Made by a program: the position numbers and the translations under genes. DNA of 51,166 bases. Source: a virus. Of the stretch, positions 1 to 51,166 are shown one piece after another (the first letter of the stretch is position 1; each line of letters starts with the position of its first letter). The notes under the pieces are model-generated. The model was not told the DNA's origin, made no database searches, and worked only from the letters and a program-made list of their open reading frames with translations. The DNA lies in the IMG/VR virus record IMGVR_UViG_3300026518_000014, positions 1 through 51,166 of that record; one strand, written 5' to 3'.

Positions 1-1
1 C

Positions 2-118
2 ATTCTTATTGACGGTAACAATAATGCATTTATTGTGGATGAAAATATGCATAAAAGAATAGTGATGAAATTGTTCACGAATAGTGATTTAATAATTAAC
101 CAAGTATTAGGAGACTAA
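2..118 (+). CDS. 3' end of an unidentified protein (partial)
   Basis: An open frame runs in from the left edge and stops at TAA 116-118, giving 38 residues that end in NQVLGD. Too little is present to assign a function. The last codons lie inside the palindrome shared with the convergent helicase gene, which overlaps this one by 4 nt and also ends in VLGD. It is likely the end of a real gene, because a dedicated shared terminator sits exactly at its stop. Confidence 0.6.
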   Translation: MLIDGNNNAFIVDENMHKRIVMKLFTNSDLIINQVLGD

Positions 119-130
119 TCTCCTAATACT
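103..130. terminator. Bidirectional terminator hairpin
   Basis: A 12-bp perfect inverted repeat (103-114 with 119-130) has a CTAA loop holding both stop codons. A T-rich run follows on the + side. It serves the convergent pair ending here. Confidence 0.75.
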
Positions 131-2268
131 TTTATTTTTATTAAATTTGTTATATTTTTTATTTTTCTTAATAAATGATTAGTAGCGTTATCTAAAGAAG
201 ACTCAACTATGTTTGAAACTATATTTTCTATTTCATTATCAGGTTCAGAAATTTCTTCTGATATATCTTCTTTTTTAAAATAGTCTTCTTTTGGAACGTC
301 ATAAGAGAATTCATTATCGGTAATCATCTCTACTCTCATCTGTGATGTATTTAAAATAAATAAATCTTTTTGTGTTATATTAGGTTCTTCTCCTGTGTCT
401 AATTTTACAATAAATACAAAGGTTCTTTTATCTTGTCCTAATCTATATATACGAGATACAGATTGATCAAATATATACATTCTAAAAGGTAAATCTAAAC
501 ATACCATAGTATTAGCTGCTATTAAAGGCACTCCAGTACTTAATGATTTATAAGTAGCTATAAGAGGATTGCTTTTATTTTTAATATCCATAAATTTTTG
601 CACAGTAGGTGTTAGATCCTTTGTAAAATCTCCATATACTCTAAGTGAATAATATTTTAATTTAAGAGTTTTTTCAAAAGCTATCTCGCAAGTACTTGTA
701 TAATTACTAAATATCACTGTCTTTTTATCAGCGTCATCTATAATCTCTTTATAATCTAAATTTTTAGCTAACTCGTTATAACATTCTATTCTTCTTGTTA
801 GTAATATTCTACCTAGTGCTTCACCCATAGCTTTTAGCTTAGGATATTTAATTATAGATTTTATATCTCTAAATCTCTTTAATTTATCTAACTCTAAATA
901 TTTCTCTATATAGTTTGTTTCAAATTCATTAATAATGTTTATTGTACCATAAGCTAAATATATCTTATTACTTTCTGCTAATTTAAATACTTCATTAACA
1001 TTTAAAAGATATTGTTTAAACTTTAATTCAGCTTCTGCTTTAGTCATTATTTTATTTTTTATATTCTCTTTTTTAACATAATCTATAAATTTTAAAAACT
1101 CTTTATAATATTCATCATACGCTAACATTAATTCATTATACCTATTATTTTTATATTCAGTCATATCTGCTTGAATGTTTTCTATTAAATACCTATTGTA
1201 TTTTTTAAGTTTAACTTTATACTCTGTAACAGTTAGTCCTGGAATATTATCATCATCTTTTTCTACACGTCTCCAATATAGCCCAAATCTATATTGTAGC
1301 ATATTCATCAATCTTACATCATAAACTTTATACATATCGTTAAAAAAGGTAATAGCTGATGGAAACTTACTATCTAATGCATAAAGTAAAGGTATAAGTT
1401 CAGATGTTGCCATTTTTATAGGAGTACCTGTTAAAAGAATAACATCTTCTGCATTTATTTCGTTTATAAGTTTTAATAGATTATTAGTTCTTTTAGAATT
1501 AATATTATTGAAATTATGGAATTCATCTACGATTATATTTGGTTTTAATTTAATTAATAATTTTAATAATTTTTTATCTTCTACTACTTTTTCTAAAAAT
1601 TCATAATGAAAAATAATAAACCTTTTACCTTTCACATCCTTATGTTTATTGTCAAGAACAATATACGACTGAGGAGTTTTAAATAATGAATCTGTAACTG
1701 ATTTAACCCATACCTCATCGAGTGTCTGTCTAGGTGCAATTATTATAGTAGTATCATATTCTAATCCTACTGATAAAGCTAAAGACATAAATGTTTTACC
1801 AGCACCAGGTGCTGCATCTAACATAGCTCCTCTTAATCCTGCTAACACTTTAACCTCTTCATACTTTTCAAAAGCAGGTTGTTGCGATGGTAGAATATTA
1901 AATTTCATTTCTTTTTTAATTAAATTATAATCAATAGGTGATACTATTTTTTGGTATCTTCCAGCTACCCAAGTCTCAGTTCTAATATAATTTAATAAAT
2001 CATTAATAGTTATATTAGCCAATCCTAAGCTATTAGATATTTCGCTATTATCCAAAATACTAGATAAAATATAATCTAATTCTAATAATCCAAATGATGG
2101 TATAGTAAAGTTATTCCCATTTCTACCAAAAATATACCTAATAACAAATTTAGGAAATAATAAACTCATATCTTTTTTTCGAATAGTGTCTAAATGATTA
2201 CACGTAAATGTATAAGTATTTGCTTTTTCTTTATATTTTACTTGTATACTTCTATAATTAATTTCCAT
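115..2268 (-). CDS. SNF2-like superfamily II helicase
   Basis: Probable ATP-dependent DNA helicase or translocase for phage replication, repair or recombination. Visible motifs are Walker A APGAGKT (153-159), the DExH-type box VDEFH (247-251), motif III LTGTP (about 279-283) and a C-terminal helicase lobe with motif VI SRIYRLGQDKR near residue 605-615. The RLGQ pattern is typical of SNF2-type enzymes. About 140 N-terminal residues precede the Walker motif and may be an accessory domain. The acidic, Glu/Ser-rich stretch near 650-690 looks like a linker. The gene faces the Tad2-like gene across a short divergent spacer. Precise family (SNF2, UvsW-like or other) is not settled. Confidence 0.88.
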   Translation of the reverse strand: MEINYRSIQVKYKEKANTYTFTCNHLDTIRKKDMSLLFPKFVIRYIFGRNGNNFTIPSFGLLELDYILSSILDNSEISNSLGLANITINDLLNYIRTETWVAGRYQKIVSPIDYNLIKKEMKFNILPSQQPAFEKYEEVKVLAGLRGAMLDAAPGAGKTFMSLALSVGLEYDTTIIIAPRQTLDEVWVKSVTDSLFKTPQSYIVLDNKHKDVKGKRFIIFHYEFLEKVVEDKKLLKLLIKLKPNIIVDEFHNFNNINSKRTNNLLKLINEINAEDVILLTGTPIKMATSELIPLLYALDSKFPSAITFFNDMYKVYDVRLMNMLQYRFGLYWRRVEKDDDNIPGLTVTEYKVKLKKYNRYLIENIQADMTEYKNNRYNELMLAYDEYYKEFLKFIDYVKKENIKNKIMTKAEAELKFKQYLLNVNEVFKLAESNKIYLAYGTINIINEFETNYIEKYLELDKLKRFRDIKSIIKYPKLKAMGEALGRILLTRRIECYNELAKNLDYKEIIDDADKKTVIFSNYTSTCEIAFEKTLKLKYYSLRVYGDFTKDLTPTVQKFMDIKNKSNPLIATYKSLSTGVPLIAANTMVCLDLPFRMYIFDQSVSRIYRLGQDKRTFVFIVKLDTGEEPNITQKDLFILNTSQMRVEMITDNEFSYDVPKEDYFKKEDISEEISEPDNEIENIVSNIVESSLDNATNHLLRKIKNITNLIKIKVLGD

Positions 2269-2338
2269 AATAGAATCCTTTTTTTTTTAATTTATTCAGT
2301 TTAATAATTTTATGTTAAATAACAACAAAGGAGAAAAA

Positions 2339-2821
2339 ATGAGAAAGAAAGAAAACATGGTTAGATATCTAGGTATTAAAGAAGTGCACGCTATAGAACT
2401 TAGTAAAGAAGAAGCTTGTAAAAGGAATTTACTAAGATTAGACGTATGCGATAATAATGAAATAGAAGAAGATGGTTACTTTATTGCTTATGAAAACGGA
2501 TATGAAAGTTGGGCACCTAAATCAGTATTTGAAAAAGCTTATAAAGCTATAGGAAAAATGACGTTTGGTATGGCTATTGAAATGCTGAAAAAAGGTTTTA
2601 AAGTAGCTAGAAAAGGTTGGAATGGAAAAGGCATGTTCTTATTCTTGGTACCTGGTTCTACATTTAAAGTAAGCAGACCACCATTATTAGGTATTTATGA
2701 AGAAGGAACAGAAATAAATTACCATTCACATATAGATATGAAAACAGCTACTGGTGAAATAGTTCCTTGGGTTCCATCACAAACAGACGTTTTAGCAGAA
2801 TATTGGACAATTGCAGCATAA
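2339..2821 (+). CDS. tad2: Tad2-like (DUF2829) anti-Thoeris protein with N-terminal extension
   Basis: Residues about 74-157 match the DUF2829/Tad2 pattern: TFGMAIEMLKKG, VARKGWNGKGMFLFLVPGS, IDMKTATGE and IVPWVPSQTDVLAEYW. Tad2 proteins sequester the cyclic ADP-ribose signal made by ThsB and so block Thoeris abortive defence. Residues 8-68 form a second small domain (IKEVHAIEL...EEDGYFIAYENGYESWAPKSVFEKAY), resembling a short phage domain usually seen in other small proteins. An upstream ATG at 2312 is open in frame, but AAAGGAG at 2328-2334 sits correctly for the ATG at 2339, giving 160 residues. Anti-Thoeris activity is inferred from the family. Confidence 0.85.
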   Translation: MRKKENMVRYLGIKEVHAIELSKEEACKRNLLRLDVCDNNEIEEDGYFIAYENGYESWAPKSVFEKAYKAIGKMTFGMAIEMLKKGFKVARKGWNGKGMFLFLVPGSTFKVSRPPLLGIYEEGTEINYHSHIDMKTATGEIVPWVPSQTDVLAEYWTIAA

Positions 2822-2849
2822 TGTATGTGAGAGCTTTCTCTCACATACA
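2822..2849 (+). terminator. 12-bp hairpin after the Tad2-like gene
   Basis: A perfect 12-bp stem (2822-2833 with 2838-2849) has a CTTT loop directly after the stop codon. No U-run follows, so it may be an mRNA-stabilising hairpin or processing site instead of a classical intrinsic terminator. Confidence 0.55.
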
Positions 2850-2884
2850 GCTGATAATTTGACTAATAAACTAAGGAGATAAGA

Positions 2885-3832
2885 ATGATTGATTTATACG
2901 ATGGAACATTAGGTTTAAAACATAATAAAAATGACATAGTTAAACATATAGTAGAATATATGATTAGAACAGATGAAGATTTATCATACGGTATTAGAGA
3001 AGATAATACACAAGTTATCCTAATAACAGGTAAAAACGATTTAGAACATAAAATACCTACATTTTATCATCCTGTAATTTTTGAATATAAAAACACACAA
3101 TATGTTAGTATGGATATGAGATTATTCGTATCTAAACCAAAAGAAGACGGTATACCTATTACTAAATTAATTAAAGATACTAATAACGGTAACATAGCTT
3201 TATATAGAACTATCTTAACTAAAATGTTTTTAGATAATGATTTAAGATTTTTATTAGCAGTTAATAAAAGTGTATTAGATATGTTTACTGCTATAATAAC
3301 AACAGTATATAGAAATACTACTATGGATAGTCAACTAACTAATTATGTATCTTTAGGATGTAATTACCATTATATTACTTTTGAAAATGATAATCCTATA
3401 CAATGTGATCAAATACTAAGATCAATTAGTGATTCTGTTAGAAATGTTATACAATCTGTAAATCCTGATATTTTAACAAGATTAACAACAGGTTGTACTA
3501 CTAAAAATATACCTAATCCATCTAAACTATTAGGAGATTTAGTAGATACTATTACTTATCTAGGAGAAGACACTAGAGCTAGTAAAGTTACTAGTGACGT
3601 TTTATTAACAGCATTAAGCAGAATGTTCTTTGCGTTAAATACTGCTGAATTATCAATAGCTATGATAGAAAGTAAAGCAAATATGATTGCTATTTTATAT
3701 GGTATTTTAAGTAATACTTTACAAAAGAAATCTATAATATACAGAACAATAGATTTTGGTAAAAGGTATAACCATCTAAATGATTTCTTAAGTGTTATGG
3801 AGAGAACAATAAAAGAACAAATAGTGTTATAG
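2885..3832 (+). CDS. Unknown protein, 315 aa
   Basis: No domain recognised. The protein is mixed alpha/beta, with a beta-rich N-terminal 90 residues (ILITGKNDL, VIFEYKNTQYVSMDMRLFV) and a mostly helical C-terminal two thirds. There is no signal peptide. An AAGGAG site (2873-2878) precedes the ATG. It is followed 8 nt later by another unknown gene, so the two are probably co-transcribed up to the hairpin at 4388-4419. The position before terminase would fit a conserved jumbo-phage core gene, but nothing in the sequence fixes a function. Confidence 0.8.
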   Translation: MIDLYDGTLGLKHNKNDIVKHIVEYMIRTDEDLSYGIREDNTQVILITGKNDLEHKIPTFYHPVIFEYKNTQYVSMDMRLFVSKPKEDGIPITKLIKDTNNGNIALYRTILTKMFLDNDLRFLLAVNKSVLDMFTAIITTVYRNTTMDSQLTNYVSLGCNYHYITFENDNPIQCDQILRSISDSVRNVIQSVNPDILTRLTTGCTTKNIPNPSKLLGDLVDTITYLGEDTRASKVTSDVLLTALSRMFFALNTAELSIAMIESKANMIAILYGILSNTLQKKSIIYRTIDFGKRYNHLNDFLSVMERTIKEQIVL

Positions 3833-3840
3833 GATAAATT

Positions 3841-4407
3841 ATGAATAATAAAAATAGAATATTGTTATTTAGGGATGAAAGATATAAAACATTAAAGACT
3901 AAACTATATATTTATATAGTAGAAAATAATGAATCTATTAGCACTGGGAATATTAATAGTGTTTATCTATTTTATTTTCAGTTGTCTAATGACAAAGAAG
4001 CTTTAAATTTTATAGATTTTTATCTTAAAACTAAAAAGTATATAAAACAGATAGTAGGATTAAATAACATAACTGACATTACGTTTAATAAAGAATTACC
4101 ATCTATATCTAAATTAACAGATTATATAGTTGAAAATAAATATAATACATTAGAAGATTTAACAGACACAGAGATATTTACATTAGTAAAAAATAATTCT
4201 GCCAGTATTAAAAAGATAGGTGACAGTGTAGTTATTAAAACAAAAGATAAACTTATTACTACTAATTATGAATTAATAATTAGAGAAAGTTTTATTGATA
4301 ATAAATGTTTAAAAAATAATACATTAATTATAAAAAAATTACCTAATCATTTAACTTTACTTAAAGACACTAATCCAGAAAGAAATGATATACAAGATGT
4401 TGAATAA
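3841..4407 (+). CDS. Unknown protein, 188 aa
   Basis: No family recognised. It is lysine- and asparagine-rich with alternating helices and strands and no membrane segment. It lies 8 nt after the previous gene and is probably translated from the same transcript. The stop codon falls within the loop/stem of the terminator hairpin that closes this pair, so the last codons (DIQDVE) are partly dictated by the hairpin. Confidence 0.75.
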   Translation: MNNKNRILLFRDERYKTLKTKLYIYIVENNESISTGNINSVYLFYFQLSNDKEALNFIDFYLKTKKYIKQIVGLNNITDITFNKELPSISKLTDYIVENKYNTLEDLTDTEIFTLVKNNSASIKKIGDSVVIKTKDKLITTNYELIIRESFIDNKCLKNNTLIIKKLPNHLTLLKDTNPERNDIQDVE

Positions 4408-4425
4408 CATCTTGTATATTTATTA
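4388..4425 (+). terminator. Intrinsic terminator, 14-bp stem
   Basis: A perfect 14-bp stem (4388-4401 with 4406-4419) with a GAAT loop overlaps the stop codon of the 188-aa gene. The tail is T-rich but interrupted. Confidence 0.7.
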
Positions 4426-4451
4426 TTTATGTTTTTTAATTAATGATATAA

Positions 4452-4470
4452 AATATGACTAAAAATATAA
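4452..4470 (+). promoter_or_regulatory. Weak match to the CTAANRTG promoter motif
   Basis: AATATGACTAAAAATATAA keeps the TAT...CTAA core but lacks the TG. It lies just upstream of the RBS of the 142-aa gene. This is the weakest member of the set. Confidence 0.3.
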
Positions 4471-4480
4471 GGAGATAGAA

Positions 4481-4909
4481 ATGTTAAAAGTAAATAATAA
4501 AATAATAAACATAAAGGATAAAGAATTATTGAAAATTTTGAAATTTAATTCGATAGATTTGTGCCTTAACGCAGATGAATTAAAAATACTATATAATTTT
4601 GCTAAAAGAATACAAGATAATAAAATAAATACTACATTAGAAAATGACGAATATTATAAATCTCATAAAGAAATCATTTCACCTATAGTAGAAATAACTA
4701 TAAAGAATATGAAGTTTACTTATTTAAATACTATTTTTAGCAGTATTCCAGATTGTGAATCATATATAGGAAGTTATTCTTTAGGTAAACCAAGCATAGT
4801 TACATACAAAGAAACTGATCCTAATTCTAAAATTATAGCTAAAGTAAAAATAGATGATGAAAAACTTAATATGTCATTTATAGAATATGAATTTGAATTA
4901 ATGTACTAA
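4481..4909 (+). CDS. Unknown protein, 142 aa
   Basis: A single-gene unit between two strong hairpins, with an AAGGAG RBS. There is a helical N-terminus (DLCLNADELKILYNFAKRI) and a strand-rich C-terminus (IAKVKIDDEKLNMSFIEYEFELMY). No family is recognised and no membrane segment is seen. Its end is embedded in the palindrome shared with terminase on the other strand. Confidence 0.75.
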   Translation: MLKVNNKIINIKDKELLKILKFNSIDLCLNADELKILYNFAKRIQDNKINTTLENDEYYKSHKEIISPIVEITIKNMKFTYLNTIFSSIPDCESYIGSYSLGKPSIVTYKETDPNSKIIAKVKIDDEKLNMSFIEYEFELMY

Positions 4910-4929
4910 GAGATTAATCTCTTAGTACA
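4902..4929. terminator. Bidirectional palindromic terminator
   Basis: A perfect 12-bp stem (4902-4913 with 4918-4929) has a TTAA loop. It covers the stops of the 142-aa gene (+) and terminase (-). Confidence 0.7.
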
Positions 4930-7046
4930 CCTATTTTCTTTAATTTTTTATAAAATTTCATTTCTTTTAAAATAGAATCTACATTAAAAGATTTATTATA
5001 TTTTAAATTAACTTTTTCTTTTAATAAATTTATTCTACCTATAATTCTTATAGCGGTACCGTCGTCTTTAACTGTTTCTAGTTGTTCTAATAATTCAGTT
5101 ATTTTCTCTCTTAATTTTTCTTGGAATATGATTTCTTCTCTTTCTTCTGGTGTAGCGTCTTGAACAAGTTCAGCATCTATAGCATTAGATAAAACTTTAC
5201 TACCATCTATACCGTATACATCTTTATTTTTAGCTTCTACCATAAACCAATACCCAAGTAACCAAGCAATAACCATATCATCGTGACCTCCCTCTGGGTG
5301 ATCTATTCTGTTATTTCTTACAGTTAAACTTAAAATCTGGTTAGCTAATATTTTATCATTTACATATTCTCCTATATATTTACCAGCACCTTTAATAATA
5401 GAACCATATAATTTACTTCTACTTGTTTTACCATTACCACTTGTTGCAAAACCAAATTGTTTTTTAAGTTTAATGTATAAATCGTAGTTATATACACGTT
5501 TATCTAATATTTCTGGATACTTAGAAGCATATACATTTAAATCATCTACAGCCCAGTTAAAAACTCTTTTAAAACCATTTATACCCTCTTGGTCTAAGAA
5601 CTCTAATACATAATCAATTATTGTACTACCTGTAGACTTTCTTTCTACCATAAGAGTACTATTAGGTAATTTAGTTAATAGTTTAGACAAGAATCTAGAA
5701 AACATAGGGATAGATGTTTCGTTAAAATTACCAGCTCCTATAACTCTACCTGTATAAACATCCATAATAACTAACCCAATATCATCACTACCAACAGCTT
5801 CAGATGGGTCTACAGATATTATATAATGTGTATATAAATTATTAGTAAAAAATTCTCTTTTAGTTTCGTATAGTCTTAGTATATAACCTTCGTCTGAAAT
5901 ATAATCATCTACTGGGTCAGACATACTTTTTTCAATAACTTCTATAATACGTTTATTTAAAGGATGTGATAAGTTACCAGTAGCCCATCTATTAAGGAAA
6001 TCTGCTTCCGCATCTTCACCATCTGCTCTAGAAGTTTCTATTCTTTCTAATAACCAATCATCAGTATAACCTAATTGTCTATGATTGTATTCTAATAATA
6101 CAATAGGCGCTTTTTTAAATATTGAATTTTTAAGAATATAATTTAATAAATCTTCATAATTATTAGAATCAAATAACTTCTCTGTCCATCTGAAAGATTC
6201 TTGATAAATCTTAAATGCGTACCTACCTTCTTTTGTAGCTAGTTTACCAGGAGTAGTTAATAATGAAATAGCATAAGGTAAATTAGCATCCTCAGCTTGT
6301 CCTCTAGCAGCTGTTGTACCCGCAAGCATAGCCGGCATTGTTATTTCAATATTTCTAGTATAAGCAAACTCATCTATTTGTGCTGTTGGAGTTGTCATCC
6401 CTCTACCTGTATTATCTGCAGATTTAGGATCTTTTTGTCCGACATAAAAGTTAATAGAAGTATTAAAACTTTTAAGAGCTATACGTTCTGTATTTTTAAT
6501 ATCTCTCTTATCTAACATAGATAAATAAGAAGGTAAATATTCAAAACCTACTTTATGTTTTTCAGCTGTTTTAACTCTAAGTGTATCATCTTTTAATAAT
6601 ACTGAAACATTATAATTTACTAAGAAGTTTAATAAATAAATATCTACAGTAGTGTATGCTAATGATTTACCTGTTTGTCTTGGCTGTATAAGGTATGTTG
6701 TTAAATGATTAAAAAATAACCAAAAATATGATATATTAGCTCTATTAGCTTTTAGCATAATAGGTATAGTACCGGCAGCTGGTGGTACTCTGTACACTTC
6801 TCTAATAAAATACCAAAAGTTTTCTCTACATTCCTCTACCACCATTTCTATTTGAGCAGGCGTTATATCTGGATCCCAAGGGTCTACATCCATCAATGCT
6901 GGATTATGTAAAGCAAGCATAAAGGCATGATTTTTTATACCCATATATTTAAATAATTTAGCTATTCTAATAAATGATGTATTTTTAGTATTTAACTGCA
7001 ATGTTGCATTTGGATATTTCTTCCAATCTTCTAAAAACAAAATCAT
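4914..7046 (-). CDS. terL: Terminase large subunit (packaging ATPase/nuclease)
   Basis: The motor that translocates DNA into the prohead and cuts it. The ATPase domain carries the Walker A-like PRQTGKS (122-128) and Walker B QIDEF with Glu 226. The RNase H-like nuclease has the first Asp in SVDPSEA (about 413), the Glu in MVERKST (about 467) and the terminal HDD motif in EGGHDDMVIAW (about 588). The N-terminus (GIKNHAFMLALHNP, VDPWDP, RVPPAAG) follows the pattern of long terminases of jumbo myoviruses. At 710 residues it is long for the family; the extra length is a charged C-terminal helical tail after about residue 600. The start has AAAGGAGG on the minus strand. Confidence 0.95.
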   Translation of the reverse strand: MILFLEDWKKYPNATLQLNTKNTSFIRIAKLFKYMGIKNHAFMLALHNPALMDVDPWDPDITPAQIEMVVEECRENFWYFIREVYRVPPAAGTIPIMLKANRANISYFWLFFNHLTTYLIQPRQTGKSLAYTTVDIYLLNFLVNYNVSVLLKDDTLRVKTAEKHKVGFEYLPSYLSMLDKRDIKNTERIALKSFNTSINFYVGQKDPKSADNTGRGMTTPTAQIDEFAYTRNIEITMPAMLAGTTAARGQAEDANLPYAISLLTTPGKLATKEGRYAFKIYQESFRWTEKLFDSNNYEDLLNYILKNSIFKKAPIVLLEYNHRQLGYTDDWLLERIETSRADGEDAEADFLNRWATGNLSHPLNKRIIEVIEKSMSDPVDDYISDEGYILRLYETKREFFTNNLYTHYIISVDPSEAVGSDDIGLVIMDVYTGRVIGAGNFNETSIPMFSRFLSKLLTKLPNSTLMVERKSTGSTIIDYVLEFLDQEGINGFKRVFNWAVDDLNVYASKYPEILDKRVYNYDLYIKLKKQFGFATSGNGKTSRSKLYGSIIKGAGKYIGEYVNDKILANQILSLTVRNNRIDHPEGGHDDMVIAWLLGYWFMVEAKNKDVYGIDGSKVLSNAIDAELVQDATPEEREEIIFQEKLREKITELLEQLETVKDDGTAIRIIGRINLLKEKVNLKYNKSFNVDSILKEMKFYKKLKKIGVLRD

Positions 7047-7060
7047 ATATCCTCCTTTTA

Positions 7061-7074
7061 AATTGTTATATCAA
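7061..7074 (-). promoter_or_regulatory. TTGATATAA-type motif upstream of terminase
   Basis: Read on the minus strand, TTGATATAACAATT lies just before the terminase RBS. It resembles sites ahead of several genes lacking the main promoter motif. Confidence 0.3.
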
Positions 7075-7108
7075 GCCAGTAAAAATTATTTATAAAAAAA
7101 TATAATAA

Positions 7109-7126
7109 TATATTCCTAATGTGAAA
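7109..7126 (+). promoter_or_regulatory. Phage promoter motif (TATATTC-CTAATGTGAAA)
   Basis: Good match to the recurring TATATWNCTAANRTGNAAA motif, ending 31 nt before the ATG at 7158. Divergent from terminase. Confidence 0.6.
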
Positions 7127-7157
7127 GAAAATTTATTAAAAAATTAAAGGAGAAACA

Positions 7158-7433
7158 ATGAGTTTTTTAGAAAGAGTAAAAACTAAGCCAGGATACAAAA
7201 TCCTGGCAGTTATAGCAATTTTTGGAGGGCTTCTATACGCTCTCCATAAAGTTAACGAAAGTGAATTAAACTCTATAAAGGAAAACCCACACTTAAATGT
7301 GATTTGCAACATAAGGGGTGAAGGACCCGTTGCAATAGATAAAAGTAAAATCATTGGGTTTACTGATGACGGCGGGTATATCTTTACTAATGGCTATGCA
7401 AGTAGCTGTTACGTAGAAGATGACAGAGATTAA
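7158..7433 (+). CDS. Small single-pass membrane protein, 91 aa
   Basis: A basic N-terminus (VKTKPGYK) precedes one hydrophobic segment at about 13-29 (ILAVIAIFGGLLYAL), then about 60 polar residues with two cysteines, C50 and C84. The charge pattern predicts the N-terminus in the cytoplasm and the C-terminal domain outside, where the cysteines could form a disulphide. Roles such as superinfection exclusion, lysis control or envelope modification are possible, but no family is recognised. Codon use is less AT-biased than in neighbours. It has its own promoter motif (7109-7126) and terminator, so it is a monocistronic unit. Confidence 0.8.
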   Translation: MSFLERVKTKPGYKILAVIAIFGGLLYALHKVNESELNSIKENPHLNVICNIRGEGPVAIDKSKIIGFTDDGGYIFTNGYASSCYVEDDRD

Positions 7434-7460
7434 TAATCTCTGTCTTTATTTTTTTTATTT
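7422..7460 (+). terminator. Intrinsic terminator
   Basis: A 10-bp stem GACAGAGATT/AATCTCTGTC (7422-7431 with 7435-7444) overlaps the stop codon, followed by a T-rich run. Confidence 0.8.
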
Positions 7461-7477
7461 CCATTAATAATTATAAG

Positions 7478-7496
7478 TATATCTCTAAAATGCAAA
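7478..7496 (+). promoter_or_regulatory. Phage promoter motif
   Basis: TATATCTCTAAAATGCAAA, a near-consensus copy, 25 nt before the ATG at 7521. Confidence 0.65.
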
Positions 7497-7520
7497 AATT
7501 AACAAATTAAAGGAGACTAT

Positions 7521-8534
7521 ATGGAAACATATATTTTAATTAAGCAAGAAGATTTACCTGTATTAGGTATTGATTGGTCTAGTAGTATTATGGAAGAAAT
7601 GATGGAAGAAAGAACAAATTATAACAAAGGAAATAAAATGGAAAGAAAATATGCATTTATCGTGGAAAATATAAATGGTAAAGAAATAAAAACTGTAAAT
7701 AGTTGGAAAGAAGTAATAGACAATTTAGGAAAAAGTGCTTTATATATGAGAGATATAAACAACAAGTCATTACTAAGTGGAATAATTGACGCAGATAAAG
7801 AAGTAATAACATATGAAAATAAACACAATGTGACTTTAGTATCTAACCCAAGAGTCCCATTAAAAGATGAGATTGAATTTATAAAATCTCTTAATAAAGA
7901 GCACACAACGAACTATACAATTGATCCTCTAGATATACACAGAATGCTTCAAAATTTTAATAAAATTAATCCATTAGGTATGAGTTCAATGACTAGCAAA
8001 ATTATTTCAAATATAGAATTTGAAAGAGCTAAAAATTTAGACCCAACTAAAGAAATAAAATGGAATATTGACACAACAAAAGCAAGAGAACCAAAAGGTA
8101 TGGAAGGAGTAAAAATGAAAGGTAACAAGAAAACAGTAGAAGAAGTTTTAAGATTTGATAAAAATTTAAATCCTATTTATAAAGACAATGCTGAAGACGA
8201 CACTGAAAAAACAAATAATAATAGAAGTAATAATTTAATAAATTATACATACGGATTATTATTGCTAGACACAGATGAAGAATTTGAAATAGTAGCTTAT
8301 AAAAATAGCATAAATTTACACTACAAAGATTATACTGTAGTAGTTATTATAAATAAACTAGATACTACTATCTATCTATCTAGTAAAGATGGGGAAGAAG
8401 CAGTGTTAGAAGATATTACTAGTATGCCTACTAATACATTTATTAATGAAATAGAAATAATTGAAACATTAACAGATGATGTATATATAGATATGCTATT
8501 TAATTTATGTAGAGAAATAAAAGATGAGCTTTAA
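7521..8534 (+). CDS. Unknown protein, 337 aa, with internal start sites
   Basis: No family recognised. The N-terminal 39 residues are acidic and may be a separate module, because a second RBS-like AAAGG and ATG occur in frame at 7638. A third, very good site (GGAAGGAG then ATG at 8115) would give a 139-aa C-terminal product. The region between residues 199 and 240 is charged and Asn-rich, typical of a linker. The last 100 residues look like a compact beta-rich domain (FEIVAYKNSINLHYKDYTVVV). It is a monocistronic unit with its own promoter and terminator. The full-length start has AAAGGAG at ideal spacing. Confidence 0.8.
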   Translation: METYILIKQEDLPVLGIDWSSSIMEEMMEERTNYNKGNKMERKYAFIVENINGKEIKTVNSWKEVIDNLGKSALYMRDINNKSLLSGIIDADKEVITYENKHNVTLVSNPRVPLKDEIEFIKSLNKEHTTNYTIDPLDIHRMLQNFNKINPLGMSSMTSKIISNIEFERAKNLDPTKEIKWNIDTTKAREPKGMEGVKMKGNKKTVEEVLRFDKNLNPIYKDNAEDDTEKTNNNRSNNLINYTYGLLLLDTDEEFEIVAYKNSINLHYKDYTVVVIINKLDTTIYLSSKDGEEAVLEDITSMPTNTFINEIEIIETLTDDVYIDMLFNLCREIKDEL

Positions 8535-8552
8535 GCTTGTCTTTACTATTTT
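8521..8552 (+). terminator. Intrinsic terminator
   Basis: An imperfect stem with G-U pairs around AGCTTTAAGCTT overlaps the stop codon. A long T-run follows. Confidence 0.6.
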
Positions 8553-8595
8553 TTTCTTTTTGATTGATACTTAACTATATTAAAAAGGATGAATA

Positions 8596-9375
8596 ATGAA
8601 AAACGTTATTTTCGTAGATTTTGACAAAATCGCAACAAAAAGATACAAAGGTGAATTTACTGGTTTCGATAATGCAATGCTTGAAAAATTAGCAGAGTTT
8701 ATCGCAAAAGAAATTACTGTTATGGATAATACAGTTAATACTAATATTACATTAGTAACTGACGTTCCTGAAAAAACAATTATTAGTGAATTCCTTAAAA
8801 AAGGTTATGACTTCGTAAAAGACGTAGAAATTAAATCTAAAACTAAAGGTATTTCTGTAGCTAATGAAATTCATAATTTCTTATTAGAAAACTATAAAGA
8901 AGTAAACGGGTATGTAGTATTAGGTTCTAAAGCTGGTCACTATGTTAATATTCCAGATAATAAATTAATCATTATCGATGCTCCTAATGTTACTGTTGAT
9001 AATGTTGTACTTGGTATTTTAGCTAATGAAGCTATGAAAGAACATAAAGAAAAATCTATCAGAGAAGAAATAGCTAAAGTTAAAGAAACTATCGCTGTTA
9101 ATGTAAAAGAAGGTAAACAACCTACAGAAGGTGTTGAACTTCCTGAAATTCAAGTTGGACATAACCCACATAAATCACATAAACAAGAAGTTCAAAAAGA
9201 CGATGTTAAACCACAACAACCTAACACACCTGAACAACCAAGTGCACCTAAACAAGATAGTGCATCTAAGCAAACTACTGCACCTAAACAAGGTAATGCA
9301 ACTGAATCTGAAACTAATGCAAAAGAAACAGCAAAAACTAAAAGCACTGCAAGCAAAGCAAAAGCAACTAAATAA
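8596..9375 (+). CDS. Degenerate HAD-like protein with low-complexity tail
   Basis: Residues 1-150 follow the order of a HAD-type fold: a first strand with DFD (VIFVDFDK, 4-11), a second strand ITLVTDVPE where motif II would lie, the helix KGISVANEIHNFL, then YVVLGSKAGH where active HADs carry an acidic pair, and a closing NKLIIIDA. The acidic pair is replaced by Gly-Ser, so phosphatase activity is doubtful. From about residue 180 the tail is rich in Pro, Gln, Ala, Thr and Lys, with APKQ/ASKQ-like units, and is probably disordered. Codon choice is less extreme than in neighbours, suggesting high expression. A NYN/PIN-like fold cannot be excluded. Confidence 0.75.
   Translation: MKNVIFVDFDKIATKRYKGEFTGFDNAMLEKLAEFIAKEITVMDNTVNTNITLVTDVPEKTIISEFLKKGYDFVKDVEIKSKTKGISVANEIHNFLLENYKEVNGYVVLGSKAGHYVNIPDNKLIIIDAPNVTVDNVVLGILANEAMKEHKEKSIREEIAKVKETIAVNVKEGKQPTEGVELPEIQVGHNPHKSHKQEVQKDDVKPQQPNTPEQPSAPKQDSASKQTTAPKQGNATESETNAKETAKTKSTASKAKATK
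9212..9305 (+). repeat. Degenerate tandem coding repeat (xAPKQ units)
   Basis: The Pro/Gln/Ala/Lys-rich tail of the preceding protein is encoded by imperfect repeats around CACCTAAACAA and related units. Copies vary in sequence, so this is a coding low-complexity region, not an exact repeat. Confidence 0.5.
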
Positions 9376-9380
9376 TACTA

Positions 9381-9415
9381 ATAAGATAACGGGTGTCCGT
9401 TATCTTATTTATTTT
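9381..9415 (+). terminator. Intrinsic terminator
   Basis: A perfect 12-bp stem (9381-9392 with 9397-9408) has a GTGT loop followed by a T-rich tail. Confidence 0.85.
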
Positions 9416-9461
9416 TAATCTACTTCTTTCTCTTTATTTTTTTTCTAAGTATATGTAATAT

Positions 9462-9480
9462 TATATTTCTAAAATGCAAA
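9462..9480 (+). promoter_or_regulatory. Phage promoter motif
   Basis: TATATTTCTAAAATGCAAA, an essentially consensus copy, 28 nt before the ATG at 9508. Confidence 0.7.
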
Positions 9481-9507
9481 AAGATAAATAAATTTAAAGG
9501 AGAAGCG

Positions 9508-9930
9508 ATGGCAAATATTTCAGTAAACGCAACAATTATAGAAATAGTAGATGCATCAACTACATATGTATCAAGTTGCAATGTATGTAAACAAACATAC
9601 GATGTTGGGATTAAAATCAAATTAGAAAATGGTAGAGAAAGAACGGTTCCAATAGTTGATACTTTTGGATATGTAACTAAAAAATTACCAGAAATAAAGA
9701 AAGTGTTAAATGAAAAATACAATATAAAACCTGGTAGACAATTTACATTTGAATTACCGTATGAACATAAAGACTTAGATAGAACAGTTGAAACTACTAA
9801 GATAGCACATGGTGTGCCTGGTAATGTAGATAATGCTATAGTGTTTACAAGTAGAACAGTATTTAATAATAGAGTAAGAAAAGCTTTAACAGGAAATTCA
9901 CATAAATTAAAAGAATATATGATTCTTTAA
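9508..9930 (+). CDS. Unknown protein, 140 aa
   Basis: The N-terminal half looks beta-barrel-like (ATIIEIVDASTTYVSSCNVC, VGIKIKLENGRERTVPIVD) and includes one CNVC pair. Helical and charged segments follow. A single CxxC without a second pair does not establish a zinc site. It sits 11 nt upstream of the AAA+ ATPase gene, behind a near-consensus promoter, so the two probably form one operon and may cooperate. No family is recognised. Confidence 0.78.
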   Translation: MANISVNATIIEIVDASTTYVSSCNVCKQTYDVGIKIKLENGRERTVPIVDTFGYVTKKLPEIKKVLNEKYNIKPGRQFTFELPYEHKDLDRTVETTKIAHGVPGNVDNAIVFTSRTVFNNRVRKALTGNSHKLKEYMIL

Positions 9931-9940
9931 GGAGATAATA

Positions 9941-11128
9941 ATGTATAATAGTGTAGCAATTTATAGTCCCAATGAGAAACCTATTTCTCTAGAGGACTTA
10001 TCGCAAGGAAATATTAAATTAAATCCAGGTATTTATACACTGGTATTTAACGAGTTTAACAAAAACTATGAAATAAACTATACAAATCAAAATTTTAAAT
10101 TACCAAAAAAGATTTATGGTAAAGCTCCACAATATGCTAGACATTTTATAGAAGCATATAAAATAGGTGATAATAACTTAGGAGTATTATTAACAGGAGA
10201 AAAAGGAACAGGTAAAAGTGAACTATCTCATTTAACTTGTAATATGGCTATAGAAGATGGTTACCCAATAGTAGTTATATACGGAACACCAGAAGATGAT
10301 GTAACTAGATTAATAGAGTTTATAGAAAACTTAGGAGATGTAGTTATATTCCTAGATGAGTTTGGTAAAAACTTTTCTATATATACACAAGATAAATTAT
10401 TACCATTATTAAGCAGTAGTTCTAATGGTAAAAAATTATTTTTAATTACTGAGAATAATTATTATTCTTTAAGTAACTTTATAAGAAGTAGACCAGGTAG
10501 AGCTAGATATCACATAGAGTTTAAAAGATTAGAACCTGAAGTTATAACTGAATATCTAGAAGATAAACTGATAGATAAACAATTTGCACAGGAATTATTA
10601 AACTTCTATAATAGGTCTGCGACTTTTACATTTGATTATTTAAAAACTATAGTAGAAGAACATCTAATGTTCCCTGATAAAAGTTTTCAGGATTTAGTAA
10701 AATTTTTAAATATCGACGAACTTAAAAAGAAATATGTAATGGTTGTAAAGGATGTCTATATTGTAGACAATACTAAAAATCCTAGAGAATTAATTCCTGT
10801 TAAATATGAGCAAGCGTTTTTTCCACAAAATGATAATTTCAAAGCAGGTAACGCTATAAGATTGATCGTATTTAAAGATATAGTTAATGAAAAAGGTGAG
10901 AATATAAGAAGAGAACAAATAGACAGAATTAATTTAACAATTAAAGATGTAATTAATGTTAAAAATTCTAATTACTTATTAAAGAAAATAACAAGTAAAA
11001 ACACATATGAAATTAAAATGGAAGAAATGGACGAGAATAAAAAGACCGAACTTTTAGAAAGAAAATTAATGTCAGTACCAGAAGAACAAGGTAATATGTA
11101 TCCTGGTGGTGGTGGATTATATTTATAA
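9941..11128 (+). CDS. AAA+ ATPase
   Basis: Motifs are Walker A GEKGTGKS (86-93), Walker B VVIFLDEFG (134-142), a sensor-1-type LFLITENN (about 165-172) and a likely arginine finger in RSRPGRARYHIEF. The N-terminal 60 residues and the C-terminal 150 residues (beta-rich after about 265, glycine-rich end PGGGGLYL) lie outside the core. Oligomeric AAA+ proteins of this type drive helicase loading, remodelling or chaperone functions. Which of these applies here cannot be read from sequence. It is the last gene before the shared terminator at 11125-11155. Confidence 0.85.
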   Translation: MYNSVAIYSPNEKPISLEDLSQGNIKLNPGIYTLVFNEFNKNYEINYTNQNFKLPKKIYGKAPQYARHFIEAYKIGDNNLGVLLTGEKGTGKSELSHLTCNMAIEDGYPIVVIYGTPEDDVTRLIEFIENLGDVVIFLDEFGKNFSIYTQDKLLPLLSSSSNGKKLFLITENNYYSLSNFIRSRPGRARYHIEFKRLEPEVITEYLEDKLIDKQFAQELLNFYNRSATFTFDYLKTIVEEHLMFPDKSFQDLVKFLNIDELKKKYVMVVKDVYIVDNTKNPRELIPVKYEQAFFPQNDNFKAGNAIRLIVFKDIVNEKGENIRREQIDRINLTIKDVINVKNSNYLLKKITSKNTYEIKMEEMDENKKTELLERKLMSVPEEQGNMYPGGGGLYL

Positions 11129-11160
11129 GTTAATAGGATCTTCCTATTAACTTATTTTTT
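11125..11160. terminator. Bidirectional terminator
   Basis: A perfect 14-bp stem (11125-11138 with 11142-11155) with a TCT loop is followed by T on the + side and preceded by A-rich sequence. It separates the AAA+ gene from the convergent minus-strand pair. Confidence 0.85.
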
Positions 11161-11346
11161 CTTTCTTTTTTGTCTCATCTTTTTAAAGTTATCTGCCAAC
11201 ACTGCTCTTTTTCTAATAGTCGCTGGTTTACTAGCTCTCTTACCAGAAGCTATACAACTAGTATTTGCTCCACTATGTCCTCTTTTAGCACACCAACTCT
11301 TAAATGCTCCAGGATGTTTTACTTTAATCGTTTTCTGTTTAGCCAT
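11152..11346 (-). CDS. Small, highly basic protein, 64 aa
   Basis: About a third of residues are Lys or Arg, with the motif HPGAFKSWCAKRGHSG near the N-terminus, a central ACIASG-like TSCIASGKRASKPATIRKRA and a poly-basic end (RQKRKKK). The layout recalls small DNA-binding or DNA-condensing proteins seen in large phages and viruses, but I cannot name the family. Two cysteines (C19, C31) and histidines might bind metal. It follows the 405-aa gene by 9 nt on the minus strand and has its own AAGGAG site, so it is a real gene and not a shadow. A packaged or nucleoid-associated role is inference. Confidence 0.82.
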   Translation of the reverse strand: MAKQKTIKVKHPGAFKSWCAKRGHSGANTSCIASGKRASKPATIRKRAVLADNFKKMRQKRKKK

Positions 11347-11355
11347 TTGCTCTCC

Positions 11356-12573
11356 TTATGTGTTTTTTAAACCTGTTATATAAATATAAATAACAAACGC
11401 AATAACGTTAGCTACATTCATCCACTTAGTTTTTCTACCAGTAGAAATTAATGAATATTTATATACTTTTTCTTTAATATGTTTCATATCAGTGTTTTTA
11501 ACTTTACTACTACTCCAATAGTTCTTAATATTTGTAATAATTATAAATATCTTAGATTTATCTAATGGGTCTATTTCTATTCTATTAAGATACTCATAAT
11601 TTATAATAATAGATTTATCAATTATTTCTTCTACGTGTTTAAACTCTTTCTCAGCATCATCAGATACTAAATACCTAACCATAGTTAACAACATACCTGC
11701 AGGTAAGTTATTAAACATCTTCTCTATAAATGCTATTAATTCAGTATCCACAAAATCTAACCTATTATTATACAACATTTTAGTTTTTTCTATCATCGGT
11801 TTTATACCAGCTGAAAATTCTTTCATATTCCCATCATTATGAAACATACTTTCTTGTTTAATAACTGATTCTTCCTCTTCTTTAATTCTATACATAATTC
11901 TAGTAATGTTTTTAAATACTGATCTCAATTTTGTTTGTAATGTTACAATAATATTTACAGCATCATCTGTTTTATATCTTACTATTTGATTAAAATAAAT
12001 AGATTTTTTACCAATGAAATCTTTAACCCTATATTCGAAAAATGCTTCCCAACTATCTAATTGTTTAATTAAATATTTATTAGATAATTCTTTTAAAGCA
12101 GTAATAGCTATTTCTTTTTTAAATGGATACTTAAAACTCCAAGCATACAACCCACTAAACATTCTATATTCCATAATTAAAACTGGTTCTTTAAGATACG
12201 TTTCTAATAATTTATCATTTTTATTAAACTCTGGATTAGTCGCAAATCTATGTGCAGTATATGTTAATAAGTGATATATAAAATTAGACGCTACTTTAAA
12301 TTCTTTATGTATGTCTTTTACTTTATATAATTCCTGAGTACATTCATTAATATCTAGTCCATATATATTTTCTACTAATCCTATATCATCTATACTACTA
12401 AATCTTAAAATATGTACTCCTAAAAGTTTATCACCAAAAAAAGCTTGGTGTTCTTCATTTTTAGTCATAAATTTTAGTCTAAAGTTTTTTAATTCTTCGT
12501 ATAGTTTTTTATCGAATTTTATGTTCTTCGTTATTTCTCCAAAAAATGATTTCAAATCTTTGTATTTATGCAT
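11356..12573 (-). CDS. Unknown protein, 405 aa
   Basis: Predominantly helical throughout, with the motif GDKLLGVHILRFSS near residue 50 and basic stretches in the last third. A hydrophobic stretch at the extreme C-terminus (VANVIAFVIYIYITGL, about 385-400) could be a tail anchor. No catalytic motif is recognised. It is first in a two-gene minus-strand operon with the small basic protein. The start has AAGGAT and lies across a 159-nt AT-rich divergent spacer from the RecJ-like gene. Confidence 0.8.
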   Translation of the reverse strand: MHKYKDLKSFFGEITKNIKFDKKLYEELKNFRLKFMTKNEEHQAFFGDKLLGVHILRFSSIDDIGLVENIYGLDINECTQELYKVKDIHKEFKVASNFIYHLLTYTAHRFATNPEFNKNDKLLETYLKEPVLIMEYRMFSGLYAWSFKYPFKKEIAITALKELSNKYLIKQLDSWEAFFEYRVKDFIGKKSIYFNQIVRYKTDDAVNIIVTLQTKLRSVFKNITRIMYRIKEEEESVIKQESMFHNDGNMKEFSAGIKPMIEKTKMLYNNRLDFVDTELIAFIEKMFNNLPAGMLLTMVRYLVSDDAEKEFKHVEEIIDKSIIINYEYLNRIEIDPLDKSKIFIIITNIKNYWSSSKVKNTDMKHIKEKVYKYSLISTGRKTKWMNVANVIAFVIYIYITGLKNT

Positions 12574-12732
12574 CGTAAATCCTTAATATTTTTGTTCAAT
12601 CAAGATTAAAATTAATAATAAATTTATTTTTAGTTATTTATTATATATGTTTTTTAATATAACAAAATAATAACTACATATTTCTAATATGGAAGACTAT
12701 TTAACTGAAAGAAAAAAACAAGGAGTAATTTT
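12574..12732. other. Divergent intergenic spacer
   Basis: Very AT-rich, between the 405-aa gene (-) and the RecJ-like gene (+). It holds the + promoter motif at 12677-12695 and, on the minus strand, a TTGATTGAACAAAA-like site before the minus RBS. Nothing else is recognisable. Confidence 0.5.
12677..12695 (+). promoter_or_regulatory. Phage promoter motif
   Basis: CATATTTCTAATATGGAAG, 38 nt before the ATG at 12733. Confidence 0.6.
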
Positions 12733-14514
12733 ATGTTACGAAAAGAAATTAAGAAAGGTATGGAGAAGTTTAATATAGAACTATCCAAACCTAACAAACA
12801 GGTCTACAACCACGTTTTAGAAAAAACGAAAAGTAGAGAAAGAAGTTTAATACCTGCTAATAGATATAATAACTTATATAATATTAATAAGTATGAACAT
12901 ACTAATTTAAGACACATAATGAATCTTAAATTTTTAAAACATATACCAGATATCGATAAAGCTTCTGAAGTTATAAAGAAACACATCGATAATAAGAATT
13001 TAATATACCAAGTAATCGATTACGATGTTGATGGTATAACATCTGGTGCAGTTGGATTTTTAATATTTAAGAAAATATTTAAATATAAAAGATACAAAGT
13101 AATAGTTAATAATAGAAGTTGGAAAAATGGAGTTAATGAAACTATAATTAATGACATTTTAGAAAAACATAAAAAACAACCAATAGGATTAGTAATAACA
13201 TCTGATCACGGTAGTAGTGATGGAGATAGACTACAAAGGTTAAAAGATGCTGGTATAGACGTTATTGTCACTGACCACCACTTACCAAGTGAATCAAATA
13301 GTCCATTGAATATAGTTGATGCATTTGTTAACCATAAAAGAATAGATAGTTTATTTACTAATGATATAACTGGAACAGCAGTTCTATACTTCACTTATTT
13401 ATACTATGCTTTAAAACAATTAAATATAGAAAAAGACAAATTAGATATGTTTTATGACTTATTACCTTATATTGGGTTAACTACAATATCAGATAGCGTC
13501 GATATGGGAGATTGGGTTAATCGTAAATTTGTTAAGTTTACACTTAATGTTATAAATAGCAATAGAAAATTAAGCCCATTCTGGGAAGTAGTTAAAGATA
13601 GAGTATTTGGAACTTGGTTTATAGACCAAGAATTTATAAGTTTTAACTTAGTAGCAAAATTAAATAGTCCTGGCCGAATAGCTAATCCAGAATTAAGTTT
13701 TAAACTTATGATTGCTGATACTTTACAAAAAGCAGATTATATGTTAACAGAAGTAGAAAAAATAAATGACGAACGTAAACAAATACAAAACGACGCTATT
13801 AAAAATTTAGATATAGAATTAACTAACACTGATTTAACAGTAGCTTATAAAAAAGATATTTCTGGTATACAAGGAATATTAGCTAGTAAACTATTGTATA
13901 AAAATCAAAGTACTATAGCATTCTGTTTTACAGATGAACACGAAGGCACTATATCAGGAAGTGCAAGAAGTATAAATAAAGACGTATCACTTATAGAATT
14001 ATTAAATAAACTAAAAAATAAAGATTACATATTAAGATATGGTGGACACGCTATGGCGTGTGGTGTAGAATTAAAGAAAGATTCTGTAGAAGATTTTTAT
14101 AACGATATAAATAATCTCTTAAAAGAAAAAACTATAAATTCTACACACTATATTATAGACGACATAATAGATAATGAAAAACAGTTATATAAAACATTTA
14201 TGAGTAATGTAAATGAATTACCATATGGACAAAATTATTCACAACCGTTATACATAAGTAAGTTTAAAGTTATTAATAAAAAAATTATTGAAAAAAATGG
14301 TAATACATTTTTAATAGGTACTATTAAATTAGTAACGAATAACGGACTAAGTAAAAGTAACTTTAAAATCTTTCACACTGCAGAAACCAGAAAAGAAAAA
14401 GAAAGATTATTAAGATTAACAGACGAAGAAGTACTTATTGTTTATAATATTGGACTAAACAAATATAGAGAAAATAAAATAAACATAACTGCTGAAAAAA
14501 TATTTTATCTATAA
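12733..14514 (+). CDS. RecJ-like DHH-family single-strand DNA exonuclease
   Basis: The DHH phosphoesterase core is clear: VIDYDVDGITSG (94-105), ITSDHGSSDGD (155-165) and TDHHLPSE (180-187) supply the metal-binding acidic and histidine residues. The DHHA1-type substrate motif YGGHAMACG lies near 436-444. RecJ enzymes degrade single-stranded DNA 5' to 3' in repair and recombination. The length (593 aa) matches cellular RecJ. It is the first gene after a promoter and ends at its own terminator. Substrate specificity is inferred from the family. Confidence 0.92.
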   Translation: MLRKEIKKGMEKFNIELSKPNKQVYNHVLEKTKSRERSLIPANRYNNLYNINKYEHTNLRHIMNLKFLKHIPDIDKASEVIKKHIDNKNLIYQVIDYDVDGITSGAVGFLIFKKIFKYKRYKVIVNNRSWKNGVNETIINDILEKHKKQPIGLVITSDHGSSDGDRLQRLKDAGIDVIVTDHHLPSESNSPLNIVDAFVNHKRIDSLFTNDITGTAVLYFTYLYYALKQLNIEKDKLDMFYDLLPYIGLTTISDSVDMGDWVNRKFVKFTLNVINSNRKLSPFWEVVKDRVFGTWFIDQEFISFNLVAKLNSPGRIANPELSFKLMIADTLQKADYMLTEVEKINDERKQIQNDAIKNLDIELTNTDLTVAYKKDISGIQGILASKLLYKNQSTIAFCFTDEHEGTISGSARSINKDVSLIELLNKLKNKDYILRYGGHAMACGVELKKDSVEDFYNDINNLLKEKTINSTHYIIDDIIDNEKQLYKTFMSNVNELPYGQNYSQPLYISKFKVINKKIIEKNGNTFLIGTIKLVTNNGLSKSNFKIFHTAETRKEKERLLRLTDEEVLIVYNIGLNKYRENKINITAEKIFYL

Positions 14515-14530
14515 GATAGAATTAAATTAT

Positions 14531-14570
14531 AAACATAATGGGATAATTTCCATTATGTTTTTTTTTTCAT
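14531..14570 (+). terminator. Intrinsic terminator
   Basis: A perfect 11-bp stem (14531-14541 with 14550-14560) is followed directly by nine or more T. Confidence 0.88.
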
Positions 14571-14613
14571 TTTTTACCGTGATAACTTGAAAATAACACC
14601 ACAAGGAGACTGA

Positions 14614-15429
14614 ATGGATTATAAATTTACTTATAATACTGATATATATTTTGCTGTCAAAGATCCTAATTATGAAGAAGAAGTGACGTTAGGTGATGTA
14701 TATTTAAGAGATGGGTTACGATACTTATTAGAAAATAATCTTGATGAAATTAATAAAACATTAAGTAATTATGGTATTAAGCTAGCTGCTGATGATAATA
14801 GTTTAAGTAATGATTCGAGTAGAAGACTTATAGTTAAAAGCAATACTGAAGTAGATGTTTCTAATGGATTAAATGCTTTAGCTATTTCTTATAAAAATAG
14901 TAATGAATTATTTCTTTTAACTTTTGAGCCTATGAAATTAATTTATAATTCATATTTACCAGAAGTTAACCAAAGACTAATAAAAGCTATTAAAGGCAAA
15001 TATAGTTATTTCTACATAGTTATGTTAAATAAATTACAGTCTATAGACAACTATGATTTATTAGACGACATAAGTACTGCTAGTGATTTAAGAGAGTATG
15101 TAGATAAATATAAAGATACAAAAGACGCACTAATGACTCTTATTAAATTAATCAAATTGGATAAAAATATTAAAAACAAAAATTTAATAATGACAGGAGT
15201 AGAAAAAGCTTTAACTATTTATAACAAAATGATTAAAGACTATAAAGAATTAGATAAATTAAGATTTGAAATAGATATACACACAGGTAATTGGAAATAT
15301 CTTGTTACTAAAAAAGGTAAAATAATTGTACCTATAGATCCTTTTGTAATTTTTTACGGTAACATTAAACAGGAAATTTCATTATTTAATAAATTAGGTA
15401 AAGATTTTATTAAAAATAATAAGAATTGA
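14614..15429 (+). CDS. Protein with kinase-like catalytic-loop motif, 271 aa
   Basis: Near the C-terminus are DIHTGNW (221-227) and, about 15 residues later, IDPF (241-244). This spacing matches the catalytic HxGN loop and metal-binding Asp of aminoglycoside-phosphotransferase/protein-kinase-like folds, where phage members often have DPF instead of DFG. The N-lobe is unclear: no glycine-rich loop and no confident VxK lysine can be seen, so it may be a short or inactive kinase relic. The middle is helical. It is a single gene after an AAGGAG site and ends with TGA. Confidence 0.6.
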   Translation: MDYKFTYNTDIYFAVKDPNYEEEVTLGDVYLRDGLRYLLENNLDEINKTLSNYGIKLAADDNSLSNDSSRRLIVKSNTEVDVSNGLNALAISYKNSNELFLLTFEPMKLIYNSYLPEVNQRLIKAIKGKYSYFYIVMLNKLQSIDNYDLLDDISTASDLREYVDKYKDTKDALMTLIKLIKLDKNIKNKNLIMTGVEKALTIYNKMIKDYKELDKLRFEIDIHTGNWKYLVTKKGKIIVPIDPFVIFYGNIKQEISLFNKLGKDFIKNNKN

Positions 15430-15449
15430 TTTCCAAGCATATTTGTAAA

Positions 15450-15468
15450 AATATTACTAAAATGCTAA
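15450..15468 (+). promoter_or_regulatory. Phage promoter motif
   Basis: AATATTACTAAAATGCTAA, 33 nt before the ATG of the tubulin-like gene. Confidence 0.6.
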
Positions 15469-15500
15469 AAGCAATAAATTAAAATTCCAAAGGAGAAATT

Positions 15501-16538
15501 ATGGAAAGAAAAGCAAACATTATTTTACACGCAGTAGGTGGAGCAGGTATAAACATAGCGAATGATATAGTTAATAAATATGACTATGAGAATTTAGCTA
15601 ATTTAGAAGTATACAGTTTTGACAGTACTGATAAAACAGTACAAGCATACGCTGACTTAGAAGAAACTTTTTACAAAGCAGTATCTAGTAAAAGAAGAAG
15701 TATGGGAATAGATGGTAGTGGAGGTGAAAGAAAATCACCAGCATTAGTAAAGGAATATAGTATTAATGTTAAAAACTACTTAGACGAATTTAATTTAGCT
15801 GAGCCTAAAGTAGAAAACTTTCATATAGTAATTCACAGTGGAAGTGGTGGTACAGGAAGTACTGCAGGTGCTTTATTAACACAAGAGCTATTACAAGCTG
15901 GAAATATCGTAATGCCTATAATTATAGGTGATACTAGTTCACTATTGTTCACTAATAATACAATAAAAACAATAGAGAGTTTAGAAAATATAGCGACTAG
16001 AAATAAAATTGCATTACCATTAGTATATTTCAATAATACTGTAAATGGTATAAGCAATAGAGATACAGAAGCAGATATCAATAATAAAGTAGTAACTTTA
16101 ATGTTCTTAGTAGGGTCTATGTTATCTGGTAAAATTAGAAACATAGATAATGAAGACATTAGAAAATTCTTACAACCAACACTATTCTCTAGTATTAGAG
16201 TAAATAGTGGTATCTATGAAGTCGGAGTTAAAGTAGGAAAGTTAGATATCGAAGATGCGTTCTTAGTTAGAACTTTAACAACTGAAAATGCTGACGAACC
16301 TGTAGAAATTTTAAGTAAAACATTACAAAACAAAACAGGTTATATAATCGATGAAGAAATCTATAGTCTATTTGATAATCTTCCTATCCATATGTTTTTA
16401 AGAAACGATAGTATCTATAACATTTTCGAAGAGTTAGAACAAACATATGAAGAACAAGAACAACAAACTAGACAAAAAAGAAGAAGCATTAGAAGCAGTA
16501 GAAATAGTGAAGAAGACGATAGCGGATTAGTTTTATAA
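15501..16538 (+). CDS. Tubulin/FtsZ-like GTPase
   Basis: The tubulin signature loop is present as SGSGGTGS (113-120), and an N-terminal glycine-rich loop AVGGAGINIAN (11-21) matches the first nucleotide-binding loop. A region near DTEADINNKV (about 186-195) may be the T7/catalytic segment but lacks a clear GxxNxD. The last 45 residues are a charged Glu/Gln then Arg/Ser tail ending EEDDSGLVL, resembling the acidic tails through which tubulin-type filaments bind partners. Some jumbo phages use such filaments to centre their replication compartment. Sequence is divergent from both FtsZ and PhuZ, so the exact role is inferred. Confidence 0.8.
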   Translation: MERKANIILHAVGGAGINIANDIVNKYDYENLANLEVYSFDSTDKTVQAYADLEETFYKAVSSKRRSMGIDGSGGERKSPALVKEYSINVKNYLDEFNLAEPKVENFHIVIHSGSGGTGSTAGALLTQELLQAGNIVMPIIIGDTSSLLFTNNTIKTIESLENIATRNKIALPLVYFNNTVNGISNRDTEADINNKVVTLMFLVGSMLSGKIRNIDNEDIRKFLQPTLFSSIRVNSGIYEVGVKVGKLDIEDAFLVRTLTTENADEPVEILSKTLQNKTGYIIDEEIYSLFDNLPIHMFLRNDSIYNIFEELEQTYEEQEQQTRQKRRSIRSSRNSEEDDSGLVL

Positions 16539-16562
16539 TCCTCTTCTCTCTATTTTTTTTTA
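16524..16562 (+). terminator. Possible weak terminator
   Basis: A 6-bp stem GGATTA/TAATCC (16524-16529 with 16536-16541) and a T-run follow the tubulin-like gene. Readthrough into the metalloprotease gene is likely because no promoter motif precedes that gene. Confidence 0.5.
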
Positions 16563-16587
16563 TTTAAATTATAAAAGGATTTTAAGA

Positions 16588-18114
16588 ATGAAAGATAAAG
16601 AATTTATAAAAAAATTAGTAAATACTTGTAGCGATATTTTGTTAGCAGGTCATAAAGTTAGTTATGGTAAAGCTAAAGGAAATGTTTATAGAAAACCATT
16701 TGAAACTTTAGCTGGATTACTAGAAGAAAGATTTAATATAAGATATGCTATTATTAATGGAGGATTACTTGCTACTGTTCCCCCTATATCTAGCGTAGGT
16801 TCTGCTATAACTGATTTAAATTATAAAAAATATATTCAAGAATGGGATTGGGAAGATGGTGCGGAAATGATAAAAAATAATGATAAGGTTTTTACTATAG
16901 ATTTAGGTTTTTATATAGATTATAAAAATAAGGAAATTATATACAAAGGTAAAAATAAATTTGAAGCAGAAGTATATATAAGTCCTAAAGAATTATCAGA
17001 AATTGGTTTAACGCCACAAGAATTTGCCGCGGCATTATTACACGAAATAGGACACGATTTTGAATTCTTAAGATACACTATTTACAAGACTCATAAAGCA
17101 GAAAATGTTATAGATAAAATAAGAAAAGTTACGCAATCTGATAATGTTCTAGATAAATTAATAGAAATAACTGTAGAAGAAAATGGAAGTAAATATAATA
17201 TAGAAGAAATGTCTACTCCGCAAAAAATAACATTACTTATGGAATTTCCTGCAACGCTATTTGACCCAGATGAAGAAGAATATATGATTAGAAGAAAATT
17301 AGGCAATAAGATAGTCCAAGATAAAGAATTTGAACAACTAGCAGATGAATTTACAGCTCACTTTAGTATGTCGCATTTTTTACCTAGTGGTTTAAATAAA
17401 ATAAATATGTTCTTTAATACTTTATCAAGCACAGGTGTTGTCTTATATGCAAAATTAATATACAACACTATAGACACAGAAATGTTGAAAGGATGGGATG
17501 AAGGATTAAAAATGATTATGCATATGTTTTTATTAGATGTGTTTGTACAAGTTGTATGGGTACCATTATATAGTATATTGTATAAACGTTTAGGCGATAA
17601 CACTAAAAAAGTTATGAATAAACTACTTAACGGATTAACAAATTTATGGATGGCGTATGACTCATTAATTATGATAAGAAATTTTTTAAATGGTGATAAA
17701 TTTATGTTAAATTTTACATTATTAAATACAGCTGTATCGGCTGGTGTAAATTATTATCAAAATTACAGGGAATCAGATTCAACAAGTATTTTTTCCTATG
17801 AAAATGATTTAGATAGATATTCATCTATTAAACAAAGTATAATAGAAAAATTAAAAAATGAAAAGAATTTAGAACTTAGAAAATTATACTTAGAACAAAT
17901 AAAAAACGTAGATAAAGCTATAAAAGACGCTAGATTGATGTTAAGTAAATTATCAATCATTAATTTATTACCTTCTGATTCGCCATATTCACCTGCATTA
18001 AGAGATGGTAATAATTTTAACCCTATTTACTTAATGACACAAATTGTAAGAAGTCACATAAATAATGATTTATATGTTTCTGCAGCTACGCTTGATATAA
18101 ACAACAAGAGTTAA
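16588..18114 (+). CDS. Membrane-associated zincin metalloprotease, 508 aa
   Basis: The zinc motif LLHEIGHDFEF (HEIGH at 152-156) gives two His ligands and the catalytic Glu. About 95 residues later, FEQLADEFTAHFSM (248-261) offers the third acidic ligand in a gluzincin-like ExxxD/ADE context. Residues near 275-345 contain hydrophobic stretches (LLDVFVQVVWVPLYSIL) that look membrane-embedded. The C-terminal 100 residues are helical and charged. A second HEIGH protein with the same order of parts occurs at 25712-27034. The substrate is unknown; maturation of virion proteins or attack on host envelope proteins are both possible. Confidence 0.8.
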   Translation: MKDKEFIKKLVNTCSDILLAGHKVSYGKAKGNVYRKPFETLAGLLEERFNIRYAIINGGLLATVPPISSVGSAITDLNYKKYIQEWDWEDGAEMIKNNDKVFTIDLGFYIDYKNKEIIYKGKNKFEAEVYISPKELSEIGLTPQEFAAALLHEIGHDFEFLRYTIYKTHKAENVIDKIRKVTQSDNVLDKLIEITVEENGSKYNIEEMSTPQKITLLMEFPATLFDPDEEEYMIRRKLGNKIVQDKEFEQLADEFTAHFSMSHFLPSGLNKINMFFNTLSSTGVVLYAKLIYNTIDTEMLKGWDEGLKMIMHMFLLDVFVQVVWVPLYSILYKRLGDNTKKVMNKLLNGLTNLWMAYDSLIMIRNFLNGDKFMLNFTLLNTAVSAGVNYYQNYRESDSTSIFSYENDLDRYSSIKQSIIEKLKNEKNLELRKLYLEQIKNVDKAIKDARLMLSKLSIINLLPSDSPYSPALRDGNNFNPIYLMTQIVRSHINNDLYVSAATLDINNKS

Positions 18115-18140
18115 TCTCTTGTTGTGTTCTATCTTTTTTT
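18101..18140 (+). terminator. Intrinsic terminator
   Basis: A 10-bp stem ACAACAAGAG/CTCTTGTTGT (18101-18110 with 18116-18125) overlaps the stop codon. A T-run follows. Confidence 0.8.
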
Positions 18141-18145
18141 CCTTA

Positions 18146-18164
18146 CTTATTACTAATATAGAAA
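18146..18164 (+). promoter_or_regulatory. Phage promoter motif
   Basis: CTTATTACTAATATAGAAA, 62 nt before the ATG at 18227. It would drive the seven-gene orphan operon. Confidence 0.6.
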
Positions 18165-18183
18165 AAATATTAGAAGCTTTATT

Positions 18184-18202
18184 ATAGTAGAAATCCTACT
18201 AT
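18184..18202 (+). other. 5' leader hairpin
   Basis: ATAGTAG/CTACTAT (7 bp, 5-nt loop) lies between the promoter motif and the RBS of the orphan operon. Possible mRNA-stabilising or regulatory hairpin. Confidence 0.45.
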
Positions 18203-18226
18203 GATAATCGAAAAGGAGAATCAATA

Positions 18227-19006
18227 ATGGAATTTAAAACAAGCATTTATCCTAATTATTTAATTTATAAAAAAGAGAAAGAGGATATTCTAAAGAATGA
18301 ATATTTCATTAATGTAATGGATATAAAATTAGAAATAATAGATATGCTAAAATCTACTTTAGACAATACTGAAGAATTAATGTATAAACATAATAATGCT
18401 CCGGTATTAAGAGATGAATTATATACAAATGGAAATAAAGTATATAGTAAAGAAGAATTAAATAATATAGGAAATCTTTTAACTATTTTAAAAGAAAATC
18501 CAATTTACCCATTAATAGACGACGGTATTATTAATGAACCTATACTATATAAAAATATTTACAGATATTCTAAATCAGGTATAATAACAAATGAGTATGA
18601 TTATGATTTAATAGCCAATGAACTTGTAAAAGATTTAATAAAAGTAACATTATTAGATAATAATGCTGATAAATCTTATATAACTGATTCATTCGGACTT
18701 ACTTATGATAATAAACCTGTTTTCTTAGAAGAAGAATTTATGTTAGACGATATAGCGTATTCTTATCACATAGTAGATAAATTTGAAAATGAATTAAATG
18801 TAAAAGATAAAGTAAGATTATTTACTTTACTAAATGAGCTATCTACTAATTTATTTAAAAAAGTTATTACTATTTTAGATAAAACAGATATAAGAAGATA
18901 CAGTATTGAAACAAGTATAACTGATAACACATTAATAATAAATACAGGATTACCATATAGTAGCTTAAGAGCAAAGGTAACAAAATATCTATTAAATAGG
19001 AGATGA
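18227..19006 (+). CDS. Unknown protein, 259 aa (orphan operon gene 1)
   Basis: No family recognised. It is helical, with a strand-turn-strand end (SIETSITDNTLIINTG). It opens a run of seven genes with overlaps or tiny gaps that reaches 21933. The products share a layout of an acidic helical body followed by a short beta-like end. A GGAG site precedes the ATG, which lies 62 nt after a promoter motif. Confidence 0.8.
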   Translation: MEFKTSIYPNYLIYKKEKEDILKNEYFINVMDIKLEIIDMLKSTLDNTEELMYKHNNAPVLRDELYTNGNKVYSKEELNNIGNLLTILKENPIYPLIDDGIINEPILYKNIYRYSKSGIITNEYDYDLIANELVKDLIKVTLLDNNADKSYITDSFGLTYDNKPVFLEEEFMLDDIAYSYHIVDKFENELNVKDKVRLFTLLNELSTNLFKKVITILDKTDIRRYSIETSITDNTLIINTGLPYSSLRAKVTKYLLNRR

Positions 19007-19008
19007 TA

Positions 19009-19473
19009 ATGAAAACTATAACTGTCGAAATACTCGCTCCTATGAGTGAGTATAAGCGTTTATTGACATATGTAACAAATAAACTATTTACTAATTTTGA
19101 CGAATTTATTCTTAACAAGTTTAATAATATAATACTAGAAGAAGTATTTAATTACACTATAGAACCTAGTACAAAACTTATGGTGGAATTAATGTTAAAT
19201 GAAATAGTTGTAAAATTAGAAAATAGATTGTATGCTGAAACAGAAATAATAAAATACACATATGATATTGATATGTTTGAAAAGAATATATCATATATAA
19301 TAATTTTATTAACTAATAAGATAGATGATGATATTAAATTTAAAATAAGACAACTGTTATTTTTAAATAATCAATTTCATAACTATCCAAAAATAAAATT
19401 ATTAAATAACTACAATGCTGTATTAAAATATAAATTAAAGGTGGAAAATGAAAGAAATAATGATAGACGCTAG
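19009..19473 (+). CDS. Unknown protein, 154 aa (orphan operon gene 2)
   Basis: The ATG at 19009 is preferred over 19003: AGGAG at 18998-19002 gives it proper spacing. The product is helical, rich in Ile, Asn and Leu, with a beta-like C-terminus (YNAVLKYKLKV). No family is recognised. It overlaps the next gene by 26 nt, implying coupled translation. Confidence 0.78.
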   Translation: MKTITVEILAPMSEYKRLLTYVTNKLFTNFDEFILNKFNNIILEEVFNYTIEPSTKLMVELMLNEIVVKLENRLYAETEIIKYTYDIDMFEKNISYIIILLTNKIDDDIKFKIRQLLFLNNQFHNYPKIKLLNNYNAVLKYKLKVENERNNDRR

Positions 19474-19750
19474 TAAATTAACTTACTTAGAGAATAGTCC
19501 TGTATTCTCTTATATATTAGAATTTATTAAAAATTTAGATAACGATTATCTGGATAACATTTATTCTAATATAATTGAAAATATACCTAGTGAAAAACTA
19601 GAGTATGTTTTTGACGTTATAACTAAAACTTACTACTATATTTCTTTTTTAATCAATAGTAACGAACCTGATATTTGTAGTTTTAAAGTTATTAAATATT
19701 ATATTTCTAATGGGAAGATATTATTAAAAATTAAATTAAAGGAGTTATAA
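19448..19750 (+). CDS. Unknown protein, 100 aa (orphan operon gene 3)
   Basis: A small acidic helical protein ending in strands (FKVIKYYISNGKILLKIKL). It overlaps both neighbours: 26 nt with gene 2 and one nucleotide with gene 4. The RBS AAGGTGG lies inside gene 2. No family is recognised. Confidence 0.75.
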   Translation: MKEIMIDASKLTYLENSPVFSYILEFIKNLDNDYLDNIYSNIIENIPSEKLEYVFDVITKTYYYISFLINSNEPDICSFKVIKYYISNGKILLKIKLKEL

Positions 19751-20343
19751 TGGACGATAAATTATCATCTTACGATATTATAAATAGTATTAGAAAATAT
19801 ACTATTAATGAAGAAAATTCTATTAAAGAAAATATAGAATTAGACACTGAATTAACACTAAATGTTTGTAAATCGTATGTAAAAGAATTATTAGACTACA
19901 TACATATAAAATTTAATTATAACTATGATTTTGACGAATATGAATTCTTATTAGATAGGATTAGCAAAGCTACTATAGAGTTAACATTAATTTGTTATAA
20001 TACTAATTATGACATTGTCCAACTATTAACAGATGTTATATTTGACACTATGTTTGAAGATGAACTATTTACTGGTAGAGAAGATAAACTATTTACTAAT
20101 AAAGAATTAAATATTTATATTAATGAATTATACAGTGACTTAGAACAAATACTTAATATATTAATAAGTGAAAACTCAGTATTGAAGACATTAAAAATTA
20201 GATTTGGTAATTTCGTAATTGTACCAATACACTGGTATATGATTTCATTACCATCTATATATAAAAACACTAAAACAGTACTTGAAACAGTTAAATTAAA
20301 AACACACCTTATAAGGAGACAAAATGAGCAATATAGTAACTAA
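19750..20343 (+). CDS. Unknown protein, 197 aa (orphan operon gene 4)
   Basis: Long helices (SYVKELLDYIHIKFNY, LTLICYNTNYDIVQLLTDVIF) are followed by a strand-rich end (LKIRFGNFVIVPIHWYMI). The start codon overlaps the previous stop, and AAGGAG lies in the preceding gene. No family is recognised and there is no signal peptide. Confidence 0.78.
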   Translation: MDDKLSSYDIINSIRKYTINEENSIKENIELDTELTLNVCKSYVKELLDYIHIKFNYNYDFDEYEFLLDRISKATIELTLICYNTNYDIVQLLTDVIFDTMFEDELFTGREDKLFTNKELNIYINELYSDLEQILNILISENSVLKTLKIRFGNFVIVPIHWYMISLPSIYKNTKTVLETVKLKTHLIRRQNEQYSN

Positions 20344-21112
20344 AAATGAAATAGAAAAAATATTAGTAGAAGAAATTTACAATTATCCAGGATCAACTAT
20401 AGGTCAAGTTGTAATGGATGAAATTGAAAGTTTTATATCATTCTCTCATACCGAATATTATCGGTATGAGATATTCAATATTGACACTACAACTATGTCT
20501 GATTTTATATATATGATATTTGATATCGTAGAAGAGGACATTTATAAAATATTTGGTATAAGGATAACATTAAATATTAGTTATTTACCAGATATAGTAT
20601 TCTATATTGTCTATATGATAATAAATCAATATGTAGAAAATAACAATATAACGCAACATAACTATATTAAAGAATTAATAGATACTGGTAATTTTGGTGA
20701 TATTGTAGATATAATTATGGATGGTTTTGAGTATGGCGGATTTGAAGATAAAGTAGCTACAATATTAGAAGTAGATGTCTATGATTATGAATTAAATCTT
20801 GAGGACATTGTTGCGGAAGCAATAAGAGTTAATACAGAATTAGTTAAAGAATATTTAACTAAAATACTTATTAACAATCACCAATTAATAAGATACTTAG
20901 ATTTAATTAAAAAAGAAACAACAGACTATGTTTATTCACAATTATTGGATGTAGTTAGAACATTTAGATATCTAAATAAAAACAATCAATACACATTAGA
21001 ATATATTGTTAATACTGGTTTAAAATCTAGTGAACTAGGTAAAGACTATAGAATAAATATTAACAATATTAAAATAATAGTATGTAATAGTGAGAATAAA
21101 AATGAAAAATGA
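20324..21112 (+). CDS. Unknown protein, 262 aa (orphan operon gene 5)
   Basis: Acidic, with two similar-looking helical halves; each has an EEI/DEIE-type start, a hydrophobic middle (DIVFYIVYMIINQYV) and Asp/Tyr-rich turns. It may be an internal duplication, but this needs alignment. It begins 20 nt inside the previous gene with AAGGAGAC upstream. No family is recognised. Confidence 0.78.
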   Translation: MSNIVTKNEIEKILVEEIYNYPGSTIGQVVMDEIESFISFSHTEYYRYEIFNIDTTTMSDFIYMIFDIVEEDIYKIFGIRITLNISYLPDIVFYIVYMIINQYVENNNITQHNYIKELIDTGNFGDIVDIIMDGFEYGGFEDKVATILEVDVYDYELNLEDIVAEAIRVNTELVKEYLTKILINNHQLIRYLDLIKKETTDYVYSQLLDVVRTFRYLNKNNQYTLEYIVNTGLKSSELGKDYRININNIKIIVCNSENKNEK

Positions 21113-21536
21113 AAAACTAAATCTAAGATATAATAAGTTCGTAGCGTGTAAAAATAAAGAATTTTACGATATAGACATTACTATTTATATTAAAGAGTTT
21201 AAATTATTTCTAAATGAAATAGGTATAGATGAATCAGAAATAGGGAATAGTGAATATAAACTTATGACTGAATGTCTAATAAGTGTATTAGCCTATAGTA
21301 ATTTTGATATTAAAGAAATAATTCTAGAGATGTTTAATAATTCGTATTTTAAATTAAATCCTGAAACAGAATTATTAATAGCTTACCATATGGAAGATGC
21401 GTTTAAGAATCTAATTCTATTTAATCCTATCTTAAAAATAGCTAGTATCATTATGCCTTATGATTTAATAAAAAATAAAAAACAAGATAGAGATATTATA
21501 AAAACAGTAATCTGTCTTGATAAAATAAAATTATAA
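21102..21536 (+). CDS. Unknown protein, 144 aa (orphan operon gene 6)
   Basis: The ATG at 21102 is chosen over an upstream GTG at 21090; neither has a strong RBS, so translation is probably coupled to the upstream gene, which it overlaps by 11 nt. The protein is helical with Glu/Ile-rich segments (TECLISVLAYSNFDIKEIILEMF). No family is recognised. Confidence 0.72.
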   Translation: MKNEKLNLRYNKFVACKNKEFYDIDITIYIKEFKLFLNEIGIDESEIGNSEYKLMTECLISVLAYSNFDIKEIILEMFNNSYFKLNPETELLIAYHMEDAFKNLILFNPILKIASIIMPYDLIKNKKQDRDIIKTVICLDKIKL

Positions 21537-21546
21537 AGGAGATAGA

Positions 21547-21933
21547 ATGTTATTTAAAACTGGAGGTATATATGATTTTAATACAATAGCACCTATTACT
21601 TTAAACAACTATAAAAATGTAAAAGTATCAGGAGTTATTGATTTTGATATTGCGGTTAACTTTGAAGATGTAATTGGAATAAATGAGAAAATAAAAGAAG
21701 AATTAGGTAAAGACATACAAGGTATAGAATCTAGTAAGTTCTATATATTTAGAGGTATTAATGATGAAAAAGTAACACTATCTGAATTATGGATTATTCA
21801 GGACAGTATAAAACAAATAGAATCTATGGACTTATTAATTAAAGTTAAGAATGTAGAAGACACTGACAAATATGTTATACAAAATATATTAAGAAAAGCA
21901 GGTTATTTAAATGTCGAAATAAATAAAAGCTAA
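21547..21933 (+). CDS. Unknown protein, 128 aa (orphan operon gene 7)
   Basis: Mixed alpha/beta, unlike the helical genes before it. It starts MLFKTGGIYDFNTIAPITLNN-like and carries VSGVIDFDIAVNFEDV. The layout would fit a small beta-sandwich or baseplate/tail component, but no family is recognised. AAGGAG precedes the start, and the operon terminator overlaps its last codons. Confidence 0.78.
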   Translation: MLFKTGGIYDFNTIAPITLNNYKNVKVSGVIDFDIAVNFEDVIGINEKIKEELGKDIQGIESSKFYIFRGINDEKVTLSELWIIQDSIKQIESMDLLIKVKNVEDTDKYVIQNILRKAGYLNVEINKS

Positions 21934-21960
21934 GGTTACTCTTAGCTTTTATATTTTTTT
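21925..21960 (+). terminator. Intrinsic terminator of the orphan operon
   Basis: A perfect 10-bp stem AAAAGCTAAG/CTTAGCTTTT (21925-21934 with 21941-21950) is followed by ATATTTTTTT. Confidence 0.88.
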
Positions 21961-21965
21961 ATTTA

Positions 21966-21984
21966 TATATTACTAATATAGAAT
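21966..21984 (+). promoter_or_regulatory. Phage promoter motif ahead of the structured element
   Basis: TATATTACTAATATAGAAT, a strong copy. It lies 6 nt before the first stem of the structured element, with no conventional gene start until 22196. Confidence 0.65.
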
Positions 21985-21997
21985 AAAATTATTCTAC

Positions 21998-22114
21998 ATG
22001 GTGATGATCCCTAGCCATGTAGAATATGTAGAAGGGGATCAAATTGTAGCTGATGAAAATCAGCTACAAGAATTTAACAATGAAAAATATGAATTAGAAG
22101 CTTGTCTATTTTAG
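21998..22114 (+). CDS. Possible 38-residue acidic peptide overlapping the structured RNA
   Basis: Frame ATG 21998 to TAG 22112-22114 encodes an acidic peptide (VEYVEGDQIVADENQ in the middle). The stop lies in the loop of the terminator hairpin, as in genuine genes of this phage. Against it, there is no Shine-Dalgarno sequence and the ATG is inside stem 1. A second ATG at 22004 is also without an RBS. By a rough estimate from base composition, an open run of this length has a few per cent probability by chance. Confidence 0.3.
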   Translation: MVMIPSHVEYVEGDQIVADENQLQEFNNEKYELEACLF

Positions 22115-22139
22115 GCTTGCTTCTGATTCTTTTTTTTTT
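22096..22139 (+). terminator. Intrinsic terminator of the structured element
   Basis: Stem AGAAGC/GCTTCT with a 17-nt loop, followed after GAT by C and a long T-run. Confidence 0.7.
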
Positions 22140-22195
22140 CTTTAATAATTAACAAATTAAAAATCGATTGCAAAATTAAATAGATAGGATATATT

Positions 22196-24799
22196 ATGTA
22201 TAAATGGAATAGAAGGGTTAAAAGAGGAGAACCTTATTACGAATGTAGCAGTAAAGGAGATAAAAGATTTTCTGCTATATTCGCTAAAATAGATAATAAG
22301 TCTATAGAAGAAATTTACCAATTAGATATTAAAGGATACAGAGGAGAAGTAGAACATTGGAAAGATGCTAAAGGAAAAGAACCTAAAAATATAACTTATG
22401 AAGAAGCATATGAACAATACTTAAATCTATGGATAAAATATTTTAATAATAATCCAGAATTGTATTTTGAAATAAGAGAAAAAGCAAAAGATAAAACTAT
22501 TACAGATATGTTCGGTATAACTCCTATTAACCAAGCAAGAGCTATATGTGATATACTAAATAACCCAGAACGTTTATCAATATTTAAGGAGAATTATATG
22601 TCAAAATTTCTAAATAAAAGTCACGATTATAAAAACAACATAGACCCTATAGAACAATACATAAAAGTATCATCTGTTTATATTTCTAAGAAAAAGAATA
22701 TACCTATAGAAGAAGCTGAACAAAAAATAAGAGATTATATTAAGACTAATAAAAGATACAAAAATCCTAAAGTTAAATATAGAGAAAGAAATTTAAAAGG
22801 TGATACAGAAATTAAAGTAACTAATTTAAATAGTTATATACAATATCCTAAAAGAACAGGAAATATTATAGTGCCATCTTTTACAGTATATTTTAAACCT
22901 GAACTTAAGAAGTCTCTACATAGCGAATTCATTTATGAGAATGTTGCTGAAAGAAATATGCATAAAAAACTTGCTTTTAAATACGAGAACGAGGGTAAAA
23001 TAGATTTATTCAAAAAACATAATACTATACAAAAAACTAAAAAGATATTTAATAATAGTTTAAGTGGTGCATATGGTAGTAGTGGAACAATATTATTTAA
23101 CCCATCTGCTCACTATACTTTAACTAGTATTACAAGATGTGTAAGTGGAACGGGTAATAGTTTATCAGAAACAGTTATTAGTGGTAATAAACATTTCGCT
23201 TCTCCTGATATAGTTTTAAATTATATATCTACAGTTGTTACTTATACAGATAAAGACAAAATAAATAAAATAAAAAATAAATATAATTTACATACACCAA
23301 CAATTGATGAGCTTATGGATATGGTTTTAAAATCTACTAGGTACTATTGGAAATCAGCTGTTAAAGAAAAATATATTTATGATTTATTATCTACTTTAAC
23401 ATCTGAAGAAAGATTATGGTTAATGTACCTAAATGATTTATGGCATATGAGAAAGTACAATGAAAATGTATTAAGAGATTTATTTAATATGTTATTAAAA
23501 AGACCTAATATAGATAATATTAATTTACCTAAAGATGAGATGGTAGAAATTCTTAATAATCATAAAGAATATTTAAATATGCTACACCATATTAGAGCAG
23601 ATGTTTTACAAGGTAAAAATCCTGTTTATGGATTACTAGATGAAAATGACGTTAAAGAACTATATGGTAGTTTAATGGCTGCTAAAGAAGCTTTTGAAAA
23701 GTATGATGATTTATTAACAACATTTTTAATAACTGACCTATTACCTATAAACATTTCTTATATAAGAGATATGTTAAGAGAAGTTATTGTATTATCAGAT
23801 ACAGATAGTACTTGTGCTACTTATGAAGATTGGGTTATATGGTACTATGGAGAAAATAAATTTAGTATTGAGGGAATGGCTGCTACTGGTGTAATAATGA
23901 CATTAGCTACTACATCTATAGACCACGGTATTAAAGTATTTGCAGCAAATATGAATATACCTAAAGATAGAGTAAATTTAATAGCTATGAAAAATGAATT
24001 TTATTGGGATGTTTTTGTTAATACTAATGTTAGTAAACATTACTTTGCAGACTTCTGGATAAAAGAAGGGAATGTTAGAGTTAAACCTAAAAATGAAATT
24101 AAAGGTGTTAACTTAATTGCTAGTAACGTTTATAACTATGTTAGGGATATTAGATTATGGATGATGAATGATATATTTAAACAAGTAAGAAACAAACAAC
24201 CTATTCCTATAGAAACTTACTTAAAAATAACTTTAGCTGTAGAAAGCTTAATTATTCAAAAAGTAATGGAAGGTAGTCCTAGTATTTTAAAAATGGATAA
24301 AATTAAAGGTGAAGATAGTTATAAATTAGATAAATATAAAAGCCCTTATTTCCATTATTTAGTATGGCAAGCAGTATTTGCTAAAAAATATGATAATGCA
24401 CCAGACCCTATGTATATTGCAGTTAAGACTCCTGTTACTACTAATAATAAAAGAAAAATAAATGAGTTTATAGAAGTACTAAAACAACAAGATGAGGAAA
24501 TGGCTAAAGGATTTGAAGTTCTATTAAAAGATGCTAATAAAACAGCAATAGGTAGTTTGAAGTTACCATTAGCTAATCTATTAGAAAAAGGTTTACCTGA
24601 AGAACTTACGCTTATATTAGATTTGGATAAAATTATTTTTGATAATTGTAATGTGTTATATATGGTGCTAGAAAGTATAGGTTATCATAAATTACCTAAA
24701 ACTACATTATCAGATATAGAATTAAGTTTATTAGAAGAAATAAAAATTAAGAGTAATGAAAAATATGAAGAATACATATCAAACATTATAAATAAATAA
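22196..24799 (+). CDS. Family-B DNA-polymerase-like protein fused to a small N-terminal domain, 867 aa
   Basis: The C-terminal part carries landmarks of B-family polymerases in the right order. Motif B appears as QKTKKIFNNSLSGAYG (279-294), motif C as LSDTDST (533-539), the thumb KKRY element as SKHYFAD (613-619) and the KGV-L-SN element as KGVNLIASN (636-644). Motif A (D-x-x-SLYP) and the 3'-5' exonuclease motifs are not visible, so catalysis as a normal replicase is doubtful. Residues about 14-121 form a separate domain with SSKGDKRFSA (18-27) and a closing ITDMFG...INQARAICDIL, a module I recall as a stand-alone small phage/bacterial protein but cannot name. The weak RBS AGGAT lies 7 nt upstream. 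Confidence 0.7.
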   Translation: MYKWNRRVKRGEPYYECSSKGDKRFSAIFAKIDNKSIEEIYQLDIKGYRGEVEHWKDAKGKEPKNITYEEAYEQYLNLWIKYFNNNPELYFEIREKAKDKTITDMFGITPINQARAICDILNNPERLSIFKENYMSKFLNKSHDYKNNIDPIEQYIKVSSVYISKKKNIPIEEAEQKIRDYIKTNKRYKNPKVKYRERNLKGDTEIKVTNLNSYIQYPKRTGNIIVPSFTVYFKPELKKSLHSEFIYENVAERNMHKKLAFKYENEGKIDLFKKHNTIQKTKKIFNNSLSGAYGSSGTILFNPSAHYTLTSITRCVSGTGNSLSETVISGNKHFASPDIVLNYISTVVTYTDKDKINKIKNKYNLHTPTIDELMDMVLKSTRYYWKSAVKEKYIYDLLSTLTSEERLWLMYLNDLWHMRKYNENVLRDLFNMLLKRPNIDNINLPKDEMVEILNNHKEYLNMLHHIRADVLQGKNPVYGLLDENDVKELYGSLMAAKEAFEKYDDLLTTFLITDLLPINISYIRDMLREVIVLSDTDSTCATYEDWVIWYYGENKFSIEGMAATGVIMTLATTSIDHGIKVFAANMNIPKDRVNLIAMKNEFYWDVFVNTNVSKHYFADFWIKEGNVRVKPKNEIKGVNLIASNVYNYVRDIRLWMMNDIFKQVRNKQPIPIETYLKITLAVESLIIQKVMEGSPSILKMDKIKGEDSYKLDKYKSPYFHYLVWQAVFAKKYDNAPDPMYIAVKTPVTTNNKRKINEFIEVLKQQDEEMAKGFEVLLKDANKTAIGSLKLPLANLLEKGLPEELTLILDLDKIIFDNCNVLYMVLESIGYHKLPKTTLSDIELSLLEEIKIKSNEKYEEYISNIINK

Positions 24800-24809
24800 G
24801 GAGAAAAAA

Positions 24810-25163
24810 ATGTTAAAATTAGATACTGTAAAATTTGAACCAAAAATAATTGAAAATGAGGATACAATAATAAGATTTTCTAAAAGAAATTTACCATTGA
24901 TTTATACAGGAAAATCTGCTGAAGAAAACTCTATATTAACAGCTGAATTATATTGTAAATGGTATTACTTATATCTAGTACATCCCGATGGAACTATACA
25001 AGAAATAGAACCAGCATTGGTAGATGATGTAAATTATGCTGATAATGTTTGGGATCCTATAGACATAGAAAAATTTGCTGAAAAATATAATCTTATAATG
25101 GATGAGCAGTTTTATGAAATGTTAGTAGGTAGATGGGAAATAGAAATAAAAGAAAACTATTAA
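24810..25163 (+). CDS. Unknown protein, 117 aa
   Basis: Strand-rich, with aromatic residues (AELYCKWYYLYLVHPDGTIQEIEP) and a helical, Trp-containing end. It follows the polymerase-like gene by 10 nt with a good AAGGAG site, so it is probably co-expressed with it. No family is recognised. It ends at the shared palindrome at 25162. Confidence 0.78.
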   Translation: MLKLDTVKFEPKIIENEDTIIRFSKRNLPLIYTGKSAEENSILTAELYCKWYYLYLVHPDGTIQEIEPALVDDVNYADNVWDPIDIEKFAEKYNLIMDEQFYEMLVGRWEIEIKENY

Positions 25164-25189
25164 GATTACTGAGAATTCTCAGTAATCTT
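25162..25189. terminator. Bidirectional palindromic terminator
   Basis: A 28-nt perfect palindrome centred on GAATTC, flanked by T on the + side and A on the other. It serves the convergent genes at 25163 and 25179. Confidence 0.72.
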
Positions 25190-25628
25190 TTCTATATTCT
25201 TCATTTCTGAATTTTTTAAGTTCGTTAGATATTGAAACTTCATCTATTATATTTGTAACTATCTCACCATCTTTATCATATTCTAACATACCTACTCTAT
25301 GCTTAGTAATATTATTAATATTGTCTTTTAAGTTATCGTTAATCCATATTGCTACTAATCTAGATTTATCTTGGTCTACTAAATACCAAGGACTATGCGA
25401 ATCACCACTATATATCATAACTCTAACATAAACAATATCATCATCTTCGTACCAAGTACCATCATCTTTTTGTAATGGTATTCTACAAGTAAATAAATCT
25501 CCATCAGTCACTTCAGCTCTCGCTATTATATTAATAAATTTCTCATCTGTTGCTATTTCCCATACAGTCTTAGTAACGCCTTGTATGGCTCCTAATGTTA
25601 TATAATCTTTAATAGTAAATATAGCCAT
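25179..25628 (-). CDS. Beta-sandwich (Ig/FN3-like) protein, 149 aa
   Basis: The pattern GVTKTVWEIATDEKFINII followed by ARAEVTDGDLFTCRIPL and VYVRVMIYSGDSHSPWYLV resembles fibronectin type III or Ig-like strands, common in phage decoration and tail proteins. The ATG at 25628 is used: AAAGGATAT lies 6-8 nt upstream, while a longer reading needs a TTG start at 25652 that overlaps this RBS. The C-terminal 40 residues are charged. A TTGATTAAA motif precedes it on the minus strand. A virion role is likely but inferred. Confidence 0.72.
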   Translation of the reverse strand: MAIFTIKDYITLGAIQGVTKTVWEIATDEKFINIIARAEVTDGDLFTCRIPLQKDDGTWYEDDDIVYVRVMIYSGDSHSPWYLVDQDKSRLVAIWINDNLKDNINNITKHRVGMLEYDKDGEIVTNIIDEVSISNELKKFRNEEYRKDY

Positions 25629-25711
25629 TGTATATCCTTTAATTTTAATCAATCCATAAATTCTTTTAGGTTAATGAATTTATCTGAATAAAGAATTAAC
25701 AAGGAGTAAAA

Positions 25712-27034
25712 ATGATTAATTACCTATCTACAGTTATAGATGATAAAGAATTAAAAAAAGTAGACAATCTATTTAATAACTTATTGCTAGATTACACTAG
25801 TCAAAAACGTTTATCTAGATTTAAAGAAGATATAATAGATGACGCATATAAAGAAATATCTGACGTGCTTAGTAAAAGATTCGGATTTACTATAGAATTA
25901 GTAAACAATAATAATAAAAATATATCTGTTATGCCGTCGGTATCACAATACGCGATAGATCTAAAAAATAGAATTAAGAAAAAGATGGAAAAGCAAGTAG
26001 TAAAAAGAGATTATAACGATAAAATTAAAACAGTCTTATATACTTTAGATAAATTAGAGAATGAGTTAAATAAAGGATTAAGAGTAGATACTAATAATTA
26101 TAAAATACTATCTGATAATGATTTTAATTTTAAAATAAATCTAGATTTTATCTATCTATTAAAAAATAAAATATCTGGTAGAGAATTAACCAGTATAGTC
26201 TTACACGAAATAGGACATATTTATAATGGTATTTTATTATTACCAACTACTGTTGCTAATGCTGTAGATTTAACATTAAATATAGTTAGTTCTATAAGTG
26301 ATAATAAATCTCCTAAAGAAACTATATTAAAATTAGCAGATGAAAAAAATACAGAATCAGAATTTAATAGTAATATAGTATTTAATCTTTATAAATCATA
26401 TATAATAGATAATAATAAATATTTTTCTGGTTATAAAAGATCATACACTAATGAAAATACAGCAGATATGCTAGCCGTGTCATTTGGATATGGAGTAGAA
26501 CTATCAACAGCATTAAGTAAAGTAACGGATATTATTAAACCTAATGACGATATTACAAATAGTTTAATAGCTATAGAAACTGTATCTATATTATCTTATA
26601 TTATATTCGTGTATGGGTTAGATACAGTAGCTAGTATATTATTTACTAATTTAGTACTTGTTGCATCTATAACTATTATTTATGCTGGAATTATAGCATT
26701 TTTTGTATGGTTATTTAGTAGAACTTTAGGAACTATGCAATTGAATAAAGATTTATCAACCCACGAAGAGGTAAGTATACGTATCAGTAGGATAAAAAAT
26801 AAAATAATATCTACTGCTAAAAAAGCTACAAATAAAGAAGAAGCTATAAGAGCTATAAAAGAAATTAAATCTCTTAATGGTTTATTGAAATCAATAAGCG
26901 AGTCTACTGGGGTCAATCTTGGTAAATTAAAAACTGTTAATACTGAGTATGAAGTAATAGTTATGGCTGATAATTTGATAAACAATGAATTATTTATTCA
27001 ATCACTAAGATTAAAATACATGAAAGGAGAATAG
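25712..27034 (+). CDS. Second membrane-associated zincin metalloprotease, 440 aa
   Basis: The motif SIVLHEIGHIYNG (HEIGH at 165-169) and the downstream TNENTADMLAVSFGY (247-260; E248 and D252 as ligand candidates) define a gluzincin-like site. A long hydrophobic region at about 285-335 (VSILSYIIFVYGLD, ILFTNLVLVASITIIYAGIIAFFVWLF) suggests two membrane passes. The part order matches the protein at 16588-18114, so they are probably paralogues. AAGGAG precedes the start. The gene overlaps no neighbour and is followed 1 nt later by an unknown gene. Confidence 0.8.
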   Translation: MINYLSTVIDDKELKKVDNLFNNLLLDYTSQKRLSRFKEDIIDDAYKEISDVLSKRFGFTIELVNNNNKNISVMPSVSQYAIDLKNRIKKKMEKQVVKRDYNDKIKTVLYTLDKLENELNKGLRVDTNNYKILSDNDFNFKINLDFIYLLKNKISGRELTSIVLHEIGHIYNGILLLPTTVANAVDLTLNIVSSISDNKSPKETILKLADEKNTESEFNSNIVFNLYKSYIIDNNKYFSGYKRSYTNENTADMLAVSFGYGVELSTALSKVTDIIKPNDDITNSLIAIETVSILSYIIFVYGLDTVASILFTNLVLVASITIIYAGIIAFFVWLFSRTLGTMQLNKDLSTHEEVSIRISRIKNKIISTAKKATNKEEAIRAIKEIKSLNGLLKSISESTGVNLGKLKTVNTEYEVIVMADNLINNELFIQSLRLKYMKGE

Positions 27035-27035
27035 A

Positions 27036-27479
27036 ATGGTATTTTTTGTACAAAAAAACTTTAATGACGTTAATGTGATTAATTTAGCTAATGATAATAT
27101 TATAGATTTAGATTTTGGGGATAATAGAGCTAACCTAATAAATTCTAGAATTAGAAAAGAAGTTATTAATGGTGTTCTTCCAGATACTATAGATTTAATT
27201 TTAGCTAACGCTGTTAGTAAGAATATTTTAATAGAGTTAAATGAAAAAAATATTAGAACACTGTACTCTAATACTGATTTATTTAGTAGTATGTTAAGAA
27301 AAGATATTAAGAAATTAGCATTCTGGTTAAATGAATATTTAGATATAGATGATGTTTATCATTTTACTAATTTAATAATTAATTTCTTATTAAGTAGACT
27401 TATTTATAATCTGGATAATAGATCATTAATAGAAGAACATAAAGATTTACGTGATTATTTCCTTAGAACATTAAATTAA
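27036..27479 (+). CDS. Unknown protein, 147 aa
   Basis: Immediately follows the metalloprotease gene with AAAGGAG in its end, so they are translationally linked. The N-terminus FFVQKNFNDVNVINLANDNIIDLDFGD is Asn/Asp-rich, and the remainder is helical. It could be a partner, inhibitor or substrate of the protease, from context only. No family is recognised. Confidence 0.78.
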   Translation: MVFFVQKNFNDVNVINLANDNIIDLDFGDNRANLINSRIRKEVINGVLPDTIDLILANAVSKNILIELNEKNIRTLYSNTDLFSSMLRKDIKKLAFWLNEYLDIDDVYHFTNLIINFLLSRLIYNLDNRSLIEEHKDLRDYFLRTLN

Positions 27480-27512
27480 AACATATAGGAGATATTCTCC
27501 TATATGTTTTTA
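27478..27512. terminator. Bidirectional terminator
   Basis: A 15-bp stem (27478-27492 with 27496-27510) with a TAT loop, with A-run and T-run flanks. It separates the convergent 147-aa gene and the 953-aa gene. Confidence 0.85.
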
Positions 27513-30371
27513 TATTTTTATTAACTCTAAATTAAAACTTAATTGCGGAACATAGTTACCACTTTTATTAACTTCTAATTTCTTAACAAATGTAAATTTA
27601 TTACTGTCTGGTAAATAATTATAAACCGTTAAGTCGCCTATTACATCCATATTGTTAATTTTAATAAACTGTATATTTTCATAATTAAGTTTACTAATAA
27701 TATATTCAGATATTTTATTTTTATTATTAAATTTACCAAGAGCTTCTTGAAAGTAAATATTTATTTTTCTAATAATTTCGTTAAATTCATTAGCATCAGT
27801 AATATTCTCTATAATATAAACTATTAATGTAGGTTCAATCATTGATGGTGTGTTATAAATAGTATTATTTTTATTTATCTTAACATCTGTTAATTTATTC
27901 TTAGGTCTATATACTAATTTTGTATTTTCTAATAGTTCATTATTAAGTTGTTTTAATTCTTCTAATAAATAGTTGTTTAATTCTAGATATTTTTCAATAA
28001 TGTATTTTCTATAATTTTCATCCTTTGTTAATAAGAATTCTAATTCGAAAACTAAAATATCTACAAAATGTATAAATCCATTATCGTAGTCTATTATAGG
28101 TCTGTTAAATCTATCTAGAACAACATCACCTTTTTTATATTTAATAATTTTCTCACCATTACTATTTAAAACAAAATCTCCTTTTTTATGTTTTACTTTT
28201 AATTCTTTTATTTTTTTACCATTAAATTCTGTTTCTTCAAATACATAATTATCATCTTTATCTTTTTCATAAACATCTTCTAAATATGTTAAATAAATAT
28301 CTTTATCATATTTTTTATATTTTCTTAAAGTTGGAGTTACCCTATAATTAGAAAATAAATACTCTATTTTTTCATAAAACTTAATATGTAAATCAAATAC
28401 AGAAATAGTACTAATAGCTAGAGTATCAAATTCTAAAATATCATTAATATAATTGTCGTTTGTTTGTTTTAAATTAGTATCTGTACTATATATGTAAATT
28501 TTACTATCTAACTTACCTTTAATCTTAACAATATCTAAAATACCAGAAATAACTTTTAACTCTGTTTTATCATCATTGTCTATGTATGAATCTGTTACAA
28601 ATGAAAAAGTTAAAGTATTTGCGACAGTATCAAACTCACCTTCTATTACTATATCTGAACCAGTATCACTAGGTTTGAATCTAATTAATGCTTTTATAGT
28701 CTCATTATTTATCATCTCAGCCGCAACATCGTCTATATCTAACTTTAATATTAGATTATAAGTATTATCTATTCTTTTAACATATTTATCTACATATATT
28801 AAATTAAAATCCATATCTTTATTATAATAAATAGATTTAATATAATTTACTTTTGGGGTATTAGTATCATATACACGATAATCTAAAGAATCTTTATAAT
28901 CGCATATATATTTAAAAATAGTATAAAAGTATTTACCATTTTTTAATAATTCAGAAGCTTCTTCTAGTGTAGCTGATTTAAACTTATTAACTAAAGCTTG
29001 TGGTACTAATTTAAAAGAATGCTCATCTTTTTCTAAAAAAGTAAATGGTTCTATTATAATTCTACCATTATTAGTACTAACTTTATCTGGTAAAGAAACT
29101 ATTTTATTTTTATCTATAACTAAAGTATCTAAATAAATATCTGGATTAGCATAAATGTAATTATCTTTACTAAATGATAAATCTTTACTTACGGTATACT
29201 CTCTTCTAAGAGTAGAGTCTAAATTTTCACTAATAGTATATCCTAATCTATTTATTCTTTCTTTTAAATCATAATTAGTTATAGGAAGTTTATTATCTCC
29301 AGTAGTATTATTTATAATAATATCTTTTAACTCTGTTAATGATAACATATTTCTACCACCATTAACATAGGCATTAGAAAAAACAATCATAGTAACATTA
29401 TTTATTCTATTTAGATCCTCACCTATATCGTTTACTAATGTAAAGTCAACTATAAAATCTTTTTTATCTAGGTTACCAAATGACGTTGTTAGATTACCTT
29501 TAGTAGTAAATATCAATGTCTCAATTGTATTAAAATCTGAATTATTAATAAAAGCATCGTACATTAGTAGATTTATTAATTTGTTATTTTTTAATTTACA
29601 TTTTAAAATTGGTTTTTTAACGTCATAAACGAAATCTGAAAATGTTGGTATAAGATCAAGTTCTCCTAACGATGGTGAAGTAGCTCTACTGTATAAAGTA
29701 TAGAATTGATCATTAAGTTCAATATCTCTATTATACCCCTCACTAGGTATAACTGGTTCTTTAGTGTATATAGCATCTACTTGTTTTAATGTAACATTTA
29801 ATAAAATCCAGTCTAAGTTATTATTGTCAGTAACTATATAAGAAGTAATAACTTCATTACCCATAAACCCTATAGATAATTCAGACGGCATTAACAACAC
29901 CATAGTCTTTTTATTAATTGGATAATATCTAATAACAACTTCGTTTAAAAATAGAAAACTATAAAAATTCTTAACAGTTATTTTTGTAAATCTAGGAATA
30001 GTCAACTCGTAATATTTACCTTTATTTTCTCCATACGTTGTCATATGTGCAACAGGTATCGATATTGTAAATGTTCCTATACTAGGATATGCGAATATAT
30101 TCTCTATTTCTCTACTGTAAATATGGTGGTATAAATCATCTTTACTTTGTGCTAATACTGGATATAGTTTTCTTAAATTAGTTTTCATTTGTTCTAATAA
30201 AACAGAACCTATAGTTGCATTACTCTCCATTAAAAACATAAATGGATTTGTTGGGTCTGGTATGTCATTACCTTCTAATAAGTTTTCCATATGTTTATAT
30301 AATTCTACTTGTACTTTATTAGGATCGTATGCGTAATTAATTAAGTCTTCTTTTATATTTAAAAAACTCAT
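27510..30371 (-). CDS. Large virion-type protein, 953 aa, probably baseplate/tail
   Basis: Long, beta-rich and without enzyme motifs or signal peptide. The N-terminal 130 residues (NPFMFLMESNATIGSVLLEQM, SKDDLYHHIYSREIENIFAYPSIGTFTISIPV) follow a pattern I associate with gp6/baseplate-wedge-like proteins of large myoviruses. The rest is a string of strand-rich segments with a charged KHKKGDFVLNSNGEK-like repeat near 735-760 (two KKGD units in tandem). Baseplate assignment is tentative. The start has AAGGAG on the minus strand and a TTTTGATAAAA motif upstream. Confidence 0.7.
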   Translation of the reverse strand: MSFLNIKEDLINYAYDPNKVQVELYKHMENLLEGNDIPDPTNPFMFLMESNATIGSVLLEQMKTNLRKLYPVLAQSKDDLYHHIYSREIENIFAYPSIGTFTISIPVAHMTTYGENKGKYYELTIPRFTKITVKNFYSFLFLNEVVIRYYPINKKTMVLLMPSELSIGFMGNEVITSYIVTDNNNLDWILLNVTLKQVDAIYTKEPVIPSEGYNRDIELNDQFYTLYSRATSPSLGELDLIPTFSDFVYDVKKPILKCKLKNNKLINLLMYDAFINNSDFNTIETLIFTTKGNLTTSFGNLDKKDFIVDFTLVNDIGEDLNRINNVTMIVFSNAYVNGGRNMLSLTELKDIIINNTTGDNKLPITNYDLKERINRLGYTISENLDSTLRREYTVSKDLSFSKDNYIYANPDIYLDTLVIDKNKIVSLPDKVSTNNGRIIIEPFTFLEKDEHSFKLVPQALVNKFKSATLEEASELLKNGKYFYTIFKYICDYKDSLDYRVYDTNTPKVNYIKSIYYNKDMDFNLIYVDKYVKRIDNTYNLILKLDIDDVAAEMINNETIKALIRFKPSDTGSDIVIEGEFDTVANTLTFSFVTDSYIDNDDKTELKVISGILDIVKIKGKLDSKIYIYSTDTNLKQTNDNYINDILEFDTLAISTISVFDLHIKFYEKIEYLFSNYRVTPTLRKYKKYDKDIYLTYLEDVYEKDKDDNYVFEETEFNGKKIKELKVKHKKGDFVLNSNGEKIIKYKKGDVVLDRFNRPIIDYDNGFIHFVDILVFELEFLLTKDENYRKYIIEKYLELNNYLLEELKQLNNELLENTKLVYRPKNKLTDVKINKNNTIYNTPSMIEPTLIVYIIENITDANEFNEIIRKINIYFQEALGKFNNKNKISEYIISKLNYENIQFIKINNMDVIGDLTVYNYLPDSNKFTFVKKLEVNKSGNYVPQLSFNLELIKI

Positions 30372-30389
30372 TTTTTCTCCTTACTTTAA

Positions 30390-30400
30390 TTTTATCAAAA
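30390..30400 (-). promoter_or_regulatory. TTTTGATAAAA motif upstream of the 953-aa gene
   Basis: On the minus strand this 11-mer lies just before the RBS. It matches a site upstream of the 161-aa gene at 39729. Confidence 0.35.
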
Positions 30401-30443
30401 GATTCGATGGGATAGTTTTTTAATTTCTAAGTATATTGAACCG

Positions 30444-30462
30444 TATACTACTAATGTGCAAA
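30444..30462 (+). promoter_or_regulatory. Phage promoter motif
   Basis: TATACTACTAATGTGCAAA, a near-consensus copy, 87 nt before the ATG at 30550. Confidence 0.65.
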
Positions 30463-30472
30463 ATAGAAATTT

Positions 30473-30531
30473 TGAATAGTTAGTAATAACAGAGTACGCT
30501 TTTAAAGCAGGAAAATTACGAAAGCTATTCA
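30473..30531 (+). other. Structured 5' leader candidate
   Basis: TGAATAG (30473-30479) pairs with CTATTCA (30525-30531). Inside, GCTTT (30498-30502) can pair with either of two AAAGC copies (30504-30508 or 30521-30525), the second overlapping the outer stem. The leader is longer than for most genes here. Confidence 0.4.
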
Positions 30532-30549
30532 GTCTTTAAGGAGACAAAA

Positions 30550-31023
30550 ATGTTAGAAGTTAAAGGTAACAAAGTTATTTTAAATGTAGTAGAAGGTAAA
30601 TTAGAAATTGAATTAAATGTAAAAAAAAGAACAAGAAAAATAAATCTTGTTAATAATTTAGAGCTTATAGAATTGGCATTAATGCCGTTCTGCAAAATTA
30701 ACAAAAAGTTAAAGACTAAAGGGCTAACTAAAATGAACAATATGTTTTTAAATAGTGGCAATGAAATCGTCGCTGTTAAAATAAACACACACCTACTAGA
30801 AGTAGGAACTGTGAACGAAACAGTATTTAAAACTATAATTAGCAGTAATTTAAAGAAAACAAAGATACAGCTAATAGTAGACACTGTTACAGAACTAAAT
30901 AAAACACTATCGAAAGAAAGTGAAGCCATTAAGAAAAAATGGAGAGATGAAGCTTTAAGCTATATGTCTCCATACGATGATGACGATGACGATAGCGAAG
31001 AACCTAAAGAAGAAGTAGCATAA
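30550..31023 (+). CDS. Unknown protein with acidic tail, 157 aa
   Basis: A basic N-terminal half (NVKKRTRKINLV) leads into helices and a strongly acidic tail with six consecutive Asp followed by SEEPKEE. The basic body and acidic tail are reminiscent of nucleic-acid-binding or partner-recruiting proteins, but no family is recognised. It is a monocistronic unit with its own promoter, a long leader and a shared terminator. Confidence 0.8.
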   Translation: MLEVKGNKVILNVVEGKLEIELNVKKRTRKINLVNNLELIELALMPFCKINKKLKTKGLTKMNNMFLNSGNEIVAVKINTHLLEVGTVNETVFKTIISSNLKKTKIQLIVDTVTELNKTLSKESEAIKKKWRDEALSYMSPYDDDDDDSEEPKEEVA

Positions 31024-31048
31024 GCTACTATTCTTCTTTATTTTTTTT
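31006..31048. terminator. Bidirectional terminator
   Basis: A roughly 13-bp stem with one mismatch/bulge around an ATAA loop (31020-31023), followed by about ten T on the + side. Confidence 0.75.
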
Positions 31049-32134
31049 TTACAAACTTCCTTTTTCTACTAATCTTAATAATTTTTTACTATCTTTAGGT
31101 ATTAACCATTTTAATTCATTAGTATCTATATCTATTAACGGATAAGCTCTATAGTTAAAATATTTTAATAGATGCTCATCTACTTCTATCATATAGTCTT
31201 TCTCACCCTCTATATAATACTTTCTTAAATAAGGATTAAAAATACATTGTGCCATATTAAACTCGTGTTTTAATCTAGGGTCATTATACATACCTCCCAT
31301 ACAAACAAATCTAATATCTAATGTTTTATTATTATCTTTTGTAACTTCACTTCTATTAAAATCAAAATACTTACCTAATGGAATAGATATAGGGAAAGCT
31401 GCACCAGGCGCAAATATCTGACTAACGTATTTACCTGTTCTATCCATTATTAATATATAAAATCTAGTATTATAATCTATTTCATTTTCTAAAATAAAAT
31501 CTATATACGGTACAAGTTTACCTTCGAACACCATAGATTCGTACATAACCCAAGTTTGAAATAAAAATGGTAACACACCTGTTCTTATATTTCTAAATGT
31601 AGCTGTTACTTCATATACGTCATTAACTTCATATATACCATCTACCATAGCGTGTTGTTCTCTTCTAACGCCAGCTGTTGTTGTAGCGTGAGGTACTACA
31701 ACATCAGGTATACCTGATAAACTTAAAATAGTATTTGATAGTAAAGGTAAAAAACCTTGATACCTATCCATTAATGGAGAATCAGCTATTTGATTATTAA
31801 AAATAGCTGAATTATTACCATTTTTTAATTCTGTAAATTTACCTGTTAGATTATATTGTAGTCTAGGATCTAACATAGCTCTAACATATCTTTCCATAGA
31901 ATAAGGATTTTTATTCATAAGTGAATACATCTCCCTAGCATTTAAAATATTCATATCTGTTAAATTAAGCATAGGTCTAGTAAAAAATATTCTACTTTGA
32001 CCATAGAGTTCAGATGGTAATGGAGGATTCTCCATAGAATAATTTAAACCATATAGTGTATTAGTTATAGCTTTATCGAAAGGTCCTGTTAAGTTTGCTT
32101 CCAATACATCGTTATAATTAGCAATTTTAATCAT
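31049..32134 (-). CDS. Virion-type protein, 361 aa
   Basis: The pattern GPFDKAITNTLYGLN, RRE-QHAMVDGIYEVNDVYEVTATFRN and APGAAFPISIPLGKYFDFNR resembles conserved jumbo-phage structural proteins, possibly tail tube/sheath-associated or capsid-vertex. No precise family is assigned. It is beta-rich with no membrane segment. It is transcribed opposite the next structural block and ends at the shared terminator. The RBS is weak (AAGGAAT). Confidence 0.72.
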   Translation of the reverse strand: MIKIANYNDVLEANLTGPFDKAITNTLYGLNYSMENPPLPSELYGQSRIFFTRPMLNLTDMNILNAREMYSLMNKNPYSMERYVRAMLDPRLQYNLTGKFTELKNGNNSAIFNNQIADSPLMDRYQGFLPLLSNTILSLSGIPDVVVPHATTTAGVRREQHAMVDGIYEVNDVYEVTATFRNIRTGVLPFLFQTWVMYESMVFEGKLVPYIDFILENEIDYNTRFYILIMDRTGKYVSQIFAPGAAFPISIPLGKYFDFNRSEVTKDNNKTLDIRFVCMGGMYNDPRLKHEFNMAQCIFNPYLRKYYIEGEKDYMIEVDEHLLKYFNYRAYPLIDIDTNELKWLIPKDSKKLLRLVEKGSL

Positions 32135-32242
32135 TTCTAATTCCTTTTTTATTTTTCAAACGATGGCGGGTCATTTTATATAATTATATCAACCCTGAAA
32201 ATAGAATGATTACCGACTATTTAACATAAAGGAGAAAAGAAA
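32135..32242. promoter_or_regulatory. Divergent promoter region
   Basis: The spacer between two divergent virion-type genes carries the 12-nt AT palindrome ATATAATTATAT (32178-32189). No clear CTAANRTG motif is present. It may be a bidirectional promoter of another class. Confidence 0.4.
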
Positions 32243-33505
32243 ATGAAGAAGTATAAATTAGACAATTTAGACGCAGGATTGTTAAGCGGAGGATTTGAAA
32301 ACTATGGTAGTAGCGTTCCAGCTCTTAAAACTATAGTAGATCTATTTGCTAATGCGGATAAATATGTAGAAAACCCTGAAGACCTAGTAAAAAATCACCC
32401 TGACTTTGTATTCTCCGGTAGAATAACAAAAGTTGTTACTGATAGAATCATAAGACCATATGTAATTGTAAGCGATAAACTTGAATTTATGGATAAGAAA
32501 AAATTATCAGATGTTATAAAATTTAATATTAATCTATTTTCTGCTTATTTTTTACAAGCTATTAAAATTTTAGCTAATGTGTATAATGTAGATGTAACTA
32601 TGTTAGCAAGACAAGTTACAGATAGAACTCTTATCAAATCTACAGCAAAAGCAATTAAAACTGTAAAAAATATTGTTCCAGGAATGGAAGACGCATCAGA
32701 TGCTGTAATTAATAAAATAGCTAAAAAAATTAATGTAAATTCTGGAGTAGAAGATAGTATGGATGAAGATATTGAAAAAGCTACTGATTCTGCACAATCA
32801 AATATTAATACCACATCTACAGAAATATCTTTTAAAGATGCTGAGAAAGACTTGAAAGTAAATGATACATTAATTAAAATTATTAATCTAGATTTAAGAG
32901 TTAGTACAAAAGATGGGAATAGTAAAAACGATTTTAAAGCATCTATACCATTTGTAATTGCACCTATAGTTATGTATACTAATGCTAATACATTTATTAA
33001 AAATGCTTTAGGTACAGATAATGATGAAACATTTTCTAATAGATGGTTACAATATAGAAGTGGAGAAATTGGTTTATGGGATTTAATGTTTGCGGGAGAT
33101 TTAATAAACGACTATAAAAGAAATAAAGTACATAATAAAAATGATGTAGCTAATCTTATTAAAAAGAAAAGCTTAAAAAATATGGGTGGTAATGTTTTAA
33201 TGGGTGAAGGTAGTTTCACTAATTATACAAATATTTATATATTCGATAAATCAGACGAATTAATGATTGAAGACATTATACAAGAAGATTTAATAGATGC
33301 TGAAGTATGGCAAGACTTAGCTCTTAAATTATTGGCGTTCGATATCAGTTTCGTAGATAGTGATAAAGAAAATATAACTAATTTTATAACTGACATGCCT
33401 ACTTATAGTGTGTTATCATTTAGAGATATTAAAAAGAGTGAAAAAAATAATGATGAAATTAATGATTTATTAAAAGCTATGCTTATTAATAAACCAGCAT
33501 TTTAA
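32243..33505 (+). CDS. Virion-type protein, 420 aa
   Basis: It opens a run of structural-looking genes (32243-39683). The N-terminus (NLDAGLLSGGFENYGSSVPALKT) and a middle segment with a charged Asp/Ser stretch (about 165-195) are followed by a compact domain (NVLMGEGSFTNYTNIYIFDKSD). No catalytic motif or signal peptide. AAAGGAG precedes the start. A virion role is inferred from the neighbours and lack of enzyme motifs. Confidence 0.72.
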   Translation: MKKYKLDNLDAGLLSGGFENYGSSVPALKTIVDLFANADKYVENPEDLVKNHPDFVFSGRITKVVTDRIIRPYVIVSDKLEFMDKKKLSDVIKFNINLFSAYFLQAIKILANVYNVDVTMLARQVTDRTLIKSTAKAIKTVKNIVPGMEDASDAVINKIAKKINVNSGVEDSMDEDIEKATDSAQSNINTTSTEISFKDAEKDLKVNDTLIKIINLDLRVSTKDGNSKNDFKASIPFVIAPIVMYTNANTFIKNALGTDNDETFSNRWLQYRSGEIGLWDLMFAGDLINDYKRNKVHNKNDVANLIKKKSLKNMGGNVLMGEGSFTNYTNIYIFDKSDELMIEDIIQEDLIDAEVWQDLALKLLAFDISFVDSDKENITNFITDMPTYSVLSFRDIKKSEKNNDEINDLLKAMLINKPAF

Positions 33506-33516
33506 AGGAGAAAATT

Positions 33517-34548
33517 ATGCAATTTTTAAAAGAAAAAGATACAAGTCACGTTGTACATAAAAAAGCTAAGAAATGGAAAAAGAAATCTGTATATACTACA
33601 GTGGATAAAGAAACTATTATTAACTATGTTAATTTAATTAAAACAGACGGTCCAGTTTATTTAAAGTATATTAAAGAATTAGACACGATTGCTAGAAAAA
33701 AACATTTAAGTATTTTAGTAGAATTAACTACTAGTAAAAGATGGAAAACTGATTCTGATTTCTTTAAAGATTTTGAAAAATTCGTTACATTAATTATTAA
33801 TAAAAGTAGTGAAATTACAGACGCTATTAATGAGAATCTTCCAGATAATTATAATTTCTATAGCAGTAACTTAAACATATCTGTAACTACTTTTGTTTTA
33901 TATTTAGGTAGATTTGTATTAGATTTAAGTACTTTCTTAGACAATGTATCTAATATGTATGATATAGCCCTAAATAAAAAAACAACATTAGGTAACCCTG
34001 TTACAAAAACTGTAATTAGTAGAACACTATCTGATTTTAATTATTTAGTAGTTACTGGATTAACTTCTGACAAATATGTAGAAGACATTATAGAAAGTAT
34101 TGGTAATTACCCTACTGGTAATAATTTAAATAAAAATATTCCTATTTCTATTAAAACTGATATTATTAGTGGTGTTATAGGTGATAATAAACTTGGTAAA
34201 TTTGTAACTAATTTTTTAGCAAGTTTTAAAACTGGTACAGACCATACGACAACTAAATATAAAACAAGCACTAGAAATAAAAATGTTACTTATGGTTTTT
34301 CTGGTAACCCTATTTATTATATTAGAAAAATCATAGCTGATTTAGAAATAAGTGGTTATGAAAAAAGAAAACTTGAAAGAAAAAAAATAGAATTAAAAAC
34401 ACAGTTTTTAAAAGAGAAACTAAATAAAGAAATGGATCCTAAAAAAATAGAAGTTTATAAAAAACAAATCGAAATTTTAGAAAATAAAATTGAAAGATTG
34501 GATGCAAAAGAAAAAGCTTTTATAGATAAACTAGAAAGAAAAAGATAA
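33517..34548 (+). CDS. Virion-type protein with C-terminal coiled coil, 343 aa
   Basis: It starts MQFLKEKD, like the FLxTE-type starts of the following genes. The middle is helical, and the last 70 residues (from about 273) form a long highly charged coiled coil. It lies 11 nt after the previous gene and 11 nt before the next, each with AAGGAG, so they form one operon. A scaffold or internal-capsid role is possible but inferred. Confidence 0.72.
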   Translation: MQFLKEKDTSHVVHKKAKKWKKKSVYTTVDKETIINYVNLIKTDGPVYLKYIKELDTIARKKHLSILVELTTSKRWKTDSDFFKDFEKFVTLIINKSSEITDAINENLPDNYNFYSSNLNISVTTFVLYLGRFVLDLSTFLDNVSNMYDIALNKKTTLGNPVTKTVISRTLSDFNYLVVTGLTSDKYVEDIIESIGNYPTGNNLNKNIPISIKTDIISGVIGDNKLGKFVTNFLASFKTGTDHTTTKYKTSTRNKNVTYGFSGNPIYYIRKIIADLEISGYEKRKLERKKIELKTQFLKEKLNKEMDPKKIEVYKKQIEILENKIERLDAKEKAFIDKLERKR

Positions 34549-34559
34549 AAGGAGAAGTT

Positions 34560-36785
34560 ATGATTAATTTCATAGGAACAGAAGATTTTTCTTCTCCTAC
34601 GTTAGACATTAAGCAAGATGAAAAAGATTTAACTATTGAAGAAAAACTAATAGAAGAAATAAATTATGGTCTAGAGTATAATCTAGACTTAATAAGCTTA
34701 TCTAACGATATGGAAACATTAATGTCAGGTTTAGAACATAATTTTAAACAGCTACCTATATATGTAAATGCTTATGGCATAATAACTGAAAACTTAGATA
34801 AAGTTTTAGATTATGGAGCTGGTATTGAAGATAACTTAGATTTAAATAATGTTTATAATAAAATAGAAACTGTAACGAAAATACTTGGTTTAAAAGTAGA
34901 TGAAATAGAAGCAGGTCTTTTAGATAATGACCCTGATGATAAAGAAGAAAATGAAAATGTTATTATAAGAATCCTCAAAAAGATATGGGACGCTATTGTA
35001 AATTTTATAAAAAGTATTATAAATGTAATAACTAAGATTATTAAAACTTTCTTTAAATTTATTAAAAAGATTTTAGGTATACAAGATCCTGCTACTGAAA
35101 TTAAAAAGAAAATAGAAAAAGAAGAGAAAAGTTCAGGAGGTGGTGGATTTGGTGGTTATAGCGGAATAAATGTACAAACACCAAAATATGAAAGTTCGCC
35201 AGTATCATCTGGAGCTAGTAAAGCTAAAGATGACCCTAAAACAGCAGAGGATTCTATAGAAGATGAGACTATAGAGGGTGCTGACAGTATGGAAGAACAC
35301 GAAGAAGAAATAAGACAAATAGATTCTAAACTTCTTAAAAATAAAAAGAATATTAAAAGATTAGAAGATATAGCAGAAGAGGTTATTAAACAATACCCGT
35401 TAGCAGTTCTAATAGCTAATCATATTTTTGAATTTGAAGATGGTGATATAGATCTATTTGAAGTATTAACAATTCTTTATGCTATAACAACAGCATCTAC
35501 TACATCCGTTATACAATGTGAAGATAAAGGTAAAATGAATATAGAAAGACACATAAATGCTTTCTTAGACGCCATAGAAAGAATAAAAGATGTCTTTAAT
35601 AGAAAAAAACATTTAGGTGATTCTCACGCGAATACTAACTATATGGATACTGCTACATTTTATAGATTACATAGTTTTGTATCAAACGTATATCCTATAT
35701 ACGGAGGAACTGTTGATAAAGAAAGTAGTCTTGTAGCTATTATAAGAAACATTATGACTGGATATTCGCATAACTTAGAAGTTGCTTCTGATAGTTTTTA
35801 TTTTTATATTAAACAATTAGAATCAAGAATAACTACAGTTAATAATGATGTTGATTTTGGTTCTATTATTAGACCTTTAATAGAAGAAAAACTTGGAGAA
35901 GAATTCTTAATGTCATTAAGCATGTATAGACCAATGATATCTGATATAGGTAAACATGGTTTAAGCACTGATTATAAATATTTTAGATCTGCTGTAATAT
36001 CTTTTAATAAAAATGAAATTGAACTATTAGTGCATTTATCTAATGTATCTGATTACAATACATTAAAAGATTTAAACTTACCTGACCCAGGTTTATTATC
36101 AAATACTAATAAAAATGCTAAAGCTTTTGAAGATACTTATAAAGAATTCTTTATGAAAAAACTTCCTAAGATAGCTAAAGATGTTAAAGGTACAATAGGT
36201 GTTATCAGATTTAATGTTACAATGGATGATTTAAAGAAGCATACAGATATTTTATCTAATAAAAAAATCATAGCTACTGCTCCACTTATGGATGAGAACA
36301 AACTTGTTGTATTAGAACTTTTAAATAACTTAACAAAAGGTTTAGGCCATAACCTAGATGATTTAGAAAAATGTTTAAAATATACAGAAAAATTATTAAA
36401 CAATATTAAAAAAGATATTGCTGATACTGAGAAATTAATAACTGAAACTATTAAGCATATTGGTAAATCTAGAGCTGTAGCTAATAGAGGAGAACCTTTA
36501 GCTAGATACAATATGGAAGCAGTTGAATTACCTATGGAGGAAAGAAGAACTCCTAAAGAAGCTTTAAGCGCTAAATTAGAACTTATGTCTAGTCTTAAAA
36601 AAGGTATTTTAACAACATCTACTTCTTTACAAGTAACTGCTAATGAATTAATGGCTATATACAAAAATACTGTAATCCCTAATTTAAGAAATGTTAAAAA
36701 TCTTACAGGAGATAGAGTATTGAAAAAATATATTAATGAATTAATAGACTTTTATGAAATAAAAGATGGTATAGGAGGAAGATGA
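34560..36785 (+). CDS. Capsid-internal-type protein, 741 aa (paralogue 1)
   Basis: It starts NFIGTED, then acidic helices to about residue 115. The motif EIEAGLLDNDPDDKEE then leads into an amphipathic segment (IRILKKIWDAIVNFI, then IKTFFKFIKKILG). A Gly/Ser stretch (SSGGGGFGGYSG, about 192-203) is followed by a long helical C-terminal body. The same order of acidic helices, EA-DND-KEE motif and Lys/Phe-rich amphipathic segment recurs in the gene at 38142, suggesting paralogy. Such proteins resemble internal-head proteins of large myoviruses. The stop overlaps the next start. Confidence 0.7.
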   Translation: MINFIGTEDFSSPTLDIKQDEKDLTIEEKLIEEINYGLEYNLDLISLSNDMETLMSGLEHNFKQLPIYVNAYGIITENLDKVLDYGAGIEDNLDLNNVYNKIETVTKILGLKVDEIEAGLLDNDPDDKEENENVIIRILKKIWDAIVNFIKSIINVITKIIKTFFKFIKKILGIQDPATEIKKKIEKEEKSSGGGGFGGYSGINVQTPKYESSPVSSGASKAKDDPKTAEDSIEDETIEGADSMEEHEEEIRQIDSKLLKNKKNIKRLEDIAEEVIKQYPLAVLIANHIFEFEDGDIDLFEVLTILYAITTASTTSVIQCEDKGKMNIERHINAFLDAIERIKDVFNRKKHLGDSHANTNYMDTATFYRLHSFVSNVYPIYGGTVDKESSLVAIIRNIMTGYSHNLEVASDSFYFYIKQLESRITTVNNDVDFGSIIRPLIEEKLGEEFLMSLSMYRPMISDIGKHGLSTDYKYFRSAVISFNKNEIELLVHLSNVSDYNTLKDLNLPDPGLLSNTNKNAKAFEDTYKEFFMKKLPKIAKDVKGTIGVIRFNVTMDDLKKHTDILSNKKIIATAPLMDENKLVVLELLNNLTKGLGHNLDDLEKCLKYTEKLLNNIKKDIADTEKLITETIKHIGKSRAVANRGEPLARYNMEAVELPMEERRTPKEALSAKLELMSSLKKGILTTSTSLQVTANELMAIYKNTVIPNLRNVKNLTGDRVLKKYINELIDFYEIKDGIGGR

Positions 36786-38092
36786 TGAATTACTTATCAA
36801 AACCTGAGCTGGTAGATTTACCAGCTCTTAACGATAGACTAGAAGAATTAAAAGAACTTCAAGCTGGACTAGCTGATTATATAAGCGAAACTACCGACTA
36901 TTATAAAATAAGTGAAGGAATAGAACAGTTAGACAATCTTTTATCTTTAGCTTCTATAAAAGATGAAGAAGAACTTAAAACAACAATAGAATTAACTGGT
37001 ATAGGTTATGGTATTGAAAACATAGACGATGCGTTAAATACTATTAAAAAAGCAGCAGTAGCTGTACTTAAGTTTATTATAAATATTCTAGATAGAGTAA
37101 TTAAATTTATTACAAGTTTCTTTAATAAAGGTATGAACTATACAGAAAAATTCTTTATTGCTCGTATACAACAGCATAAAGATAATTTAGAGAGAGCTAT
37201 AGATAATAAGAATTTAAATAAAAACCAACCTTTGGATATTAAAGAAAAAGCAGTTAAAAAAATCTTAAAAAGAAAAGATTTATTTATATTAGAAGCTATT
37301 AAGAATAATAATACTATCGATCCTGGATTAGTTACAAATTATGTTAGAGGAACGTTAACATTATTTACAGATAACATCGTAATATTTGATAATACTTGTG
37401 ATAGTTTAGTTAACCTAACAAAAGATTTAAGAGATAGTACTATAACAACTAATTCGTTCATAGGGTTTGCTGCTGAGAAAAATAAATTTCTTATCGTTAC
37501 ATTAGGACCCTTAACTAGTGCATACAATAGAAATAATTTTCTTAGTAAGATTGTAGAGATTGGTCTTAATAGGAATAAAAAAGACGGATTTGTGACTTAT
37601 ATTATACCTTTACCTAAATTAGAGGAAGAAAATGATAAAATTGCTTATGTGTCAATTTCTATTAAAAAATCAGAAGTTATATCTAAAATGAAATATGAAG
37701 ACATTAAATCTATGGGTGATTTGCTTTCAGTTAAGCAAGATTTCATAGATTATAAAGACTTAGGTATAAATATAGACAAACTAGACTCTGTTAAAATTAA
37801 ATCTGCTAGTTTTACTGAAATAGATAATATAGTACAAATATATAGAGAATCTAGCGAAAAGATTAAAAAGAAACTAAACACAGATAGAATAACTCGTAAA
37901 TTAGACAAATTAAAGAAAAAAATGGTAGGAGTTAATGCTAATGAATTTGATTCTAAAGTAAGTAACTTTAAATTACAATATATAAATACTAGTATAAAAA
38001 CTGCTACTACTATCTTGGAAGGAAGCAAACAGTTGTATTCCAGTGGGTACTGTGATAGTATTAAAGACTATATACTTAACCATACTTTATAG
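36785..38092 (+). CDS. Capsid-internal-type protein, 435 aa (paralogue 2)
   Basis: The ATG at 36785 is preferred to 36782 because AGGAGG (36773-36778) then has normal spacing. The N-terminus MNYLSKPELVDLPAL and YGIENIDDAL precede the amphipathic segment AVLKFIINILDRVIKFITSFF. It shares the overall layout of its neighbours but lacks the DND-KEE motif and is shorter. Internal capsid or scaffold role by analogy. Confidence 0.68.
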   Translation: MNYLSKPELVDLPALNDRLEELKELQAGLADYISETTDYYKISEGIEQLDNLLSLASIKDEEELKTTIELTGIGYGIENIDDALNTIKKAAVAVLKFIINILDRVIKFITSFFNKGMNYTEKFFIARIQQHKDNLERAIDNKNLNKNQPLDIKEKAVKKILKRKDLFILEAIKNNNTIDPGLVTNYVRGTLTLFTDNIVIFDNTCDSLVNLTKDLRDSTITTNSFIGFAAEKNKFLIVTLGPLTSAYNRNNFLSKIVEIGLNRNKKDGFVTYIIPLPKLEEENDKIAYVSISIKKSEVISKMKYEDIKSMGDLLSVKQDFIDYKDLGINIDKLDSVKIKSASFTEIDNIVQIYRESSEKIKKKLNTDRITRKLDKLKKKMVGVNANEFDSKVSNFKLQYINTSIKTATTILEGSKQLYSSGYCDSIKDYILNHTL

Positions 38093-38103
38093 TCGTTAAT
38101 ATA

Positions 38104-38123
38104 TTTTGATAATTCAACATTAA
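38104..38123 (+). promoter_or_regulatory. TTTTGAT-type motif upstream of 38142
   Basis: TTTTGATAATTCAACATTAA lies before the RBS of the 513-aa gene, resembling the site at 39729. Confidence 0.3.
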
Positions 38124-38141
38124 ACATAAGGAGAAAAGAAA

Positions 38142-39683
38142 ATGTTAAACTTTCTACAAACAGAAGGACAAAATGAAGAAGCTTTCAAAGCTACAAATGA
38201 TTTAAACCCAGCAGGTATTATTGCAGATATCGGTGCAGGTTTTGAAGAACTTAATACAGAGTTAATTAAATATGACGTACTTGCTAAAGCTGAACTTGCA
38301 TTAGATAAAAGTATTGCGCTTGATGATCAAATTGCTGCACAAGGTGTTGCTAATAAAGGAACTGTAGCATATGGTATTGAAGCATTAGAAATGACTGCTA
38401 TATTTTTAGGTGCTCCAATTGACGTAGAAGCTATCGCAGCAGGAACAGAAGATAATGACCAAGAAACTCCTAAAGAAGAGAAAAAAGGTTTCTTAACTAA
38501 AGTTAAAGAAGCGGCTAGCAATGCTTGGAAAAAAATTAAAGAAATTGTAGAAAAAATTATTAACAAAGTTAAACAATTCTTTAGTGGTAAAGCAGCTGAA
38601 AAAGCAAAAGAAGAATTAGATAGCGCAGCAGATCAAGTTGAAAAAGAAGTTGGTAGTGCTGATAAAAAACCTGAAAAATGTAATGAAAAAATGAAAAAGA
38701 ATTCTGCATTAGGTATAGTTAAAGTTGATCCTGTATTTATGGCTAATAACGGAATAAAAACTAGTAAAGATTTTAATGTGTTCTTAGATTATGTTACTGA
38801 TCAAGGTCCTGTAAAAACTGCTGAAGAATTTGGTAAATTACTTTCTAAAGATTATGCAAAATGGATCGAAGATTTAGGTTCTGTTTTAGACGACGTTAAA
38901 AAAGCTACAAAAAGACCTACATGGCAAGCAGCAGTTAAAGCTATTTTTACTACTGGTGATGCTGTATCAGAAGTAACTAAACTTACTAATGTACTAAGCA
39001 ATGAAGGTGTTAAATTCTTAAAAGAATTAAAAATCCCACAAATTAAAATGCACCCAGCTAAAGAAAAAATAGTTAAAGAACATGAAGCTGAGATTATCAA
39101 AGCTGCTGGACTTAAAGATGTTAAAGATTTAGAATATACTATTCTTTATACTGGGTCAACTATTGCAAGTAAAAATAAAAATATCTTTATAGATTTTGTT
39201 ATTATTTACAAAGATAAAGATCTTATTAAAAGATTTGAAAATTTAATTTCACAAACAACTAATATGCAAACTTTCGAAAGAGCTGTTAATATGCTAAACA
39301 ATGCTTTAGGTGTTAAAACTGGTAAAGCTCCTACAAAAGTTAATGTTGATGCTTGTATTAAAAACATAGAACCATTCTCTAGTAAAGAATTAAGAGAAAT
39401 CGGTGAAGTAGTTTCAAAAGAACTACCTAGCAGAGCTAATGAAATTGCAAATAAATTAGATGCTGTTCTTAACAAAGCAAACAGTGATGCAGCTAAACTA
39501 CAAACTCCTCTTAACAATTTAGGACAAATTGGTACTAATGTATTTAACTTTATTCAATCTGTTCTTAATTATATCGCAATGATTAGTAGAGGTTACGCTA
39601 CAAGTACAACTGGAATCTTTACACAATTAGTTAATGCTGAAAGTAGATTAAGCAAAGATTGTGTTAAAGGTGATTTATTTTAA
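38142..39683 (+). CDS. Capsid-internal-type protein, 513 aa (paralogue 3)
   Basis: It starts MLNFLQTEGQ, then YGIEALEMTA, VEAIAAGTEDND with following KEE, and a Lys/Ile-rich amphipathic segment (WKKIKEIVEKIINKV). The body is Ala/Lys-rich and helical. Codon and residue use (Ala-, Gly-rich, more GC) differs from its neighbours and suggests an abundant protein. The strong RBS (AAGGAG), terminator on both sides and the length support a major virion component. Paralogous to 34560-36785. Confidence 0.74.
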   Translation: MLNFLQTEGQNEEAFKATNDLNPAGIIADIGAGFEELNTELIKYDVLAKAELALDKSIALDDQIAAQGVANKGTVAYGIEALEMTAIFLGAPIDVEAIAAGTEDNDQETPKEEKKGFLTKVKEAASNAWKKIKEIVEKIINKVKQFFSGKAAEKAKEELDSAADQVEKEVGSADKKPEKCNEKMKKNSALGIVKVDPVFMANNGIKTSKDFNVFLDYVTDQGPVKTAEEFGKLLSKDYAKWIEDLGSVLDDVKKATKRPTWQAAVKAIFTTGDAVSEVTKLTNVLSNEGVKFLKELKIPQIKMHPAKEKIVKEHEAEIIKAAGLKDVKDLEYTILYTGSTIASKNKNIFIDFVIIYKDKDLIKRFENLISQTTNMQTFERAVNMLNNALGVKTGKAPTKVNVDACIKNIEPFSSKELREIGEVVSKELPSRANEIANKLDAVLNKANSDAAKLQTPLNNLGQIGTNVFNFIQSVLNYIAMISRGYATSTTGIFTQLVNAESRLSKDCVKGDLF

Positions 39684-39685
39684 TT

Positions 39686-39720
39686 AACTATGATAAGGGA
39701 ATCCCTTATCTAGTTTTTTA
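39686..39720 (+). terminator. Intrinsic terminator
   Basis: A 13-bp stem with one bulged T (39686-39699 with 39703-39715) is followed by a short T-run. Confidence 0.8.
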
Positions 39721-39728
39721 CTTCTTTT

Positions 39729-39746
39729 TTTTGATAAAACAATTAA
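39729..39746 (+). promoter_or_regulatory. TTTTGATAAAA motif
   Basis: TTTTGATAAAACAATTAA directly before the RBS of the 161-aa gene. Its first 11 nt are identical to the minus-strand site at 30390. Confidence 0.4.
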
Positions 39747-39755
39747 GGAGAAATT

Positions 39756-40241
39756 ATGAGCTTAACTTTAGTAACTAACAAAGAAGCGATTTTAAATACT
39801 AATCTAAATGATAAGAATAATATATTTAACGAAATATTTAAATATGCAAATTCTACAACTAGCGATTCTTATAAACAAAATTTAATAGATAGTAATGTAG
39901 AATCTATTTATGAATTAATTAAATTTCTAAATGAGAATGATAATCTACCTTATTATATTGCGTACGGTAATATTAATCAAGATTTACACAAAGATATTAA
40001 GAATTTAATAGACAGATTAATCTTCCACAATAATAATGAGAAAGAATATTATAAAAATGAATTAAAGCAACTTGTTAAATCTCTTACACCAAAAGATTCT
40101 AGCAATGGGATAACTGTAAAAGTTAGATTAAATAGCTTATTTATGTATATAGATAAAGAATTAACTAATAATCCTATTTATATGTTAGATAAACCAGAAA
40201 CTACTAATATAGGAAAAATCTTATTTGAAATAAATAATTAA
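39756..40241 (+). CDS. Unknown protein, 161 aa
   Basis: Helical and rich in Asn, Asp and Lys, with no membrane segment. It stands between two hairpins, as a monocistronic unit before the baseplate-like block. The size and charge would fit a tail-completion or chaperone-like factor, but no family is recognised. Confidence 0.75.
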   Translation: MSLTLVTNKEAILNTNLNDKNNIFNEIFKYANSTTSDSYKQNLIDSNVESIYELIKFLNENDNLPYYIAYGNINQDLHKDIKNLIDRLIFHNNNEKEYYKNELKQLVKSLTPKDSSNGITVKVRLNSLFMYIDKELTNNPIYMLDKPETTNIGKILFEINN

Positions 40242-40268
40242 TCAGGTCAGAGTAATCTCTGACTTGAT
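40241..40268 (+). terminator. Hairpin after the 161-aa gene
   Basis: A 12-bp stem with one G-U pair (40241-40252 with 40257-40268) and a TAAT loop. The T-rich tail is interrupted, so termination may be partial. Confidence 0.6.
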
Positions 40269-40295
40269 AGAAATTTCTTTATTTAAGGAGAAGAG

Positions 40296-41975
40296 ATGAT
40301 AAATGCTTATACACCTATAAATAATTTACAATACACAATATATAAACCTATAGTAGCCAGTATGGTTAAACACTTTGCTACTAAATTTTTAAGACATCCG
40401 GATATATTAGTTATTTATAACGAGAATAATGATATGTTTGGTGAAGATATGATAAATACTAATTATGATAACCAATATAAAAAAGAATGGATAACAGTAG
40501 ATTATGAAATATCACACGACGATAGTTATATGCTAACTAATTCTATAAGAGGTAATGATGGAATAAATTTATTCAGAGATGGGGATATAGGTTTTTCTAT
40601 ACAGTCAATACCTATCACACATACTTTTAATATAACGTTAAAAGTATTTGATAAATTTAAAAACAGATTATCTAGATTACTAAATGATTTTCAGTTAGGT
40701 GAAATTAATGACACTAACTATATGATTTTAAATGCTGAAACATTTTTTACAGTACCTAATAATGTCGTTACATTAATTAAACACATATGTGATTTAAAAT
40801 ATGGTAAGAATGTCGTTGATTGGTATAAGTATTTTGAACGTTACAGTTTCATAGAAACAGATAGGTTAAATAGTAAATCAGGAGATAGTTTCGTACCTAT
40901 ATATAGAATTAATTACAATGATTTAGCAGTATGGACAGAAGTAGGTTTTTTAGATAAAAAAATAGAGAAAGAAGATGATGGGTATAGTTTAGAACTTACA
41001 TTAAAATTTAGTTTTGATGTTTTAATAGGTATGAATTTATTTTACCCTATTTTAATAGCTAATAAACCTATACCTAAAGAATATTTAATCATTAGCCCAG
41101 CAGTTATTAAAAAATATAATTTACCTATAGAAAGAAGCTTATTCGTTAATGAAAAGATAAATACTTTTATAGAATATCTAGGAAATAATTTAAGAAATGA
41201 TGTTATTAAATTATTAGACCATATAGATACTAATAAATACATTAGATTATTAAAAGATGAAAAGAACATAGAAAAAGATTTAGATAATCCTAAACAAGAG
41301 ATAATGAACCAAGTAGATAGTTACATACAGATGATGTATAATTTAAATCAGAATATAAAAAGAGTTGTTCCTATTTATGATATATGGAGAAATTATAATA
41401 ATTATGGAGATTACGAACCTGTTAATATTTTGTTATTACAAGTAAAAGAAAAAAACTGTACATATATTAACCTCTATGAAATGTTAAATTTAGGATATAG
41501 TAAAGAATTTATAGATACATTAATAAATAATAAAGATAAGTTTAGATTATTATTTAATTGGTTATTCCATTTTAATATTTATATAGGAGATGATTTAATA
41601 CCTATGGAAGAATTAGATATAGCACAAGAAGATGATCCTGATAACAACTTAAAAAGAGGAGATGTTTTTAATAAATATGCTGTAGACAATAATAAACAAA
41701 CAGATAAAGAAGATGAAAAGCTATATATTTCTTTATTAAAACCATATCATTTTGTGTTATATATAAATACTAATCCTGTTTCTGTAACTAATTATGAAGA
41801 TAGTGATTTAACATTATTAATGCAATATGTAGCTATGGATAGGTTAAACAATATAGGAGAATTTGCTAATGATTTACCTATGAGAACAATAATGCAATTC
41901 TCATTAATAGCTAATAATATAAATGGTAAAGCAAATACTATTAATCAAATATTAAAAGATTTACAAGGAGAGTAA
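40296..41975 (+). CDS. Baseplate/tail-type protein, 559 aa
   Basis: The N-terminal half is beta-rich (EWITVDYEISHDDSYML, FSIQSIPITHTFNITLKVFDKF, SLELTLKFSFDVLIG) and the C-terminal half more helical. No enzyme motif is seen. It is immediately followed (1 nt) by another structural-type gene in a five-gene run to 45587, which resembles baseplate blocks of large myoviruses. Assignment is by context and overall pattern only. Confidence 0.68.
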   Translation: MINAYTPINNLQYTIYKPIVASMVKHFATKFLRHPDILVIYNENNDMFGEDMINTNYDNQYKKEWITVDYEISHDDSYMLTNSIRGNDGINLFRDGDIGFSIQSIPITHTFNITLKVFDKFKNRLSRLLNDFQLGEINDTNYMILNAETFFTVPNNVVTLIKHICDLKYGKNVVDWYKYFERYSFIETDRLNSKSGDSFVPIYRINYNDLAVWTEVGFLDKKIEKEDDGYSLELTLKFSFDVLIGMNLFYPILIANKPIPKEYLIISPAVIKKYNLPIERSLFVNEKINTFIEYLGNNLRNDVIKLLDHIDTNKYIRLLKDEKNIEKDLDNPKQEIMNQVDSYIQMMYNLNQNIKRVVPIYDIWRNYNNYGDYEPVNILLLQVKEKNCTYINLYEMLNLGYSKEFIDTLINNKDKFRLLFNWLFHFNIYIGDDLIPMEELDIAQEDDPDNNLKRGDVFNKYAVDNNKQTDKEDEKLYISLLKPYHFVLYINTNPVSVTNYEDSDLTLLMQYVAMDRLNNIGEFANDLPMRTIMQFSLIANNINGKANTINQILKDLQGE

Positions 41976-41976
41976 G

Positions 41977-43230
41977 ATGGCGTTATTTGACGACAATATA
42001 GATTATGATACTTATGATAGGTCTGTTAGTTCTAATAATGAACAAATAGATACAGGAGTATTATTAACAGATGAGAAAAATTTTAACTATATATTTGATA
42101 GTGAAACTCCATTAGAATCAGTAATTAATCAATTACCTGGATATAAGTTAAAAGTTACTTATTTCAATAAGTCTTCTGGGAATCAAGAAGCTATAGAATA
42201 TCCTGATTTTTCACTGGATGATTTAATAGTAGAATATGCTAGAATAGATAATTTAACTATCTACACTGATGGAGAAATAGATACTGAAAACTTAAAAGAT
42301 TATGAAGGGACTGGATTCATTTTAGCTGGATTAAAACCTACTCCTGGTGATTTTATTTTAACTAAACTTTATGACGGTAGAGTAGGGTTATTTGTAATAA
42401 CAAATGTGGGACCTATTAATTATAATTTTAATAGAATTTTTAAAGTAACATTTAAATTTTATTTATTCCCGTCTAAAGAAGATTTACATAAAATAAACAT
42501 AAATACTGATAAAGAATTAATAGCTGATGATACTCTGAATAACACAAGTAAAGAAATACTTTACGATAAGAAAAGACATAATTTAATTATTGAAATATCT
42601 AATTTAATAAAACTGTACGAAATAACTTGGAAAGAACGCGTAATAAAGTTAGACAATAATTATACTATTTCTTATTATAATAATGAAAACTACACTTATG
42701 TAGGGGATACTAACCTAGAGAATTTTATACTGAATTTATTTAACTTAACTGATATTAAAAAAGTTTCTTTATTTAATAGACACCAAGAATATTCTACAAT
42801 ATTAGATGTTCTAATATACAAAGAAAAATTAAAATGGGATTTTAATAAAAAAGCTAAAACGGTATTTATTTATGATAAATTACATTATCCATTTTTAAAG
42901 GACTTTATGTATAATCAAATAGATTATTTTATAGAACCTACTAATGATGAAGAAGATGATTACTACATATTCTCTAAAAGTTTTTACGATGGATTAGAAT
43001 CAGAAAATAAAGATGAGGTTTATGTAAAAGATTCTTTAGAAGTAGGGATATTTAATTCAGTATTTAATTTAAGTATAGATGAAGAAACTATAAACAATAT
43101 AATAAAAGAAGCTAATGACTACATTAAAAATAATGATAATAAAGAATTATTCTACAGATTACCATTAACTGTTTACATACTTAAGTATTATAAATTTATT
43201 AATAATTATCCTGATCATTTTACATACTGA
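41977..43230 (+). CDS. Baseplate/tail-type protein, 417 aa
   Basis: Residues about 40-160 (TPLESVINQLPGYKLKVTYF, YARIDNLTIYT, KPTPGDFILTKLYDGRVGLFVITNVGP) form a beta-rich domain of a type I associate with jumbo-phage baseplate proteins. The C-terminal part is acidic and mixed. AAGGAG sits inside the end of the previous gene. It ends with TGA at a strong terminator. Confidence 0.68.
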   Translation: MALFDDNIDYDTYDRSVSSNNEQIDTGVLLTDEKNFNYIFDSETPLESVINQLPGYKLKVTYFNKSSGNQEAIEYPDFSLDDLIVEYARIDNLTIYTDGEIDTENLKDYEGTGFILAGLKPTPGDFILTKLYDGRVGLFVITNVGPINYNFNRIFKVTFKFYLFPSKEDLHKININTDKELIADDTLNNTSKEILYDKKRHNLIIEISNLIKLYEITWKERVIKLDNNYTISYYNNENYTYVGDTNLENFILNLFNLTDIKKVSLFNRHQEYSTILDVLIYKEKLKWDFNKKAKTVFIYDKLHYPFLKDFMYNQIDYFIEPTNDEEDDYYIFSKSFYDGLESENKDEVYVKDSLEVGIFNSVFNLSIDEETINNIIKEANDYIKNNDNKELFYRLPLTVYILKYYKFINNYPDHFTY

Positions 43231-43259
43231 CGTTATTTGACGTCAGTATGTATTTTTAT
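43221..43259 (+). terminator. Intrinsic terminator
   Basis: A 13-bp stem (43221-43233 with 43240-43252) with a TATTTG loop, then a T-rich tail. It overlaps the end of the 417-aa gene. Confidence 0.85.
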
Positions 43260-43301
43260 TATCTTTTTCATTCGAATGAATAAAATAAATAAGGAGTATC
43301 T

Positions 43302-43883
43302 ATGAATACAAACTTACCAGGAACAGAAAGATATAATTTTAATAATATTTTAAAAACTTTACACGAAAATAAATTTTTCTGTAAAATACCTAGAATTTAT
43401 ATTTATACAGAAGCTGAAAAAGAATTGTTTGGTATAGGTGTAGATGAAGTAAATAATGAAACAGATAAAACATCTTTAATGGAACTAGTAGATAGTTATA
43501 AAAGTGTCTATGAAATAGCTTATATAGTTTATGAAAACAATGATATTTATATTAAAGACGATGACGATATTTTAAAAATATTAAAAATAGCTACTGAAGC
43601 TTTGGACTTATTAGACCATAGTCCAAATGTAGAATTGGTTAAAAATTATGAAGATTTGAAATTTGCTTTAGAAACCCTTATTGAAAAAATAAAATCTACA
43701 AATGGTGATTATTTAACTACACTATATAACAAAAATGATAAAATTCAACAATACAATAATGATGTATTTGGTACATTCCAAAAAATAAAATCAATGACTG
43801 GTGTAAGACCTGACGTAACGGAATTAAAGAAAACAAAACATAGATCTATAGACGGTATAGATTTTAATAATATATCTTTATAG
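43302..43883 (+). CDS. Unknown protein, 193 aa (baseplate block)
   Basis: Acidic, alpha-rich protein with an N-terminal strand (FFCKIPRIYIYTEAEKELFG) and a helical middle. The C-terminus is basic (ELKKTKHRS). It is followed 8 nt later by the hub-like gene. A role in baseplate assembly is inferred from position. No family is recognised. Confidence 0.72.
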   Translation: MNTNLPGTERYNFNNILKTLHENKFFCKIPRIYIYTEAEKELFGIGVDEVNNETDKTSLMELVDSYKSVYEIAYIVYENNDIYIKDDDDILKILKIATEALDLLDHSPNVELVKNYEDLKFALETLIEKIKSTNGDYLTTLYNKNDKIQQYNNDVFGTFQKIKSMTGVRPDVTELKKTKHRSIDGIDFNNISL

Positions 43884-43891
43884 GATTCATT

Positions 43892-45229
43892 ATGGTTAAT
43901 AAAATAAATTTAGAACAAGAAATAGAAAAAATAACAGATAATAGCGTAGAAGAAATATTTCCTACTATATCTTGTATTATACATAATGAAAAAGATGATA
44001 TTAACATAGATCAATTATTACACGTAGATGTTGTTAGGGATTTCCAGAAAGCACTTACAGATACAATAACATTAGAATTTTTATTACCTCTTGGTACTTA
44101 TGTTAATGAATTACATAAGCATAAAAATAAACTAGAAGCAAGCTTATGTTTTAAGAAAAATTTTAAACAGAGCTGTAGAAGATATAAAGCTATAATACTA
44201 AATGCGGATAAAGCAGCTGTTAGTAGTAAAATGCAAAGTGTAGGTACAGATGAGTTAAATAAAACCAATTTCGTAAATACTCAAATACAATTAATACCTA
44301 TAGAACTTATTACATTAAAAAAATTAAAACATGAGGGGATATATAGAAACGTTACTCCATTAGAAGTAGTAAAATACTCTATACTTTATGAACTATCTAA
44401 ATTAAAATTATATGGTACTCCATTTAAACTAAATTTAAATATTTACAAACCAGAATACCATAATAAATATGAAAACATAATAATACCTACTGGAACAAAA
44501 ATAGGTAAAATACCTAATTTCATACAACATAAATATGGGTATTATAACTTTGATAGTAATTTATATATACAGTTAGATAATAATATTAAGAAAAATATGT
44601 TTATATGGTTATACCCTACTATAGATTTTGATAGAGTAAAAAAAGACCAGAACATAGGTATGTTATATAATACTGTTAAAAAAGGTACTAATAGTAATGA
44701 AAAATCTTATTGGTTAAACAATCACCAATTAAAATTAGTAACTGATGATGTAAAAATAACAGGAGATAATAATAATGAACTACTTAATAAAGGAAAAGGT
44801 ATCTCTTTCCAATCGGTGACTAAAAATTTAAAAGATATAAATTATGACTTTAAAAACGATAAAGACGATTATAGTGTGGATGAAAATGTATTAACCACTA
44901 TAGATGATGATGGTATGGATGATACTACATATGTTGGTTTAACAGATAATACTAATCTACTTACAAGTGCTATAAATAATAATAGAGTAGCGTATATACA
45001 AACTGTTATTTATAACTTTACAGGCTTATGGGAAAAAGAACCATTAGACCAATTAATATATCCTGGAATGCCTTTCTATTACATCTATAACTCTACAATA
45101 GATGGGATAAACAAAATAATGAAATTACCAGGTACTATTTTACAACAACATATAAATTACAATATTAAACAAAAAACAATGTCGTCAGCATTATTGCTAG
45201 GTGTTAAAAAACCAAACATAAAGGATTAA
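43892..45229 (+). CDS. Baseplate-hub-like protein, 445 aa
   Basis: The layout recalls gp27/late-control-D-type hub proteins: a strand-rich first domain with FQKALTDTITLEFLLP, then TPLEVVKYSILYEL, a segment with IPTGTKIGKIPNFIQHKYGYYN and IWLYPTIDFDRV, an acidic loop around 310-345, and a final YPGMPFYYIYN...GTILQQHINYN. These are pattern-level similarities, not verified homology. The TAA stop is 1 nt before the next start. Confidence 0.55.
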   Translation: MVNKINLEQEIEKITDNSVEEIFPTISCIIHNEKDDINIDQLLHVDVVRDFQKALTDTITLEFLLPLGTYVNELHKHKNKLEASLCFKKNFKQSCRRYKAIILNADKAAVSSKMQSVGTDELNKTNFVNTQIQLIPIELITLKKLKHEGIYRNVTPLEVVKYSILYELSKLKLYGTPFKLNLNIYKPEYHNKYENIIIPTGTKIGKIPNFIQHKYGYYNFDSNLYIQLDNNIKKNMFIWLYPTIDFDRVKKDQNIGMLYNTVKKGTNSNEKSYWLNNHQLKLVTDDVKITGDNNNELLNKGKGISFQSVTKNLKDINYDFKNDKDDYSVDENVLTTIDDDGMDDTTYVGLTDNTNLLTSAINNNRVAYIQTVIYNFTGLWEKEPLDQLIYPGMPFYYIYNSTIDGINKIMKLPGTILQQHINYNIKQKTMSSALLLGVKKPNIKD

Positions 45230-45230
45230 T

Positions 45231-45587
45231 ATGGAAGAAATAAAAAACTCAGCAAAGGTGATAGAAAACAATGGATTTTATGAATTATCGTTAGATAATA
45301 ATTTAATAAAAGAGAAAATAACATCTCTTTTAAAAAGTATAAAGCTTAATGATGATATAGAGTATATCTTACCTATAGAAGACGAATTAACTAATGATTT
45401 AATTATTAGGATAATCAGTGAGATATTTATAAGTAAAATAAATATGACCGATAATGAGCCTTATATAGTTATTTTTAATATAGATGGTATAAAATACAAA
45501 ATTTCAATAACTAAATTAAACATTAAAAATGAAATTAAATATTTATATGGTACAGTGATGAAAATGCATGTAGACTATGACGATTAA
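45231..45587 (+). CDS. Unknown protein, 118 aa (baseplate block)
   Basis: Small acidic protein with a helical N-terminus and strands near the end (PYIVIFNIDGIKYKISI). It starts 1 nt after the hub-like gene (AAGGAT upstream) and overlaps the convergent gene by 4 nt. Its last five residues, VDYDD, are identical to those of that convergent gene because both lie in the same palindrome. Confidence 0.76.
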   Translation: MEEIKNSAKVIENNGFYELSLDNNLIKEKITSLLKSIKLNDDIEYILPIEDELTNDLIIRIISEIFISKINMTDNEPYIVIFNIDGIKYKISITKLNIKNEIKYLYGTVMKMHVDYDD

Positions 45588-45603
45588 TCGTCATAGTCTA
45601 CAT
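45568..45603. repeat. 16-bp perfect inverted repeat shared by two gene ends
   Basis: The stems are 45568-45583 and 45588-45603 with a TTAA loop that supplies both stop codons. No flanking T-run is present on either strand, so it is not a textbook intrinsic terminator. Confidence 0.75.
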
Positions 45604-46381
45604 CACCATAATCAAAATCATTTTCTTCTAAATATATATCATTACTATCATTATTTAATTGGTGTTTTGTTTCAATACCAGAACATCCTAATTCATCCAG
45701 TTTATCTATAATATTACTTTTTTCTTTATTTAATTCTATTATTCTATTTTCTATTTCAGTAGAGTCATCATCTGGGTCCATATTATATAAATCATCGTTT
45801 AATTTTTGTATTTCATTTTTAATATTATCTAATACACTATTATAAAAATTACATTTATATCCTAAATAGTAATCATTATATCTTTTTCTTAATAATATAT
45901 ATAAGTCATAAAACTCTCTTAAAGAATTTTTATCGGCTTGCACCATACTACTTAAAATATCCATAGTTTTATTTAAGTCAGCTTCTGCTTTTTCAGGCGC
46001 TCTTTCTTGTTCCATATCAAATTCTTTTAAAATAGTTATATATGAAACATCAGATATAGGAGTATTTACATTATCATAATCAGTTAAATATTTAGGAACC
46101 CTAAATAAAATATCACCACTTTCATTTATAACATAAAAATCAGTTAATAGATCTCCTACTAAATTAACCCAATTGTTAATAAATGCTGTATTGTTTTCTT
46201 CTTGTTTTTCTACTAGATTTAACATATATGGTAGCATATATTTTATAAAATCGTCTTCATATACTTTAGGATAATCATCCACTGTACCTTCTGCTAATAC
46301 TTTAATATCATCGCCTATGTACGCTAATTCTTCCTCTAATTTCTTCATCACCATTTCATTAATTTTTTCTTGTTGGTTCAT
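45584..46381 (-). CDS. Unknown acidic protein, 265 aa
   Basis: Very acidic, mainly helical, with a coiled-coil-like stretch at about 185-235 (KNEIQKLNDDLYN, RIIELNKEKSNIIDKLDEL) and an Asp-rich end (FDYGDVDYDD). It is the second gene of a two-gene minus-strand operon with the 137-aa gene. The AAAGGAT site precedes the ATG. No family is recognised. It may be a tail chaperone or structural protein given its location. Confidence 0.76.
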   Translation of the reverse strand: MNQQEKINEMVMKKLEEELAYIGDDIKVLAEGTVDDYPKVYEDDFIKYMLPYMLNLVEKQEENNTAFINNWVNLVGDLLTDFYVINESGDILFRVPKYLTDYDNVNTPISDVSYITILKEFDMEQERAPEKAEADLNKTMDILSSMVQADKNSLREFYDLYILLRKRYNDYYLGYKCNFYNSVLDNIKNEIQKLNDDLYNMDPDDDSTEIENRIIELNKEKSNIIDKLDELGCSGIETKHQLNNDSNDIYLEENDFDYGDVDYDD

Positions 46382-46392
46382 TTTACATCCTT

Positions 46393-46806
46393 TTATCTAT
46401 AAATCATATCTAATAAATTTGTTATTCTTACACCATCTACGGCTACATTCTCATCTACGGTACTTACTACACCATCTTCAGTCTCAGTAGTTACCTTTAT
46501 ATTTATCACTAAATCACTTGTATTCTTATTATTATCTTTAGAATGTATATCTACTTCTACTGTTACATTATCGAAATATTTTTTATACAAAGTAATTAGG
46601 CTATCGTATATCGATGAACGTAATTTACCAGTATCAGTAGCATAACTATTTAAATAATATTTTAACGAAGTTATTTTACCATAAAAAGTAACCGATTGAG
46701 AATATTCTGAAGTAATGAAATAAAGAAATAACTTTTCGGTAATAATACTTGGATCATCAGTTATTCCGAATATAGAGGTTGTAGGTAATACTACTTTTTT
46801 ACCCAT
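46393..46806 (-). CDS. Unknown protein, 137 aa
   Basis: A short N-terminal strand region leads into KITSLKYYLNSYATDTGKLRSSIYDSLITLYKKYF and an alternating strand end (TVEVDI, DLVINIKVTTETEDGVVS). The helix-then-sheet layout and size would fit a small baseplate wedge protein such as the gp25 type, but the conserved gp25 motifs are not seen. AAGGAT precedes the start, and it is divergent from the phosphoesterase gene. Confidence 0.72.
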   Translation of the reverse strand: MGKKVVLPTTSIFGITDDPSIITEKLFLYFITSEYSQSVTFYGKITSLKYYLNSYATDTGKLRSSIYDSLITLYKKYFDNVTVEVDIHSKDNNKNTSDLVINIKVTTETEDGVVSTVDENVAVDGVRITNLLDMIYR

Positions 46807-46848
46807 ATTACATCCTTCACTTAAAATTAATTCATATAAGGAAAAAAT

Positions 46849-47943
46849 ATGATAAAATACTTTTTATTATCAGATATACATTGCGGTCACAATAGAACAC
46901 CTGCATCATTTATTATATCCAATCTTGATAATTTATTTAAAAAAAATGAAAAGAAACTTAAACAAGTAGATATAATATTCATATCTGGAGATGTGTTTGA
47001 TAGATTATTACAAGTTAATAGTCCTGACAGTATATTAACATATGATTGGTTAACTAGATTAATAAAATTCTGTTCGGATAATAATATTAAATTAAGAATT
47101 TTAGAAGGTACTCCTAGCCACGATTGGAAACAAGTAAAATTATTATATAGCATTATTAATAAATTTGATATAGATGTAGATTTTGCATATTACGATAATA
47201 TAGAAATCGAATATATTAAAATAAGAGAATATGAACTATCTGTTCTATATATACCTGATGAGATTTATGATAATGCTGAAAAGATATGGGAAGCAGTACA
47301 AGAAAAACTAAAAGAATATAATCTAGAAAAAATTGATTTAATAATTATGCATGGTGCTTTTAAATATCAATTACCTATAAAGAATTTAGATTTTTTACAC
47401 GATGAAGAAAGATATATTAATATAACTGAATATCTTATTAATATAGGACACGTGCATAATACTAGTCAATTTGATAAAATATTATGTCCTGGTAGTTTTG
47501 ACAGGTTAACATTCGCAGACGAATATGATAAAAAAGGCGGTTGGTTAGTTACGCTTTATGAAAATGGTAAAGTTAAAAAAGAATTTATAGAAAATACTAC
47601 AGGTATGATATTTAAAACTATAGATTTAACTAATACTGATAAACATATAGATAAATTATTAAAAACTATACCTAACTATTCTAATATAAGATTATTAGTT
47701 AATAAAGATGACTCTGTTAAAAACTTACTAAAAGAATTACAATTTAAATTTCCTAATCACAGATTTGTTATAAAAGATAAAAATAAAAATGATGAGAAAG
47801 AAATAAAACTAAATAAAGAAAATAAAAAAGAACTATTTAAATTTAAAATAAATAAAGATAACATTAAAGAACTTATTTTAAAAGAAATCAAATCTCCTAA
47901 TAATTTATTATTAGAAGAAATAGATTTATTAATTTCTAATTAA
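46849..47943 (+). CDS. Mre11/SbcD-like metallophosphoesterase
   Basis: Calcineurin-like metal motifs are in order: DIHCGH (D9, H11), GDVFDR (D48), SHDW (H91, D92), IMHGAF (H168) and GHVHN (H201, H203). The usual GNHD is replaced by GTPSHD, as in some phage gp47/SbcD relatives. Mre11-type enzymes process DNA ends in recombination with an SMC-like ATPase partner; no such partner is in this window. The C-terminal 120 residues are Lys/Asn-rich. It lies in a run with a candidate SSB, consistent with DNA repair. Confidence 0.85.
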   Translation: MIKYFLLSDIHCGHNRTPASFIISNLDNLFKKNEKKLKQVDIIFISGDVFDRLLQVNSPDSILTYDWLTRLIKFCSDNNIKLRILEGTPSHDWKQVKLLYSIINKFDIDVDFAYYDNIEIEYIKIREYELSVLYIPDEIYDNAEKIWEAVQEKLKEYNLEKIDLIIMHGAFKYQLPIKNLDFLHDEERYINITEYLINIGHVHNTSQFDKILCPGSFDRLTFADEYDKKGGWLVTLYENGKVKKEFIENTTGMIFKTIDLTNTDKHIDKLLKTIPNYSNIRLLVNKDDSVKNLLKELQFKFPNHRFVIKDKNKNDEKEIKLNKENKKELFKFKINKDNIKELILKEIKSPNNLLLEEIDLLISN

Positions 47944-47978
47944 TAATGATACTGTATTACTAAAGAAAAGGAGACCAA

Positions 47979-48821
47979 ATGAAATTAACATTATTTAAAG
48001 GTGAAGAACTACCTATAAATTATCCGACTGAAAAAATAGTTATTTCTTCTATAGAAAAAAAGAAAAAAGACGATTATGATTTTATCATAATTAATTTTGC
48101 AACTATAGTAAGGAATTTCATAACAGCTTTAGATTTTGAATCTAGTTCTGTGACTAATAAGAGTAAAGAAAAATTCAAAATACTTAAAGGAGGAGAATTT
48201 TTAGCTACTTATAGAAAGGAATTTAAAAGGGATTTAGAATTGATAAACACAATCCTTAATGATAATAAAATTAAACCTATTTATTATCTTAAAGATTATA
48301 AAAAATTAGCAAAGTGTAACCCTAATTATTTAACTGAAGAAACAATGTCACCAGGAAAAGCTTTAACTGAAAAATATATTAAAAGTTTTAGCTCTATAAT
48401 AGATGATGACACTATTAAAATAGAAGAAGACTTTAGAAATGAAGTTGGAGAAGAATATCTTCTAGTCACTCATAATGCGGTTGATTTAGTTAGTTACCAA
48501 TACCAGAAAAATGTAAACCTTGTAGAAAGTTTTACAGGTGAAATAAAACCATTTAACAAGTGGTATACTAAATATGCTAAAATGGGAAATAACGATATGT
48601 CGATATTACCATTTAATGGATTTTTATTATCTATATTTGGGTGTGGTAATTATATAAAACCAGGTAAAATTAAATTAAGGAGAAATATATATGAGATAGG
48701 AAAGAATGAAAGATGGAACAGTAACACAACATTGGCTAGAGTAAAAAATGGTTTAGAAATTAGAGACCGTATGGTTTATAATATTCTAAAAGATTTAGAA
48801 AAATGCTATAAAAAAATTTAA
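47979..48821 (+). CDS. Unknown protein, 280 aa
   Basis: Alpha/beta, with a middle segment YLLVTHNAVDLVSYQYQ and a later FTGEIKPFNKWYTKY and DMSILPFNGFLLSIFG that look conserved in jumbo-phage hypothetical proteins from memory. No catalytic motif is identified. It sits between the phosphoesterase and the candidate SSB, so a link to DNA metabolism is possible. AAAGGAG precedes the start. Confidence 0.78.
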   Translation: MKLTLFKGEELPINYPTEKIVISSIEKKKKDDYDFIIINFATIVRNFITALDFESSSVTNKSKEKFKILKGGEFLATYRKEFKRDLELINTILNDNKIKPIYYLKDYKKLAKCNPNYLTEETMSPGKALTEKYIKSFSSIIDDDTIKIEEDFRNEVGEEYLLVTHNAVDLVSYQYQKNVNLVESFTGEIKPFNKWYTKYAKMGNNDMSILPFNGFLLSIFGCGNYIKPGKIKLRRNIYEIGKNERWNSNTTLARVKNGLEIRDRMVYNILKDLEKCYKKI

Positions 48822-48842
48822 ACAAATTAAAGGAGATACAAA

Positions 48843-49502
48843 ATGGCAATAAACACAATCAAACCGAGCATATATTTAAAGATAGCAAGATTAACATTAA
48901 CAGGTAAGTCTGGAGATAAAGACTATGTATTAACTTGGAGTTATAAAAATAGATATTTTAATGTAGCTGTAACTGATACTGAAAATGGTAAAAACATACA
49001 AAATATCAGAGTAAGTATGAATGAAGCAATTCTTAGAACATTAGTTAGTTTTATGAAAAATGTAAAAAATAGTAAAGACGAAACTAATTACACGCTAACT
49101 AGTAAGAGCATTAACTTTGATGATAAAGAAAGCAATAGTTTATTAGTTAAAGGTAAATTAATAGTTGGTAAGAAAAAAATAGGAGATGATTTTATTAACT
49201 ATGTAGCTTTAACAGATGCAGAAGAAAAAATCAAATTCTCATTTCCTCTTATACCTAGTAAATATTATGTATTTAGTAAAGACGGTAAAGAAATAAATAA
49301 GACTACAGAACTATCTAATATCTATTTAAATAGCTATATAAACATAATAGAAGATCTTATTATTGAGTTACCTAAGTATACTGAAAAAGATATTTTCGAT
49401 ACTGAGGACAATAACAACAATAATAAATTTAAAAAGAATTTTAAAAAGAAAAATGAACAATCGCAAAAGAATAATAAAGATTTTGATGATGAAATATTTT
49501 AA
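48843..49502 (+). CDS. Candidate single-stranded DNA-binding protein, 219 aa
   Basis: The N-terminal 165 residues are beta-rich (YLKIARLTLTGKSG, KDYVLTWSYKNRYFNVAVTD, LLVKGKLIVGKKKIG). A disordered Asn/Lys-rich linker (about 188-212) follows, then an acidic tip ending DFDDEIF. This core, linker and acidic aromatic-ended tail layout is that of bacterial and phage SSBs, whose tip recruits repair proteins. The core itself does not show a definite OB-fold motif. Neighbouring repair-type genes support the idea. Assignment is inference. Confidence 0.5.
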   Translation: MAINTIKPSIYLKIARLTLTGKSGDKDYVLTWSYKNRYFNVAVTDTENGKNIQNIRVSMNEAILRTLVSFMKNVKNSKDETNYTLTSKSINFDDKESNSLLVKGKLIVGKKKIGDDFINYVALTDAEEKIKFSFPLIPSKYYVFSKDGKEINKTTELSNIYLNSYINIIEDLIIELPKYTEKDIFDTEDNNNNNKFKKNFKKKNEQSQKNNKDFDDEIF

Positions 49503-49537
49503 AATAGTGCAGACTTTTCTGTACTATTTTTTTTTCA
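49501..49537 (+). terminator. Intrinsic terminator
   Basis: A 13-bp stem with one G-U pair (49501-49513 with 49518-49530) and a CTTT loop, followed by T. Confidence 0.85.
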
Positions 49538-49541
49538 CTTA

Positions 49542-49560
49542 TATATAGCTAACGTGAAAT
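49542..49560 (+). promoter_or_regulatory. Phage promoter motif
   Basis: TATATAGCTAACGTGAAAT, 18 nt before the ATG at 49579. Confidence 0.55.
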
Positions 49561-49578
49561 CAAAGATAAGGAGAAATA

Positions 49579-50142
49579 ATGAACGCGGATTTTAACGTAA
49601 AGAAAACATTTGAAATTAGATTATGGGCAGAGTGGATTTTTACATTTGGATGGGGATTAACAACTCCTATATTTAAGCATAGTTTAAATACTATACCTGT
49701 AGAAATATTAGCATTAGCTGGTATATGGGTATTAATGAGTAGTTTATCGCAAAAACCATTAAGAGAAAAAGTTTCTCTTAAACAGTTATTATGGATATTG
49801 ATTTATACTGATCTAATATATATTACAGGATTAGTTGTATTTATTTCGGTACATAATTTAACATATTTACTAATGTTTGAAATAATATTTGAAGGGCCTT
49901 ATATGGCTATATTATTAGCTTCTACAAGTAAGTTAAATATAGAATATTATAATTTATTCTCTAAAGAAGAAAGAGAGAAAAAAGATGCTTATTTAAAAGA
50001 TATAAGTATTAAAGTAAAAATATTAGCCTTTATAGCCGGAGGTATTTTAGGTTATATAACAGATAGCATCTTTATAGCATTTAGTATAAAAATATGTGTT
50101 ATAATATTAGGCGTATTAATAGAACTGAGAGCTCTTAAATAG
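49579..50142 (+). CDS. Multi-pass membrane protein, 187 aa
   Basis: Hydrophobic segments lie at about 40-57, 70-91, 94-115, 147-161 and 165-184, with a possible sixth at 17-33. A charged loop (KEEREKKDAYLKD) divides the protein in two. No transporter or holin family is recognised. It is a single-gene unit with its own promoter and terminator, so it is independently regulated. A role in host-membrane alteration or exclusion is possible. Confidence 0.78.
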   Translation: MNADFNVKKTFEIRLWAEWIFTFGWGLTTPIFKHSLNTIPVEILALAGIWVLMSSLSQKPLREKVSLKQLLWILIYTDLIYITGLVVFISVHNLTYLLMFEIIFEGPYMAILLASTSKLNIEYYNLFSKEEREKKDAYLKDISIKVKILAFIAGGILGYITDSIFIAFSIKICVIILGVLIELRALK

Positions 50143-50168
50143 AGCCTCAGTATCTAATATTTTTTTTC
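50125..50168 (+). terminator. Intrinsic terminator
   Basis: CTGAG-A-GCTCT pairs with AGAGC-CTCAG (50125-50135 with 50141-50150, one bulge). A T-run follows. Confidence 0.8.
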
Positions 50169-50184
50169 TAATATTTATTACATA

Positions 50185-50203
50185 TAAATAACTAAAATGC
50201 AAA
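50185..50203 (+). promoter_or_regulatory. Phage promoter motif
   Basis: TAAATAACTAAAATGCAAA, 22 nt before the ATG at 50226. Confidence 0.6.
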
Positions 50204-50225
50204 AATAATCAAAAAAGGAGAAGTA

Positions 50226-51166
50226 ATGTTTTACAGAGTAGAAATGCAAGTAAAAGATACAAAAGTGTTCATAGAACACAAAGGACAAAGTTTAGATTTT
50301 AACATAGAAGAACTTATTAATAGAAGAATAAAAGATTCTATAGATAAAGATATGTTTAAAGTATTAAACTTATTCGTAAACTGGAAAGGTGAAGCATTTA
50401 AAGATGAATTATTTAAAAGATATGTTCAAAGTTGGAATGATATAATGGATACTATTATGTCTGATGTAATTGAACTACCTTATCAAATAACAGATAGAAT
50501 ATTAGATATGTTTGACTATAACGAAATGGTGGAATTCCTAAAAACTCATAATCTTATTAGAATACCACAAACTTTAATGGATAGTTTTAATAAAGAAATT
50601 GAAGAGAATAAAGAAGGAAGTAGAGTACAAACATATTTAAAATCTGATTATTTAGATTTAGCAGCTCTTTTAACTATATTAAAAGCAACAGTTCCTATTT
50701 TAGGAACATATGCAGAAATTAATAAACAATCTATAGCTAAGGATTATAAGGATTATATTTTAATAATGTTTATAGTAAAGCATCCTATTAGCGATACTGA
50801 AGCGTTTCAGAAAATGGTAGGGTATATTAATAAACTTATTAATAATATCAAAAGTAATGAAGAAGAGTTACAGATGAGATTAATTAAAAAAGGTATAGAT
50901 GAAGAAAATTTAGCTTATAATATCTTAGGCGGAGTTTTAATAGAAAAAATGCTACTTAGTGATGAAACTAAAGACACAGATGCTAAAAATCTTATTACTA
51001 AATTTTATAGCTATGCTTCTGGTAGGCTTAATATCAAAAATAATCCTGTTGGAGATATTAAAATCAAAAGTAAATTTAAAATTAATCCAGATGGAGATGA
51101 TACTGAAAGTGTTATAGAAAGTTACAGAATACCAACTGATATAACGCCAGGATTTATGGAAGAATT
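50226..51166 (+). CDS. Unknown, probably virion protein (partial, 3' end missing)
   Basis: It starts with AAAGGAG then ATG 50226 and stays open to the window end, giving at least 313 residues. It begins MFYRVEMQVKDTKVFIEHKG and is helical and acidic in the middle. A beta-like segment near the end (GDIKIKSKFKINPDGDD) is seen. No catalytic motif is found; the layout resembles jumbo-phage virion proteins. It is immediately downstream of a promoter motif. Confidence 0.72.
   Translation, partial: MFYRVEMQVKDTKVFIEHKGQSLDFNIEELINRRIKDSIDKDMFKVLNLFVNWKGEAFKDELFKRYVQSWNDIMDTIMSDVIELPYQITDRILDMFDYNEMVEFLKTHNLIRIPQTLMDSFNKEIEENKEGSRVQTYLKSDYLDLAALLTILKATVPILGTYAEINKQSIAKDYKDYILIMFIVKHPISDTEAFQKMVGYINKLINNIKSNEEELQMRLIKKGIDEENLAYNILGGVLIEKMLLSDETKDTDAKNLITKFYSYASGRLNIKNNPVGDIKIKSKFKINPDGDDTESVIESYRIPTDITPGFMEE

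Follow-up and report, generated by a model that had tools for sequence, protein, structure and literature searches.

What is made from the gap between the SH3DP and divergent DNA polymerase genes of this phage, and is it an RNA that acts as such, a very short messenger or an element of the DNA itself? The window, by which we mean the whole 51,166-nt stretch analyzed, is a 51 kb virus record with a GC content of 25%, and it encodes PhuZ tubulin, terminase, SH3DP (PF20287), and a divergent family B DNA polymerase (PF20286). These are genes of phiKZ-like phages, and we therefore assign the window to a Chimalliviridae-like, nucleus-forming jumbo phage. The top match of the polymerase among cultured phages is that of Burkholderia phage FLC9 (33%), and within IMG/VR one contig, L083, reaches 64%, followed by an AT-rich clade at ~37-46%; a Mariprofundaceae MAG contains one relative.

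The upstream neighbor, SH3DP (21547..21933, + strand; SH3-fold, associated with phage DNA polymerases; Pfam PF20287, E 7e-15; phrog_3235), has its stop codon inside the terminator of its operon (21923..21952, + strand), which a pattern scan delimits as a 13-bp stem followed by a T-run. Downstream, the polymerase gene (22196..24799, + strand) joins an N-terminal phrog_9995 domain (residues 1-123) to the polymerase proper (residues 141-830), and an internal Shine-Dalgarno site with an ATG at 22598 suggests that the polymerase can also start alone. The phrog_9995 domain is a gene of its own in phiKZ-like phages, and in L084 and L090 it lies 3' of the polymerase gene. An RNA tied to this domain was considered and rejected, as the related contigs G002, G005, G008, and G010 carry the domain elsewhere with no such RNA upstream.

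A predicted early transcription unit before the polymerase gene

The element occupies positions 21966-22139 and consists of an early-promoter motif, a pseudoknot-capable hairpin, a GAAA hairpin, and an intrinsic terminator. The motif, TATATTACTAATATAG (21966..21981, + strand), is an exact motif match whose core, TATATTAC, agrees with the phiKZ early-promoter consensus (PMC7058600, Table 2); the phage promoter noticed upstream by the sequence-only reading would, from its motif, be of the phiKZ early type, and the AT-rich TATATTAC-like sequence that marks a phiKZ-type early transcription unit is in place. Such motifs center near -10 in RNAP-encoding jumbo phages (PMC7598289), which would put the start site of the element at ~21980. 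In the window taken alone, its frequency hardly stands out from chance, with 4 matches at up to 2 mismatches against 1.4 expected. In several related contigs, words of the type ATATTA[CT]TAA are the leading upstream words, as in G004 (11/40 upstream regions) and G018, and they stand ~40-60 nt 5' of genes. The distance from promoter to ATG in the element, 32, falls inside the range seen in related phages. Together, its own promoter and terminator support the discrete transcript of about 150 nt that had been proposed, at a predicted ~155-160 nt, and this would be an early product of the virion RNA polymerase. The motif recurs with 2 mismatches at 18146-18161, 5' of a hairpin-bearing leader and the operon at 18227-21933.

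Structured 5' leaders downstream of the same promoter type are also present in relatives. The closest relative (IMGVR_UViG_3300026488_000012) holds five copies of a ~110-nt structured 5' leader just before gene starts (L171:12 and 3113, G001:62616, L177:4324, and L178:2659), several of which follow early-promoter-like motifs and whose stems covary between copies; the L171 and L177 copies had no Rfam match above threshold. The AT-rich related contigs additionally contain GC-rich intergenic islands of ~200 nt (G002:124506-124725, G008:5911-6080 and 45441-45660, G005:17456-17675, G018:97241-97440, and G007:69891-70110), several of which have TGCGATCACT-like motifs in common and two of which, the G008 copies, match at 67%. 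The island loci scanned had no match in Rfam. Three further GC-rich intergenic stretches, at G010:136481, G015:71896, and G016:11131, are alike and may be group I introns.

Fold of the element and searches for its homologs

The sequence-only reading had described two perfect 11-bp stems, and this is accurate for the second, hairpin 2 (22044-22069, + strand), with its GAAA tetraloop located at 22055-22058 as described. Stem 1 (21990-22002 paired with 22014-22026, + strand) is instead a 13-bp helix with one G-U pair and an 11-nt loop at 22003-22013. The 7-nt complement between this loop and the sequence downstream, TGATCCC at 22005-22011 and GGGATCA at 22035-22041, is present as placed, neither 7-mer recurring elsewhere on the + strand of the window. 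It extends to an 8-bp helix with one U-G pair (22005-22012 with 22034-22041, + strand; duplex -11.6 kcal/mol). With loop lengths of 2, 1, and 7 nt as read from the sequence, the proposed H-type pseudoknot is sterically plausible, the 7-nt loop being tight across 13 bp. The element ends in an intrinsic terminator (22091..22139, + strand) with 11-bp arms at 22091-22101 and 22119-22129, one pair of which is G-U, and the long T-run already noted, T10 at 22130-22139.

It is clear from the statistics that this fold is far from ordinary for the window. The fold z score is -7.73 for 21981-22145 and -5.99 without the terminator, in each case as low in 0/200 shuffles, and at -39.6 kcal/mol per 120 nt, the element is the most strongly folded intergenic region, with the runner-up at -23.7. 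Of 2000 shuffles, 19 contained a stem of 13 bp or longer, 3 contained two stems of 11 bp or longer, and none contained three. The 7-bp loop complement arises in 0.14% of 17-mers drawn at random from the window vs 3.5% of shuffles of this spacer, so that the pseudoknot pairing alone is moderate evidence. Since hairpins of at least 11 bp inside coding sequence number just 2 in 47 kb of the window, the fold is not accounted for by coding of the usual kind. The window also contains 816 nt without a called gene at 50143-50958, where folding is weak.

The class to which such an RNA might belong was sought in several ways. Rfam 15 gave no match above the gathering threshold for the window and sub-threshold matches under an E-value threshold, in line with the earlier view that no known RNA class is recognizable, and the element is not a tRNA or tmRNA by ARAGORN. 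BLAST of the element against phages, plasmids, and 20 related contigs returned low-complexity or promoter matches only, and a hairpin-plus-pseudoknot descriptor run over ~2 Mb of relatives returned ~50 weak intergenic matches and no convincing homolog. In a first pass of eight sequences, the descriptor had one strong match, L178:3284, with a 13-bp stem, a 7-bp pseudoknot, and GGGGACAAAATT downstream, but it lies within a 728-aa reading frame and was deemed chance. The pattern CTACATGG-N-CCATGTAG matched viral contigs 71 times, those inspected being terminators or repeat-rich regions rather than homologs, and a match to the loop 17-mer in L301 has a GC content of 54% and no hairpin. A comparison of L3 and the linker with start regions of the window made no polymerase target prominent.

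The SH3DP-polymerase slot in relatives

We refer to the gap from SH3DP to the polymerase as the slot, which measures 262 nt in the window. In the closest clade, it is mostly 60-100 nt, the exceptions being L084, L086, and L090, and in the nearest relative, L083, it is ~80 nt and the element is absent; by eye, what follows the terminator of the element, up to the polymerase gene, is similar to the leader that precedes the polymerase in L083. In numerous other Chimalliviridae loci, the slot spans 230-850 nt; that of E. coli phage Goslar has 298 nt and a fold z score of -3.4. A large candidate slot RNA was followed at L074:1447-1982, L107, L109, L113, L120, and L126 and in the slots of L102-L162, and the slots of FLC9, L107, L109, L113, L120, and L126, each a 530-570-nt gap, were aligned (alignment A4). 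RNAalifold predicted 112 pairs for this alignment, with 97.6% of cells able to pair, and 28/112 pairs are changed on both sides, whereas shuffles give 16.6 such pairs and slid structures no more than 7. Helices 1 and 20 join the RNA to sequence past its terminator and are invariant, so they carry no evidence of covariation. A strong terminator closes the region, and the TTTTTATGCCG after it includes TATG, the late-promoter core (PMC7598289). There was no Rfam match for the large slot RNA, and, judged on the alignment, the slot of the FLC9 group appears to encode a structured RNA that has not been described before.

The conserved blocks of the large RNA are CCGTAATGTTCTGAAGAGAA, a GGG..GGCA..CCC hairpin, and TTGTAACGACCTGTA, the last of which is complementary in the FLC9 group to the stretch directly 5' of the polymerase Shine-Dalgarno site. 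A GGG..GGC..CCC hairpin near the 5' end seems recurrent in other groups, with a short alignment too diverged for modeling. The large RNA and the window element share their place between SH3DP and divDNApol and the order in which an intrinsic terminator and then the polymerase follow, but one fills a 530-570-nt gap with covarying stems, whereas the other is ~158 nt long and has no sequence match to it by eye. As position and order are common and none of the conserved blocks was found in the window sequence when compared by eye, we do not file the element as a member of the large RNA. That it is nevertheless a compact member of this undescribed slot RNA, which would then be encoded by many nucleus-forming phages, be an early product, and act on the expression of the polymerase or on the biology of the phage nucleus, we regard as unlikely.

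The open frame, the competing readings, and known systems

The sole long open frame of the element has 38 codons (MVMIPSHVEYVEGDQIVADENQLQEFNNEKYELEACLF; 21998..22114, + strand), starts inside the 13-bp stem 1, and ends at a TAG in the terminator loop. Its codon score of 0.254 bits/codon compares with a mean of 0.318 for true 38-codon gene stretches and lies at the 37th percentile among true genes, while stop-free shuffles score -0.28 bits/codon (p 0.0007 for the frame); G is distributed 16/3/5 over the codon positions. Among RNAs randomized with their pairing preserved, 2.2% have a frame of at least 38 codons and 0/20000 reach the observed score, although 1.8% of off-frame open stretches do reach it, and chance can therefore produce it. 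The position of the stop fits a local pattern, as 14 of the 17 terminators in the window hold the stop of the upstream gene inside the hairpin, and stops within terminators may fit a transcription that is uncoupled from translation. In the nearest relative, the stop codon is inside a terminator hairpin in 36/54 cases. There is no AGGA-like Shine-Dalgarno site within 20 nt of the start of the frame, a site that 43 of the 47 genes with 100 aa or more in the window possess, and the peptide has no homologs in phages, PHROGs, or Pfam. As a mini-gene, the element thus shows gene-like codon usage and lacks a ribosome-binding site.

We consider it most likely, at a probability of roughly 45%, that the element is a discrete early mini-transcript serving as a minimal mRNA, which would encode an acidic protein of 38 residues. 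A structured mini-mRNA is the simplest reading because it accounts for both the fold and the codon signals. What we counted in its favor is the promoter enrichment in relatives, the significance of the fold, the codon score, the stop-in-terminator pattern, the promoter-ATG distance, a mini-gene at G005:74226, the structured leaders in relatives, and the likeness to the L083 leader; against it stand the missing Shine-Dalgarno site, the start within a stem, the lack of a peptide homolog, the rarity of long hairpins within coding sequence, and the off-frame rate of 1.8%. From the phiKZ-type early promoter, the virion RNA polymerase would transcribe the stretch between ~21980 and the end of the intrinsic terminator at 22139, and by calculation the 13-bp hairpin of this RNA forms an H-type pseudoknot, with the GAAA hairpin after it. 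With the start codon within stem 1, the 5' structure may limit or condition translation and protect the 5' end, and the polymerase downstream is probably transcribed from a later start of its own. Nearly as likely, although ranked below the mini-mRNA, is a pure noncoding early pseudoknotted RNA in the slot of the larger Chimalliviridae RNA, with the open frame accidental. The fold, promoter, and terminator and the absence of a Shine-Dalgarno site suit such an RNA, as does a slot and order (SH3DP, RNA, terminator, polymerase) equal to that of the FLC9-group RNA with its compensatory pairs, and noncoding RNAs of ~100 and 180 nt are known from other loci of phiKZ (PMC8545117). However, the codon signal must then be chance, the larger RNA has no match to the element by eye, and the slot of L083 measures just ~80 nt. 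Of the structured RNA originally proposed, the fold has stood, but its noncoding nature is in question, the 38-residue frame that the sequence-only reading had itself named as a possible refutation having gene-like codon usage.

The remaining readings concern the neighboring polymerase gene. The element could be a 5' leader or attenuator, in which the early promoter drives the polymerase upon terminator bypass and the pseudoknot is a sensor, as it lies directly 5' of that gene with a terminator in between. We think this improbable, since no antiterminator pairing was convincing by eye and the slot of the closest relatives has no such promoter. Moreover, although the doubled ATGTAGAA is indeed found at 22017 and 22026, the switch proposed to act through its second copy is unlikely, the alternative stem-1 pairing being 8.9 kcal/mol worse (-46.9 vs -55.8 kcal/mol) and leaving the terminator unaffected. 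Reviews describe transcription in the phage nucleus as uncoupled from translation (PMC12908238), making translation-coupled attenuation unlikely for transcripts made there. Less probable still is a DNA-level element beside the polymerase gene, such as protein-binding palindromes or an origin. Folding is about equal on both strands (z -5.7 for the antisense), as such an element would have it, yet the palindromes are not repeated elsewhere in the window, and the promoter, the T-run, and the GNRA (GAAA) loop, as well as all three non-Watson-Crick positions, which are G-U pairs on the + strand and A-C mismatches on the other, led us to assign the element to the + strand.

The element is thus real and a solid observation, single-copy and ambiguous in nature, without amounting to a proven new noncoding RNA. 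In nucleus-forming phages, a protein shell separates transcription from translation, and to our knowledge, few noncoding or structured early RNAs have been described in them. An early transcript at the polymerase locus offers a defined target for asking whether an RNA times the expression of the DNA polymerase, and the larger slot RNA of related phages is a stronger target of this kind and may be the more important lead. Type III antitoxin RNAs of the ToxI type are small H-type pseudoknot RNAs 5' of a gene, a description that the window element shares, but unlike a ToxIN system, it is a single unit with no tandem repeats, and the next gene encodes a polymerase rather than a toxin. The 44-codon mini-gene of a related jumbo phage at G005:74226 resembles the element in its early promoter motif, its short frame, and its stop in the terminator and differs in having a Shine-Dalgarno site. 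In phiKZ itself, the noncoding RNA candidates are a PHIKZ298 3' UTR species of ~100 nt and a p40 5' UTR species of ~180 nt (PMC8545117), which resemble the window element in being short, structured, and transcribed from the genome of a nucleus-forming phage. They come from other loci as far as can be judged, no pseudoknot is described for them, no start site of its own is mapped for the PHIKZ298 species, and neither has a demonstrated sequence similarity to the element; the p40 species may end prematurely at a hairpin 5' of its gene and in this respect is similar to the element before the polymerase.
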